Below the pieces are notes generated by a model, which saw only the letters and a list, made by a program, of their open reading frames with translations, had not been told where the DNA came from and did not search any database. DNA of 57,393 nt from Anaerolineaceae bacterium (lineage in GTDB: Bacteria > Chloroflexota > Anaerolineae > Aggregatilineales > Phototrophicaceae): assembly GCA_007693385.1 (NCBI GenBank), contig REDR01000068.1:1-57393 (forward strand), read 5' to 3'. Made by a program: the position numbers and the translations under genes. Shown piece after piece: positions 1 through 57,393 of the stretch. The first letter of the stretch is position 1. Every line of letters starts with the position of its first letter.

Positions 1-794
1 AGCACATCGAGCATCTGGCGGTGTATGTGGCCGTTGCTGATGACCACGCGCCCCGCTTCGATGAATCCCGGCGCTTTTCGCCCGTCGTAGTCGCTGATCG
101 TCGCGCCGGCCTCTTCCGCGCACAGCATCCCGGCCAGCACATCCCACGGCTTGACTTTCTGCTCCCAGTAGCCATCAAAGCGGCCATCAGCGACGTAACA
201 GCAATCCAGCGCCGCCGCCCCCAGTCGCCGCAACCCGCGACTCCTGACCAGCATCGCGCCCCATTCGCGCAGGTTGTTCTGTGGCGATGTGTGCTTGTCA
301 TACGGGAAGCCGCTCGCCAACACGGAGCGCTCCAGCGCGGTCTCCGCCGATACAGTGACCGGCTGGCCGTTGCGCGTCGTGCCCGCCCCCCGCGCCGCGC
401 TGAATAGCTCATCCGACATCGGGCTATACACCACGCCGACAAGCGGATTCATCGCCGAGTCGGTCAATGCCAGACTGACCGCGAATATCGGGATGCGGTT
501 GGCGTAGTTGGTCGTCCCGTCTAGCGGATCGACGTACCAGCGATAGGGCGCCGTCTCGATGTCGGCACCCATGCCGCCGCCCTCCTCACCGATGATGTGA
601 TGGTCGGGGAAGGCGGTCAGCAAACGTGACACGATCAACGATTCGGCGGCGCTATCAGCTTCCGTCACCACGTCGATTGATGATGATTTGGTGGTCTGCC
701 GAAAGCCATCCTGCCAGAAGTTCATCAACACGTCGCCCGCCATGTAGGCGATGTCGTTCGCCAGTCGCTCCACGCGCCCTAAATCAAGCGTCAT
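1..794 (-). CDS. Inositol monophosphatase family protein (3' end cut by window)
   Basis: A Mg2+-dependent sugar-phosphate or inositol phosphatase of the IMPase/FBPase fold. The reading frame shows the metal-binding signature DPLDGTTNY, an upstream GEEGGG acidic site, and the C-terminal signature WDVLAGMLCAEEAG, in the family order. About 264 residues are visible. The family is usually 260-275 residues, so only the last few are lost at the window edge. The ATG overlaps the stop of the upstream DUF3068 gene as ATGA, which suggests translational coupling. The substrate cannot be told from sequence: inositol-1-phosphate, histidinol-phosphate and 3'-phosphoadenosine-5'-phosphate phosphatases share these motifs. 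Confidence 0.9.
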   Translation of the reverse strand, partial: MTLDLGRVERLANDIAYMAGDVLMNFWQDGFRQTTKSSSIDVVTEADSAAESLIVSRLLTAFPDHHIIGEEGGGMGADIETAPYRWYVDPLDGTTNYANRIPIFAVSLALTDSAMNPLVGVVYSPMSDELFSAARGAGTTRNGQPVTVSAETALERSVLASGFPYDKHTSPQNNLREWGAMLVRSRGLRRLGAAALDCCYVADGRFDGYWEQKVKPWDVLAGMLCAEEAGATISDYDGRKAPGFIEAGRVVISNGHIHRQMLDV

Positions 795-2005
795 AAGTTT
801 CCCTCTTCTTCGCGTGCATACATCGTGCCGCCGATCATCGCCAGCACCACGCCGCCGATCAGCGAGAATAGCGGCAACGTGTTTTCTAACAGGTTGATGC
901 TGTCGCGGTTGGTGCGGGCATCCTCCGCCGCATCTTCGACGGATTCTTGCGCCATCACATAATAGAACTCATTGACCGTGATCGGCATGACGACATCGAG
1001 AATATCGGGCGGCAGATAGTCGGCGGCGTCCGCATCCTGCTCCATTTCGGCCAGAATTTCCACGACGCGCTCGTAAACGTCCGGCGGGAACGTGGCGGCG
1101 CGATGCTCGTACTTGTGCGTATCGACCAGCACGCCCGTCGTCGGCTCGATATGATACAGCGCGACGTAATCGTAATAGTATTCCAGCGGCACATCCGCGC
1201 CCGCGCCGACCACCTCATTGACCGCCTGCGTGATCGCCCCGACCAGCTTGAGCTGGGCGGCTAACGGCAAATCCACATCCGGCAGATCGAGTCCGGCGGC
1301 CAGCGTCGCCAATCGCATCACCGGCAGGCCATCCGGCAGGCCGAGAAAAGCGACGTGGGCATCGTCCAGACGCTCCGGCGCGGAATCCGAGCTAAAGACG
1401 TACACCATCAGCGTATCTTCCGGGCTGTGATCGTCCGCCATCTCCGGCGGATCAAACAGATCAACCAGCGCCCGATCCGCCGGTGCCAGCCCGACGACGC
1501 GCTGGCCGTTAAAGTTCAGCGAAACGGTGGCGCGTGTGTCCTCATTCCAACCCTGATAATTGCGCTGATCGACGCCCACCGGCCAGCCAATCGTCAAGCC
1601 TTCACGCGGCCACAGCCCGTCTAGCGCGTCCCACGCCGCCGGATAATCGACTGCGGGCAGTAAATCACGGCGGTTCAGCGCGTAATGATACATCTGCTCG
1701 ACCAGCGCTTCGTCACCATGCGCGACGGTCTGCGACTCGCGTAGCAAGATCACGCCGTCCGCTTCTTCTTCCACGCGGATATGGCGCGAGATGGTCAGGT
1801 CAGCAGAATCCGGCGTGTAGCGCTGAATCTGTAGCGTGTCGGCATCTAGCAGGGTTAAATAGCGCAATTCAAAAGTCCGCGTCACATCGACATCTGCCGG
1901 AAATTGCTTGAGGTCGGGCACGATGACGGCGGATAATAGCACGCCGACTCCCACCACCAGCAGGCCAATGCCCGGCAATAAAGCCCCCAATAATTTACTA
2001 TTCAT
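791..2005 (-). CDS. DUF3068 / PorA-like membrane-anchored protein
   Basis: A 404-residue protein with an N-terminal membrane helix (about 5-28) and a C-terminal helix (about 375-395) around a large extracytoplasmic domain. This topology, and the segment beginning SAVIVPDLKQFPADVD after the first helix, resemble the DUF3068 (porin PorA) family known mainly from Actinobacteria. The domain contains the phrase GWPVGVDQRNYQGW, also typical of that family's core. The start is supported by GGAG about 10 bases upstream of the ATG. The stop overlaps the phosphatase start by 4 bases, so the two are probably one operon. The actual function is unknown and porin activity should not be assumed. Confidence 0.65.
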   Translation of the reverse strand: MNSKLLGALLPGIGLLVVGVGVLLSAVIVPDLKQFPADVDVTRTFELRYLTLLDADTLQIQRYTPDSADLTISRHIRVEEEADGVILLRESQTVAHGDEALVEQMYHYALNRRDLLPAVDYPAAWDALDGLWPREGLTIGWPVGVDQRNYQGWNEDTRATVSLNFNGQRVVGLAPADRALVDLFDPPEMADDHSPEDTLMVYVFSSDSAPERLDDAHVAFLGLPDGLPVMRLATLAAGLDLPDVDLPLAAQLKLVGAITQAVNEVVGAGADVPLEYYYDYVALYHIEPTTGVLVDTHKYEHRAATFPPDVYERVVEILAEMEQDADAADYLPPDILDVVMPITVNEFYYVMAQESVEDAAEDARTNRDSINLLENTLPLFSLIGGVVLAMIGGTMYAREEEGNL

Positions 2006-2060
2006 GAAGCGTTTTACTCCGAACTATGTGCGGTCTTCGATAAAAGTCATACGACAGTTG

Positions 2061-2085
2061 GTAAGGGCGTAACAGCTACGCTCCT
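2061..2085. repeat. Degenerate copy of the palindromic intergenic repeat
   Basis: A decayed form of the GGGCGTAG...CTACGCCC palindrome found elsewhere in the window, lying between the DUF3068 and metalloprotease genes. The right arm has lost symmetry. Confidence 0.35.
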
Positions 2086-2167
2086 ACGCGAAAGATCGAC
2101 GGTCAATCTCAAAAGAAAGCGATTATATCGGCAAAATAGCATCTATGCTTCCAATTGATGCCGCCGG

Positions 2168-4057
2168 TCATTCCGCGCTGACCGATAGCGTATAATCCGC
2201 CGGAATGGTGGTGACCGGCGCGAACGGCGCGACGACGATCACGGCGCGGGCGGTTTGCTCGTGTAGCAGGACGCGCCACGTATCACCCGTCGGGAATTGC
2301 CAGCGCGTCACGTTCACCGGCGCGTTATCGGCGTCATATTCGACCACCGCCACCCATGCGCTCTGCGGTAGCACGTTATCCACCCGCACCCAGCCATCGG
2401 CCACCCAGCCGCCATCATCCGCGTTGAAATCGGCGTAATAGTCGATCTCCGGCACCGCCACCGCATCAATGACGATGCCCTCTTCGTTGACCGCATCATC
2501 GGTCACGTACTTGAAGCGCACCAGCACCTCATCGCCGACGTAATCATCCAGCGCGATAGATTGCGCGATCCAGCCGTCGCTATAGCCGGTGTAGCCGACG
2601 CCGTAATTGTTGCCGAACGGATCATCGTCGGTCATCTGCAGGGTGGTCAGGAAGTCCCACGTTTTGCCGCCGTCAGCGCTGGCGACGATGTAGGCGTAAT
2701 CCCATAGTTCTTCGATGGCGTACCACGTCTGGAATTCCAGCGTCGCGGAATCGACATCGCGCAGATCAAAAGCCCGCGTCAGCGTCGTGTTACTACCGTC
2801 GGCGCGGTTGCCGTACCACATCCAATCACCGGCGAACGCATCGACCGGCACCAGTTGGACAGTCTGCGCCATATCCAGATGAATTTGCAACTCGTCGGCG
2901 TCGGCCAGCGCGTCCATCTGATAATAGCGGGCGCTGTACTGATTGCCCGCCGTGCTGACCGTCGCCACGCCGTCACCGGTCATCAGCGCCGTCGGGAATA
3001 GGCCGCCTAGCGGCAGATCGTCGGGGTAGCTGTAACGCCCGTCGGCGAAGTCGTCACGTTGTATCAGGTTCGCCAGCACCCAATCACCGAACAGCGCGTC
3101 CACGTCTTCCTCAGCGCCGATGGCGTCCAGCGTCGCCGCCACCGCCCGCAGGCCGTTCGCGGTTTGCTCCCCCAGCGTTTGCAGGGCGGACAACCCGTAG
3201 CGATGATAGAAATACGTCACGAACATGAACGCCGCGCCATAGTCGGCGGCGCGGTTCGTCCCGACTAATCCGAACGTGTTCAACTGGTTGCCGGTATCGG
3301 AGAAGAAGAAACGCGGGTAACGGTGCGGCGAATCGTAGCCGAGATAATACTCGGTGAATGTCGAGAAACCTTCGTTGAGCCACGTATCCTGATTCGGATT
3401 GACGTAAAAATGAATCATGTGCTGTAGCTCGTGCGCCAGCGTACTCTCCATCGTGGGCGAGTTGATGTCCGCGCCGTAAGCGCTGAGGTTGACGAAGAAC
3501 ATATTGCGCTGGTTGCTGTTGCCGACCACCTCCTCGGGGTAGGTGTGGCGCTGGGCGAAATAAGCGCCGGTGCCCGCGCCCAGTCCGTAAGCGAACAGGA
3601 TATGCACCGCCGTCTCGCCGTCCAGCCCGGCCACCGGCTGATGATCCCACAGCGCGAGAGTCTGCGGGTAGATGCGCCAGTCAAACGCGATGCCGATTGA
3701 TTCCGCCTGCGCGTAGCTGATCGGCGCTCCCTGCTCAACCCAGATGTACACGTTGGGCGCGAAGGCGCGAAGCTCCGCCGTGATCTCGAACGTGTCGAAT
3801 GTGCCGGAATTAGACGCCCAGAACGTCTCGACATCGCCCAGCGCCCGCGTTTCCGGCACATCCGGCGGCGGCAAGGCGGCGACATCCACGCCGCGCAAGC
3901 GTCCGGCGACGGCGCTCGCAGACAGCGCGGGGATGACGGTCTGTTGTAATGCGGTCTGCGTCGGGAAGTCTCGCGGCGTCTGTTCGCGGTCTTCGGCGGT
4001 GATGGGCGGCGCGATGAGGGTTAACAAGAGTGCCAGTAAAATCAATTTTATTTTCAT
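2168..4057 (-). CDS. Secreted zinc metalloprotease (gluzincin/M6-like)
   Basis: A 629-residue exported protein. A signal peptide covers about residues 1-21 (MKIKLILLALLLTLIAPPITA). The zinc site is HELQH at 209-213, followed by Glu229 in WLNEGFSTF, the gluzincin arrangement of two His and a downstream Glu. A C-terminal half (about 390-629) rich in Trp, Asp and beta-like segments resembles the beta-sandwich domains of immune-inhibitor-A-like proteases, including a WDYAYIVASADGGKTW stretch. It probably degrades extracellular protein. It lies downstream of the epimerase but is separated from it by a strong terminator, so it is likely transcribed on its own. Exact peptidase family is uncertain. 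Confidence 0.75.
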   Translation of the reverse strand: MKIKLILLALLLTLIAPPITAEDREQTPRDFPTQTALQQTVIPALSASAVAGRLRGVDVAALPPPDVPETRALGDVETFWASNSGTFDTFEITAELRAFAPNVYIWVEQGAPISYAQAESIGIAFDWRIYPQTLALWDHQPVAGLDGETAVHILFAYGLGAGTGAYFAQRHTYPEEVVGNSNQRNMFFVNLSAYGADINSPTMESTLAHELQHMIHFYVNPNQDTWLNEGFSTFTEYYLGYDSPHRYPRFFFSDTGNQLNTFGLVGTNRAADYGAAFMFVTYFYHRYGLSALQTLGEQTANGLRAVAATLDAIGAEEDVDALFGDWVLANLIQRDDFADGRYSYPDDLPLGGLFPTALMTGDGVATVSTAGNQYSARYYQMDALADADELQIHLDMAQTVQLVPVDAFAGDWMWYGNRADGSNTTLTRAFDLRDVDSATLEFQTWYAIEELWDYAYIVASADGGKTWDFLTTLQMTDDDPFGNNYGVGYTGYSDGWIAQSIALDDYVGDEVLVRFKYVTDDAVNEEGIVIDAVAVPEIDYYADFNADDGGWVADGWVRVDNVLPQSAWVAVVEYDADNAPVNVTRWQFPTGDTWRVLLHEQTARAVIVVAPFAPVTTIPADYTLSVSAE

Positions 4058-4076
4058 AAAAGGTCAGCCCCTATCT

Positions 4077-4116
4077 AAAAAAATGTGCGGGGGCACGACA
4101 CGACATCGCGCCCCCG
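4077..4116 (-). terminator. Rho-independent terminator of the epimerase gene
   Basis: On the minus strand a 7-bp perfect stem, CGGGGGC pairing with GCCCCCG, is followed by CACA and a run of seven T. It sits about 25 bases past the epimerase stop and before the protease start. Confidence 0.8.
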
Positions 4117-4139
4117 TCCGCCGGATCGCCTGTTGTTGT

Positions 4140-5189
4140 CTAGAAGAAAACCTTAGCGATCTTCAACACGCCCTGACTCCACGGCACGCGATGCGTCACG
4201 CCGCTTTGCTTCTCGAAGTTCTGCAAGTTCGCCACGTACCAGTCATAATTGCGGATGAGCGCGTCCTTGTTGGAATATTGCGGCTTCCAACCCAGCTTTT
4301 GCTCCGCCCGTTCGATGGACACATACGAGTCTTTGATGGCGGTTTCGTACACCCACGGATAAAGCGGCGAGAGGTTCAGCCGGTCAAGGATGCGGAGCGT
4401 CCACAACGCGGGCGCTACCGGAATCGAGATGATGCGCTTGCCGAATCCGGCGTGATCCAGCACCGCCTGAAAGTCACCGCGAAACGTGCCGAATTCCTTC
4501 GCGCCGGCGTTGAACGTGTCGTTGGCGTCCGCCGGATCGACGGTAGCGGTCAGGTAGATCGCTTCGCACAGGTCTTCCACGTCCAGATATTGATACAGGT
4601 TATCGCCCTTGCCCGGGATGGGGAAGTTCTTGCCGTCCTTCGCCCAGTCATACAGCAGAGCGAACACGCCCAGACGTTCCAGCCCGATGAACGACTTGGG
4701 GCGGATGATCGGCACACACATGCCCTTTTCGCGGTATTCCAGACACACATTTTCCGCTTCGATCTTGGCGATGCCATACGGCCCGACGCCGACCAGTTCA
4801 TCATCTTCGGCTAGCGGGTGATGGTCGGGCACGCCATAGACCGCCGTCGATGAGATATGAATGAAGCGCGAGACGCCGTGCTGATGGGCGCTATCAATCA
4901 CGTTGCGCGTGCCGTCGATGTCGGTGGTGAAGATGTCCTCTTTGCTGTAAAGCGGCAAGGCCGCCGCCGTGTGAATGACAATATCCACGCCCTGCATCGC
5001 TTTATCGACGGCGGCGCGGTCGCGGATGTCGCCGGTTATCTCGGTGATTTGTGGTCGCTCGGGGTAGTCAAAGGGCAGTAAATCCAGCGAGACGACGTTG
5101 TGCCCCCGCGCCAGTAAAAAGCGCGTCATGTTGATGCCTAAAAAGCCCGCCCCGCCGGTGATGAGATAGTTCTTCGGTTCTTGCGTCAC
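4140..5189 (-). CDS. NAD-dependent epimerase/dehydratase (extended SDR)
   Basis: A 349-residue cytoplasmic nucleotide-sugar epimerase/dehydratase. The N-terminal NAD-binding motif is GGAGFLG (about 12-18), and the catalytic Tyr-Lys pair is in YGIAK, preceded by the Ser/Thr-rich strand HISSTAVYG. Domain order and length match the extended SDR family (UDP-glucose 4-epimerase, dTDP-glucose dehydratase, 3-beta-HSD-like). The start is a GTG with GGAG about 10 bases upstream. A terminator follows directly, so it appears monocistronic. The sugar substrate is not predictable. The lack of neighbouring nucleotide-sugar genes leaves open lipid-linked or steroid-like substrates. Confidence 0.85.
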
Positions 5190-5361
5190 TTTGCACTTGC
5201 TCCGTGTCTATCCGTTGATATGGTGAATGCGTTATTGTAGGCGGCGCTTAAACGAATGTGTAGGGATTATTTAACGCGACCTCATGTTGCGGTGTTAGCG
5301 TGGAGAGCATCATTTACCGTTACGCACGAGATCATACCCTGTGATGTTGAGGAAGAGACGT

Positions 5362-5829
5362 ATGCAATTTTTACTGGCTATGTTAGTCATCGTGGGCGGA
5401 TTCGCGCTGGCCCGTTTCATCGTTGTGCCCGCCATCAGCCCGCGCCCCGCCGATCTTGGCGTGGGTTCTGCGGGTGATCTGCGCTCCTGTCCGTCCACGC
5501 CGAACTGCGTACATACGCAGGCCGACCCCACCGACGAAGACCATTTCATCCCGCCTATCGCGCTGGACGCCGACACATCCCCCGCGCAGGCGCAAGCCCG
5601 CATCCGCCAGATCGTCGCCAGCATGGATCGTAGCACGATCATCACCGACGATGACCGCTATCTGCACGTCGAGTTTCGCTCGTTGCTGTGGGGGTTCATC
5701 GACGACACCGAATTCTATTTCGCGGACGATGCGATTCATTTTCGTTCCGGTGCGCGGCTGGGACGTAGCGACATCGGCATGAACCGTCAGCGCATGGAAA
5801 CCATCCGCGAGCGATTCGGCGCACAATAG
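5362..5829 (+). CDS. DUF1499 family protein
   Basis: A 155-residue protein with an N-terminal hydrophobic anchor (about 2-20) followed by a DUF1499 domain. Typical features are the CPSTPNCVHT segment near residue 45, and the late motifs DDTEFYF and SGARLGRSDIGMNRQRME. The ATG at 5362 is chosen over an in-frame ATG 18 bases upstream because AGGAAGAG lies 5-6 bases before it. The DUF1499 function is not established. The protein probably sits at the outer face of the membrane. The stop codon lies inside the first unit of a 13-bp tandem repeat. Confidence 0.8.
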   Translation: MQFLLAMLVIVGGFALARFIVVPAISPRPADLGVGSAGDLRSCPSTPNCVHTQADPTDEDHFIPPIALDADTSPAQAQARIRQIVASMDRSTIITDDDRYLHVEFRSLLWGFIDDTEFYFADDAIHFRSGARLGRSDIGMNRQRMETIRERFGAQ

Positions 5830-5872
5830 CGGCGCACAATAGCGGCGCACAATAGCGGCGCACAATAGCGGC
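5821..5872. repeat. Four exact 13-bp tandem repeats at the DUF1499 stop codon
   Basis: The unit GCACAATAGCGGC occurs four times in a row without mismatch. The first unit carries the TAG stop of the DUF1499 gene. Because 13 is not a multiple of three, each unit presents a TAG in a shifted frame. This looks like recent replication slippage. Confidence 0.95.
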
Positions 5873-5940
5873 GGGATTCAGCGCGGCGTGCTAAGATAGT
5901 GGCGTTCACATCCCACAGGCAACACACGGAGGAAGACGCC

Positions 5941-6402
5941 ATGCGTATCAAATTTCCCAGACTGCTATTCATCCCGCCCGCGTTGATCGTCGTCGCGTTG
6001 TTCGTCACGTTGCCCGTGTTGAGCGTATCGCAAGGCGGCGAGTTACTGGCGGGGGCGTCCGGCCTGCAATTGGCGCTGGGCGACATCACGCCGCAGGCGG
6101 ATTTCACGCTTCGCGTCACGTCCGGCGATTACGAACTACTGTTGATTCCGGCGCTGGTACTTCTCGCGCTGGCGGTGGTTTTCGTGTCGGATGATCTGAT
6201 GCGCGGCGTTTATCTGGGCGCGGTGGGCGCGGCGCTGATCGTGTGGGCGCTGTACTGGCTGGAAATCGAGCGCGATCTGGGCGCGTTGGCGCGAGCCGAT
6301 GTCGGCTTCGGGCTGGCCTATGAGGTCGGCTGGTGGCTGATCGGCGGCGTGCTGGCGTTGATGTCGTTGATGGGCTTAACGTTTGATAGCAACCGCCGGT
6401 GA
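5941..6402 (+). CDS. Small integral membrane protein, unknown
   Basis: A 153-residue protein with four likely membrane helices: about 8-27, 60-80, 85-105 and 128-147. The third carries an acidic ending (WLEIERDL). A better-supported start than an upstream in-frame codon is the ATG at 5941, with GGAGGAAG 7 bases before it. I do not recognise the family. It is followed by two more small genes of unknown function on the same strand. Confidence 0.6.
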   Translation: MRIKFPRLLFIPPALIVVALFVTLPVLSVSQGGELLAGASGLQLALGDITPQADFTLRVTSGDYELLLIPALVLLALAVVFVSDDLMRGVYLGAVGAALIVWALYWLEIERDLGALARADVGFGLAYEVGWWLIGGVLALMSLMGLTFDSNRR

Positions 6403-6408
6403 TATAAT
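6400..6408 (+). promoter_or_regulatory. Extended -10 promoter upstream of the 61-aa protein
   Basis: TGATATAAT forms an extended -10 element right at the end of the preceding gene. A TTGATA lies 14 bases upstream of it, too close for an ideal -35. The leader to the ATG at 6498 would be about 80 bases. Confidence 0.45.
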
Positions 6409-6497
6409 CACGTATAGATCACAAGGGCAGATCGGCACAACCTGACAACAATCACGCCTGAGTCGATACAATAATTTTGTGGAGAAAGTGAAAAATC

Positions 6498-6683
6498 ATG
6501 AGCAACGATCCGAATCGAATGGTTCAGCAACAACGCGACAAACAGAAACCCGGCGGGCATGGCACGCTGGAGACGTATCAGCTAGAGAAAGAAAAGGCGC
6601 AATTTAGCCCGCGACAGAAAACCGCCGCGTTGATCGCCGGTGTGGTTCTCGCGCTGGTGATTCTCGCCCTGATTATACTGTAA
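6498..6683 (+). CDS. Small tail-anchored membrane protein, unknown
   Basis: A 61-residue protein with a charged, Gln/Lys-rich N-terminal half and a single C-terminal hydrophobic helix (about 42-61) that ends the protein. This is a tail-anchored shape with the soluble part in the cytoplasm. GGAGAAAG lies about 7 bases before the ATG. It is 42 bases upstream of the next gene, so they are probably co-transcribed. Family not recognised. Confidence 0.6.
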   Translation: MSNDPNRMVQQQRDKQKPGGHGTLETYQLEKEKAQFSPRQKTAALIAGVVLALVILALIIL

Positions 6684-6725
6684 GCCCGCCAACAGGCGCG
6701 GACAATCTTTGAGGACGATAGACCA

Positions 6726-7349
6726 ATGACGCAAACACAGGACTCCCAGCAAAAAGCCCGCGCTTTCCGTGACGAAGTGCTGGCGAAGATCGACAAGACC
6801 GTGCGCGATTTCTCCGACGGGCGGCTGAGTAGCGAGCAATTTCAAGCGATTTATGCGCGTTATACCGAGCAATTGACCATCGCTAACATGGCGATGATGT
6901 CGGGCGAATCCGACGGAATCGACGTGGCACGCGGCGACGGCACACAGACCATCGCGCTACGAAGCACCCTGCAAGGCAAGGCGCTCGGCCTGATTATCTA
7001 TCACAACCGTAGCGGCGTTGTGGTGGAAATGCTGGGAAATCCTACCGTGCCGATTCAGACCGTCGGCGCTCTGCTCAATGACTTCTCCGGCAGGATGGAA
7101 CTAGGCGAAACTATCGAACCGCTCATCAAAAAGCTGGAAGATAAAAAGTGGCTGGTGCTGGCGGCGGGACAATATACCAGCCTGATGACGCAGTTCCGGC
7201 ACGAGCCATCCCAGCGCCAGATCAAAGAGATGGAGCGCCTGCACGACGACTTTGAACGCGCCAACCGCGCCTCACTCGCCGGATCGAATCCCGGCCAGTC
7301 TAAGCTGGCGATCCCGTTCCTGACGTTTGTCGAGCGCCGCATCAAATAG
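6726..7349 (+). CDS. Hypothetical protein, 207 aa
   Basis: A soluble protein with an N-terminal helical segment (about 1-45, rich in Lys, Asp and Gln), a central strand-rich part (about 65-145), and a C-terminal helix with charged residues. The middle contains GLIIYHNRSGVVVEMLGN, suggestive of a profilin- or roadblock-like alpha/beta fold, but this is only an impression. It has no signal peptide. GAGG lies about 10 bases upstream. It follows the 61-aa membrane protein by 42 bases and may work with it at the membrane. Confidence 0.55.
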   Translation: MTQTQDSQQKARAFRDEVLAKIDKTVRDFSDGRLSSEQFQAIYARYTEQLTIANMAMMSGESDGIDVARGDGTQTIALRSTLQGKALGLIIYHNRSGVVVEMLGNPTVPIQTVGALLNDFSGRMELGETIEPLIKKLEDKKWLVLAAGQYTSLMTQFRHEPSQRQIKEMERLHDDFERANRASLAGSNPGQSKLAIPFLTFVERRIK

Positions 7350-7402
7350 CCGCGCTCCCATCCGACGATTCCCCTACTCGTATAGATACCCCGCACCGGC
7401 CA

Positions 7403-7411
7403 TGATATAAT
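7403..7411 (+). promoter_or_regulatory. Extended -10 promoter of the LCP gene
   Basis: TGATATAAT again forms an extended -10 element. No good -35 is visible at 16-18 bases. The leader to the ATG at 7454 would be about 36 bases. Confidence 0.5.
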
Positions 7412-7453
7412 GCCGCCGATGTTTGTTCGATTGAGTTTGAGAAGGACAACACA

Positions 7454-9145
7454 ATGCGGATTCCCGGCTGGTTAGTCGTGATGACTGGATTGGGGGCGTT
7501 CGCCTTCATGACGCTACTGTGCAGTTTTGTCAGCTATAGCTTCGTGCGGACGGCGGTCATCGACGCCGCCGATAGCGGCGTGCAAGTGCCGAGCGTGCCC
7601 GATCTGGTCGAGTACCTATTGAACCCGCCCGAAGCGTCGGACGTGTTCGGGTTCGCTAGCTTAGAGGCGGAAGGCGAAGCGCCGACTGCGCCGCGCTTTG
7701 AGCTACAGCCCACCGCCACGCCCGACCCGCAAGCCGTCGCGCAGGCCGAAGAACCGGCGGATGAATCAGCGAGCGAAGCGACGGATGAGACATCGGCGGA
7801 ATCCGTAGACGAAGCGACAGACGAAACAGCGCCGGAATCGTCCACGACGCAGATCGCGCTGGCCGATTTTCTGGCCGGTGTCACCGGCGATGATGGCATC
7901 AGCGAAGCAGAAGCGCTAGCGATGATCGAAGATGACCCCGCATTGCTGGCCGAGCTTCCGGCGTGGCAGGATTTAGACCGCATCAATATCTTGCTGATGG
8001 GCAGTGACGAGCGCGGCGACGAGCAATTCGAGGATCGCTTCCGCACCGATACGATGATGGTCGTGCAGATCGACCCGATCCGCCGCACGGTTGGCGTGCT
8101 GTCCTTCCCGCGTGATCTGTGGGTGCGAATCCCCGGTTTCCAGCCGAACAAGATCGCGTTCGCCAATTATCTCGGCGATAGCGGCGACTTGCCCGGCGGT
8201 GGCCCGGCGCTGGCAAAAGAAACCATCCGCGAGAACTTCGGGATTCGCGTCGATTATTTTGTGCTGGTCAACTTCGATGTGTTCACGACGATTGTAGACA
8301 TCATCGCGCCGGAAGGCGTGGAGCTTTGCATCACCGAGAACATCGTCGATACCAACTATCCGGATGAAGGGCGCGGCACGATGACCGTCGAATTTGAAGT
8401 CGGCTGTCAGCGCTTGAACGGGGAGCGCCTGTTGCAATACGCCCGCACCCGCGCCACAGAGGGCGGCGACTTTGACCGCAACCGCCGCCAGCAAGAAGTG
8501 CTCGACGCGATGCAAAGGCATCTGCTCAGCGCTCGCGGCCTCGCCTCGCTAATCGGCAGTGTGCCCGGCGTCTACAATGAACTGGCCGGAAGCTACGGCA
8601 CCGATCTCAACGTGGAGCAAATCATGGCGCTGGCGCAACTGGTGGCGCAAATCCCCAACGACAACATCCAGTTCGGCGCGATTAACGCGCTACACGTCAC
8701 ACCGGCACGCAATCCCGACGGGCTGGACATCCTCATTCCGAATTACATCGCCATCACCAGCCTGATCTCCGACACGTTCGACCCGCAACCGAACCTGAGC
8801 ATCGGCGACCTACGCGCCCGCGCCGAGCAAGAAAACGCGACGATCAGCGTATTGAACAATACCGACATCATGGGGTTAGCTAGCCGCACGGGGGAATGGC
8901 TGACCAGTCAGGGCGTGCGCGTGGAGAGCGTCGGCAACGTGGCGCAGATCAACAACCCGGAAGCGACAATCATTCTGGACTATACCGGCAATACGTACAC
9001 GGTGCGCCTGCTGGCCGCGCTGATGGATTTGCCATCCACCGCGCTTCGCGTCGGCGCGGGGAGTCAGATACAGTCTAGCGCCGATGTGGTGGTGCTGGCG
9101 GGCGCGGATGCCGACCTCATCATCAGTGGCGGCGGCGGTGAGTGA
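7454..9145 (+). CDS. LCP (LytR-CpsA-Psr) family protein with LytR C-terminal domain
   Basis: A 563-residue membrane-anchored phosphotransferase of the type that links glycopolymers to peptidoglycan. The order is: a membrane helix (about 5-30), an acidic Glu/Ala/Ser-rich linker (about 75-135), the LCP catalytic domain (about 175-365), and a C-terminal LytR_C domain (about 460-560). Catalytic-domain signatures are NILLMGSDERG, the Asp/Arg-containing FRTDTMMVVQIDP, LSFPRDLWV, and the arginine-rich YARTRATEGGDFDRNRRQQ. The LytR_C part has ISVLNNTDIMGLA. AGAAGGA lies about 8 bases before the ATG. Presence of LCP and CAP/LysM proteins argues for some wall or surface glycopolymer in this organism. 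Confidence 0.92.
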   Translation: MRIPGWLVVMTGLGAFAFMTLLCSFVSYSFVRTAVIDAADSGVQVPSVPDLVEYLLNPPEASDVFGFASLEAEGEAPTAPRFELQPTATPDPQAVAQAEEPADESASEATDETSAESVDEATDETAPESSTTQIALADFLAGVTGDDGISEAEALAMIEDDPALLAELPAWQDLDRINILLMGSDERGDEQFEDRFRTDTMMVVQIDPIRRTVGVLSFPRDLWVRIPGFQPNKIAFANYLGDSGDLPGGGPALAKETIRENFGIRVDYFVLVNFDVFTTIVDIIAPEGVELCITENIVDTNYPDEGRGTMTVEFEVGCQRLNGERLLQYARTRATEGGDFDRNRRQQEVLDAMQRHLLSARGLASLIGSVPGVYNELAGSYGTDLNVEQIMALAQLVAQIPNDNIQFGAINALHVTPARNPDGLDILIPNYIAITSLISDTFDPQPNLSIGDLRARAEQENATISVLNNTDIMGLASRTGEWLTSQGVRVESVGNVAQINNPEATIILDYTGNTYTVRLLAALMDLPSTALRVGAGSQIQSSADVVVLAGADADLIISGGGGE

Positions 9146-9176
9146 TCGCCGCCGCGACAAACGTTTGAATTACCGG

Positions 9177-12100
9177 CTAGAATCCGGCCAACTCGCTGAG
9201 GTCGGCGTGGCCGTCCTGCATGGCGCTGATCGCCTGTAGCAGTCCGAGACGATTGCGGCGGATGGCCGGATCGTCAGCGTTGACCAGCACGCCGTCACCT
9301 TTGCCGGTGCCGAAATACGCGGTCACGGCGGGCACCATCTCCGCGAAGACGCTGAGGAAGGCGTCCAGATCACCGGCGTTATCGTCCAGCTTGGCCTGCG
9401 CGTTCTGATAAGCGCGATACAGCGCCGTCTCTTCTTCCTGCGCGAATAGCGCCGGATCAACCGTGTAGCGCTCGCTCTCCGAACGGGTGATCCGCACGCA
9501 ACGGGCGAAGCTATCCAGCACATCCCCCCAGTCATCACGCGCCACCCACGCGGCCAACTGCCCGCAAGCGACGGCGGCGCGGTGCGGGTTGGCGCTCTGC
9601 TGGGCGATCACCGCCTTGACCACATCCGCCGCGTAGCCTTGATCGGCCAGCCAGCCCTGCAAGCGTCCGGTGATGAAAGCCAGCACTTTCTCCTGATCTT
9701 CCGTCGAGACGTTGATCGGCTGGGCGGCAGATGTCAGGTTGACCGCTTGCCGCAGGTCGGCGTCAATGTTCTTGCCGGCCATGATCTGGATGATGCCCAG
9801 CGCGGCGCGGCGCAGGCCGTAGGGGTCGGCGGTGGCGCGTGGTGCCAGCCCCGCCGCGAACAATCCCACCAGACTATCGAGCCGGTCAGTCAGCCCCAGC
9901 ACCGCGCCCGCGTCCGAAGCGGGCAGGCCGTCGTCGGCGTTGCGCGGAAGCCAGTGTTCAAAGATGGCGTTGGCGACCTCTAGCGGATAGCCTTCCAGAC
10001 GGGCGTATTCGCGCCCCATGACTCCTTGCAGGCTGGTCATCTCCACCACCATATTAGTGGCAAGGTCGGCTTTGGCGATCTTCGCGGCGCGGTGCGCGAT
10101 GGCGATGTCGGTTCCCGACACGCCGAACAGATCGCCCAGCCCATCCACCAGACCGGCCACGCGGTTATTCTTGTCTAGCATACTGCCCAGCTTTTCCTGA
10201 AATGTCAGCGTGTTCAAGCGCGGCAGATAGTCGGCTAACGGCTTGGCGCGGTCTTCTTCATAGAAGAATTGCGCGTCGGAGAAGCGGGCGCGGATGACAT
10301 GCTCGTTACCGTGCGCCACCTTGTCCAGATGCTGATCGTCGCCATTACGCACCGTGATGAAGTACGGCAACAGCCGCCCGTCGCCGCGCTCTACCGGAAA
10401 ATAACGCTGATGTTTACGCATCACCGTGACCAGCACCTCACGCGGCAATTCCAGATACGCATGATCGAACGATCCGCGTAACGCGGTGGGCGCTTCGATC
10501 AGGTTGGTCACTTCGTCCAGCAGGGCGGGATCGTCGGGCACGCGCCCGTCCACCGCTTCGGCCAGCGCTCGCACCTGCTCGACCACCGCCTGCCGACGCT
10601 CGGCGCGGCTGATGATGATGCCCTGTCCGGCGATCTTCTCCAGATAATCGGCGGGAGTCTCTACCAGAAGCGGCGGACTGCCGTAAGGGCGTAGGCCGTG
10701 CGTCAGGTGGCCGCTAGCGACTCCGGCGTATTCAAACGGGACGACGCTCGCGCCGAATAGCGCCGTCAGCCAGCGAATCGGGCGGGAGAAGGCGACATCG
10801 GTACTGTTCCAGCGCATCGACTTGCCGAACTTCAGGCCGCTGATTAGCTCCGGCAGGACTTCGGCCAGCACCGCCACCGTCGGGCGTCCGGCTTCCTTGA
10901 CCGTGACCGTGACGTATTCGCCGCCGTCGATCTGCTTAACGGTCAGCGCGGCGACATCCGCGCCCTTGCCGCGTGCGAAGCCCTCCGCCGCTTTGGTCGG
11001 CTGGCCGTCCGCATCGAAGGCGCGGCTGGCCGGTGGCCCGCGATGCTCCAATTCGACATCGGTCTGCGTCGGCGCTAAGCCCGCCGCGTATAGCACGATG
11101 CGGCGCGGCGTGGCGTACACGTTGAGGCGCTCATGGTTCAGGCGTAGCTCGTCGAATAACGCGCTGGCGCTGGTCTGCAACTGCGCGACGGCGACATCGA
11201 CATCGGCGGCGGGCAATTCTTCAACGCCGATTTCCAGCAGGAAATCCGCCGCTTCTTCTGAGGGCGATTGCGTCGTGACCATCGGATTAACGACGCCGCG
11301 CTCCGGCTCCGCCCATGCTGAAGCCTGTTTCATCAACGGGAAACCGAGTTCTTCGCGCTTGGCGACGTAAGCGCTGGCGACGTTGCGCGTCATGTCGCGC
11401 ATCCGGCGGAAGTATCCGGCGCGTTCGGTCACGCCGATAGCGCCGCGTGTGTCCAGCACATTGAACAGGTGACTGCATTTGTTGACGTAATCATACGCGG
11501 CGATCAGCGCGTCACCTTCTAGCGCCCGCTTGTATTCGGCCTCGTAAGTGTCATACACGCGCTTGAGCGCCTCGACATCGGCAATATCGAAGTAGTAGCG
11601 GCAATGCTCCACTTCTTCGTTGAACATCATGTCATGGTAGGTGATGCCCGGCATCCAGTCGATTTCCCACGCGGATTCTTTACCCTGCAACGCTAGCACG
11701 ATGCGCTCAATCCCGTAGGTGATTTCCACCGACACCGGACGCAATTCGACGCCGCCCGCCTGCTGGAAATACGTGAATTGGGTGATCTCCTGCCCATCCA
11801 GCCAGACCTCCCAGCCCAGCCCCCACGCACCGAGCGCGGGCGATTCCCAGTTGTCTTCTACGAAGCGGATGTCGTGCTGGCGCGGATCAATGCCCAGCGC
11901 TTCCAGCGATTGCAGATAAATCTCCTGCGGGTTGCCCGGATCAGGCTTGAGGATGACCTGATATTGATAGTATTTCTGCATCCGGTTCGGGTTTTCGCCG
12001 TAGCGTCCATCGTCGGGGCGCACCGATGGCTCGACATAGGCCACGCGCCACGGTTCCGGCCCGAGTGCGCGAAGCAACGTCGCGGGGTTGGCCGTGCCCG

Positions 12101-12203
12101 CGCCCAATTGCACGTTATACGGCTCCCAGATGATGCACCCTTGCTCCGCCCAGAATTGATGTAGCTTGAGGATAACCTGTTGAAAATTCAGCGGTTTTGA
12201 CAT
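9177..12203 (-). CDS. glyQS: Glycyl-tRNA synthetase, fused alpha and beta subunits
   Basis: Charges tRNA-Gly with glycine in the cytoplasm. Residues about 1-300 match the bacterial alpha subunit (start [18 protein letters not shown], then [32 protein letters not shown]). Residues from about 315 ([13 protein letters not shown]) match the beta subunit, ending in the DALR-like anticodon-binding region. The separate E. coli chains are about 303 and 689 residues and the sum agrees with 1008, so this is one continuous fusion with a short linker around 300-315, without frameshift or internal stop. AAGGGA lies upstream of the ATG. Such single-chain forms are known in some bacteria and chloroplasts. 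Confidence 0.95.
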
Positions 12204-12233
12204 GCAAATCGTCCCTTACACAAAATATGCTGT

Positions 12234-12239
12234 ATTATA
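12234..12239 (-). promoter_or_regulatory. -10 element of glyQS
   Basis: TATAAT on the minus strand lies 30 bases before the glyQS ATG, giving a leader of about 25 bases. No convincing -35 hexamer is seen at the right distance. Confidence 0.45.
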
Positions 12240-12314
12240 GACAATCCCCGCCGGATGAAACACCCCGCGCCTGCCGTGTGTCGTCCGGGCATTGCGCCCG
12301 ATGTATTCGCGCCG

Positions 12315-12833
12315 CTACCAATCGCGCAGGAAATCGCGCAGATGCGCCACCGTCGCCCGCATCGCGTCCTCGTCCTGTTGATGATAGGAGGCGATGGGGA
12401 TGCGCTGGCCGCTTTTCAGCACGACGAACACGCCGAAAGCGTGAACCTCGCGGTTCTCGTCAACGTCGATGCGGCGGATGCCGTAGATGCTGTGTAGCTC
12501 GAATTTGCGCCGGAAGAAATCCACGCGCTGAATGATGAAGCGCCCGCTATCTTTATCCAGCATACACGCCGAGCCGATGAGGAAATGCGCCGAGGCCATC
12601 GCCCCCAGCGCCACGAACCCGACGCCCAGCGCGGTGAACATCACCATGCCCAGCAACCACAGCACGCCGTCAAATTGGCCGATGCGCTCACTGAACATCA
12701 CGAACAACTGCACGACCAGCAGAAAGACCGCGCTTAAACTGAGGAACGTGAAAACCAGCGCCACCAATCCGGCAGTCGGGCGCTGGTCACGCAGTACCAC
12801 GCGGCGCGGCGTCTGCTCGACAAATTGCAACAT
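12315..12833 (-). CDS. Membrane protein with PH-like soluble tail, unknown
   Basis: A 172-residue protein. Two hydrophobic helices (about 22-48 and 60-85) are followed by a soluble, strand-rich tail with GRFIIQRVDFFRRKFELHSI and FVVLKSGQRIPIASY, reminiscent of the PH-like domains of small bacterial membrane proteins. GGGAG lies about 9 bases before the ATG. It begins 31 bases after the M50 protease gene on the same strand, so the two are likely one operon and this protein could be a partner or substrate of the protease. That link is inference only. Confidence 0.55.
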   Translation of the reverse strand: MLQFVEQTPRRVVLRDQRPTAGLVALVFTFLSLSAVFLLVVQLFVMFSERIGQFDGVLWLLGMVMFTALGVGFVALGAMASAHFLIGSACMLDKDSGRFIIQRVDFFRRKFELHSIYGIRRIDVDENREVHAFGVFVVLKSGQRIPIASYHQQDEDAMRATVAHLRDFLRDW

Positions 12834-12864
12834 AACGCCTGCTCCCTTCTCTCAAAAAAAGCCA

Positions 12865-14235
12865 TCAACGACGGCGGACAGCCTGCCATAGCACGATGAA
12901 AAAGACCGGTAGCAGATAGGTGACGCGCCCGCCGTCCGGCGGCAAGATCGTCTGACTTTCCGCCACGCTCAACGGATTCGGCACGAAGACCAGCGCGAAC
13001 ACGACCAACGATAGCACCGCCACGCCGCGCCGCCGCGCATCCAACGGCGTGATGTCGTTGAGCGGGACGGCGTGCATATTGCCCAGCAGGATAATCAACA
13101 CCACGAAGAACGCCAGTTCCCGCGCCACGAAGAACGCCAACAAGATCATGCCGACCACAATCGGAAAATACATCAGCTTGGCGAAGCGCCCCATCAACGC
13201 ATACAGGATGTGCCCGCCGTCTAGCTGGCCGACGGGGATCAAATTCAGGCCGGTGACCAGTAAGCCCGTCCAACCCGCCCACGCCAATTGATTGACGAAC
13301 ACATCGCGGCCATCAGCCGGTAATACCTCCCCGAAGATGATGAGCTTCGATAGCGCGTAGATGATGCTGTTGCCTTCCACGAAGCCCGCCCCCGTCATCT
13401 CAGCGACGGGCGAAGTCGCCAGCCCGATCAACAGGATGGGCACGGCAAACACCAGACCGGCCAACGGCCCCGCCGCGCCGATGTCCAGCAGGATTTTACG
13501 GTTACGCATCGGCTCGCGCAGGCGAATCGCCGCGCCGAACGTCCCGAAGATGCCGAACGGAAACGGCAGGAAGTACGGCAGAGAGGCCGCCGTGCGATGA
13601 TAGCGGGCGGCGAAATAATGCCCTAGTTCGTGCGCCCCTAAAATGGTGAGGATGCCGAACGCATACGGCCAACCGCGCCACAGATGCGCGAACGGGTCTT
13701 GCATCATCTCAGTAGCGCGGGCGGGGTCGTCCATGCCGATCTGCCCAATCGCCATCAATGAGCCGACGAACGTCACGCTCAACACCGTCAGCAGGAATAG
13801 CACCGCGCTGAGAACCGTCCCGCCCTGCTTCGGCTGGACGCGCCCATGCACCACATAGATCATGTGCGGCGCGTATTCGATTTCCGGCGCACCACGCCCG
13901 CCGGAATTCTCACGGAAGATCGGCAATAAATCGTGTTCGGCAAATACCGCGTCGAGCCGTTCGTAGGCGCGTTCCGCGTCCACGCGCAAGCGTCCGGAGA
14001 ACGTCACCAGAAGATGGCTTTCGGTGGACATCAAAACCAGTCGGGCGCGTTGCTGTTCGGCTTCGTTGCCTACCGCGAAACGCTCGTCATAGACGGTCAG
14101 CACATCTTCGATAGCCTGCCGGATGTCGCTATATAGCGTGTCCTGCGCGTCGAGTGCATCCTCAATCATTGAGAAACCGCCACGTCGGGCGATCATGCCC
14201 GCATCGCCAAACGATGAGGCCGGTTCATTAAACAT
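12865..14235 (-). CDS. Site-2-type intramembrane zinc protease (M50, EGY1-like)
   Basis: A 456-residue multi-spanning protease that would cleave membrane-embedded substrates. A soluble N-terminal domain of about 140 residues precedes the membrane part. The zinc site is HELGH at 202-206, and the third ligand lies in NLIPVGQLDGGH near residue 325, the S2P signature. The flanking FFAARYHRTAASLPYFLPFP and the GAAIRLREPMRNRK loop are typical of the cyanobacterial/chloroplast EGY1 subgroup. Six to eight hydrophobic segments are visible. There is no PDZ domain, which separates it from RseP. The ribosome-binding site is weak. Confidence 0.88.
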   Translation of the reverse strand: MFNEPASSFGDAGMIARRGGFSMIEDALDAQDTLYSDIRQAIEDVLTVYDERFAVGNEAEQQRARLVLMSTESHLLVTFSGRLRVDAERAYERLDAVFAEHDLLPIFRENSGGRGAPEIEYAPHMIYVVHGRVQPKQGGTVLSAVLFLLTVLSVTFVGSLMAIGQIGMDDPARATEMMQDPFAHLWRGWPYAFGILTILGAHELGHYFAARYHRTAASLPYFLPFPFGIFGTFGAAIRLREPMRNRKILLDIGAAGPLAGLVFAVPILLIGLATSPVAEMTGAGFVEGNSIIYALSKLIIFGEVLPADGRDVFVNQLAWAGWTGLLVTGLNLIPVGQLDGGHILYALMGRFAKLMYFPIVVGMILLAFFVARELAFFVVLIILLGNMHAVPLNDITPLDARRRGVAVLSLVVFALVFVPNPLSVAESQTILPPDGGRVTYLLPVFFIVLWQAVRRR

Positions 14236-14336
14236 AGTTTTCGCCTGTTCTGCTCAATCTGAACTGCGTCATGTTGGGCGTAGCACGGGCACGCCCTTAC
14301 CGCATCTATTATGCACCGGAGCGTAGCAGAGACGCT

Positions 14337-15326
14337 TTAATCCGGCGTGATAATTTGCCAAGAGCCGCCGGTGCCCAATACCTGCAAGATCGTCCCGTCG
14401 GGGCTGGTGATGTACAGCGCCGCCGTGCCATCTAGCAAGCGCGAGCGCTGGGTTGCCCCTTGAAAGCTGACTTCCGTCTCGATGGCTAAGCCCAGCCGGT
14501 TACGCACCGTGTCATTGCCGCGCCACAGAAATCCCAGACGGGCGACGGGCTGATATAAGCCGGGCGGCGGCTGGAACGCGGGATCGAATTCGTCGTGTTC
14601 TTCGGGATTGTAGCGATCTTCAAAGCGGATCCATGCCGGGCGCTGACCATCATTGAATAGCGCGTAAATGCGATTCTCCGCCCGCACATACACCATGCGC
14701 CCGCGCTCGAAGCGTTGCTCGATCAAGAACGCCTCCTCCGCCTCATCATCGGCGCATTCCTGCGGCGGCGGATCGAAGAACCACGACACGGTGCAGATGA
14801 TCGGCACGATCAACCGTTGCTCGACTTCCTGACCGGGCGGACCGACGACGAGAACGAACTCAATCTGAGCGCGATCCGATAGGCTGGTGCGTACCGCCTG
14901 CCGACCAGCAGGCGCGACATTCCACGCACGGTCACGCTGGCCGTCCGGCGTTAGCTGGTAGATCACGGCACGTTCGACATTGCGCGTAGACCATAATAGC
15001 GTGATGGGCGAGCCGGGTTCAACCGGCCCCGACGCCTGAAAGAACTCGACACGCGGCGCGTTAGGGTTGATGATCGGCGTGGCGGTGGGCTGGCCGGGCG
15101 CGGGCGTGGCGGACGGGCCGAATAGCGGCGTCGCGCTGGCTGAATCGCTCAATTCGCTGACCGCTTGCGGCGTGTCAGTGGCCGATGGCGTATTCGTCGG
15201 CGCGGGGGTATCCGTCGGCGCTTCTGTCGGGCGCGGCGTGGGGACGATATGCGGCGTGCTGGCCGCGCATCCGGCGCTGACCATCAGCACACACAACCAC
15301 AGGCAGACGATATAAAAATGGCGCAT
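14337..15326 (-). CDS. Lipoprotein with Thr/Pro-rich linker
   Basis: A 329-residue predicted lipoprotein. The signal peptide ends in the lipobox VSAGC (Cys20), followed by a Pro/Thr-rich stalk (about 28-75) of the kind common on Chloroflexota surface proteins, then an Ig-like segment (about 85-165, with TLLWSTRNVERA) and a C-terminal domain with paired Cys (CTVSWFFDPPPQEC). The ATG at 15326 is chosen over one 21 bases upstream because it has GAGG at 8 bases and gives a standard signal peptide. Function unknown; probably surface-exposed. Confidence 0.7.
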   Translation of the reverse strand: MRHFYIVCLWLCVLMVSAGCAASTPHIVPTPRPTEAPTDTPAPTNTPSATDTPQAVSELSDSASATPLFGPSATPAPGQPTATPIINPNAPRVEFFQASGPVEPGSPITLLWSTRNVERAVIYQLTPDGQRDRAWNVAPAGRQAVRTSLSDRAQIEFVLVVGPPGQEVEQRLIVPIICTVSWFFDPPPQECADDEAEEAFLIEQRFERGRMVYVRAENRIYALFNDGQRPAWIRFEDRYNPEEHDEFDPAFQPPPGLYQPVARLGFLWRGNDTVRNRLGLAIETEVSFQGATQRSRLLDGTAALYITSPDGTILQVLGTGGSWQIITPD

Positions 15327-15626
15327 CGCGTTGGCCTCAATCTCCATGACTTACGGACGCTGTATCATACATATCTCAATTGTGGCCGAAAAGCGGCAGA
15401 TCACAAGAGGGCGTTTCGGGGTGGGTGTATTTCAATATTCTGGTGGCGAACACATAGCAAAATTTATAGCGATGTGGCGTGCTACGCCCGCTACATTGCC
15501 GGAGTCCGCCCATATCGTTTATTAATTCTAACTAGCAGTACAGCATCAAATGGTGTGATGGTTCTATTCAATATCCCAACCTTTAAGGTAACATAGTGTA
15601 AAGATCAAGCGCCTTTGTTCATTTTA

Positions 15627-15656
15627 TTGCAAACTTAATTTATGCTTAATTATACA
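15627..15656 (+). promoter_or_regulatory. Candidate promoter of the HTH regulator
   Basis: TTGCAA and TATACA are spaced 18 bases apart in AT-rich DNA. The -10 overlaps a perfect dyad, as expected for a repressed promoter. The leader to the ATG at 15791 would be about 130 bases. Confidence 0.4.
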
Positions 15657-15669
15657 TACAGGGTATGTA
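15653..15669. promoter_or_regulatory. Operator-like dyad TACATAC-AGG-GTATGTA
   Basis: A perfect 7-bp inverted repeat with a 3-base centre, overlapping the candidate -10 upstream of an HTH regulator gene. It could be the regulator's own binding site. No second copy was noticed in the window. Confidence 0.4.
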
Positions 15670-15790
15670 CAAATAGCCCTTGTTTATTTTAATATCATAT
15701 CCGTCGCTACCGGCACACGACAGAAAAACAGTGCAAGATCATCATCACGACGGATAGATCGAGCAAATTACATTTAAGAGAGGTTTTGTA

Positions 15791-16417
15791 ATGGTTCATG
15801 ATGGCGCATCTGACGATTTCAACATCCAGATCAAAGACGAGTACACAATCCGCGATTTGGACACTCTCAAGACATTTTGCGATCCACTACGACACAAGAT
15901 CATGCGGGCGGTGGCTGATGCGCCGCGCACGACCAGTCAGATCGCGCCGTTAGTTGGCATCAAAGAGCGCAACACTTACTATCATGTCGGCTTGCTACAA
16001 CGCGCCGGCTTGATTTATCTGGCCGGCGAGCGGCACGGCGCGGGCGCGATCACGGAGAAATACTATCACATAATCGCTAGATCATTCCGCATCGAGTCCG
16101 ACCTACTGCGCCTCGCCCCTACCGCAGAACACGCGCATTTAGAGCTACGCATGAGCGAGATATTTGACGAAGCGCAGAGCGATGTCCGCTATGGGCTGAA
16201 CGGCGGCGCGATCCGCGCTGATGAGCAACCGCCGCACCCGCTTTCCGCTTTGATAGATCGCCGACTAGCGCGGCTCTCGCCGCAGGATGCCGAACGCTTT
16301 TACCGGCAGATTGACGCCCTGCTCAGTGCATTTGAGCATGACGAAGCGCACGGTAAAAACTTTTATGCGCTGTCGGTGGTGTTGCACCCAATCGGTACTG
16401 ATCTACCAAACGCATAA
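15791..16417 (+). CDS. ArsR-like winged-helix transcriptional regulator
   Basis: A 208-residue DNA-binding protein. The N-terminal part (about 20-95) has the ArsR/HTH_20 pattern: DTLKTFCDPLRHKIMRAVAD, then TTSQIAPLVGIKERNTYYHV as the recognition helices, and the wing GLIYLAGERHGAGAITEKYY. The C-terminal 110 residues are mostly helical and charged, probably for dimerisation or sensing. No metal-binding Cys cluster of classical ArsR sensors is visible. AGAGAGG lies about 9 bases before the ATG. It runs convergent to the SDR gene, with 7 bases between stops, and is preceded by an operator-like dyad suggesting self-regulation. Confidence 0.75.
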   Translation: MVHDGASDDFNIQIKDEYTIRDLDTLKTFCDPLRHKIMRAVADAPRTTSQIAPLVGIKERNTYYHVGLLQRAGLIYLAGERHGAGAITEKYYHIIARSFRIESDLLRLAPTAEHAHLELRMSEIFDEAQSDVRYGLNGGAIRADEQPPHPLSALIDRRLARLSPQDAERFYRQIDALLSAFEHDEAHGKNFYALSVVLHPIGTDLPNA

Positions 16418-16424
16418 TCGTCAG

Positions 16425-17327
16425 TCAACCGGCGACGTTTTCCGCTTCGTGCAGGCCGGTCATCTGGCCGCTGACTTCCCACAGTCGCTCTTGAATGCCT
16501 TCGTTGTTGGAGACCGAGTTACTGCGCGAGATTTTCTTCTTCTCAAAATATTGGCCGCTAACGCCTTCGACTTCCCGCGATGAAGCCAGATAGATTTGCG
16601 TCTCTGCGCCTTTCTCCGCCGAAAGGCCGAACATTTGCAGGACGGTTGTGCCCGCACGGGTCAGCGTGCCCAGCAAGCCATCGTTATTCTTGCCGAAGCC
16701 GGTGCGAACGATGCCCGGATGCAGGCTGTTGACCGTGACCGGCGCTTCTTCCGCCAGCAGACGCCGCGCCAGCGCATTCGTGAACAGGATGTTGCACAGC
16801 TTGGAGACGCCATACGCCCCCATCGCGTTATAGCTCTTTTCGCCGTTGAGGTTGCTGAAATCCAACTTGCCGAAGCTATGCGCCGATGACGACACATTGA
16901 CCACCCGCGCCTTTTGCTCCGGCGTGCCGGTCTGCCTCAGCATATCCATCAGCAGATTGGTCAGCATGAAATAACTCAGATGGTTCAGCGCGAACGTCTT
17001 CTCGAACCCATCCGGCGTCAATTCGCGTGATGTGAAGATCATCCCGGCATTGTTGACCAGCACATCCAGCCGGTCATATTTTGCGCGGAAAGCGTCGGCG
17101 AGATCGCGTATTTCAGCCATCACCGACAGATCAGACACGATATAATCAACTTTCGCGTTGCCGGTCTCCGCCGTGATGCTGGCCGTCACGTCTTTCGCCT
17201 TTTGCGCGTTGCGCCCCACAATGACCACCGTCGCCCCCATGCGAGCCAATTCGCGGGCGGTCACTTCGCCCAGCCCGTTCGTCGCGCCGGTGATTAAGAC
17301 GGTCTTTCCGGTCATGTCTGTAGCCAT
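16425..17327 (-). CDS. Short-chain dehydrogenase/reductase (retinol-dehydrogenase-like)
   Basis: A 300-residue NAD(P)-dependent oxidoreductase. The cofactor motif is GATNGLG near residue 14, then NNAG (LVNNAGMIF), the catalytic Ser in VNVSSSAHSFG, and the Tyr-Lys pair YGVSK. The substrate loop LHPGIVRTGFG is like that of retinol dehydrogenases and similar bacterial proteins of unknown substrate. GAGGAG lies about 10 bases before the ATG. It starts 41 bases after the Maf gene on the same strand, so it may be the last gene of that run. Confidence 0.85.
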   Translation of the reverse strand: MATDMTGKTVLITGATNGLGEVTARELARMGATVVIVGRNAQKAKDVTASITAETGNAKVDYIVSDLSVMAEIRDLADAFRAKYDRLDVLVNNAGMIFTSRELTPDGFEKTFALNHLSYFMLTNLLMDMLRQTGTPEQKARVVNVSSSAHSFGKLDFSNLNGEKSYNAMGAYGVSKLCNILFTNALARRLLAEEAPVTVNSLHPGIVRTGFGKNNDGLLGTLTRAGTTVLQMFGLSAEKGAETQIYLASSREVEGVSGQYFEKKKISRSNSVSNNEGIQERLWEVSGQMTGLHEAENVAG

Positions 17328-17368
17328 AGTTCACTAACTCCTCATACACATCGCATATCGGCGCGATG

Positions 17369-17974
17369 TCATCTAACGTTAAATCCAAAATCAATCAACA
17401 CAGCGCGGACGGCAGATAATGGCAGGCCGACCACGTTGTTATAATCGCCCTCAATGCGGGCGACGGGATGAAAATCCGTGTGTTGGATGGCGTAACTGCC
17501 CGCCTTGTCGAACGGGTCGCCGGTGACAATATAAGCGTCGATCTCGTCGTCGCTATAATCGCGCATGTGGACAATCGTCTGTACATGGTCGGTATGCCGC
17601 CGCATATCGTCCGCGCTGAGTACGGTGAAGCCGGTGCATACGATATGCGCCCGCCCGCGTAGGCGGCGCAACATGGCGCGGGCTTCTTCCGCCGATTCCG
17701 GCTTGCCCAGTATTTCGCCGTCGTGAATGCCCGTCGTATCCGCCGCGAGAATCACGGAAGTATCCGCCGCCAGCACCGCCGCGCCTGATGTAGCGGTCAA
17801 CGTCCGCACTACCGCCTCCGCTTTCTGCTGGCTGAGGCGGCGCACGTAAGCCACCGGCGACTCGTCCGCGTGGCGACTCTCGTCGATGTCGGGCTTGATG
17901 ATGGTGAAATCCACGCCGAGCGATGCGATTAAGGCGCGGCGGCGTGGTGAACTGGATGCTAAGATCAACCGCAT
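17369..17974 (-). CDS. maf: Maf-like nucleoside triphosphate pyrophosphatase
   Basis: A 201-residue house-cleaning enzyme that hydrolyses non-canonical or excess nucleotides (dTTP/UTP type) to the monophosphate. The substrate-binding start [14 protein letters not shown], the central [22 protein letters not shown] with the catalytic Asp, and KAGSYAIQ are Maf signatures in order. The ATG at 17974 is preferred to an upstream in-frame codon, since Maf proteins begin right before this motif, and GGAG lies 8 bases ahead. It follows the pterin dehydratase gene by 28 bases, so the two are probably co-transcribed. Confidence 0.9.
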
Positions 17975-18002
17975 GGCGGGCGCTCCGTCGGGCTGAACCG
18001 GC

Positions 18003-18287
18003 TCAGGGGTAGCCGATGCGCTCAATCGCCAGCGCCGCGTCGATGTCTTTCTGCGTCACAGCGTTACCGGCGTCATGTGTGGTCAGCGCGATTTGCACGC
18101 GGCGATAACCAATCGTCATGTCGGGATGATGTCCCAACCCTTCGCACACCGTACCGGCGGCGGTAGCGAAAGCCAGCCCCGCTAGATATTGCGGGAATTC
18201 ATACGTCTTGCTGATCGCGCCGTCGGCATATTCCCAGCCGGGCAAATCAGCCATCGCGCTTTGAATGTCGCTGTCGGTCAATGTCAT
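18003..18287 (-). CDS. 4a-hydroxytetrahydrobiopterin dehydratase (PCD/DCoH)
   Basis: A 94-residue enzyme that dehydrates pterin-4a-carbinolamine. The active-site motif EGLGHHPDMTIGYRRVQIAL is present with both His, followed by the strand TTHDAG, and the N-terminal LPGWEYADGAISKTYEF matches the family. The length is typical (90-110). GGAGG lies 9 bases before the ATG. No phenylalanine hydroxylase is nearby; in many bacteria the gene stands alone. Confidence 0.9.
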   Translation of the reverse strand: MTLTDSDIQSAMADLPGWEYADGAISKTYEFPQYLAGLAFATAAGTVCEGLGHHPDMTIGYRRVQIALTTHDAGNAVTQKDIDAALAIERIGYP

Positions 18288-18379
18288 AACAGGAAGCCTC
18301 CCTAAACATCATCTTCAAGAACACGTTCAGGTTAGCGTATGTTTCTAATAAGACCATGAGTAGCGACGTAAGGCGCAGA

Positions 18380-19297
18380 TTATAAAATGCCGTCCGTCGT
18401 CCGTACCAGATTCAAGCCTTGCGCCGCCCAACCCGCGAACGCTTCTTCAGCCAGCGTGTCAAAGTCGATCTCCGGATGCGCGACGGATGACATGGTATCG
18501 GTCAGCACATGCAGACGACGAATCATCGGCGCATCGTAATAGCGCATCATTGAAGCGACAGTCTCCAGCACGCAATGGCTTTTGGCCTGCCCCGCGATGT
18601 AAACCGCGTGATAATCGCGCAGGCTGTCCAGCAGAGCGCGGTTGATGTCGCCGGATGGGTGTTCCGGTATCTTCACTTCCGGCTCGATGGCCGAGTAGTA
18701 TTCGGTCTGCGGGATCATCCCCTTGATGATGGTCTCGGCGCTGGCGCGGCGGGCGGCGCTGTGATAGGCCACCGCTTCCGCTAAGGCCGGGACGAGCGCG
18801 TGGCCGGGCGTGCCGATCAGCGCGTGATACGGCCAGATCATCAGCGTTTTTCGTGCATCTTCTTCCAGTATCTCGACGTAGCGGCGCGACCACACGCGAT
18901 CATAAAGCGGACGCCATTCGCCGCGCTCGACTTGCTCGCTAGTGATCGGCGTCAGGGGTGGCGGGTGATCGCCTTCCGCGTTCGCCCACCATGCCGGATG
19001 AAAAATCTGTAGCGGCATGTGCGAATCCAGCGTGATCTTGATATGGGTGATGCGCGGCATGTGATCGTACATCCAGCCGATCAGCCGCCGCGTGTCGTCC
19101 AGCGCGCCGGGCACGCTCAACGCGCCGTCAGCGTGGATGAAGTCGATCTGTGCATCCACCAGAAACAACGCGACGCGCTGGCGGTCAGCATCAGACCGGC
19201 GCAGGTCAGCCGCGTTACCGGCGCGAGTCGCCGCGTTGATGTCGGGCGCGTACAATTCGCCGACTCTCTGCGGGTCGTAATAATCAGGGTCTGGCAT
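18380..19297 (-). CDS. Isochorismatase/nicotinamidase-family hydrolase
   Basis: A 305-residue cysteine hydrolase. The catalytic triad is visible: Asp in ALFLVDAQIDFIH, Lys in ETIIKGMIPQTEYY and Cys in GQAKSHCVLETV. A metal-type site is suggested by LDSHMPLQIFHPAWW, as in nicotinamidases. The protein is longer than the 180-220 residues of PncA because of an N-terminal extension (about 1-40) and an insert around 110-150. The ATG at 19297 has GGAG 8 bases upstream and is preferred to one 18 bases earlier. The substrate is uncertain; nicotinamide is one possibility. Confidence 0.8.
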   Translation of the reverse strand: MPDPDYYDPQRVGELYAPDINAATRAGNAADLRRSDADRQRVALFLVDAQIDFIHADGALSVPGALDDTRRLIGWMYDHMPRITHIKITLDSHMPLQIFHPAWWANAEGDHPPPLTPITSEQVERGEWRPLYDRVWSRRYVEILEEDARKTLMIWPYHALIGTPGHALVPALAEAVAYHSAARRASAETIIKGMIPQTEYYSAIEPEVKIPEHPSGDINRALLDSLRDYHAVYIAGQAKSHCVLETVASMMRYYDAPMIRRLHVLTDTMSSVAHPEIDFDTLAEEAFAGWAAQGLNLVRTTDGIL

Positions 19298-19328
19298 TTT
19301 CGCGTCTCCAGTCATCAGTCATAGGATT

Positions 19329-19352
19329 GTAGGGGCGCAATACATTGCGCCC
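19329..19352. repeat. Palindromic intergenic repeat, type CAAT
   Basis: GTAGGGGCGCAA then TACATTGCGCCC, nearly self-complementary. It lies just past the pentapeptide gene stop on the minus strand. One of the better copies in the window. Confidence 0.75.
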
Positions 19353-19370
19353 TGTGCGGGGCGATCACGG

Positions 19371-19814
19371 TTAAACGTAATTGTTGGGGTTGCCCGCCGC
19401 GCCCTTTTTGCCATCCGGCCATGTCGTGCCTTCATCGAAGCGCACGCCATCCACTTTCGCGCCCTTCATGTTGGCGTTTTCCAGATTCGCGCCGTTGAGG
19501 TTGGTGTTGGTCAGCGTGACATCGGTCAGCCGCGCCCCTTTGAGGTCGGCCAGCGTCATGTTGGCGGCGGTCATGTTGCAATTGGCGAAATCGGCGAAGG
19601 CGGCACGGGTGCGCGTCATGTTGACGCCGGTCATGTTGCAATTACGCAGGATCGCCTCTTCGATGTTGGCGCCCTGCAAGACCGCGCCGCGCATGTTGGC
19701 GTTCTCGAAGTCCAGCCGCCGGAAGTTCTCCGAACTCAGATCAACCCCCGCCAGACGCGGACGCCCGGCACCATTCAGAAGCATGATGAGTTCTTTACGG
19801 GTCAGTTCTGCCAT
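19371..19814 (-). CDS. Pentapeptide-repeat protein
   Basis: A 147-residue protein. After a helical N-terminus (MAELTRKELIMLLNGAG), about 17 consecutive pentapeptides of the A(N/D)(L/M)XX type run from residue 25 to 120, for example FENANMRGAVLQGANI. These form a right-handed quadrilateral beta-helix. Members can mimic DNA and bind gyrase, but many have no known role, and nothing here decides it. The ATG at 19814 is preferred, with GGGAAGG about 12 bases upstream, to an in-frame TTG further upstream. Confidence 0.85.
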   Translation of the reverse strand: MAELTRKELIMLLNGAGRPRLAGVDLSSENFRRLDFENANMRGAVLQGANIEEAILRNCNMTGVNMTRTRAAFADFANCNMTAANMTLADLKGARLTDVTLTNTNLNGANLENANMKGAKVDGVRFDEGTTWPDGKKGAAGNPNNYV

Positions 19815-19914
19815 TTGATGTTTAATCCTTCCCAAAATATCCAGCCAATACCCATTGTAACACTAACTATCGTCGCCCGCGCAATGCGTTGTGTCTGCTG
19901 GCTGGACGCAAAAA

Positions 19915-19938
19915 GGGCGTAGCACGCTACGCCCCTAC
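19915..19938. repeat. Palindromic intergenic repeat, type GTAG
   Basis: GGGCGTAGCACGCTACGCCC followed by CTAC, a near-perfect palindrome of 20 bases in the gap between the LysM-VOC and pentapeptide genes. Confidence 0.8.
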
Positions 19939-19953
19939 AGATTTCTTTTTGAT

Positions 19954-19975
19954 GGGGCGCCACGCATTGCGCCCC
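19954..19975. repeat. Palindromic intergenic repeat, type CAAT, second copy in the same gap
   Basis: GGGGCGCCACG then CATTGCGCCCC. It lies only 15 bases from the previous copy, so two subtypes stand side by side downstream of the LysM-VOC gene. Confidence 0.7.
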
Positions 19976-19992
19976 GCTATACCCGTCGCTGA

Positions 19993-21495
19993 CTAACCCT
20001 GTTCGGGTTCGGTCAGGATGCCGATGGTGCTTCCGTTCGGGTCGCGCACGAAGATCGCACGCTGGCCTTCACGCGGGACGAGAATCGCGTCGTTGTACAC
20101 GGTGACGCCGCCACCGGCCACGCGCCCGACGATGGCTTCAAATTCCGTGTCGGTCACGCCGATCAACAACGAGGCTTCATCCACACTGCCGCCGTCGTAT
20201 TTCGGTTGACGCGCCCACGCAGAAGCCGGGGCGATCTCATCTTCGGTCAGCAGGAAGGCGATCTGCACGCCGCCTAGATCAAACATGACCATATCTTGCT
20301 CGGCGCTGGATTCCGGATCGACTTCCACTTCTTCCAGACCGATCAACGTGCCGTAAAACTCGCGCATGGCGTCCAGATCATTGGTGAAGTAATACAGCGT
20401 GTTGATGCGGACGCTGGGCAATGTCATCACCGGCTGTTGCGGCTCGACGACTTCCTGCGGCGGTTCAACGACTGTTTCCTCTTCTTCAGGCTCCACCGGT
20501 TGCATCGGCGCGGACGGACCGACGCCGCTACCACTGGTCGGGCCGCTTGTCGGGCGACGGATGAGTAATACCTGACCGACCATCAAGAATTGTCCTCGCC
20601 CAATCTCCGGGTTCAACTCGCGGATGTCGTCCGGCTGTACGCCATAGGCCACCGCAATCGAGCTGAGCGTGTCACCCTCGTTGACGGTGTGGCGGATTGA
20701 GCCGTCATCCTGTGCGGACTGTGGCGAGACGAACGGCACGACAGCAGGCGGCGGTGGAGGCGGCGGGGCGGCCTCTTCCGCTTCTTCACCCTCAGCCGGC
20801 GTGCTACCGCCACCACCGACCACCAGCGACGCATCATCCCAGAATACGCCGTTGCCCTCGGTGGGTACGGTCTGCGTCGCATACAGGAACAGCGTCACCC
20901 GCGTGCCCTGCGCCGTCGCGTTGGCCGTCATCTGACGCCAGCCGCCGCTAGCCAGCGCGTTAGTCACCGTCGATGACCAGACCACGTTAGACGATAGCGG
21001 ATTCGTGCCGCCTGTCGGATCAATGCCGACCCGCGCAATCGAGTTCGCCTCCGGCGCACGATCACCGCTGATGTTCATGACCACCCACGCGCTACCGATC
21101 ACGTTGGCGTTTTCCGGTACAGTCACCGTCTGGTAGACGGCGGCGGTGAATGTCGCCCAACCGCGACTCAACTCCATCGAGCGATTGCCGTTACGCACAA
21201 AACCGAAACCGGCATTGTTGCGTCCGGTGCCGTTGGGGATGGCGTTCTGCCAGCTTTCGCTGTTGGCCGTCGCCGGGACGTACCAGCCTTCCCAGCCGTT
21301 GAATACCGCGAAGCTGACGCCATCGCCCTGTGCGACGATCCGCACGTTAGAACCATCCTCGAAGCCGGGGTTAACCAGCAAGTTATTGTCGTTATTCTGC
21401 GCGAGCGTGGCGGGCGCACCAGCGCTGAGCAATACGAATGCCCCGCCCAGCAGAGCGACCAATGTCAAAAGGGGAAAGAAACGTTTCTGAAGCAT
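19993..21495 (-). CDS. Secreted LysM protein with C-terminal VOC (glyoxalase-like) domain
   Basis: A 500-residue exported protein of unusual make-up. A signal peptide (about 1-33) ends at ALAQ. A beta-sandwich, CBM-like domain starting NLLVNPGFEDGSNV covers about 38-230. A Pro-rich spacer follows. One LysM domain (about 266-312) has HTVNEGDTLSSIAVAYGV and ends LMVGQVLLIRR. After another Pro/Glu-rich linker, a VOC domain (about 365-497) begins INTLYYFTNDLDAMREFYGT and ends FVRDPNGSTIGILTEPE. LysM domains bind GlcNAc polymers, so the protein is probably wall-associated. VOC domains are normally cytoplasmic enzymes or drug-binding proteins. GGAG lies about 10 bases upstream. No frameshift is seen. 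Confidence 0.82.
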   Translation of the reverse strand: MLQKRFFPLLTLVALLGGAFVLLSAGAPATLAQNNDNNLLVNPGFEDGSNVRIVAQGDGVSFAVFNGWEGWYVPATANSESWQNAIPNGTGRNNAGFGFVRNGNRSMELSRGWATFTAAVYQTVTVPENANVIGSAWVVMNISGDRAPEANSIARVGIDPTGGTNPLSSNVVWSSTVTNALASGGWRQMTANATAQGTRVTLFLYATQTVPTEGNGVFWDDASLVVGGGGSTPAEGEEAEEAAPPPPPPPAVVPFVSPQSAQDDGSIRHTVNEGDTLSSIAVAYGVQPDDIRELNPEIGRGQFLMVGQVLLIRRPTSGPTSGSGVGPSAPMQPVEPEEEETVVEPPQEVVEPQQPVMTLPSVRINTLYYFTNDLDAMREFYGTLIGLEEVEVDPESSAEQDMVMFDLGGVQIAFLLTEDEIAPASAWARQPKYDGGSVDEASLLIGVTDTEFEAIVGRVAGGGVTVYNDAILVPREGQRAIFVRDPNGSTIGILTEPEQG

Positions 21496-21732
21496 ACTGA
21501 ATTATCTCCATACTGAGATATGCGAATGGCGGCGCGTGCGTATAAAAGGCCGCCCGAAATACTGAATGAGGCGATTATATCATGTTTGAAAGCGGATTCA
21601 ACGGACGGCGAATCGGCGTAGGGCTATCGGCAGTTTCATCACCGGACACAACCTGATTTTCGCCTATCCGCGCATCGCCTGAATTCATCGGTTGCCAGTG
21701 ACAAAAATAAGTAGCGCACGACCGGCAAAATG

Positions 21733-21741
21733 TGTTATGAT
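21733..21741 (+). promoter_or_regulatory. Extended -10 promoter of the sugar ABC operon
   Basis: TGTTATGAT is an extended -10 element. No clear -35 is seen. The leader to the ATG at 21822 would be about 75 bases. The rest of the gap between the two divergent genes (21496-21821) holds nothing else I recognise. Confidence 0.5.
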
Positions 21742-21821
21742 TGCGTATGTGGAAATATGAGCGTGGCGTGAATGTCGCGCATTCTACATTTTTAACTAAT
21801 ATTTACTATGGAGACTTTACT

Positions 21822-23096
21822 ATGAAAAAGTATATCTCGTTATTCCTCACACTCCTGCTCGCTCTCGGGCTGGTTGGTTTCGCTCACGCGCAGGATGATG
21901 ATGAGCTATCCGGCGAACTGGAAATCTTCTCGTGGTGGGCGGGTGACGAAGCGCCCGCGTTGGAAGCGCTGATCGCGCTTTACAATGAAATGCACCCCAA
22001 CGTTGAAGTCATCAACGCTACCGTCACCGGCGGCTCTGGCGTCAACGCCCGTGCGGTGTTGAAAACCCGTATGCTGGGCGGCAACCCGCCGGATAGCTTT
22101 CAGGTACACGCCGGTGAAGAACTGACCGGCACATGGGTCGTCGCTGACCGCATGGAAGACCTGACCTTCATGTTTGAAGAAAACGGCTGGTTTGACGTTC
22201 TGCCGGAAGACCTGCTAGACACGATCACCTACGAAGGCGGCGTCTTTAGCGTGCCGGTAAACATCCACCGTTCCAACGTCCTCTGGTATCTGCCGGAAAC
22301 ACTCGACGAACTCGGCCTTGAAGTACCGGCCACAATCGAAGAATTCCTCGCGGTATGCCCGGACATTCAAGCCGCCGGACTGACCCCGCTTGTGGTCGCC
22401 GAGCCGTGGACAGTCAACCACCTGTGGGAGACTATCGCGCTGGGCGTGCTGGGCGCTGAAGGCTGGAATGGCATCTGGACGGGTGAGACCGGCGTCGCTG
22501 GCCTGACCGACGTTTACGCCACGTTCCTCGACGTGCTGGAATGCACCAACATTGACGCGGACGCGGCGGGCTTGTCGTGGCAACAGGCGACTGATCGCGT
22601 CATTGAAGGCGAAGCCGTCTTCAATATCATGGGCGACTGGGCGGCCGGTTATCTGACCACCACGCTCGGGCTGGAGCCGGGCGAAGACTTCGGCTTCGCG
22701 GCCTCCTTCGGCACCGATGGCATCTTCATGTGGCTGTCCGACAGCTTCGGCCTGCCGCTGGGCATCACCAACCGCGAGAATACGCTGGCTTGGCTGGAAC
22801 TGATGCTCTCCATCGAAGGCCAGAACGCCTTCAACACGCTCAAGGGTTCGATCCCGGCGCGTGTGGACGCGGTAGAAGCCGCGATGGACGAGTACAACGC
22901 TTATCTGCTATCTGCGGCTGACGACTGGGCAGTTGATGTTCTCGTCGGCAGTCTGGCGCACGGTACGGCGGCCAACGAGCGCTTCATGGGCGACTTCGGC
23001 CAAACTATCGAAATCCTGCTGTCAACGGGCAACCCACAAGCGGCGGCCAACGCTTTCGCCGCCATCTGCTCGCAAGCGGCGGCCTGCGGTCAATAA
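21822..23096 (+). CDS. Sugar ABC transporter substrate-binding protein
   Basis: A 424-residue extracytoplasmic binding protein of the family-1 (maltose-type) group. The signal peptide is MKKYISLFLTLLLALGLVGF and ends at HAQ. The mature start ELEIFSWWAGDEAPALEALI, the NPPDSFQVHAGEEL segment, and FNIMGDWAAGYL are characteristic of glucose/mannose-type binding proteins. The ATG at 21822 is chosen over an upstream TTG because it gives the signal peptide directly and has GGAG 9 bases before. The next two genes are its permeases. A terminator-like hairpin separates them, which usually keeps the binding protein in excess. Confidence 0.92.
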   Translation: MKKYISLFLTLLLALGLVGFAHAQDDDELSGELEIFSWWAGDEAPALEALIALYNEMHPNVEVINATVTGGSGVNARAVLKTRMLGGNPPDSFQVHAGEELTGTWVVADRMEDLTFMFEENGWFDVLPEDLLDTITYEGGVFSVPVNIHRSNVLWYLPETLDELGLEVPATIEEFLAVCPDIQAAGLTPLVVAEPWTVNHLWETIALGVLGAEGWNGIWTGETGVAGLTDVYATFLDVLECTNIDADAAGLSWQQATDRVIEGEAVFNIMGDWAAGYLTTTLGLEPGEDFGFAASFGTDGIFMWLSDSFGLPLGITNRENTLAWLELMLSIEGQNAFNTLKGSIPARVDAVEAAMDEYNAYLLSAADDWAVDVLVGSLAHGTAANERFMGDFGQTIEILLSTGNPQAAANAFAAICSQAAACGQ

Positions 23097-23191
23097 CGAA
23101 TTCGTGCATCTGTCATGAGTGACGGCGGCGGCGGTTCTGACATCGCCCCGCCGTTTATCCCATCTACTACAAATTATCACTGATGATGATG

Positions 23192-23218
23192 AAGACCTCG
23201 TTTAACGCGGGGTCTTTT
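23192..23218 (+). terminator. Intra-operon terminator/attenuator after the binding-protein gene
   Basis: AAGACCTCG pairs with CGGGGTCTT (9 bp, one G-U) around a 7-base loop and runs into TTTT. It lies between the binding-protein gene and the first permease, 20 bases before the permease ATG, so read-through must supply the permeases unless a second promoter exists. Confidence 0.7.
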
Positions 23219-23238
23219 GGCAATAGGAGTTTAATGTA

Positions 23239-24414
<1,176 letters not shown>

Positions 24415-24426
24415 GGAGGATCAACC

Positions 24427-25260
24427 ATGACAGCTTATGAAATGAGACGCATCGCCATGCGCGGCGGCATTTACGGCACGCTGGTGCTGTTCGCGCTGAT
24501 CTTCCTCATCCCGATCTACATGACGGCGGTCACCGCGTTCAAGACGTTGCCGGAAACGCGCCTGAGTACCGTCTGGAATCTGCCGACACAACTGAACTTC
24601 ACCGGCTTCGAGCAGGCAATAGAGCGCTTCGGCCCGAGCATGGGCAATAGCTTCACGCTGGTGATCGTCGCCACCATCGTATCGGCGGCGCTCGGCTCGA
24701 TGAACGGCTATGTGCTGTCCAAGTGGCGCATCCCGGGCGAACGGGTCATCTTCCCGTTGATCCTGTTCGGCATGTTCCTGCCGTATCAAGCTATCCTGAT
24801 TCCGCTTTTCCGGTTCATGAACGACATCGGACTGTATGGCGGCATCCCCGGCCTGATACTGGTGCATGTGGTGTACGGCATCCCCATCACGACGCTGATC
24901 TTCCGCAACTTCTACGCGGAGATACCGGACGAGATGCTAGAGGCGGGCACGATGGACGGCGCGGGCTTCTGGCAGTTATATACACAGGTGGTCTTTCCGC
25001 TTTCGGTGCCCGGCTTCGTGGTGGTCATCATCTGGCAATTCACACAGATATGGAACGACTTCCTGTTCGCCATCTTCCTCACGACGGAGAGCAGTCAGCC
25101 GATCACCGTCCCGCTAGCGATCCTATCCGGCGGGCGCGAGCAAAACTTCCCGATGATGATGTCGGGCGCTCTGCTGGCGGCGTTGCCGCCGTTGCTCGTG
25201 TATATCGTCATGGGGCGTTACTTCATTCGCGGCCTGCTGGCCGGCTCGGTCAAGGGGTGA
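24427..25260 (+). CDS. Sugar ABC transporter permease (MalG/UgpE-type)
   Basis: A 277-residue inner-membrane permease with six likely helices, the normal size. The EAA loop is [20 protein letters not shown] near residue 178, followed by the family's [16 protein letters not shown] strong AAGGAGG lies 6 bases before the ATG and the gap to the first permease is 12 bases, so they are one operon. No ATP-binding subunit follows. A shared ATPase encoded elsewhere (MsmX-like) is the usual explanation. Confidence 0.92.
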
Positions 25261-25480
25261 AGTGGTTTCTCGGGCGCAATCGCCCACAATAATGGGGCGC
25301 AACATATCGCGTCCCCTCCCATTCCCCAACAAACTCCCCCCAAATGTTGGGGGGATTAGACCGCGTGCATGGCTTTATAGTGTGTAGACACGGTGTACAT
25401 GCAGTGTACACATACTTGAGTCTCTGTCATACACATATGCACGCCCGCGTCCTGCGGCACGAGGTTAAACACAATCCAAC
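25261..25480. other. Intergenic region with hairpins before the P-type ATPase
   Basis: A palindromic-repeat copy lies at 25294-25316 (GGGGCGCAAC...GCGTCCCC). A 7-bp stem TCCCCCC/GGGGGGA lies at 25335-25355 without a T run; it may be a factor-dependent end of the ABC operon. GTGTACA occurs twice, 11 bases apart, at 25393 and 25404, possibly a regulatory site. TATAGT at 25376-25381 could be a -10 element but lacks a -35. Confidence 0.4.
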
Positions 25481-28333
25481 ATGGCAATATTGCAAGCGCA
25501 AAAACAAAAAGTTGTCCCCGAATCGAATGATTGGCACATCCGCGACGCTGACGAGATATGCGCCGAACTGAACGTCGCGCCAGCTAGCGGCCTACGCGCC
25601 GACGAAATCGAAGCGCGGCGGGCGACTTATGGCCGCAACGAATTAGAAGAAAAAGACATCGAAAGCCCGTGGGCGATGCTCTGGGAGCAGTTGACCGACC
25701 CGATGGTGGTCATCCTGATCGGCGCGGCCATCATCTCCGCATTTCTCGGGGATGTCAAAAGCGTGGTCGCCATCACCGCTATCGTCGTGCTGAACGCGAT
25801 ACTCGGCGTCAGTCAAGAATACCGCGCCGAGAAAGCGATGGCCGAACTGAGAAAGATGGCGGCTAGCATGGTGCGCGTGCGCCGTGATGGACGCGAGACG
25901 GAGAAAGCGCCTGTCGAATTAGTGCCCGGCGACATCGTTCTGCTGAATGTCGGCAGTGTGATACCGGCGGACGCCCGCGTGATCCACAGCGCCAACCTGC
26001 AAGTACAGGAAGCATCGCTAACCGGCGAATCGCATCCGGTGGAGAAACATCGCCAACCGCTAAAAAACGCCGAGATCGCGCTGGCTGACCGGCAGAATAT
26101 GGTCTACATGGGCACGGCGGTCACCTACGGGCGCGGTGAAGCGGTCATCGTCGCTACCGGTATGCGTACCGAACTAGGGCGCATCGCCGACTTGATCCAG
26201 AGCGTCGGCCACGAAAAGACGCCGCTACAGCGTCGCATGGCGCAACTGGGCAAGGCGCTATTTTATGTCGGGCTGGGTATCGTCGGCGTCGCGTTCGCCA
26301 TCGGCCTGTTCGTCGGCCTATCGCTCAATATCGCGTTCCTGACGGCGGTAGCGATTGCGGTGGCCGTCGTCCCTGAAGGCTTGCCCGCCGTCGTGACGAT
26401 CTCGCTGGCGCTGGGCGGCCAACGGATGCTCAACCGTCGCGCCCTGATCCGCAAGTTGCCCGCCGTCGAGACGCTCGGCAGTGTCACCGTCATCTGCTCC
26501 GACAAGACCGGCACGCTCACCCAGAACCGCATGACCGTTAAGATGCTGGATGTGGCCGGTTATTCGCATGACCTCACCGACATCATCGGGCGCGGCAAGC
26601 GGGCGCTCTCGCTGGAAACAAAAGACCTCTCCCGCCCCGAACGCATCGAGGGCATCCTGTTGATGGGCTGTGTGCTGAACAATGACTCCAACATCCGGCG
26701 CGACGAAAAAGGCGATGTCGTCGCGTTGGGCGACCCCACCGAGAGCGCGTTGCTGGTGGCTGGCGCTCAATTCGGCCTACGCAAAGACCGCATCGAACCG
26801 GCCTTCCCGCGCATCGGCGAAGTGCCGTTCACATCAGCGCGGAAGCGCATGACCACCGTGCATCGCGTCGATCACGAGGCGGCGGCCAAGCTATCGTCCT
26901 CCGTCGCTGTTGACGCGCTGGAGAGTGCGCTCTCCCGTTACGACGCCGATTATATCGCCTTCACCAAAGGCGGCGTCGATGGCCTGCTCGACGTTTGCAC
27001 GGCGGTCTGGGTTCAAGGCGAAGCCGTCCCGCTCACTGAGGAGCGCATCGCTGAAATCACCGCGCACAACGATCAAATGGCGTCCGAAGGGTTGCGTGTG
27101 CTGGGCATGGCCTTCCGGCCTTTTGTCGATCTACCCGCCGACGCCGACAACGAAACGACGATGGAGCGTGACCTGATCTTCTGCGGCATGATCGGCATGA
27201 TCGACCCGCCGCGCCCCGAAGTCAAAGAGGCGGTGGCGCGTTGTCGCCGCGCCGGAATCCGCCCGATCATGATTACCGGCGATCACCCGCTCACCGCGCA
27301 GGCCATCGCCCGCGAACTGGACATCAGCCGCGACGAGCCGGACGGCACGCCCGCCCGCGTGATGACCGGCGCTAAACTCAACCGCATGAGCGACGCGGAA
27401 ATCGCGGAAGCGGTCAAGACGGTGAACGTCTTCGCCCGCGTCTCGCCGGAGCATAAGCTGAACATCGTCACCGCGCTACAGGCACAGGGGCACATCGTCG
27501 CCATGACCGGCGACGGCGTGAACGACGCGCCCGCGCTCAAACGCGCCGACATCGGCGTAGCGATGGGCATTAGCGGCACGCCGGTCACCAAAGAAGCCTC
27601 CGACATGGTGATATTAGACGACAACTTCGCCAACATCGTCAGCGCGGCGGAAGAAGGCCGCACCATCTACGACAACGTGCGCAAGTTCATCAAGTACATT
27701 CTCGCCAGCAATACCGGCGAAGTGCTGGTGCTTTTCATCCTGCAATTAGCCGGATTACCGCTACCGCTCAACACCATTCAAATCCTGTGGATGAACCTCG
27801 TCACCGACGGTCTGCCCGCGCTGGCGCTGGGCGTGGAGAAGGGCGAGCCGAACGCGATGAATCGCCCGCCACACGATCCGCAAGAAGGTATCTTCGCACG
27901 CGGGCTGGGCGCGTATCTCATCCGCATCGGCATCCTCATCATGGCGGTGACGTTCATCGTCGCCTTCATCGTCCCCGCGCCGGAAGGCGAAGACGCCCGT
28001 AACACGGTATGGGGCACGATGATCTTCACGACGCTGGTCATGTCGCAGATGGGGCACGCGCTGGCGATCCGTTCCGAGCGCGAGTCCGCGTTCAAGATCG
28101 GCCTATTCACCAACAAGGCGATGCTGGCCTCTATCGCGCTGACCACCGTGCTACAGATCGCCGTCATCTACACGCCATTCGCGCAGGAGTTCTTCTACAC
28201 CGTGCCCTTGAGCGCCGCAGAGTTGGCGCTGTGCTTCGGGCTGGCGACGCTGACCTTCTTCGGCGTGGAATTCGACAAGTGGTTCTTCAACCGGCGCAAA
28301 GGTGGGTCACTTGCGCGGAATAACGGCTCGTGA
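25481..28333 (+). CDS. P2A-type cation-transporting ATPase (Ca2+-type)
   Basis: A 950-residue membrane pump. The actuator motif TGES is at 181-184, the phosphorylated Asp341 lies in CSDKTGTLT, and the hinge TGDGVND is at 676-682. Ion-site residues follow the SERCA pattern: PEGLP in helix M4 ([19 protein letters not shown]), SNTGEV in M5 and NLVTDG in M6. An N-terminal cation ATPase domain precedes the first helices. This set points to Ca2+ (possibly Mn2+) export rather than H+ or heavy metals. The ATG has only a weak, distant GAGG. The orphan response regulator starts 43 bases after the stop. Confidence 0.93.
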
Positions 28334-28376
28334 TAAATTGGTTAAAACATTGTTATATGAGCCGTAGGAGCAAGTT

Positions 28377-29063
28377 GTGGCCGCCAAAGTGTTAATCATT
28401 GATGATGAAGAAACGACGGTGAACCTCATCGGCATGTTGCTAGATCGGCGTGGCTTTGAGGCGATCAAGGCGTACCGCGCCGACGAAGGGCTGAAGATGG
28501 CTTATAAGCATCAGCCCGACATCGTGCTACTGGACATCATGATGCCGGAAATGGACGGCTGGGAGGTCTGCCGCCGCCTGCGTGAAATGTCGGAAGTGCC
28601 CATCCTGTTCTTGACGGCGAAGGGCGATACCCGCGATGTCGTGGAGGGGTTGAACATCGGCGCGGATGATTACATCGTCAAGCCGTATGATAACGACGAG
28701 CTAATCGCCCGCATTCAGGCGCATCTACGCCGCGCCCCGCGTAGCGACATGAGCGAGGAACTGGTGTTTGATGGCGGCGCGTTCCGCATCAACTTCATGA
28801 ACCGCGAGGTTCACGTCCGTAACCAATTGAAGCACCTGACGCCGAAAGAATTCAATCTGCTGGGCGTGCTGGTGCGTAATGCCGGGCGCGTCGTCACCCG
28901 CCGCGAGCTGGTCACGCAGGCATGGGGCGACGAATACGGCGATGCGGTGGATAGCCTCAAGCTGTACGTGCATTATCTACGGCAGAAGATCGAGATTGAC
29001 CCGGCAGACCCGAAATACATCCTGACATCACGCGGCGTCGGTTATCGTTTCGTTGATCGCTGA
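28377..29063 (+). CDS. OmpR-family response regulator, orphan
   Basis: A 228-residue two-component regulator. The receiver domain has the acidic pair at DDEE, phospho-acceptor Asp53 in LLDIMMPEMDGWEV and Lys102 in VKPYDNDE. The C-terminal winged helix (about 130-228) has the OmpR signature HLTPKEFNLLGVLVRNAGR and ends SRGVGYRF. The start is GTG, preceded by TAGGAG. No histidine kinase is next to it, so its partner and target are unknown. Closeness to the P-type ATPase could mean joint transcription. Confidence 0.92.
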   Translation: MAAKVLIIDDEETTVNLIGMLLDRRGFEAIKAYRADEGLKMAYKHQPDIVLLDIMMPEMDGWEVCRRLREMSEVPILFLTAKGDTRDVVEGLNIGADDYIVKPYDNDELIARIQAHLRRAPRSDMSEELVFDGGAFRINFMNREVHVRNQLKHLTPKEFNLLGVLVRNAGRVVTRRELVTQAWGDEYGDAVDSLKLYVHYLRQKIEIDPADPKYILTSRGVGYRFVDR

Positions 29064-29129
29064 GATATTCACACGGGATCGGGTGGGCGGGATGTATCCC
29101 GCCGCCTCCACAATGAAAAATGGCAATCT

Positions 29130-29153
29130 GTAGGGGCGTAGCGTGCTACGCCC
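29130..29153. repeat. Palindromic intergenic repeat, type GTAG
   Basis: GTAG followed by GGGCGTAGCGTGCTACGCCC, a near-perfect palindrome between two convergent genes. Same subtype as the copies at 19915 and 54524. Confidence 0.8.
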
Positions 29154-29163
29154 TTTCGCGCCG

Positions 29164-29856
29164 TCACGAATCGCCGTTATCGTGTATGCCGCATTCCGTC
29201 TTGGCCGTGCCCGCCCAGCGCCCGCTACGCAAATCATCGTCCGCCGCCGGACGGGTACACGGCACACAGCCGATGCTCGGATAGCCCGCGTCGTGTAGCG
29301 CGTTATACGGCAGATCGTGGGCGCGGATGTACGTCCACAGCATGTCTTGTGTCCAGCCTGCGAACGGGCAGAATTTGACCATGTTATAGCGGCCATCCCA
29401 GCCGATGACCGGCGTCGTGGCACGGGACGGCGACTGATCGCGGCGCAGGCCGGTCACCCACGCGGAATAAGGCGCTAGCCCGTGCGCTAATGGCTTCGTC
29501 TTGCGGATGTAACAGCATTGATCGGCGTCGGTCAGCCACAGCGCTTCATCGTGCGCGGCGATGTCTTCCGGCTCCGGTTGCAAGCGCTGGATGCTCACAT
29601 CGAATCGCGCCGCCACACGTTCCATCAGCTGGTATGTTTCCGCGAACAATACGCCGGTATCTAGCGTCAACACCTGCAAGGGCGCGTCCGTCATCTCGCG
29701 GAGCATGTGCAGGGTGACGATGCCGGTAATCTGAAAGCTGGTCACAATCGCCAGTTGATCGCGGTATGTCTGATGCGCGTAGCGCAAAATAGCCTGTGGC
29801 GACTCGCCCTCTAGCGTGGCCGCCAAATCTTTGATCTGCTCCGTGTTGATCGACAA
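29164..29856 (-). CDS. cysH: Assimilatory APS/PAPS reductase
   Basis: A 230-residue enzyme that reduces adenylyl sulfate (or PAPS) to sulfite. The two Cys pairs that bind a [4Fe-4S] cluster in the APS type are present: CC in DADQCCYIRK and CVPC in GYPSIGCVPCTRP, with the catalytic C-terminal Cys in ECGIH. The cluster points to APS as substrate. The nucleotide fold is seen in LQVLTLDTGVLFAETYQLM and the arginine loop in VTGLRRDQSPSRA. The start is TTG right after a G-rich Shine-Dalgarno. No sulfurylase or sulfite reductase gene lies in the window. Confidence 0.93.
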   Translation of the reverse strand: MSINTEQIKDLAATLEGESPQAILRYAHQTYRDQLAIVTSFQITGIVTLHMLREMTDAPLQVLTLDTGVLFAETYQLMERVAARFDVSIQRLQPEPEDIAAHDEALWLTDADQCCYIRKTKPLAHGLAPYSAWVTGLRRDQSPSRATTPVIGWDGRYNMVKFCPFAGWTQDMLWTYIRAHDLPYNALHDAGYPSIGCVPCTRPAADDDLRSGRWAGTAKTECGIHDNGDS

Positions 29857-29920
29857 GTTCCCCCCCCGTCATAGTTCGTGCTGAACACGGGCTAGTATTT
29901 GCCCGCCACAACTGACGACC

Positions 29921-31153
29921 TCAACCGTGCAGGAGTTTCTGCACCTTGCGAATCTCGTTGATGACATGCCGGAAGGTATCATCAGGCAAGGCCGGATTGT
30001 AGTGGATGCACGGCACATTCTTCAGGTTGGGCGGCGTGCGCTCCAACGGCTCATAAATCAGCGCGATGATCGGCTTTTCGCGGTTGCGGAAGTGCCCCAG
30101 ATGCGAGCGCACCACATCGCGCTTCAGCGTCTCCGGCGTGACCACGATCAACAGCATCCAGCACGATTGCCGCGCCTGATGGTTCGATGTCAGCCACGGG
30201 TGACTGCCTTCTGACAGATGTTGCTCCGTCCATGTGTTGATCTCCGCACCCATCAGCTTATCGACCAACGGCGCGACCAGTGACCGCCAGTTCGTGCGGT
30301 CATAGGCGATTAACACGCTGTCGCGCAGAACATCCTCATCCATGTCAGTCACCGACGTGACCGGATACGCGAATGTCATCTGTGCTTCATCAATGACCGC
30401 CAACGGCACTTCACGCTCGTCGGTGCTGTGGCGCTTGCTGGGATCATCCACCGCCTGCAATTCGCGGGTGTCGATCAGCAGGTCGGTTGTAGAGCGCCCA
30501 CTGAAACGATGCGGCCTATCGGTCAATTGCATGGTGATCTGGTCACCAATGCGGATGATGTCGCCCATTTTTATCATGTGTTCCTCAGTGACCGGCACAT
30601 CATTGAGCAGTGTCCCGTTGGTGCTGTTCAGGTCGCGGAGGATATAGCCTTTTGGATGCGGCTCTAGCTCCAGATGCTGGCGGCTGACTTCCGGCGCGAT
30701 GATGGTCACGTCGCACATATTACTGCGCCCGACGCTCATCTTGTTGCCGCCCAGCACATACGTCGTCGGCTCTGGTTCTCCGGCCACCGTCACCACCAGA
30801 TGCACCCGCGCTCGCCTGCCCGCTAGCCGCGCCTGCTCGTCCAATTCGCCCGGATAGTATTCCAGCGTGATCGCTTCGCCCAGTTCAATCGTACAACGCG
30901 AACGCAAAAGCCACATGCCGCCACCGTCAACGCGCTTACCGTTGATAAACGTGCCGTTGCTCGATTTCAGGTCACGGAGTTTATAGCCATCGTTCGCCCG
31001 TTGAAACGCAACATGATCGCGGCTGACATCATTATCCTGAATGATAATGTCGTTTTGATTACCGCGTCCTAGCCGGATTTCAGTTTTATGAAATTCGTCG
31101 AAGGGATACACCCGACCCGGCTCGGGGCCCCGCCGCATCACCAGATAAGCCAT
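29921..31153 (-). CDS. Double FHA-domain protein with C-terminal TIR-like domain
   Basis: A 410-residue cytoplasmic protein. FHA domain 1 (about 20-100) has LGRGNQNDIIIQDNDVSRDH and SSNGTFINGKRV. FHA domain 2 (about 125-215) has VGRSNMCDVTII, VSRQHLEL and NSTNGTLLNDVPV. Both keep the Arg, Ser-Arg-x-His and Asn-Gly residues that bind phosphothreonine. The C-terminal 130 residues resemble a TIR domain: SVLIAYDRTNWRSLVAPLVD, a Trp-containing helix, LLIVVTPETLKRD and KPIIALIYEPLE. The glutamate needed for NAD hydrolysis is not evident in the third helix (PWLTSNHQARQSC). It suggests phospho-dependent assembly. The ribosome-binding site is weak. Confidence 0.75.
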   Translation of the reverse strand: MAYLVMRRGPEPGRVYPFDEFHKTEIRLGRGNQNDIIIQDNDVSRDHVAFQRANDGYKLRDLKSSNGTFINGKRVDGGGMWLLRSRCTIELGEAITLEYYPGELDEQARLAGRRARVHLVVTVAGEPEPTTYVLGGNKMSVGRSNMCDVTIIAPEVSRQHLELEPHPKGYILRDLNSTNGTLLNDVPVTEEHMIKMGDIIRIGDQITMQLTDRPHRFSGRSTTDLLIDTRELQAVDDPSKRHSTDEREVPLAVIDEAQMTFAYPVTSVTDMDEDVLRDSVLIAYDRTNWRSLVAPLVDKLMGAEINTWTEQHLSEGSHPWLTSNHQARQSCWMLLIVVTPETLKRDVVRSHLGHFRNREKPIIALIYEPLERTPPNLKNVPCIHYNPALPDDTFRHVINEIRKVQKLLHG

Positions 31154-31259
31154 TTTTCACACACATACCTAAAGACATCTCATCATTTACTTGAATTTCA
31201 TTTTAGCAGATAATGAATTCGCGCCCAAGCAAATGTCGGCTTTTTCGCACAATCCCACC

Positions 31260-31287
31260 TTGACTTAGGGGGTTAGCGCTCTATAAT
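31260..31287 (+). promoter_or_regulatory. Promoter of tRNA-Lys
   Basis: TTGACT and TATAAT separated by 16 bases, with transcription expected to start about 5 bases before the tRNA. A near-consensus housekeeping promoter. Confidence 0.85.
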
Positions 31288-31298
31288 GACATCCGCAC

Positions 31299-31370
31299 GG
31301 CCCTGTAGCTCAACGGCAGAGCAGTTGCCTCTTAAGCAAACGGTTGTAGGTTCGAATCCTACCAGGGTCA
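31299..31370 (+). tRNA. tRNA-Lys (anticodon CTT)
   Basis: The cloverleaf can be drawn by hand: acceptor GGCCCTG with CAGGGTC (one G-U), D stem GCTC/GAGC, anticodon loop CTCTTAA with anticodon CTT, T arm GTAGG-TTCGAAT-CCTAC, discriminator A. The last anticodon-stem pair (G27-A43) is mismatched, leaving four pairs. The 3' CCA is not encoded. Total 72 bases. Confidence 0.93.
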
Positions 31371-31440
31371 ACAATTCCTTCATCACGACATCTATACATC
31401 CACCAAATAAATCACGCGCCATCCAGAAAACGAGAATCTG

Positions 31441-31469
31441 TAGGGGGCGCAATGCATTGCGTGCCCGCC
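31441..31469. repeat. Palindromic intergenic repeat, type CAAT
   Basis: GGGGGCGCAATGCATTGCG followed by TGCCCGCC, close to a perfect palindrome around ATGCAT. It lies between tRNA-Lys and the rpoB promoter. Confidence 0.7.
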
Positions 31470-31503
31470 ACATTTTGGAACGTTTTAACCGCCGCGCACA
31501 GGG

Positions 31504-31533
31504 TTGACAGAAACTGTCAGCACAAGCTACAAT
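31504..31533 (+). promoter_or_regulatory. Promoter of rpoB
   Basis: A consensus TTGACA and TACAAT are 18 bases apart. The transcript would begin near 31540 and have a leader of about 150 bases before the TTG start of rpoB. Confidence 0.85.
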
Positions 31534-31585
31534 AAAGTTTTCTGTGACCTCTGTCGAATCTCTAAAATATTGTCAACAGTGATAG

Positions 31586-31604
31586 ATGATTTTCGATAAA
31601 TCAT
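31586..31604 (+). promoter_or_regulatory. Leader hairpin upstream of rpoB
   Basis: ATGATTT and AAATCAT form a perfect 7-bp stem with a 5-base loop in the rpoB leader, 20 bases before the attenuator-like hairpin. It may be part of an alternative fold. Confidence 0.4.
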
Positions 31605-31623
31605 TCGATGAACGACTACCCTC

Positions 31624-31651
31624 GCGGTGGGAAACGCACCCCCCGCTTTTT
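31624..31651 (+). terminator. Attenuator-like hairpin with T run in the rpoB leader
   Basis: GCGGTGGG pairs with CCCCCCGC (7 of 8 pairs) around a 7-base loop and is followed at once by TTTTT. It lies inside the leader, 41 bases before the rpoB start, so it would stop transcription before rpoB unless suppressed. A bidirectional end for upstream transcription is the alternative. Confidence 0.6.
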
Positions 31652-31692
31652 AGACTTGGCTCGTCCCGTATAACCTGTTAAGGAGTGGCGCT

Positions 31693-35643
<3,951 letters not shown>

Positions 35644-35653
35644 AAGCAGTCAC

Positions 35654-35691
35654 GCCACAGGCGCACGGATACACCCCGCCGCGCCTGTGGC
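35654..35691 (+). other. Strong hairpin after rpoB without T run
   Basis: GCCACAGGCGC and GCGCCTGTGGC form a perfect 11-bp stem around a 16-base loop, 11 bases past the rpoB stop. The lack of a T run means it is not a classical terminator; it may protect the 3' end or support factor-dependent termination. Confidence 0.55.
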
Positions 35692-35738
35692 ACGCCGCGC
35701 ACAGTAGCGGCAAAGATCGCAAAGAGGGTTTTACACAC

Positions 35739-36152
35739 ATGACCAACAGCATATCGAGCATGGCCTACCGTCATAGCGCCGACGGTATACACCGTTTTGA
35801 TTTCATCGTGGAGGAGCGTATCGAGGCGTCGCCCCGTGACGTGATCGACGTTTTCGCCGCAAAACTGCGCGAGATTTACGCCGCCGCGCCCGCCGATAGC
35901 CACGTGCGCCTGCTCATCAACATCAAAGACGCGAACGTGTCCTTGCGCGTGTTGGCGCGGCGCATCAAGCCATTCTTCGATGAATTCACCGAGCGGCCAA
36001 GCGGCAGTCTGGCAATCGTCACCACGCAGGGAAGCGCATTAACTCTGCTGAATAACTTCCTGTCGCTATTCAGCCGCAGTAAAGACCGCTTTCGCTTCTT
36101 CCGCACCGGCGAGGAAGCCGAAGCGCGGGAATGGCTGTTGCAGGGCGGTTGA
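35739..36152 (+). CDS. Hypothetical protein, 137 aa (possible STAS/SpoIIAA-like fold)
   Basis: A small soluble protein. The N-terminal part has a beta strand (HRFDFIVEERI), followed by a helix (VIDVFAAKLREIYAA), a strand (HVRLLINIKDANV), a basic helix, and a strand (GSLAIVTTQG). The end RFRFFRTGEEAEAREWLL is like the last strand-helix of SpoIIAA/STAS-like proteins, where an EEAxxWL helix is common. That resemblance is weak evidence. GAGG lies about 9 bases upstream. It follows rpoB by 95 bases, with a strong hairpin between, and is convergent with rpoD. Confidence 0.55.
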   Translation: MTNSISSMAYRHSADGIHRFDFIVEERIEASPRDVIDVFAAKLREIYAAAPADSHVRLLINIKDANVSLRVLARRIKPFFDEFTERPSGSLAIVTTQGSALTLLNNFLSLFSRSKDRFRFFRTGEEAEAREWLLQGG

Positions 36153-36173
36153 GCCGCCCCACTTGATGATCTG

Positions 36174-37262
36174 CTACGTCAGATAGTCGCGGAGCTGGCG
36201 ACTGCGGCGCGGATGGCGCAAACGACGCAGGGCGCGGCCTTCGATCTGGCGGATGCGCTCCCGCGTTAGGCCGAACTTCTGCCCGACTTCTTCCAGCGTG
36301 TAGCTTCTGCCGTTCTGCAAGCCGAAGCGTAGGCGCAAAATCCGCGCCTCTCGCGGCGTTAACGTCTGTAGCAATTGCTCGATCTTCTCCAGCAAGAGCT
36401 TGTCGTGCGTACTCTTGACCGGCGTCTCTTCGGCTTCGTTTTCGATGAAATTGCCCAGTTCGCTTTCTTCGTTATCACCGACTGGCTGTTCCAGACTGAG
36501 CGGTTGCCACGAAACGCGGAGCATCCATTGTACTTTGCGCGGGTCGGTTTCCATCTGCGCGGCGATCTCCTCAACGGTTGGCTTGCGCCCGTATTCCTGT
36601 TCCAGATCGCGCATGATGCGGTATAGCTTGCGGATGCGATCACTCATGTGGACGGGCACGCGGATCGTGCGCCCTTGATCGGCGATGGCGCGGGTGATCG
36701 TCTGGCGAATCCACCATGTCGCATAAGTGCTAAAGCGGAAGCCGCGCCGGTAGTCAAATTTAGTGACCGCCTTCATCAAGCCCAGATTGCCCTCCTGTAT
36801 CAAGTCGAGGAACGGCACGCCGCGATTCATGTACTTCTTGGCGACGCTGACCACCAGCCGCGTATTGGCTTCGATGATGTGTTCGCGGGCGCTGAGGCCG
36901 TCCTGCACCAGCATCCGCCATTCGGTAGCGCGGGCGCTATCCGGCGATTTACGCAGGTTCTTCTCCGCCTGCATCCCCGCTTCAACGCGCATCGCCAGCG
37001 TGACCTCCTCTTCGGTGGTCAGCAACGGCACGCGCCCCATCTCTTTGAGATATAGCCCGACGGTATCACTAGAGGCCAGCTCGCCAAACGGTAAGTTATC
37101 GTCGTCGTCGTCGAGTCCGTCATCTACTGCTTCGTCGTCTATACTGTCGAAATCTTCATCGTCGTCATCAAAGAACAGTGTCTCGTCTGTCGGTTCGTCG
37201 TTGAACAACAGATCAGACATCACATCGAGATCAGAATCGTAATCAGCATTAAAATCGGACAC
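36174..37262 (-). CDS. rpoD: Primary-type RNA polymerase sigma factor (sigma-70)
   Basis: A 362-residue sigma factor. An acidic N-terminal stretch (about 1-55, mostly Asp/Glu) is followed by region 1.2 ([20 protein letters not shown]), region 2 ([20 protein letters not shown], then [14 protein letters not shown] for -10 recognition), region 3 ([11 protein letters not shown]) and region 4 ([20 protein letters not shown] for -35 recognition). The length fits SigA/RpoD-like primary factors of compact type, lacking the long non-conserved region of E. coli. It begins 34 bases after yceD in the same orientation. Confidence 0.95.
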
Positions 37263-37296
37263 GTTCTTTCCCCCAACCTATCCTATGAAATAAAAA

Positions 37297-37818
37297 CTAA
37301 TCTAAAAGCTGTCGCAAGGCCGCGAGGCGCGGATCGACATTATCTAAATCACAACGGCAAGAATCCGTGTTGAGATTCGCGCCGCAAGTCGGGCAAAGCC
37401 CCTGACATTCTTCATGACACAGCACGCGCTCCATCCCCACGATCACGATTTCGGCACGCAACAACGGCGATAGATCGAGTATGCCGTCCTCATGGATGCG
37501 GAACTCGGAGTCGCTTTCCGGTTGCGTGGCGTATAGCTCCTCAATATCGAGGGTGATCGGGTGGGCGGTGGGCGTCAAACAGCGATAGCATTCAGCTTGT
37601 ACGGCGGCGTTTAGATGCGCCTGTACCAGAATGCCCTCTTTTGTGCGGCTCAGGCGCAAAGCGCCGTTGAGGTAATCTACCTGTACATCATCGGAGACCC
37701 GCGTTTGCGGTAAATCGAGGCGGGAGTTGTGGCTATGTCCCGGCCCGTCGTTGAGTAGAAAGCCGACATTGATTTTTAGAACGCGCTGGTTCACGTAGCC
37801 GGACGCATTTTGAGACAT
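37297..37818 (-). CDS. yceD: YceD/DUF177 family protein
   Basis: A 173-residue protein of the family linked to 23S rRNA accumulation and, in plants and bacteria, large-subunit maturation. The CYRCL motif near the middle and the zinc-like CHEECQGLCPTCGANLNTDS segment near the C-terminus are typical. The ATG at 37818 gives the expected start MSQNASGYVNQRVLKIN; an in-frame codon 30 bases upstream is unlikely. The usual downstream rpmF (L32) gene is absent, and the sigma factor gene takes that place. A consensus promoter lies about 130 bases upstream. Confidence 0.85.
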   Translation of the reverse strand: MSQNASGYVNQRVLKINVGFLLNDGPGHSHNSRLDLPQTRVSDDVQVDYLNGALRLSRTKEGILVQAHLNAAVQAECYRCLTPTAHPITLDIEELYATQPESDSEFRIHEDGILDLSPLLRAEIVIVGMERVLCHEECQGLCPTCGANLNTDSCRCDLDNVDPRLAALRQLLD

Positions 37819-37848
37819 GATGGCTGGCCTTGTGGTTACAATAAACAA

Positions 37849-38106
37849 AAACGCTGAAGGCAGATGCGCGTTGCTATGGTGCGGTGTATCGGTTTGTTAC
37901 AAAGCCGATAGAAGTTCACAGATGCATCAGCGTGCTACCCTGTTAATTATATGGAAATTGCAAGCGATGTGTCAAGCAAGTGCGCGGCAAACACCCCAGA
38001 ATCGCGGGGGAGGAGCGCGACATATTACGCCCATCTTATGCGGAACGCCTGATGCAGTAGCGCGGTGTTGTGTTACAATAGCGCCCATGATTTTTAGCGG
38101 AAGCGA
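37849..38106. other. Divergent intergenic region between yceD-rpoD and P450 operons
   Basis: Besides the minus-strand promoter at 37946-37975, TACAAT at 38074-38079 could be the -10 of the P450 gene, but no good -35 accompanies it. No coding frame is supported. Confidence 0.4.
37946..37975 (-). promoter_or_regulatory. Promoter of the yceD-rpoD operon
   Basis: On the minus strand, perfect TTGACA and TATAAT are 18 bases apart. The transcript would start near 37939, leaving a leader of about 120 bases. Confidence 0.88.
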
Positions 38107-39432
38107 ATGAGATTTATGACGGACGATGTAAGCCAACCACCACTGAGGAAAGTGCCCAAGCCGGATGGTCTGGTCGGGTTGCGTGGCCTGCGGGCGATCT
38201 GGCGACGGCGTAGCGTGATTGGTGCGTTGGAGTCGTTTCATCAGGAAATGGGCGACGTGTTCCGCCTGCCGTTGCCCGGATTCAATCCGGTGATGCTGGT
38301 CGGCCCACAGGCCAGCCGCTTCATCCTGATTACCGCCCGCGATGACGTGCGCTGGCGCATCGAGCGCGAGCCGATCACCATTCTGCTACGGCATGGCGTA
38401 CTGGTCGAGGACGGCGAATCACATGATCGCATCCGCCGCGCCATGAACCCCGCCCTGCACAAGCAGATGCTGGTCACCCACATCGACGCCATGACGCAAT
38501 GCACCGATACCATCATCGACGGCTGGCGTGACGGCGAAACATACGACATGCTGGACGAAATGCGTAAAGTCGCCCTGCTGATCTTGTCCGACACGCTGTT
38601 CGGCGTCGATTTCGAGCCGGAGCTAGAGCGGCTATGGGCGGGCGTCCTGCGGGCGGTCAAGTATATCTCGCCCGGCCCGTGGGTGGTGTGGCGCGGGTTA
38701 TCGCACATCGGTTATAATGCCGAGCTACGCAAGATTGATACTTTTCTGGAACGCATCATCGCCGAGCGCCGCCGCCAGACGGTACAGCGCGAAGACCTGA
38801 TCGGCGTGCTGATGCGCTCCGGCATGGACGACGCGCTGATCCGCGACCAGTTGATGACCATGATTATCGCCGGACACGACACCAGCACCGCGTCACTCTC
38901 GTGGACGCTGTATCTGCTGGGCGCACACCGCGACGCGCTACAGCAGGCGCAAGCCGAAGTCCGCGCCGTGCTGGGTGATGGCGTGCCGACATACGACAAC
39001 ATCAACGAACTGAGCTATCTCAAACAGGTATTCAACGAAGCATTGCGGCTGTACCCGCCGATTCATCTCGGCTCACGGGTGGCAAATATCGACTTGGAAT
39101 TCGACGGCTATCACATCCCCGCCGGTCAGCGCGTGCTGTATTCGATCTACCTCACCCAGCGCCACCCCGCTTACTGGCCGGAGCCGTCGCGCTTCCAGCC
39201 GGAACGGTTCGCGGCAGGAGAGAAGCACGCGCCGTATACGTTTTTGCCGTTTGGCGGCGGGCCGCGTAATTGCATCGGCGCGGCTTTCGCACAGGTCGAG
39301 GCGCGGGTAGTGCTGGCACGCCTGTTACAGCGCGTCGATTTATCCTTTTTGAATCACAACGTCCGGCCATACATGGGCGCGACATTGGAGCCACGTCCGG
39401 GCGTATTCATGCGAACGAAAAAACTATTCTGA
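38107..39432 (+). CDS. Cytochrome P450
   Basis: A 441-residue soluble heme monooxygenase. The heme ligand is Cys389 in FGGGPRNCIGAAFA, the ExxR pair is Glu311-Arg314 in NEALRLYPP, and the I-helix oxygen-activation motif is AGHDTST (255-261). No membrane anchor is present. The pattern is closer to CYP102/CYP4-like fatty-acid or terpenoid-type enzymes than to camphor-type P450s, but the substrate is unknown. Redox partners are not nearby. The next gene, PEP carboxylase, begins 13 bases after the stop. A second ATG 9 bases downstream is an alternative start. Confidence 0.93.
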   Translation: MRFMTDDVSQPPLRKVPKPDGLVGLRGLRAIWRRRSVIGALESFHQEMGDVFRLPLPGFNPVMLVGPQASRFILITARDDVRWRIEREPITILLRHGVLVEDGESHDRIRRAMNPALHKQMLVTHIDAMTQCTDTIIDGWRDGETYDMLDEMRKVALLILSDTLFGVDFEPELERLWAGVLRAVKYISPGPWVVWRGLSHIGYNAELRKIDTFLERIIAERRRQTVQREDLIGVLMRSGMDDALIRDQLMTMIIAGHDTSTASLSWTLYLLGAHRDALQQAQAEVRAVLGDGVPTYDNINELSYLKQVFNEALRLYPPIHLGSRVANIDLEFDGYHIPAGQRVLYSIYLTQRHPAYWPEPSRFQPERFAAGEKHAPYTFLPFGGGPRNCIGAAFAQVEARVVLARLLQRVDLSFLNHNVRPYMGATLEPRPGVFMRTKKLF

Positions 39433-39445
39433 GGATGATACACAC

Positions 39446-42148
39446 ATGACAATTGACGATAGGACGATACAGGAGAAGATCGCCCCGCTACGCGCCGACA
39501 TCCGCATGTTGGGCGATCTGCTGGGGACGATCATCCGTGAGCAACAGGGTGACGAGATTTTCGAGCTGGTTGAGACGGTGCGCGGGCTGACCAAAGCCCG
39601 CCGCGATGGTGACAACGGCGCGAGCGAGAAGATACATCAGCTTATCCGCGACACCGACCTGCACAAAAAACGCATGATCGTGAAGGCGTTCGGCAACTAT
39701 TTGCAACTCATCAACATCGCGGAGGATATGCACCGCATCCGCACGCTACGCCGCCGCGAACGCCAGCGCGGGGTCAGCGAATCCATCCCCGCCGCCATCA
39801 GAGAACTGCACGAACGCGGCGTTTCTGCCGCCACCATCCGCCAGCAGATCGAGAAAATCCGCGTGCGGCTGGTACTGACCGCGCACCCCAGCGAAGCCAA
39901 ACGGCAAGAAGTGCTGATAAAACTGCGCGACATCGCCGATATGCTCTCCGCCATCGAACACCGTCAGCTACTTCCCAGAGAAGAAGAACGGCTGGTTGAT
40001 GACGTGGTGCGCCGTATCGAGCAACTATGGCTGACGCGCACCACCCGCGCCGTCCGCGCCACAGTCGATGACGAAGTGGAATACGGGCTGTACTTCCTGA
40101 CCAATGTCATCATGAATGTGGTGGTAGAGGTGTACGAAGCGCTGACCAACAGCCTACGCAAATATTACCCCGATGAGGATTGGTCAGACATCCCGCCGAT
40201 TTTAACCTTCGGCGCGTGGATGGGCGGTGACCGCGACGGCAACCCCAACGTCACGCCGGAAATCACCCTGCAAACGCTGGACAGGATGCGCGAAGCGGCG
40301 CGTGGCGTGTATCTGGCCGACATCGCCTACATCCGCGACAGGCTGACGCAGAGCGACGACGAAGTGCCGCTATCGGCTGATCTGTTGCAACGCTGGCCGG
40401 AAGTCGAGCGCGAAAGCGGGCGCTACGCTGGTGAATCTTACCGCGTGGTGATGAACGCCATCCACAAGAAACTAGCGGCCGATGAATATCTGGACGGCAA
40501 ATCTTTGCTGGCTGATCTGCGTATCGTGGCCGATAGCCTGCGTAACAACAAGAGCAAGCACTCCGCCGACGGCACGCTCGACTGGTTGATGCGCAAGGTG
40601 GCGGTCTTCGGCCTGCATCTAGCGCCGGTGGATGTGCGCGAAGATGCGCGTCTGCATCGCGCCGCCATCGCCGAGATTCTGGAGCGCTATCAACTGACGC
40701 CGGATTATGACGCGCTGAGCGAAGAAGAGAAGCAAGCGCTCCTCACGCATGAGATCGCCAGCCCGCGCCCGTTATTCCCCATCGCGCCCAATTTCTCCGA
40801 CGAGACCAACCGCATCATCGAGACGTGGCGCATGATCGCCACCGCGCACCATCGTTACGGCGCTCACTGCATTGATTGTGTCATCGCCAGCATGAGCAAG
40901 CAAGCCAGCGACGTGTTGACCATGCTGTTATTTGCGCGGGAAGTCGGGATGCTGGGGCAGATCGACCTCGTGCCGCTATTCGAGACGGTGGACGACCTGA
41001 ACCACGCGCCGGACGTGATGACCACGCTATTCAGCAATCCGCAATACGTGCGCCACCTCAAACAACTGAAAGCGCCGGACGGTTCATTGCGCCAGCAAAT
41101 CATGATCGGCTATTCCGACAGCAACAAAGACGGCGGCTACATCGCCGCGAATTGGAGCCTGTACCGCGCTCAAAAGCAGTTGTCCGACATCTGTATACAA
41201 CAGGGCGTGCGCCTGCAATTCTTTCACGGGCGCGGCGGGAGCATCGGGCGCGGCGGCGGACCAACCAACCGCGCCATCCGTAGCGAGCCGCCCCGTTCGC
41301 TACACGGCGAAATCAAGATCACCGAACAGGGCGAAGTCATCGCCTATCGCTATGGCAACGCCGGCATCGCCTACCGCCATCTGAATCAGGTGTTGCACGC
41401 CGTCCTCATGGAGATGAGCTTGCCGCATGAGCCGGACATGCCGCCACAGTGGGCGCAGGCGCTCGACTTTCTGGCGGATTCCGGACGCGAATCATATCGG
41501 GCGCTAGTCTATGAGACGCCCGGCTTTCTGGAATACTGGCAACAGGCCACGCCGATCAACGAGCTAGCGCAAATGCCCATCGGTAGCCGTCCGGCCAAAC
41601 GTAAGAAGGGCGGCTTTGAGGCGATCCGCGCTATCCCGTGGGTGTTTAGCTGGATGCAGAGCCGCGCCATCATCCCCAGTTGGTACGGCGTCGGGTGGGC
41701 GCTGGAACAATATTGCCAGCAGAACGAAGACGGCCTGAACACATTACACACCATGTATCAGGATTGGCCGTTCTTCAAAGCGTTGATCGAGAATGTCGAG
41801 CTGGACGTGCTGAAGGCCGACATGGGCATCGCCGCGCTGTATTCGGAACTGGTCACCGATGAGCAACTGCGCGAGCAGATTTTCGGCGCGATCCGCGACG
41901 AACACCGCCGCGCATGGCACATGATTAGTCAGGTGACCGGCTACGGCGATGTGCTGGAACGCCTGCCGATCATCAAGCGTTCTATCGAGCGCCGTAACCC
42001 GTATGTAGACCCGCTGAACTTCGTGCAGGTCGAACTATTGCGCGAATTGCGGACGCTCGCGCCGGGTTCGCCGGAGGCTGACGCCATCCTGCGCGAAGTG
42101 ATGACCACCATTAGCGGCATCGCCGCCGGTATGAAAACGACAGGATAA
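39446..42148 (+). CDS. ppc: Phosphoenolpyruvate carboxylase
   Basis: A 900-residue cytoplasmic enzyme that carboxylates PEP with bicarbonate to oxaloacetate, feeding the TCA cycle. The catalytic His is in VLTAHPSEAKRQ near residue 148. The second signature is MIGYSDSNKDGGYIAANW, and the glycine-rich loop is FHGRGGSIGRGGGP. The C-terminus ends in the helix bundle typical of bacterial-type Ppc, with MTTISGIAAGMKTTG where the canonical TxxGIAAGxRNTG is expected. GAGG lies 10 bases upstream. It sits between a P450 and a glycosyltransferase with gaps of 13 and 10 bases, so one transcript is likely though the link is unclear. Confidence 0.96.
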   Translation: MTIDDRTIQEKIAPLRADIRMLGDLLGTIIREQQGDEIFELVETVRGLTKARRDGDNGASEKIHQLIRDTDLHKKRMIVKAFGNYLQLINIAEDMHRIRTLRRRERQRGVSESIPAAIRELHERGVSAATIRQQIEKIRVRLVLTAHPSEAKRQEVLIKLRDIADMLSAIEHRQLLPREEERLVDDVVRRIEQLWLTRTTRAVRATVDDEVEYGLYFLTNVIMNVVVEVYEALTNSLRKYYPDEDWSDIPPILTFGAWMGGDRDGNPNVTPEITLQTLDRMREAARGVYLADIAYIRDRLTQSDDEVPLSADLLQRWPEVERESGRYAGESYRVVMNAIHKKLAADEYLDGKSLLADLRIVADSLRNNKSKHSADGTLDWLMRKVAVFGLHLAPVDVREDARLHRAAIAEILERYQLTPDYDALSEEEKQALLTHEIASPRPLFPIAPNFSDETNRIIETWRMIATAHHRYGAHCIDCVIASMSKQASDVLTMLLFAREVGMLGQIDLVPLFETVDDLNHAPDVMTTLFSNPQYVRHLKQLKAPDGSLRQQIMIGYSDSNKDGGYIAANWSLYRAQKQLSDICIQQGVRLQFFHGRGGSIGRGGGPTNRAIRSEPPRSLHGEIKITEQGEVIAYRYGNAGIAYRHLNQVLHAVLMEMSLPHEPDMPPQWAQALDFLADSGRESYRALVYETPGFLEYWQQATPINELAQMPIGSRPAKRKKGGFEAIRAIPWVFSWMQSRAIIPSWYGVGWALEQYCQQNEDGLNTLHTMYQDWPFFKALIENVELDVLKADMGIAALYSELVTDEQLREQIFGAIRDEHRRAWHMISQVTGYGDVLERLPIIKRSIERRNPYVDPLNFVQVELLRELRTLAPGSPEADAILREVMTTISGIAAGMKTTG

Positions 42149-42158
42149 AAACGCCGCC

Positions 42159-43361
42159 ATGCGTCGCCTATTGATGATAACGCCGTATCTGCCCTACCCG
42201 CCGGTGAGCGGTGGGCGGATGCGGACTTACAACCTGCTCAAACATCTAAAAGACGAATTCGACATCACGCTGATCTGCTTCGGGCGTCCGGAAGAAATCG
42301 CGCTCGATCACACGCCGCTAGGCGAGCTGTGCGCGTATCGCGTCATCGAGCGTGAGGCCAGTCCCGGCACGCTACAGGCCGCCCTGCTCAGCATCACATC
42401 GCCGCAGGCCATCACCATGAAGCTATACGGCACGGACGCCATGCGGACAGCCATCCGCGAGACAATCGCGCAAGAGACGCCGGACATCATCCACGTCGAG
42501 TCGTTCTACATGCTCCAGAATGTGCCGGACGATGCGCCCGCGCCGGTCTTTTTGTCCGAACCGGCCATCGAGTACCGCGCATGGGGCAAACACGCCACCG
42601 TCGCCCGCCCGTTTTACACCCGTCCCGGCATCTTGCTAGAAGCGCTCAAGATGCGCTGGAGCGAGCCGCAATGGTGGGCGAAAGCCGATGGCGTGGGGGC
42701 GATGTCGCAGATTGACGCCGCCATCATCCGCCGCGCCGCGCCATCCGCCCGCGTCTATCTCGCGCCCAACGGCGTTGACGTGGATTTCTTCCAGCCGTCG
42801 GCGGACATTCAGCGCGACACGCGCACCGCCGTTTATATGGGCGATTATAAATACTTCCCCAACAGCGACGCGGTGCGCTACTTCGTCGCGGAAATCATGC
42901 CGCGCATCCAGCGCGAGCGCCCCGACTTTCACCTGACGCTACTGGGCAAAGACCCGCCGCCGGAGATTCAGGCGCTACACGGCGATTCCGTCACCGTGAC
43001 CGGACTCGTGGATGACACGCGGCCTTATCTACAGGAGAGCGCGGTTTTTGTGTGTCCGCTACGCAGTGGAAGCGGCACGCGCTTCAAGCTGATGGAGGCG
43101 CTGGCTTGCGGCTGTCCGGTGGTCAGTACCAGCATCGGCGCGGAGGGGTTGAACGCGGTGGACGGCCAACACATGCTCCTGCGCGATACGCCGTCCGCGT
43201 TCGCCGACGCGGTGATCGACCTGCTGGCACAGCCGGAACGCGGCGCTGAAATCGGACGCGACGGGCGCGACTGGGTGGCGGCCAATCATGGCTGGTCGCA
43301 TAGCGCCGCGCTCATCAAAGCGGCATACGCCGATCTACTCGGTCAGAAAACAGAGGCGTAA
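42159..43361 (+). CDS. Group 1 (GT4) glycosyltransferase
   Basis: A 400-residue GT-B fold enzyme. The N-terminal domain starts LLMITPYLPYPPVSGGRMRT, the GT4 acceptor-side glycine-rich loop. The C-terminal donor-binding domain has VYMGDYKYFPNSDAVRYF and the signature FVCPLRSGSGTRFKLMEALA, ending near Glu of the EX7E-type motif. It resembles sugar transferases of exopolysaccharide clusters. It starts 10 bases after ppc. No other polysaccharide genes are adjacent. Confidence 0.9.
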   Translation: MRRLLMITPYLPYPPVSGGRMRTYNLLKHLKDEFDITLICFGRPEEIALDHTPLGELCAYRVIEREASPGTLQAALLSITSPQAITMKLYGTDAMRTAIRETIAQETPDIIHVESFYMLQNVPDDAPAPVFLSEPAIEYRAWGKHATVARPFYTRPGILLEALKMRWSEPQWWAKADGVGAMSQIDAAIIRRAAPSARVYLAPNGVDVDFFQPSADIQRDTRTAVYMGDYKYFPNSDAVRYFVAEIMPRIQRERPDFHLTLLGKDPPPEIQALHGDSVTVTGLVDDTRPYLQESAVFVCPLRSGSGTRFKLMEALACGCPVVSTSIGAEGLNAVDGQHMLLRDTPSAFADAVIDLLAQPERGAEIGRDGRDWVAANHGWSHSAALIKAAYADLLGQKTEA

Positions 43362-43380
43362 CGCATCGGGCGCAATCCAT

Positions 43381-43406
43381 CGGGGGCATCATGTACGACG
43401 CCCCCG
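43381..43406 (+). other. Hairpin after the glycosyltransferase gene
   Basis: CGGGGGC and GCCCCCG form a perfect 7-bp stem with a 12-base loop, the same arms as the epimerase terminator, but no T run follows. A likely 3' end of the P450-ppc-GT transcript. Confidence 0.5.
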
Positions 43407-43533
43407 CCATCCGGCCAGCAGAAACTATCCAGAAGACTAAACCAGCTTGCCGTCAAACCTTTCTCAAACTTATGGCATACTGTAGTATCATGGAGGCAGG
43501 GATAATTTTTTACAAATAGAGGAGATGGCACGC

Positions 43534-43935
43534 ATGTCCGATCAAACCGCTTACACCAGAAAAGTTCTGGTGGTGGACGACAATCCCGATCTACGCACCG
43601 TGTTTTCGCGGGCTTTCAGCCGTCAGGATTTTGAGGTACGCATCGCCGCCGACGGGCGCGAGGCCATCGCCTGTTTAGCTGAATCTCTGCCGGATGTGAT
43701 GATCCTTGACCTGAATATGCCGTATGTGGACGGCTTCGGCGTACTGGACGATCTGCGGGGGCGTCCGGGCGGCGATGATGTGAAGGTGGTCGTCGTCAGC
43801 GGCAATCCGATAGCGGCGCGGGCGCCGGAAGCGGCGAAGGCCGATCTCGTCCTGATTAAGCCGGTAGACCTGCGCGAGTTGGTTCTGCTGGCGCGGCGCT
43901 TAACGCCGCATAAATCCGGCGACGTGACCGTATAG
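43534..43935 (+). CDS. Single-domain response regulator
   Basis: A 133-residue stand-alone receiver domain. It has the acidic pair VDDNPDL, phospho-acceptor Asp59 in MILDLNMPYVDGFGVL, a Ser/Thr switch in VVVVSGNPIAA, and Lys109 in LIKPVDLREL. No output domain is present, so it probably works as a CheY-like relay. The ATG at 43534 is chosen because GAGGAG ends 9-10 bases upstream; an ATG 9 bases earlier would touch that site. No kinase is near. It is convergent with the 334-aa unknown gene. Confidence 0.88.
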   Translation: MSDQTAYTRKVLVVDDNPDLRTVFSRAFSRQDFEVRIAADGREAIACLAESLPDVMILDLNMPYVDGFGVLDDLRGRPGGDDVKVVVVSGNPIAARAPEAAKADLVLIKPVDLRELVLLARRLTPHKSGDVTV

Positions 43936-43953
43936 GCTGATTCACCGCGCCGA

Positions 43954-44958
43954 CTAAATACGCACGATCTTCTGCGCGACACGCAATTGACGCGGGAAGA
44001 TCGGCAGAAATTCGATCAGCGTGCTGTATTTGTTACTGCTGTCTTTCTCTTTGAGGAAGCGCCGCAGAACGCTAATCACGCCGGGCAAAACCGCCATGCC
44101 GCGCAACTTCTTCTCCATCAATAAATACGCCTGATATTCGCGCTCGTCCACATGATCCTCAAGATAGATCGCCACCGCCGCCGATAAAAACAGCGTGGTG
44201 AATTGCGCTTCCCATGTGGTGTACTGCGCTTTGAATTGCTCGCTGACCGGTAGTTCGTTGGCGCTGATGTGGTCGAGCTGGTCGGCGTGGCGGCGCAGAT
44301 ACGCCTTGAGCAACTCGCGCCCGAAAACCTGAATCGCGGCGCGGTACGATTGCGTCAGCATGGTTGGCTCGTCATACGGCCACGGCGGACTATCGCCCCA
44401 TGCAAGCGGCGGCGGCGCGATGGCGACCAGTTGCCCGCCCAGCTTGAAGCCGATTTCGTGGTCGGTGGGGTAGCAGATATTGGGCATGAAGGTCATCGTC
44501 TCGGCGATGTCGCCGATGAACGCCGCGAAGAAATCGCGCAGGGGGCGTCCGGCGAAGGCGTTCTGCGCCTGCTTGTTCGCTTTCTGCCACAGTTCGCCGT
44601 CGCGCTTCCACAGCGTTTCGAGCGCGGCGCTGGTGTAAAAATCGCGCAGAGCCGCGTCGTAGCCTTCCGGCATCCACGACGGCGCGTTGGCGATCTTCAA
44701 TTCCGGCCATGTCATCAGCAGAACCAGCGCGAACAGCGCCTCTAGCGGCGTGCCCTGATCCAGTAAATCCTGCGTCTGTTTGACCACCGGATGCCCACGA
44801 TAGGCGGTCAGATATTTGCGCGTGGCGCGGGCGTGAACGTGCGTGCCGTGCGGCTTCAGTTTTTGTGCTTGCTCCGGATAGTCGGTGGCGGCCAACACCG
44901 CCGACATCAACCGGATGCGGTCGTCCTGTTTGATGATGACATCGCTTTGATCGCTCAT
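43954..44958 (-). CDS. Hypothetical protein, 334 aa, partner of AAA+ ATPase
   Basis: I do not recognise this family with confidence. It is soluble, largely helical and rich in aromatic residues. Notable stretches are YRGHPVVKQTQDLLDQGTPL (about 54-73), MPNICYPTDHEIGF (about 158-171), a conserved-looking HADQLDHISANELPVSEQF, and a basic C-terminus KYSTLIEFLPIFPRQLRVAQ. The HPVV segment and helical pattern recall DUF4932-like proteins, but no HExxH zinc site is present. GGAG lies about 10 bases upstream. It begins 25 bases after the AAA+ gene in the same direction, so they are very probably co-expressed. Confidence 0.65.
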   Translation of the reverse strand: MSDQSDVIIKQDDRIRLMSAVLAATDYPEQAQKLKPHGTHVHARATRKYLTAYRGHPVVKQTQDLLDQGTPLEALFALVLLMTWPELKIANAPSWMPEGYDAALRDFYTSAALETLWKRDGELWQKANKQAQNAFAGRPLRDFFAAFIGDIAETMTFMPNICYPTDHEIGFKLGGQLVAIAPPPLAWGDSPPWPYDEPTMLTQSYRAAIQVFGRELLKAYLRRHADQLDHISANELPVSEQFKAQYTTWEAQFTTLFLSAAVAIYLEDHVDEREYQAYLLMEKKLRGMAVLPGVISVLRRFLKEKDSSNKYSTLIEFLPIFPRQLRVAQKIVRI

Positions 44959-44983
44959 GTGTGTGTCTCCGCAGGTGGGGCGC

Positions 44984-46276
44984 TCAGTTATCGCTGATAC
45001 GGAAGCCGACGGTGTTCCCGTTGCGGCGGTGTTTCAAGAAATTGTCGCGGGCGTCGATCTGCTCCTTGAGTCGCTGGTACGATGTCGAGAGTAAATCGGC
45101 GCTCAGTTCTTTCAGGTCATCATGCGCGACCAGCGTCAGCGCATACACGGCCACCTCACGGATGAACGCGCCCGGAAAACCGACCATCTTATGGGCGACT
45201 TCCGCGTGATTATCCTGCCACATATCGCCCAGATATTGGCGTAACATGCGTTCGGCGGCGTCCGGATCGCGGATTTCCGGGATGATGTAGATGCGATCCA
45301 GCCGCCCGGGACGGCGCAACACGCGCTCGTCGATGGCTTCGGGGTAGTTCGTCGTGGCGATCAACAGCGTGCCGCATTCGTTATCGAACGACTCCGAGCC
45401 GTCCAGCACGTTCAAGACCAGCGCTTTCTCTTGCTCATGCAAATAGGCGTCCAGTTCTTCCAGCAAGATCAACGTCGGCTTGTTGGCATTAGACGCGACG
45501 TGGAGCGCGTGCTGTATTTTGCCGAATGTCGAACCGGCTTGATCGGCGCTGGAGACGTAAATCACCAGATAATCCCGCGCCAGCGCCCATTTTGCCAGCG
45601 CATTACACAGCATCGTCTTGCCGGTGCCGGGCACGCCGGCCAGCAATAGCTTGCGGAATGGCTTCAGGTTCAGGCGGTGATAGATGCCGATGCCCTTCGT
45701 GAAGAACGAGTCCACGTCTTCCAGCAGGTCTTTTTTAAGCTGATCGGGCAGTACGATGTCGTCCCAACTGACCATTGGCTCGAACGAACCGGCACGCCCG
45801 CCGATGACGGTCACGCGGGCGCGGGGGTGCGCCATGCGGTCACATTCATGCTCGAACGAACGCCACACCGCCACGAAATCCTCCGGCATACAGCCCAGCA
45901 CCACCAGATCGCCGTGATCGGTGTGATAGGTCGCCGCGACCAGCACTTCGACGGTTGCGCCGCTATCCGTATGCCGGAAGCGAAACAGATAAGTGCCGGT
46001 GCGATAGGTCAATTCGCCGTTGTACGTGGCGGCATGAATCGCCACCACCGCCGGACTGTCTATGATGTCGCACGCCTCAAACTGATAGCCGCCATCGACA
46101 TCAAAGGGCGGCTGTAACTTCTTGATAACCGCCTGATTGATGCTGATTTCGTCGATCCATAGCGTAATAAGATCATCTTCTGGACGCGATGGTATCCATT
46201 CTTTTTCGATCCAGCGCCCGATGATCTCCATGCCGAGCATCTGATTCACATTTTGCGGGTCATCTCTGTGGGTCAT
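44984..46276 (-). CDS. AAA+ ATPase (FtsH/CDC48-type ATPase core)
   Basis: A 430-residue ATPase. The N-terminal domain of about 165 residues is of unknown type (DLITLWIDEISINQAVI, YRTGTYLFRFRHTDSGATVE). The AAA+ core has Walker A GVPGTGKT (214-221), Walker B LILLEELDAYLH, sensor 1 LIATTNYPE, and the arginine-finger segment RVLRRPGRLDRIY. This is the classical AAA clade used in protein remodelling, although a Glu replaces the usual second Asp (LLEELD for xxDEID). The ATG at 46276 is chosen over a TTG 12 bases upstream. No protease domain is fused, and the neighbour gene is an unknown protein. Confidence 0.82.
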   Translation of the reverse strand: MTHRDDPQNVNQMLGMEIIGRWIEKEWIPSRPEDDLITLWIDEISINQAVIKKLQPPFDVDGGYQFEACDIIDSPAVVAIHAATYNGELTYRTGTYLFRFRHTDSGATVEVLVAATYHTDHGDLVVLGCMPEDFVAVWRSFEHECDRMAHPRARVTVIGGRAGSFEPMVSWDDIVLPDQLKKDLLEDVDSFFTKGIGIYHRLNLKPFRKLLLAGVPGTGKTMLCNALAKWALARDYLVIYVSSADQAGSTFGKIQHALHVASNANKPTLILLEELDAYLHEQEKALVLNVLDGSESFDNECGTLLIATTNYPEAIDERVLRRPGRLDRIYIIPEIRDPDAAERMLRQYLGDMWQDNHAEVAHKMVGFPGAFIREVAVYALTLVAHDDLKELSADLLSTSYQRLKEQIDARDNFLKHRRNGNTVGFRISDN

Positions 46277-46457
46277 GAATTTTCTCAAGTATGTTTCACG
46301 TTTGTAGCACCATCACTATATCACAACTATGACACAGCTTGCGTAGCTAATTCGATAAGTTATCATCAGCTACAAAGGGAAATCTAGCAATCCCCTAGTC
46401 CCATCGTGTATAGTACAGGGTAGTTTGTACGGTCAGCCCGAATGGAGAAAACCGATC

Positions 46458-46868
46458 ATGGCAACTGATGCTCGTAAATGGTTCTATTCGACACCAGAGC
46501 CGCGCCCCTATTACATCGAGGAGCGCATCAATCATACCCTATGGAAGAATCGTCTGCAAAGCATTTATATGAATTGCATCCGCGCCGAAGCGCCGATTCA
46601 GATGGAAGGCAACTGGAACGAGATGCCGGTAGAGTTTGAATGGGTGCCCGGCAAGTATTTCATCGTGCGTTCCGGCGAGAAGCGCAAAGAGCTAATCGGC
46701 GTGGTGCGCCAGATGCTTTTTAACCTGCCGCCCAGCTTTGAATATCAAGACCCGCGTGATCTGTACGTGGTGGAATGGCACACCGACGGCGGCGCGGAAC
46801 GCTGGGAAGAAATTCAGGGCAACCCCGCCTTTCAGGGTTTGCGCCGCATCGGTAAAAAGAAAAAATAA
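46458..46868 (+). CDS. Hypothetical protein, 136 aa, coupled to biotin carboxylase
   Basis: A small basic soluble protein of unknown family, rich in Trp, Tyr and Arg. Segments are RKWFYSTPEPRPYYIEERIN, IQMEGNWNEMPVEFEWVPGK, and the C-terminal GLRRIGKKKK. It has no signal peptide or membrane helix. The ATG at 46458 has GGAGAAA about 8 bases upstream; an in-frame TTG 33 bases earlier is less likely. Its stop shares one base with the ATG of the biotin carboxylase gene (TAATG), so translation is probably coupled. That makes a role linked to the carboxylase worth considering. Confidence 0.65.
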   Translation: MATDARKWFYSTPEPRPYYIEERINHTLWKNRLQSIYMNCIRAEAPIQMEGNWNEMPVEFEWVPGKYFIVRSGEKRKELIGVVRQMLFNLPPSFEYQDPRDLYVVEWHTDGGAERWEEIQGNPAFQGLRRIGKKKK

Positions 46869-48385
46869 TGCGCCTGCGTAAATGTCTGGTCGCCAATCGT
46901 GGCGAGATCGCCCTACGGATCATCCGCGCCTGTCATGAGTCTGGCCTGCAAGCGGTGGCCGTCTACTCCTCTGCGGACGCGAACGCCGCGCATGTCCAGA
47001 CCGCCGACGCCGCCTATGCCATCGGTGACGCACCGGCGGCGGGGAGCTACCTCAACATCGCGGCGTTGCTGGATGTCGCAGAGCGGGCGGGGTGTGATTG
47101 CGTGCATCCGGGCTATGGCTTTCTGGCGGAAAGCGCCGACTTCGCCGACGCGGTGATCGACGCCGGTCTGATCTGGGTGGGGCCGTCGCCGCACACCATC
47201 CGCGAGATGGGCGTGAAGACTCGCGCCCGTGACCTGATGGCGTCCGCCGGTGTGCCACTGGTGCCCGGCTATCAGTCCGACGCGCCCGACTTCGACGGCT
47301 TCTTCGCGGCGGCGGATGAGATCGGCTTCCCGTTGATGGTCAAATCGGCGGGTGGCGGCGGCGGGAAGGGCATCCGCATCGTGCATGATCCGGCTTTGCT
47401 GGGCGAAGCGCTGGAATCGGCACGGCGCGAGGCGCTCAACGCTTTTGGCGATGGCCGCGTGTTTCTGGAACGCTACATCACCGAAGGCCGCCATATCGAA
47501 GTGCAGATCATCGCCGACGCGCACGGCAACACCTGCCACCTGCTGGAACGCGAATGTAGCACCCAGCGCCGCCACCAGAAGATCATCGAAGAAGCGCCGT
47601 CGCCCCTACTGGACGATGCCACACGCGACGCGATCACATCGGCGGCGGTACGGGCGGCGCAAGCCGTCGATTACGTCAACGCCGGAACGGTGGAGTTCAT
47701 CGCCACGCCGGATCGCCAATTCTATTTTCTGGAAATGAACACGCGGCTACAGGTCGAGCATCCGGTCACGGAGATGATAACCGGTGTGGACATCGTACGC
47801 CTGCAATTCGCCATCGCCGACGGCCAGCCGCTACCGTTCACGCAGGACGACATCCGCGCCAACGGCCACGCCATCGAATGCCGACTGTACGCGGAGGACG
47901 CCGCCAGCAACTTTCTACCGGCGACGGGCACCGTCCAGACGTTCATCGCGCCGCACCTGCCCGGCGTGCGCGTGGATGCGGGTGTGCGCTCCGGCGACGC
48001 CATCACCATTCACTACGATCCGATGATCGCCAAGATCATCGCCCATGCCCGCACCCGCGAAGAGGCGATCATCCGCCTGCGCCACGCGCTAGCGCAAACG
48101 GTGATTCTGGGCACGATCACCAACCGCGATTTCCTGCTGGCGTTGCTGGACGATGCGCGATTCAAAGCGGGTGCGGTGCATACCGCCACCATCGACGCCG
48201 CGCTCGACCAATTCTTGCCGACACCGCCGGATAGCGTCGCGTGGGAGGCGCTGGTCGCGCTGGCTTACGATGAACTGATGGCCGGGAGCAAGCCGACAGG
48301 CGACGGCGACGACTCCGGCGATGGCTTCAGCGCGTGGGATGTGCCGGACGGTTTCCGGCTGGGATCGACGAGGACGACGACATGA
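46868..48385 (+). CDS. accC: Biotin carboxylase subunit of an acyl-CoA carboxylase
   Basis: A 505-residue enzyme that carboxylates biotin using ATP and bicarbonate. Signatures are VANRGEIALRIIRACHESGL at the start, the ATP loop KSAGGGGGKGIRI, the EFIATPDRQFYFLEMNTRLQ segment containing the catalytic Glu, and QVEHPVTEMITG. The C-terminal extension past residue 450 resembles the alpha chains of propionyl- or methylcrotonyl-CoA carboxylases, whose biotin domain would follow in the same chain. Here it is a separate gene, joined by an ATGA overlap. No carboxyltransferase lies in the window. It could serve acetyl-, propionyl- or methylcrotonyl-CoA. Confidence 0.92.
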   Translation: MRLRKCLVANRGEIALRIIRACHESGLQAVAVYSSADANAAHVQTADAAYAIGDAPAAGSYLNIAALLDVAERAGCDCVHPGYGFLAESADFADAVIDAGLIWVGPSPHTIREMGVKTRARDLMASAGVPLVPGYQSDAPDFDGFFAAADEIGFPLMVKSAGGGGGKGIRIVHDPALLGEALESARREALNAFGDGRVFLERYITEGRHIEVQIIADAHGNTCHLLERECSTQRRHQKIIEEAPSPLLDDATRDAITSAAVRAAQAVDYVNAGTVEFIATPDRQFYFLEMNTRLQVEHPVTEMITGVDIVRLQFAIADGQPLPFTQDDIRANGHAIECRLYAEDAASNFLPATGTVQTFIAPHLPGVRVDAGVRSGDAITIHYDPMIAKIIAHARTREEAIIRLRHALAQTVILGTITNRDFLLALLDDARFKAGAVHTATIDAALDQFLPTPPDSVAWEALVALAYDELMAGSKPTGDGDDSGDGFSAWDVPDGFRLGSTRTTT

Positions 48386-48870
48386 TCTATCAGCACGGCG
48401 AACAAACGCACGATGTCCGGCTAGAGCCGCGCCCCGACGGAACGTTCATCGCCCACATTGACGGCGAGACGCGCCACGTCCGCATCACACAGCTAGCCGA
48501 TGGCGGCCTATTCATCAAAGCGCTGGACGCCGACTCCGGCGCGGTGGCCTACACCGCCCGCGATGACTCGGCGCGTTACGCGCACGTCAACGGGCAAGAC
48601 TACACGCTGAGCGTCATGACCGGCGGACGGCGCCGGAGTTCGGCGGCGGGCAGTGGCGATTTGACCGCGCAGATGCCCGGTCAGGTGGTCGATGTGCTGG
48701 TCAATGCTGGTGATCGCGTGGCCGCCGGTCAGACGTTGTTGATTCTGGAAGCGATGAAGATGGAAATGCGCGTCACCGCGCCGGATGATGGCACGGTGAC
48801 GGCGGTTAGCGTGCAGACCGGCGATGTCGTGGCACGCGGTCAGCAATTGATTGATTTCAGCGCCGGGTGA
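48382..48870 (+). CDS. Biotin carboxyl carrier protein of acyl-CoA carboxylase
   Basis: A 162-residue carrier. The biotin attachment lysine is Lys126 in LEAMKMEM, preceded by the hammerhead strand AQMPGQVVDVLVNAGDRVAA. The N-terminal part (about 1-85) with FIAHIDGETRHVRI is a BT-like domain found in propionyl- and methylcrotonyl-CoA carboxylase alpha chains, linking the carrier to the carboxyltransferase. The ATG at 48382 overlaps the TGA of the carboxylase gene by 4 bases, supporting this start and tight coupling. Together the two genes look like a split alpha chain. Confidence 0.9.
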   Translation: MIYQHGEQTHDVRLEPRPDGTFIAHIDGETRHVRITQLADGGLFIKALDADSGAVAYTARDDSARYAHVNGQDYTLSVMTGGRRRSSAAGSGDLTAQMPGQVVDVLVNAGDRVAAGQTLLILEAMKMEMRVTAPDDGTVTAVSVQTGDVVARGQQLIDFSAG

Positions 48871-48884
48871 AAGATGCGCCGCCG

Positions 48885-50081
48885 CTATGATTCGTCGTCG
48901 GCGAACCAGACGGTTGTCTCCGGACGGAAGGCCGCCCACGCGAACCAGAAATGCGGCCCGCCGATCTCCATGAATAGCCGCGTGCCTTCTAGCTCGCCCG
49001 CAGTCGCCTGCCCGAATTGATTCCACGCGCTATCGGTCTGCTCGTCGCGCACGACGCCTTCATCGTCCAGATAGAAGTCTAACACCGTGCCATCATCCAG
49101 CAGACGACTATACAGCGCCGCCGTGCCGACATCACGCGAATCGTTGATGCTCGCGCCATCTAACGCGCTGGGTACGCCGCCCTGCCAGATGGCGACCACC
49201 GGCTGATCGGCAATCGTATCATTGACCACGCCGACCTGTGCTAACTCCGCATACGGATAGGCGACGGCGGTATCCATCACCAGCCCGCCGAGAACGTGCG
49301 CCAGCGCTGGCAGGCGCTCATCGACATCACCGTCGAACAGGAACGGGCGCTGACTGCTGTCATAGCCGACATACGGATTCTGCCCATAACTGCGCGTGTA
49401 GCCGGTATCGCGGGTGAGAACCTGCCCATCGGGGTACTGCTCGGCGAAATCCGCGAAGGCGGCCACCACTGACGGCAGGATTTCCAGCACGGTATCGGTA
49501 TAGTAACCGACCAGCCCTTCGCCGGTGATCTGTTGCCACCAGCTTGACGTGCGCGAGTCCCACATGACCAGATCGCTATTGCGGAGCAGACCGGACACGC
49601 CGAAGCGCAACGTATCGCCATCAACCACGCGATCAAACACAATGGCGCTATTGCAGAGCGGGCAATACGTCACCGCTACCGGTTGATCGCCGACGACATC
49701 GTTAACGATCTCGTGCCACGTCAGAATCTCTAGCGGATAGGCGCGGGCGTCGCCGTCGATTTCCAGCGCGATGACCGGCGATTGCGGCTGTAGCGTCTGG
49801 CTCGCTTCGACCACATCGGTGAAGACCGGCTCATCAATCGGCGGGATTCCGTCGCGGCCAACGCCGCCGGAGCGCACCTCATTGAATTCGATATTGCGCT
49901 GGCAGAAATCCGTCTCCGGCCAACCCCTCGTGATCTGCGGACGCGGCCCGTCGAACGGATCATCGCACGTCACGCCATCCTGCGCCTGCGCGGGTGGTGC
50001 CGCACCTGCTATAATGCCGAAAATCGCGGCAAAGATAGCGCCCATCATCAGGCTGAATGTTGCGGAAATTACACGGCTCAT
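48885..50081 (-). CDS. Secreted DUF3179 domain protein
   Basis: A 398-residue exported protein. The signal peptide covers about 1-34 (ending PPAQAQ). The DUF3179 domain (about 95-370) shows PVIALEIDGDARAYPLEILT, WHEIVNDVVGDQPVAVTYCP followed by LCNSAIVFDR, and FGVSGLLRNSDLVMWDSRT. The CPLC pair and His of the WHE motif are the conserved core, perhaps a redox or metal site. Function is not established. GGAG lies 8 bases before the ATG. It is convergent with the biotin carrier gene and divergent from the SGNH hydrolase gene. Confidence 0.88.
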   Translation of the reverse strand: MSRVISATFSLMMGAIFAAIFGIIAGAAPPAQAQDGVTCDDPFDGPRPQITRGWPETDFCQRNIEFNEVRSGGVGRDGIPPIDEPVFTDVVEASQTLQPQSPVIALEIDGDARAYPLEILTWHEIVNDVVGDQPVAVTYCPLCNSAIVFDRVVDGDTLRFGVSGLLRNSDLVMWDSRTSSWWQQITGEGLVGYYTDTVLEILPSVVAAFADFAEQYPDGQVLTRDTGYTRSYGQNPYVGYDSSQRPFLFDGDVDERLPALAHVLGGLVMDTAVAYPYAELAQVGVVNDTIADQPVVAIWQGGVPSALDGASINDSRDVGTAALYSRLLDDGTVLDFYLDDEGVVRDEQTDSAWNQFGQATAGELEGTRLFMEIGGPHFWFAWAAFRPETTVWFADDES

Positions 50082-50177
50082 ATTCGTCGCTCCAAATATC
50101 GGACAGTCGCCATTCCGACGAGAGGCGGGCGCGAGTCCTTACAGATCAAGATGTAAAAAGTTTTCGAGGTGGTCGTC

Positions 50178-51371
50178 ATGATGTGGTTTATCGCTTGGCT
50201 TACGTTGTGGACGGTGGTTAGTCTGCCCGCGACATTTGACGCGGCGGACAATCCGGCGGATGATCCCGCGCCGGATTCCGGCGGGTGGACGCTGTACGCC
50301 GCGCCCGCTTTCGGCGCGGCGGTCATCGCGGATATAGCGGCGGACGCGCCGGTGACGGTCAACGGGCGGGCGGATGTCGGCTATTGGCTGGACGTGAGCG
50401 CGGGCGGGCGCGATGGCTGGGCATACCTGAATGATCTGCCCGCGCCGGACGCCTTCGCGCTGGACGCCTTGCCGGTCACCGGCCAGCAGATCACGATGTT
50501 GGATACCGCCGCCTTCCCGCTTGACGACGCCGACGACGATCTGCTGGCCGCGCTGGATGAGCTGGCGCGGACGCCCGTCCTGCACAACTTCGACTCGCCG
50601 CGTCTGGCGCAGATCATCGCAGAGGGCGACGAACGCGGCAACCGGCGCGGGCTGTTCATCAAAATTGGCGATAGCAACAGCACAACCGGCGATTATCTGC
50701 GCCCGATGGGGATGCGACACGGCGGCTGTCAGTATGGCGCGTTCGACTATCTGCGCGAGACGGTGGCCTATTTCAGCGCCGAATCGCCGTATCCGGAGTT
50801 CCGCAATTCGTTCGACTCGACCAACATCACCGCGCAAAACGGCCTGAACACCTTCGGCCTGTTCGATCCATTCTGGGCGGATAGCGAAGCGTGTCGCGGT
50901 GGCGAGTCGCCGTTGGAATGTGAATATCGGCTATTACAGCCGTCGGTGGCGGTGACCATGATCGGCCTGATGGATTTGGAGCAAATTCCGGTGGAGACAT
51001 ACCGGCGCAATCTGGATCGCGCCGTCGCGTGGTTGGTCGATCATGGCGTGATTCCGGTGTTGATGACGTTCCCCGTCTTGCCGGATTATCCGGAAGCGGG
51101 GGCGCGTTCGCTGTGGCCGAAGTCCATCATGCTCAACGCGGCGATCATCGACATCGCAGAAGACCATCAAGTGCCGTTGATTAACCTGTGGGCGGCGTTC
51201 CAGCCGTTACCGGATTACGGCATCGGGCCAGACCGCACCCACATCCGGCATCAAGTCGGCGCGTTCTGCGATTTCACCGGCGCGGAAGCGCGGGTCGGCG
51301 GTACGTTGCGGAATTTGTTGATCTTGCAGGGGCTGGATCGCCTGCGCGTCGATTGGCTGGCGATCCCGTAG
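50178..51371 (+). CDS. Secreted SGNH/GDSL hydrolase with SH3-like domain
   Basis: A 397-residue exported protein. A signal peptide (about 1-17) is followed by a bacterial SH3-like domain (about 30-90, WTLYAAPAFGAAVIADI and GRDGWAYLNDLP) that may bind cell-wall material. The hydrolase domain has GDSN (164-167, Ser166 nucleophile) and the Asp-His pair in DRTHI (352-356), the block I and block V signatures. An esterase or lipase role on wall or glycan is likely. ATG at 50178 is preceded by GAGG; a GTG 9 bases earlier and an ATG 3 bases later are alternatives. Confidence 0.8.
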   Translation: MMWFIAWLTLWTVVSLPATFDAADNPADDPAPDSGGWTLYAAPAFGAAVIADIAADAPVTVNGRADVGYWLDVSAGGRDGWAYLNDLPAPDAFALDALPVTGQQITMLDTAAFPLDDADDDLLAALDELARTPVLHNFDSPRLAQIIAEGDERGNRRGLFIKIGDSNSTTGDYLRPMGMRHGGCQYGAFDYLRETVAYFSAESPYPEFRNSFDSTNITAQNGLNTFGLFDPFWADSEACRGGESPLECEYRLLQPSVAVTMIGLMDLEQIPVETYRRNLDRAVAWLVDHGVIPVLMTFPVLPDYPEAGARSLWPKSIMLNAAIIDIAEDHQVPLINLWAAFQPLPDYGIGPDRTHIRHQVGAFCDFTGAEARVGGTLRNLLILQGLDRLRVDWLAIP

Positions 51372-51407
51372 AAGAAGCGGCGCGATAGGTTGCGCCCGCG
51401 TGTCGTT

Positions 51408-52070
51408 TTAGCTGTCGGTAGCGTTGGCACGCTCTCCCAGACGGCGCTCGGTGCCGCTTAACAGGCGCTGGATATTATCGCGGAAGCGCCACGCGATCAA
51501 CGCGCCCAGCGACCACACGTACAGGATCACCACCGGATCAAATTGGCGTTGTAGCACAAGGATCGTCATCCATAGCACGGCAATCGTTATCATGGTCAGC
51601 ACCGCCAGCGAGACATAGCGCGTGCGGGCGATGATGAATGCCCCGACGACCACCATGCCCACCCAGATTTGAAGCGGCGCGATCATCAAGAGTGTGCCGA
51701 ACGCGGTAGCCGCCCCCTTACCGCCGCGTATCGTGCCGGTCAATAGCGTGGCGAACAGTGACCAGTTATGGCCGACGATCACCGCGATGCTGGCGACGCT
51801 GGTCGCCGCCGCGATGCTGGCGCTATCATGTTTAATCTGCTGGGCGATCAAGATGGCGGTCATCGCTTTCAGCACGTCAATGAACAGCACGAATAGCCCC
51901 CATCTGTTGCCCAGCGTGCGCGTGACGTTAGTCGCCCCCATGTTGCCACTACCAACCTGAAAGATGTCGATGTTGTGGAACTTTGCCACGATGTAGGCCG
52001 TCGGTATCGAGCCGAACAGATAGCTGATAACAACGATTAGAAGCATGTGTGCGTGATATTGGTCGATCAT
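51408..52070 (-). CDS. plsY: Glycerol-3-phosphate acyltransferase PlsY
   Basis: A 220-residue integral membrane enzyme that makes lysophosphatidic acid from acyl-phosphate. The three PlsY motifs are visible: SYLFGSIPTAYIVAK, GSGNMGATNVTRTLG and GGKGAATAFG, with about six helices. The ATG at 52070 is preferred to an upstream codon since the extra 23 residues are not family-like; an internal ATG 24 bases downstream also fits. AGGGAAAAG lies upstream. It is the first committed step of phospholipid synthesis. Confidence 0.93.
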   Translation of the reverse strand: MIDQYHAHMLLIVVISYLFGSIPTAYIVAKFHNIDIFQVGSGNMGATNVTRTLGNRWGLFVLFIDVLKAMTAILIAQQIKHDSASIAAATSVASIAVIVGHNWSLFATLLTGTIRGGKGAATAFGTLLMIAPLQIWVGMVVVGAFIIARTRYVSLAVLTMITIAVLWMTILVLQRQFDPVVILYVWSLGALIAWRFRDNIQRLLSGTERRLGERANATDS

Positions 52071-52166
52071 CTTTTTCACTTTTCCCTGAATTGTTTCAAC
52101 GCTCTCATGGTACACGATACAACACCATATATCACCCATGTGTTACGCAAGCGGTCAAAATACACA

Positions 52167-52178
52167 CTGAATATTCAG
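52167..52178. promoter_or_regulatory. Palindrome CTGAATATTCAG between divergent genes
   Basis: A perfect 12-bp palindrome in the gap between plsY (minus) and the CAP-LysM gene (plus). It could be a regulator site for either. No second copy was noticed. Confidence 0.35.
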
Positions 52179-52231
52179 ATATGGGCGCTATCGTCGGGAA
52201 AACGTCAGCTAACAGGCGCTCAACGTCATGA

Positions 52232-52237
52232 TACAAT
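52232..52237 (+). promoter_or_regulatory. Possible -10 of a leaderless CAP-LysM transcript
   Basis: TACAAT lies 9 bases before the ATG at 52246, with no Shine-Dalgarno between, which fits a transcript starting at or next to the start codon. No clear -35. Confidence 0.35.
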
Positions 52238-52245
52238 CGGGCACT

Positions 52246-53490
52246 ATGAAACGCTTATGGATTTTGTCATTTATCGTCGTCTTGCTGGCTTCGCTGATGG
52301 CGGCGCCGGTGCGGGCGAACGAACGCGCCGAGTTGCTTGACCGCGTGAATACACTCCGCGCCGGTGTCGGCGTGCATCCGTACACGATGAACGGAGCGCT
52401 GACCGCCGCCGCGCAAAACCATGCCGACTGGATGGTGGCGAGCGGCATCTATAGCCACACGCAAACCGACGGCTCATCGCCAGTCAGCCGCGCCGCCTCT
52501 GCCGGTTATCCGTCGCGCTGGGTGAGCGAAAATTACTACATGGGGCAGATGGCGAACGTCAACTCGGCGATGGACTTCTGGATTAATTCGCCGGTACACT
52601 ATCGCGGCATGACCAATAACCAGTATTACGAAATCGGCATCGCGGCGGCACGCGGCAACGGCCTGACCGCCTACGTGCTGGTCTTTGGCAATCCGAACAC
52701 GTCGCGCTCCGTCGCACCGGCCAGCAATCCGGCGGGCGAATCATCGGGTGGATCGTCCGGCGCGGCGGCATCATCCGGCGGCGGTGGTGCGCCGCCACCG
52801 CCCTCATTCATCATCGGGCGCGATGAGTGGGGCAACTATCTGCACGAAGTACAGGCCGGCCAGACTCTCGGCGAAGTGGTGTTGATGTACGGCTACGGCT
52901 GGGCGGATTTACAGATGTTCCGCGAGATCAACAGCCTGACGGAAGCGGAAGGCCGCCGCCTCGACATCGGTGATCTGGTCAAAGTGCCGCCCGCCGATGG
53001 CACATGGACGCCCGCACCCGGCACGCCGAGTCCGACGCCGTTCGTACCGGCCACCGAGACGCCGATCCCCGAAGAACCGACCATCACGCCGACCATCACG
53101 CCAACTGATAGCGCTCCGTACCAGTTCCCGACGCTGACGCCGGTGATGTTGTTGCCTGACCCCACCGCGACGCCACAGCCGACGGCCACGCATACCGCAT
53201 CCGTGACCGCCACCCCGCCGCAATGGGCGGCCACGACCATGACGCCCTCGCCCACCACCACGACGGACGCGCAAGCGGTAGCCGTCGTCGCCACCACAGA
53301 GCCGGAGGCGGTTGTCGCCGCCCGTCGCTCACCGGAGGAAGAAGCGGCGCAGGCGTCGCCATCCGGCGCGGCGGAGTCGTCATCAGGTGGCGGCCTGCCG
53401 ATGTGGTTGATCGTCGCGGTGCTGGCGCAGGTCGTCGTGTTGATCGCCGCCTCATTGGAATACATACGCCGTCGCCCGAACCCACACTGA
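52246..53490 (+). CDS. Secreted CAP-domain protein with LysM, Thr/Pro stalk and C-terminal anchor
   Basis: A 414-residue surface protein. A signal peptide (about 1-24, ending VRAN) leads to a CAP/SCP domain (about 25-150) with the bacterial pattern AAQNHADWMVASGIYSHTQT, SVSENYY-type Glu and SPVHYRGM His. A LysM domain (about 205-250) begins YLHEVQAGQTLGEVVLMYGY. A long Thr/Pro-rich stalk follows (about 260-370), then a hydrophobic helix (WLIVAVLAQVVVLIAASLEY) and a basic tail. The protein is probably wall-binding and membrane-tethered. The ATG at 52246 lacks a ribosome-binding site. A second ATG 18 bases upstream also lacks one. Confidence 0.85.
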   Translation: MKRLWILSFIVVLLASLMAAPVRANERAELLDRVNTLRAGVGVHPYTMNGALTAAAQNHADWMVASGIYSHTQTDGSSPVSRAASAGYPSRWVSENYYMGQMANVNSAMDFWINSPVHYRGMTNNQYYEIGIAAARGNGLTAYVLVFGNPNTSRSVAPASNPAGESSGGSSGAAASSGGGGAPPPPSFIIGRDEWGNYLHEVQAGQTLGEVVLMYGYGWADLQMFREINSLTEAEGRRLDIGDLVKVPPADGTWTPAPGTPSPTPFVPATETPIPEEPTITPTITPTDSAPYQFPTLTPVMLLPDPTATPQPTATHTASVTATPPQWAATTMTPSPTTTTDAQAVAVVATTEPEAVVAARRSPEEEAAQASPSGAAESSSGGGLPMWLIVAVLAQVVVLIAASLEYIRRRPNPH

Positions 53491-53512
53491 CGCACAGCTT
53501 GCGATGTTGCGC

Positions 53513-53542
53513 TTGTCAGCGTTCGCCCGTCGTGGGTATAAT
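53513..53542 (+). promoter_or_regulatory. Promoter of the 84-aa protein and HEAT gene
   Basis: TTGTCA and TATAAT are 18 bases apart. The leader to the ATG at 53582 would be about 33 bases. Confidence 0.75.
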
Positions 53543-53581
53543 CAGGCGTGTGTATGGCCTGTCACAGAGGAAAAATAAGAC

Positions 53582-53836
53582 ATGGAATTCGCTAATTTTA
53601 TCATGCTCGTCATCACCATCATCGCGCTGATCGTCGTGATTGCGGTGCTATGGTACGGCATTCAGCACGACCCGCACACCTCCATCCGCAGTCCGGAATC
53701 ATCCCGCGCCGCGCAGATGGTACAGAAACAGGCGGAAGCCGCCCGCCGCAAGCTGGCGGAGATGCTTCCCGATACATCAGCGAACGCTGATGATGAGACG
53801 CAAGCCGAAGACTCCGGCAAAAAATCGAAAGAATAG
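53582..53836 (+). CDS. Small single-span membrane protein, unknown
   Basis: An 84-residue protein with one N-terminal helix (about 6-27, FIMLVITIIALIVVIAVLWY) and a soluble charged tail that ends in an acidic/Lys-rich stretch. GAGGAAAAA lies about 10 bases before the ATG. It is followed 48 bases later by the HEAT-repeat gene. Family not recognised. Confidence 0.65.
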   Translation: MEFANFIMLVITIIALIVVIAVLWYGIQHDPHTSIRSPESSRAAQMVQKQAEAARRKLAEMLPDTSANADDETQAEDSGKKSKE

Positions 53837-53884
53837 AGATGTCCGTCCGTCGCTGATGGCGGGTGGATGCTGGGTGAAATTCAA

Positions 53885-54514
53885 ATGACCACGAACGAAC
53901 AGATCGAGAGAGCGCTGGCAGAATTGGAATCCGGCGATGTCGAGCGCCGTGCGGAAGCTATCGCGGTGCTGGGCGATGCCGGTCATCACCCCGCCGCATT
54001 GCCGCTCAGCCGTATGTTGCCCGATGTTGACCCGGGCACGCGCTATTTGATCGTCAAGGCGCTGGGGCAAATCGCCCACTCAGCGACGGTTGAGCCGTTG
54101 CTGGCCGCCATGCGCTATGACGACATCTGGACGCGGGCGGCGGCGACATCGGCGCTCATCAACATCGGCACGCCGCAGGCCGTCGCTGGCTTGATTGATG
54201 CGTTGCGCGACGCCAACAAAGCGGTACGGCGGGCGGCGGCCAAAGCCATCGGCAAGATCGGCGCGACGGATGATGAGCAGAAGCGCGACGTTGTGCGCGG
54301 GCTTTCCGCCGCGTTGCTGGATGTCGATGAAGGCGTGCGCCGTTTCGCGGCGGAGGCGCTAGGGCGCGTCAACGCGACCGGCAAAGTCGATGAACTCACC
54401 GAGACACTGCGCGATGCTAGCGCGGAAGTCCGTATCGCCGCTTTTCGGGCATTGGCGCAGATCGACACGCCGGAAGCACGCTCGGCGGTGCGGCGCTGGG
54501 CGAAAGATCAATAG
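53885..54514 (+). CDS. HEAT-repeat protein
   Basis: A 209-residue helical protein made of about six HEAT/PBS-lyase-type repeats of 30-32 residues, for example AEAIAVLGDAGHHPAALPLS, IVKALGQIAHSATVEPLLAA, AAATSALINIGTPQAVAGLI and RFAAEALGRVNATGKVDELT. Such solenoids act as protein-binding scaffolds; phycobilin lyase activity is not implied since no other phycobiliprotein genes exist here. The ATG at 53885 opens directly into the first repeat; an ATG 18 bases upstream is an alternative. Confidence 0.85.
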   Translation: MTTNEQIERALAELESGDVERRAEAIAVLGDAGHHPAALPLSRMLPDVDPGTRYLIVKALGQIAHSATVEPLLAAMRYDDIWTRAAATSALINIGTPQAVAGLIDALRDANKAVRRAAAKAIGKIGATDDEQKRDVVRGLSAALLDVDEGVRRFAAEALGRVNATGKVDELTETLRDASAEVRIAAFRALAQIDTPEARSAVRRWAKDQ

Positions 54515-54523
54515 AAACCCGGT

Positions 54524-54544
54524 GGTGCGTAGCGTGCTACGCCC
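54524..54544. repeat. Palindromic intergenic repeat, type GTAG
   Basis: GTGCGTAGCGTGCTACGCCC, nearly identical in its core to the copy at 29130. It lies between the HEAT gene and the acetylesterase-like gene. Confidence 0.7.
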
Positions 54545-54579
54545 ACGTTTTTCAAAAAATAGATTATGGAGCGTGAGAG

Positions 54580-55656
54580 ATGGCTCGCTGGAAGATGATA
54601 TTCACCGTTTGTCTGCTGGCTGTGCTGTTCGTGGGCGCAACCCACGCGCAGGAGGAAGAAGGGGAAGCCGTCCCCGAACCATTGCCAACGCTGGCCGACC
54701 TCAGCGCCGATTGGCTCACCATCCCGTTAGAAGGCGAGACGATCTGCTCACGCGGGACGCCGTATCAATTTTTCGCCCGTCGCGGCAACACCAACAACCT
54801 GATGATCTACTTTCAGGGCGGCGGCGCGTGCTGGGATCGCCTGACGTGCGATGTCGGCGGCACGTTCGACGCCACCGTTGACGACGATGAATTGCTGTTC
54901 TATGACGGCATCTTCGACCTGAGCAACCCCGACAACCCGCTAGCCAACTACAGCATGATCTTTGTGCCGTATTGCACCGCCGACATTCACGCCGGTGACG
55001 CGGTGACCGACTACGCATCGAACCTCCGCATCCAGCATAACGGCTATCGCAACGCCGCCACCGTACTAGATTGGGTGTATGAGACGTTCCCGACGCCGAC
55101 GCGGGTTTTCGTTTCCGGCAGTAGCGCCGGAGCGTATGGCGCGATCTATCACGCGCCGTTTATTCTGGCGCAATATCCCAACGCCGACGCGATTGTGCTG
55201 GGTGATGGTGGCGCGGGCGTGACGCCTGTCGGCTGGCCGGTACTGGCTGACGAATGGGACATCTTCGCCAACATGCCGGATTTCATCCCGGCGCTGGCGG
55301 AAGCCGACCCCGGCACGTTCACCGTTAACGTGCTGTATCAAGCGACGGCGGAAGCGTACCCGCAAGCCCGCGTCGCGCAATTCACGCATCACAATGACGA
55401 TGTGCAGGCGCTGTATTTCATGTATAGCTCGCTCGGCTCAACCTTCGCGGATTGGGTGGACGGGATGCGCTCCGCACTCGATGAACTGGAAGCGTTGCCC
55501 AACTTCACCAGCTACATCGGCGCGGGGGACGACCACACCATCCTCGCCCTGCCGGAATTCTATACGCTGGCGGTGGATGATCTGACGTTCCGCGACTGGC
55601 TGATCGCATTGCTCAACGGTCAACAACCGGAGAGCGTCATCTGCACCGATTGCTGA
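54580..55656 (+). CDS. Secreted pectin-acetylesterase-like alpha/beta hydrolase
   Basis: A 358-residue exported hydrolase of the pectinacetylesterase/Notum type. The signal peptide (about 1-23) ends THAQ. The family signature near residue 70 is LMIYFQGGGACWDRLTC with the Cys, and the nucleophile is Ser182 in VSGSSAGAYGA. The Asp/His part of the triad is probably in GAGDDHTILALPEFY near 310. It deacetylates or de-esterifies an extracellular ester; pectin itself is not proven. GGAG lies about 10 bases upstream of the ATG. Confidence 0.85.
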   Translation: MARWKMIFTVCLLAVLFVGATHAQEEEGEAVPEPLPTLADLSADWLTIPLEGETICSRGTPYQFFARRGNTNNLMIYFQGGGACWDRLTCDVGGTFDATVDDDELLFYDGIFDLSNPDNPLANYSMIFVPYCTADIHAGDAVTDYASNLRIQHNGYRNAATVLDWVYETFPTPTRVFVSGSSAGAYGAIYHAPFILAQYPNADAIVLGDGGAGVTPVGWPVLADEWDIFANMPDFIPALAEADPGTFTVNVLYQATAEAYPQARVAQFTHHNDDVQALYFMYSSLGSTFADWVDGMRSALDELEALPNFTSYIGAGDDHTILALPEFYTLAVDDLTFRDWLIALLNGQQPESVICTDC

Positions 55657-55692
55657 GGCCGTCGCGCTAGATCAAGCTGATACGTAGAAACG

Positions 55693-55726
55693 AAAAAGCG
55701 GGACGCGCCGTTGGCGTGTCCCGCTT
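55693..55726 (-). terminator. Rho-independent terminator of the 55-aa gene
   Basis: AAGCGGGACGCGCC and GGCGTGTCCCGCTT form a 14-bp stem (one G-U) with a 3-base loop. On the minus strand it ends in a run of five T. It lies 26 bases past the stop of the small gene and may also end the acetylesterase transcript from the other side. Confidence 0.85.
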
Positions 55727-55752
55727 GCTGATGATGCTTGTCATTCGGTAAA

Positions 55753-55920
55753 CTACGAACGGTTACGCTTTATACGCCCGAACAGTTTGCCGCTCTTCTT
55801 CTCTTCTGCTTCTTCAACAGCGCTGTGATGTACAACGCGGTTGTGCGTGTTGGCTTTACGCTCGAAATCCCGCACGCGGAGCCGATGAAGTTCTAATGCG
55901 ATATACTCATGTGAATACAT
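55753..55920 (-). CDS. Small basic protein, 55 aa, unknown
   Basis: A complete short reading frame starting MYSHEYIALELHRLRVRDFE and ending KKSGKLFGRIKRNRS. It is rich in Arg, Lys, His and Glu, predicted helical, and has no membrane helix. GAGGAG lies 8 bases before the ATG. A -35/-10 pair upstream and a strong terminator downstream frame it, so it is very likely a real monocistronic gene. The charged composition suggests nucleic-acid or ribosome contact, but the function is unknown. Confidence 0.75.
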   Translation of the reverse strand: MYSHEYIALELHRLRVRDFERKANTHNRVVHHSAVEEAEEKKSGKLFGRIKRNRS

Positions 55921-55969
55921 TTTTATACTCCTCGCGCACTACGCTTTGTTTAGCTCACGTTATGTCTAC

Positions 55970-55998
55970 ATCATACAGCAGTTGTGCAACTTTTACAA
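55970..55998 (-). promoter_or_regulatory. Promoter of the 55-aa gene
   Basis: On the minus strand TTGTAA and TATGAT are 17 bases apart. The transcript would begin near 55963, 43 bases before the ATG. The rest of the AT-rich gap up to 56195 shows nothing else certain. Confidence 0.6.
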
Positions 55999-56195
55999 GT
56001 TAAGGCTTGCTGAATTTGTGAGATTAAACAATTCTTAGCCGGAAAATCGCGTTTTTCAGCGACCTCTTATATTGCGGTATTTTTTGCAGTTCGCACAAAT
56101 AGCGGCCATTCACCGGCTTTTAATCGCACGGGGCTAGACTGAAATGCGGTTGAAGTTTCGTTTTAATGTGATGTAAATGTAGATGTGGAGTAGCG

Positions 56196-57392
56196 ATGTT
56201 ACGTTATTTAGCGTTGATGGCGGTGGTGGTATCCGTCGGGATTCTCGGCTGGAGTCTGGTCGATGGCGGCGGCGGTGATGTCGATGCGCGGGCGATGGTG
56301 CAGGCGTTCGACGACGATTTGACGCAATATGCGCGGGCGGTGGAAGCGTGGGACTGGCAATTCCCACGCGATCACGGCGCACATCCCGAATTTCAAACCG
56401 AGTGGTGGTATTACACCGGCAACCTCAAGACCGACGACGGGCGGCATTTTGGCTATCAGTTCACCATCTTCCGGCGGGCGATCAACCCGACGCTGATCGC
56501 TTCGGATTCGGAGTGGCGCACCGGACAGGTTTACATGGCGCATTTCACGCTCAGCGACATTGACGGCGGGCGCTTCCTGCACGATGAACGCTACAGCAGA
56601 GGCGGCGCGGGGCTGGCGGGCGCGACTCCGGTGTATGGGCTGGACGAGAGCGACGGCTATCATGTGTGGCTGGAAGACTGGTTCGTGCGCGGTGAAAACG
56701 CGGACGCCACCCTATTGACCATGCAGGCGGCCAGCACCGCGTATGACGGCACGCCGTTCTCGCTCGATCTCTCTTTGGAGCGCGTGAAGCCGCCCGCGTT
56801 TCAGGGCTATGGCGGCCTGAGTCCGAAGAGCGGCGAAGAAGGCAACGCCAGCCACTACTACACGCTATCGCGCCTGTTGACAGCGGGCACGATCACCATC
56901 GGCGACGAAACCTTCGCGGTGAGTGGGCGCTCGTGGCGCGATCATGAATTCAGCACCAGCGCATTGGGCACTCAGGCGCTCGGCTGGGACTGGTTCGGCT
57001 TGATCTTCGACGACGACCACGAATTGATGATCGGGCAAATTCGGCTGGTAGATGGCGGGCGCGAGACCGCGTTCGGCGGGCTGATGATATATCCGGACGG
57101 TACGACGCGCTATCTACCGGCGGATACGTTCACCATCGAATACACCGCCACATGGGATAGCCCGCACACCGGCGCGACCTATCCGGCGGGCTGGACGATC
57201 ACCATCAACGCCGACGCGCTCGAACGTGATGAAGATTTCACCATCACCGTGACGCCGTTGATGGCCGATCAGGAATTGCATAGCGGCGACATCGCGTACT
57301 GGGAAGGCGCGGTGCGCGTCGAAGGTGCGACGACCGGCTACGGCTACGCGGAATTGACCGGCTACGTGGACGAGATGACCGGACGCTTTTAG
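56196..57392 (+). CDS. CrtC/AttH-like lipocalin-type protein
   Basis: A 398-residue exported or membrane-anchored protein. An N-terminal hydrophobic segment (about 3-23) is followed by the AttH/CrtC double-barrel. Family signatures in order are FPRDHGAHPEFQTEWWYYTG, FGYQFTIFR, a YMAHFTLSDI strand, ASHYYTLSRLLT, and WRDHEFSTSALGTQALGWDW. Some members are carotenoid 1,2-hydratases; others (AttH) have unknown roles. No carotenoid genes are in the window, so the catalytic role is open. GGAG lies about 7 bases before the ATG. The stop is at the last bases of the window, so the gene is complete. Confidence 0.85.
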   Translation: MLRYLALMAVVVSVGILGWSLVDGGGGDVDARAMVQAFDDDLTQYARAVEAWDWQFPRDHGAHPEFQTEWWYYTGNLKTDDGRHFGYQFTIFRRAINPTLIASDSEWRTGQVYMAHFTLSDIDGGRFLHDERYSRGGAGLAGATPVYGLDESDGYHVWLEDWFVRGENADATLLTMQAASTAYDGTPFSLDLSLERVKPPAFQGYGGLSPKSGEEGNASHYYTLSRLLTAGTITIGDETFAVSGRSWRDHEFSTSALGTQALGWDWFGLIFDDDHELMIGQIRLVDGGRETAFGGLMIYPDGTTRYLPADTFTIEYTATWDSPHTGATYPAGWTITINADALERDEDFTITVTPLMADQELHSGDIAYWEGAVRVEGATTGYGYAELTGYVDEMTGRF

Positions 57393-57393
57393 A

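Follow-up and report, generated by a model that had tools for sequence, protein, structure and literature searches.

An FHA-FHA-TIR protein family of Anaerolineae whose TIR domains mostly lack the catalytic glutamate

Gene and domain organization

The window, i.e., the whole analysed stretch of 57,393 nucleotides from contig REDR01000068.1 of an Anaerolineaceae bacterium, carries on its minus strand an intact open reading frame (ORF) of 410 amino acids that occupies exactly positions 29921-31153 and is read from 31153 to 29921. On the plus strand of the same segment the frame is interrupted by stops. The gene, its features and its downstream neighbour are the following:

29921..31153, minus strand: FHA-FHA-TIR gene, 410 aa plus stop codon (ORF and Pfam)
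30875..31129, minus strand: FHA domain 1, approximately residues 9-93, with R30, S44, H47 and N66 present (Pfam, model and family columns)
30521..30814, minus strand: FHA domain 2, approximately residues 114-211, Pfam core 140-203, with R143, S157, H160 and N179, invariant in 54/54 family members (Pfam, model and family columns)
30353..30496, minus strand: linker, approximately residues 220-267, predicted to be disordered, pLDDT <50 (full-length model)
29927..30328, minus strand: TIR domain, approximately residues 276-409 (TIR_2 profile, AlphaFold2 and PDB fold comparison)
30305..30307, minus strand: Ala283, equivalent of AbTIR S140 (alignment and literature passage)
30161..30199, minus strand: helix B stretch PWLTSNHQARQSC, residues 319-331, with His and Ser at 325 and 330, where the family consensus is Glu
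30101..30103, minus strand: His351, at the site of the catalytic Glu of TIR domains (AbTIR E208) (alignments and literature passage)
29164..29856, minus strand: PAPS reductase gene (cysH-like), the next gene downstream, 64 bases past the stop codon (neighbour only)

A reading of this DNA made from the letters alone (the sequence-only reading) had described two intact FHA domains followed by a C-terminal TIR domain, and both assignments are borne out. The FHA profile PF00498 scores 127.5 bits on the protein (cut-off 20.7) over two stretches. The residues by which FHA domains usually contact phosphothreonine are Arg, Ser, His and Asn, and all of them are present in both domains of the window copy. 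The NCBIfam FhaB model scores 98.6, below its cut-off of 125. The TIR_2 profile (PF13676) scores 27.8 bits on the whole protein, just below the cut-off of 28, and 31.0 bits on the TIR segment alone; all 30 aligned members, including the window copy, match it at E <= 0.1. The three motifs that had been quoted for the TIR domain are also present. In a model of the full-length protein the FHA and TIR parts are confident, and the pTM is low (0.43) with a linker of pLDDT <50, so that this model does not give the arrangement of the domains.

The gene is flanked by cysH and by rpoB, the latter recognized by eye on the opposite strand (31693-35643). A scan for promoters and terminators at the locus returned 4 promoter-like sites, where 2.1 were expected, and no terminator. 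The cysH gene was considered as a partner and discarded, since its cluster recurs in fewer than 3 of the 33 loci that the comparison covered, 20 further loci lying outside it.

The TIR fold

The TIR domain of the window protein, modelled by AlphaFold2 with an alignment of 30, is a confident TIR fold (pLDDT 93.4, pTM 0.88), and its comparison with the PDB by VIA-align returned TIR domains, among them those of SPARTA TIR-APAZ (Z 15.9, rmsd 2.4, 127 aligned), RUN1 (Z 15.8), SARM1 (Z 15.0), MyD88 (7beq, Z 14.7), MAL (5uzb, Z 14.4), and AbTIR (Z 14.0). Thus, structure prediction and fold search agree on TIR and do not point to an unrelated fold. A phmmer search of the PDB with the single window TIR gave no match; PDB TIRs were matched by the family profile and by one relative, MyD88 being reached at E 2e-4 in the profile search. 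Five residues of the TIR core (Y284, W289, W308, Q311, and W320) are each invariant in 54/54 members of the family described below. The Box 2 motif (RDxxPG) is not found in the BB loop, where by eye the window protein has TEQHLSEGSHPW and most members have VDQYL.

Loss of the catalytic residues

The sequence-only reading had placed the missing catalytic Glu in the stretch PWLTSNHQARQSC (residues 319-331). As letters this is correct, and the stretch contains no Glu, but in the model it forms helix B, one helix before the catalytic one. The catalytic Glu of bacterial TIR NADases belongs to helix C (WxxxE), which is separated from helix B by one strand, and AbTIR E208 aligns by HMMER with residue 351 when either the family profile or a single relative is used. 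The argument drawn from helix B was therefore wrong; nevertheless, residue 351 of the window protein is His, and the proposal of a TIR that is more likely a scaffold than an NAD-consuming enzyme stands, with support at the level of the family.

Glu occupies column 351 in only 4 of the 54 family members, as compared with 23/23 comparison TIRs, while the motif around this position is retained (e.g., YVRLAYRYF versus YVKMEYRYF). The loss, which the sequence-only reading had suggested checking in the homologues, is extensive (50/54) and leaves no conserved Glu at the site, but it does not reach all members, since L051, L157, L163, and L164, which are scattered on the tree, keep the residue. One member, L182 (G057), aligns poorly at this column, showing His in one alignment and a residue other than Glu in both. 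The comparison set consists of 23 non-member TIRs that were found by the TIR profile in the fetched loci and were not picked for Glu; they derive from 19 of 20 stretches taken from the top of the lower-ranked TIR-profile matches, the twentieth (L182) being a family member and thus not in the set, together with three TIRs located near member genes.

A second active-site residue has also been lost. A literature passage reports that S140 of AbTIR, like its equivalent in TcpC, is needed for NADase activity. The corresponding column 283, in strand A, contains Ser in 2/54 members and in 22/23 comparison TIRs, and the window protein has Ala283. The Ser is missing in all four Glu carriers as well, so that no member (0/54) combines Glu and Ser, versus 22/23 comparison TIRs. 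The family therefore has in common with the catalytic NADases AbTIR, SPARTA TIR-APAZ, and Thoeris ThsB the fold and the order of the elements, but it differs from them by lacking the catalytic Glu (50/54) and the active-site Ser (52/54).

It could be argued that the TIR is still catalytic, either because another acidic residue replaces the lost Glu or because it performs another reaction. D/E310, the equivalent of AbTIR D167, is retained in 53/54 members, helix B bears a conserved Glu at position 330 (52/54) and another at position 325 (39/54), and four members have the C-helix Glu. However, the window copy is the exception that has lost both helix-B Glu residues, the Ser is gone even where the C-helix Glu persists, and in the general TIR topology the end of helix B faces away from the active site. 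We consider this explanation very unlikely.

Distribution and phylogeny of the family

The FHA-FHA-TIR architecture is encoded in 54 of the 98 genomes of the Anaerolineae family to which the window belongs, two of the members (L160 and L166) being cut by a contig start. A search of the 98 genomes gave matches in 33 of them at E <= 1e-40, of which 31 extend to residue 370 or beyond, and the remaining two (G031 and G051) turned out to be full-length on later inspection. The count was raised to 54 by means of a TIR profile applied to 154 genomes of the order, together with the fetched loci. Since the members were recruited with this profile, the presence of a TIR domain in all of them follows from construction, and FHA-FHA proteins without TIR would go uncounted.

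Among 400 genomes of the phylum, in which few candidates per genome were scored, two match the single protein at E <= 1e-30, namely the window's own genome and one of the same family. In another family of the order, the two top-scoring TIR matches come without an FHA part. A search of genome contigs with the single window protein yielded no relative, and the profile yielded 45 loci; in 43 of them the match extends into the TIR part, and the other two, from other phyla, match FHA residues only. With one exception, the relatives are recorded as Anaerolineae, Aggregatilineales, Phototrophicales, and Chloroflexi bacteria. Many of these 43 loci are contigs already present in the family genomes, and they were kept out of the counts. 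Six plasmid records match, none over more than 80% of the query, and the five matches listed cover FHA residues only; a plasmid-borne element was thus dropped as an explanation.

In a tree calculated without column 351, the 54 members form one clade (support 100/99). The TIR branch of the window protein is long (1.33, versus a median of 0.35). Without regain, 11 losses of Glu are required on the best tree, and therefore either Glu has been lost many separate times or some regains have occurred.

These data also bear on the proposal that the FHA part alone matters and that the TIR is a decaying leftover. The long branch, the loss of several family-typical residues in the window TIR, and up to 11 separate Glu losses would fit such a decay. 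Against it, the TIR preserves the five invariant core residues in 54/54 members, these being TIR-bearing by construction, and its predicted fold is confident; we find this proposal quite unlikely.

FHA domains and linker

The Arg, Ser, and Asn residues of FHA2 are intact in 54/54 members. In FHA1 they are intact in 33 of the 52 readable members, with Arg and/or Asn lost in the other 19. The window genome contains 16 Ser/Thr kinase matches and, given these and the intact FHA2 throughout the family, recruitment by Ser/Thr phosphorylation, which the sequence-only reading had suggested, appears to be a fair proposal.

In many relatives the linker ends with a motif like [KR]-x-T-S-x-L-G-T-G-L, which is not present in the window copy. 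At offset -12 of the linker there is Thr in 32/54 members and Thr or Ser in 37/54, the preceding 40 residues containing 11.7% Thr and 7.4% Ser; the rows are related and thus do not amount to 54 independent observations. We infer from these sequences that the Thr-Ser motif is a candidate phosphosite.

FHA regulators of the OdhI/GarA type work as an intramolecular switch. The family resembles OdhI, GarA, and FhaB in having an FHA domain and a Thr-containing segment, but it has two FHA domains, its motif lies between FHA2 and TIR instead of being N-terminal, and its output is a TIR domain. A passage of PMC8546545 describes the phosphorylation of the Thr-containing segment of OdhI/GarA, with its ETTS motif.

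Gene neighbourhood and linkage to a histidine kinase

In 30/54 loci the FHA-FHA-TIR gene is followed on the same strand, within 1300 bases, by a gene encoding a GAF-type histidine kinase, and in 23/54 the distance is within 400 bases; the kinase counts rest on a profile made from the GAF part at the N terminus of the kinase. In the one kinase scanned with Pfam (L063), the domains are GAF, PAS, HisKA, and HATPase, and the alignment reveals that the PAS part is absent from several others. The other 24 loci have no such kinase within 1300 bases downstream, and this absence is real because the downstream sequence available is at least 1800 bases long in every case.

At E <= 1e-30 with the GAF-part profile, this kinase subfamily is found in 35/98 family genomes, all of them carriers of FHA-FHA-TIR. 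They comprise 28 of the 30 adjacent cases, the kinases of G023 and G028 falling short of this threshold, and 7 genomes with the kinase outside the 1300-base range; these 7 belong to the 24 carriers without an adjacent kinase, and their copy of the subfamily lies either farther down the contig or at another place in the genome. At E <= 1e-18, the profile reaches 43/98 genomes, two of which (G044 and G054) are non-carriers. The association between kinase and carriers has a Fisher p of 4e-13, or 5e-5 without genus g22, both values being uncorrected for relatedness. This kinase has no close relative in the window genome, where the best match over the length of the kinase has 25% identity, the GAF-part profile reaches E 5e-11, and no match is obtained at 1e-18.

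Upstream, on the same strand and within 4000 bases, there is a DUF4340 gene in 18/54 loci, and a GldG-like gene in 16/54, while 14 and 11 loci have additional ABC-transporter genes, several loci being cut on this side. In up to 18 relatives, a Gld-type ABC transporter operon (ATPase, permease, GldG-like, DUF4340) is located directly upstream, e.g., L063:2301-6804. None of these family neighbours (kinase, DUF4340, GldG-like, or ABC-transporter genes) is found at the window locus.

Other TIR proteins of the genome and of the order

The window genome has 12 TIR_2 matches, the window protein included. Several of the other TIRs show the Glu by eye and are fused to STAND, NACHT, or WD40 domains, with architectures such as TIR-STAND-WD40 and WD40-Ras-TIR. 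Candidate kinases and TIR partners thus exist in this genome, as judged from its 16 Ser/Thr kinase and 12 TIR_2 matches. Three further loci of the same genome deserve mention on their own. On contig 83, L193:112-3702 encodes EAD8, Ser/Thr kinase, TIR, and NACHT domains in a single chain that runs off the contig end, an architecture of the conflict-system type. On contig 61, L195:2348-3799 encodes a TIR fused to a DarT-like ADP-ribosyltransferase domain. On contig 74, in L201:772-2914, a histidine kinase gene overlaps a small TIR gene that by eye lacks the C-helix Glu, a second pairing of histidine kinase and Glu-less TIR in the window genome.

Among the TIRs fetched from other parts of the order, the closest ones retain both Ser and Glu, and they include REC-GAF-TIR and sheath-TIR proteins. 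The receiver-GAF-TIR architecture is present in L176, L178, L184, L185, and L186, and receiver-TIR in L187, in all cases with a catalytic-type TIR intact; these are response regulators, and they represent two-component signalling with a possible NADase output. The REC-GAF-TIR regulators are similar to the window family in placing a TIR in two-component signalling, and their TIRs are among the closest fetched outside it, but they contain receiver and GAF domains where the family has FHA, and Ser and Glu are intact in 14/14 TIRs of the group.

The coexistence with catalytic TIRs, both in the window genome and among the closest TIRs of the order, would suit a dominant-negative or decoy module, which would co-assemble with the catalytic TIRs of the same cell and hold them off until phosphorylation. 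Nevertheless, REC-GAF-TIR is matched full-length in only 6/98 family genomes and was dropped as a general partner, and what the frequent neighbouring gene encodes is a histidine kinase and no TIR enzyme. This role seems unlikely to us.

Comparison with known systems and proposed function

A known anti-phage defence system was considered and dropped, since the window protein matches 0 families of PADLOC-DB at E <= 0.01; the relative at L063 matches models of the TIR type over part of its length (best E 2e-12, residues 221-344). A combination of FHA and TIR was not found named in the literature, which is weak evidence of absence because subscription papers were mostly outside the search. FHA does not appear in the main text of PMC7075850, according to which the architectures within prokaryotic TIR groups are diverse. 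The passages of PMC7159879 and PMC8195603 deal with systems of multicellular bacteria, Chloroflexi included, for which FHA and TIR are mentioned as alternative effectors, and they do not contain the FHA-TIR combination. As far as the literature searched shows, FHA-FHA-TIR is a new combination of known parts.

The TIR domains of MyD88 and MAL are non-enzymatic. The family is like these proteins, to which the profile and fold matches also point, in joining a Glu-less TIR to a recruitment domain, which is a death domain in MyD88 and FHA here. It is unlike them in being bacterial, in having FHA in place of the death domain, and in having a histidine kinase gene often adjacent, and the structural alignments show 11-18% identity. 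According to passages of PMC8635717, the scaffold TIR assemblies of MAL and MyD88 are parallel and two-stranded, with BE and BCD interfaces, and lead to protein kinase activation. By analogy, we regard these assemblies as the closest working analogue.

Taken together, sequences and models make it reasonably probable that the protein is a phosphothreonine-governed, non-enzymatic TIR adaptor, frequently accompanied by a histidine kinase. Under this adaptor reading, the substrate of a Ser/Thr kinase would be either the linker of the protein itself or a partner protein; FHA2, together with FHA1 where it is intact, would bind the resulting phosphothreonine; this binding would expose or cluster the TIR; and the exposed TIR would bind other TIRs or the histidine kinase, so that two kinds of kinase signalling would be joined. 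The protein would then work in the manner of MyD88/MAL, its FHA domains standing where the death domain would be. The Glu and Ser losses, the single clade, the conserved and folded TIR, FHA2 (54/54), the linker Thr, the kinase linkage, and the 16 Ser/Thr kinases count in favour of the adaptor. Against it count the 24/54 loci without adjacent kinase, the window genome without a close kinase relative, the non-carriers G044 and G054 at E <= 1e-18, the cases of G023 and G028 short of 1e-30, and the FHA1 losses (19/52), as well as the four Glu-keeping members, some of which may be enzymes, although the Ser is missing in them. Since the kinase partner was not found in its own genome, the window copy probably acts for a different client, a TIR or a kinase, and it may be drifting, given its long branch, the lack of the linker motif, and the loss of both helix-B Glu residues.

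A more specific version, which we put forward only tentatively, would make the family the bacterial counterpart of MyD88 within one Chloroflexota family, where a catalytically dead, FHA-gated TIR would physically connect signalling by Ser/Thr kinases with a dedicated histidine kinase of the GAF type, the gating perhaps being exerted in cis by its own linker. Bacterial TIRs have been studied mainly as NAD-consuming immune enzymes, and scaffold TIRs are known mainly from animals. If the proposal is true, a bacterial TIR would act as a plain signalling scaffold, outside NAD+ chemistry. A set of 54 FHA-linked and nearly all Glu-less TIRs with a recurrent neighbour offers a direct route to asking about scaffold TIR signalling in bacteria, and to asking whether Ser/Thr kinases and two-component systems are connected through TIRs. 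A built-in comparison between enzyme and non-enzyme is provided by those related TIRs in which the catalytic residues are retained.

Two relatives (L175:3559-5379 and L179:3053-4900) encode a phage tail sheath protein (PF04984) with a C-terminal TIR that has Ser and Glu. This is an unusual fusion and perhaps represents an effector of a contractile injection system.
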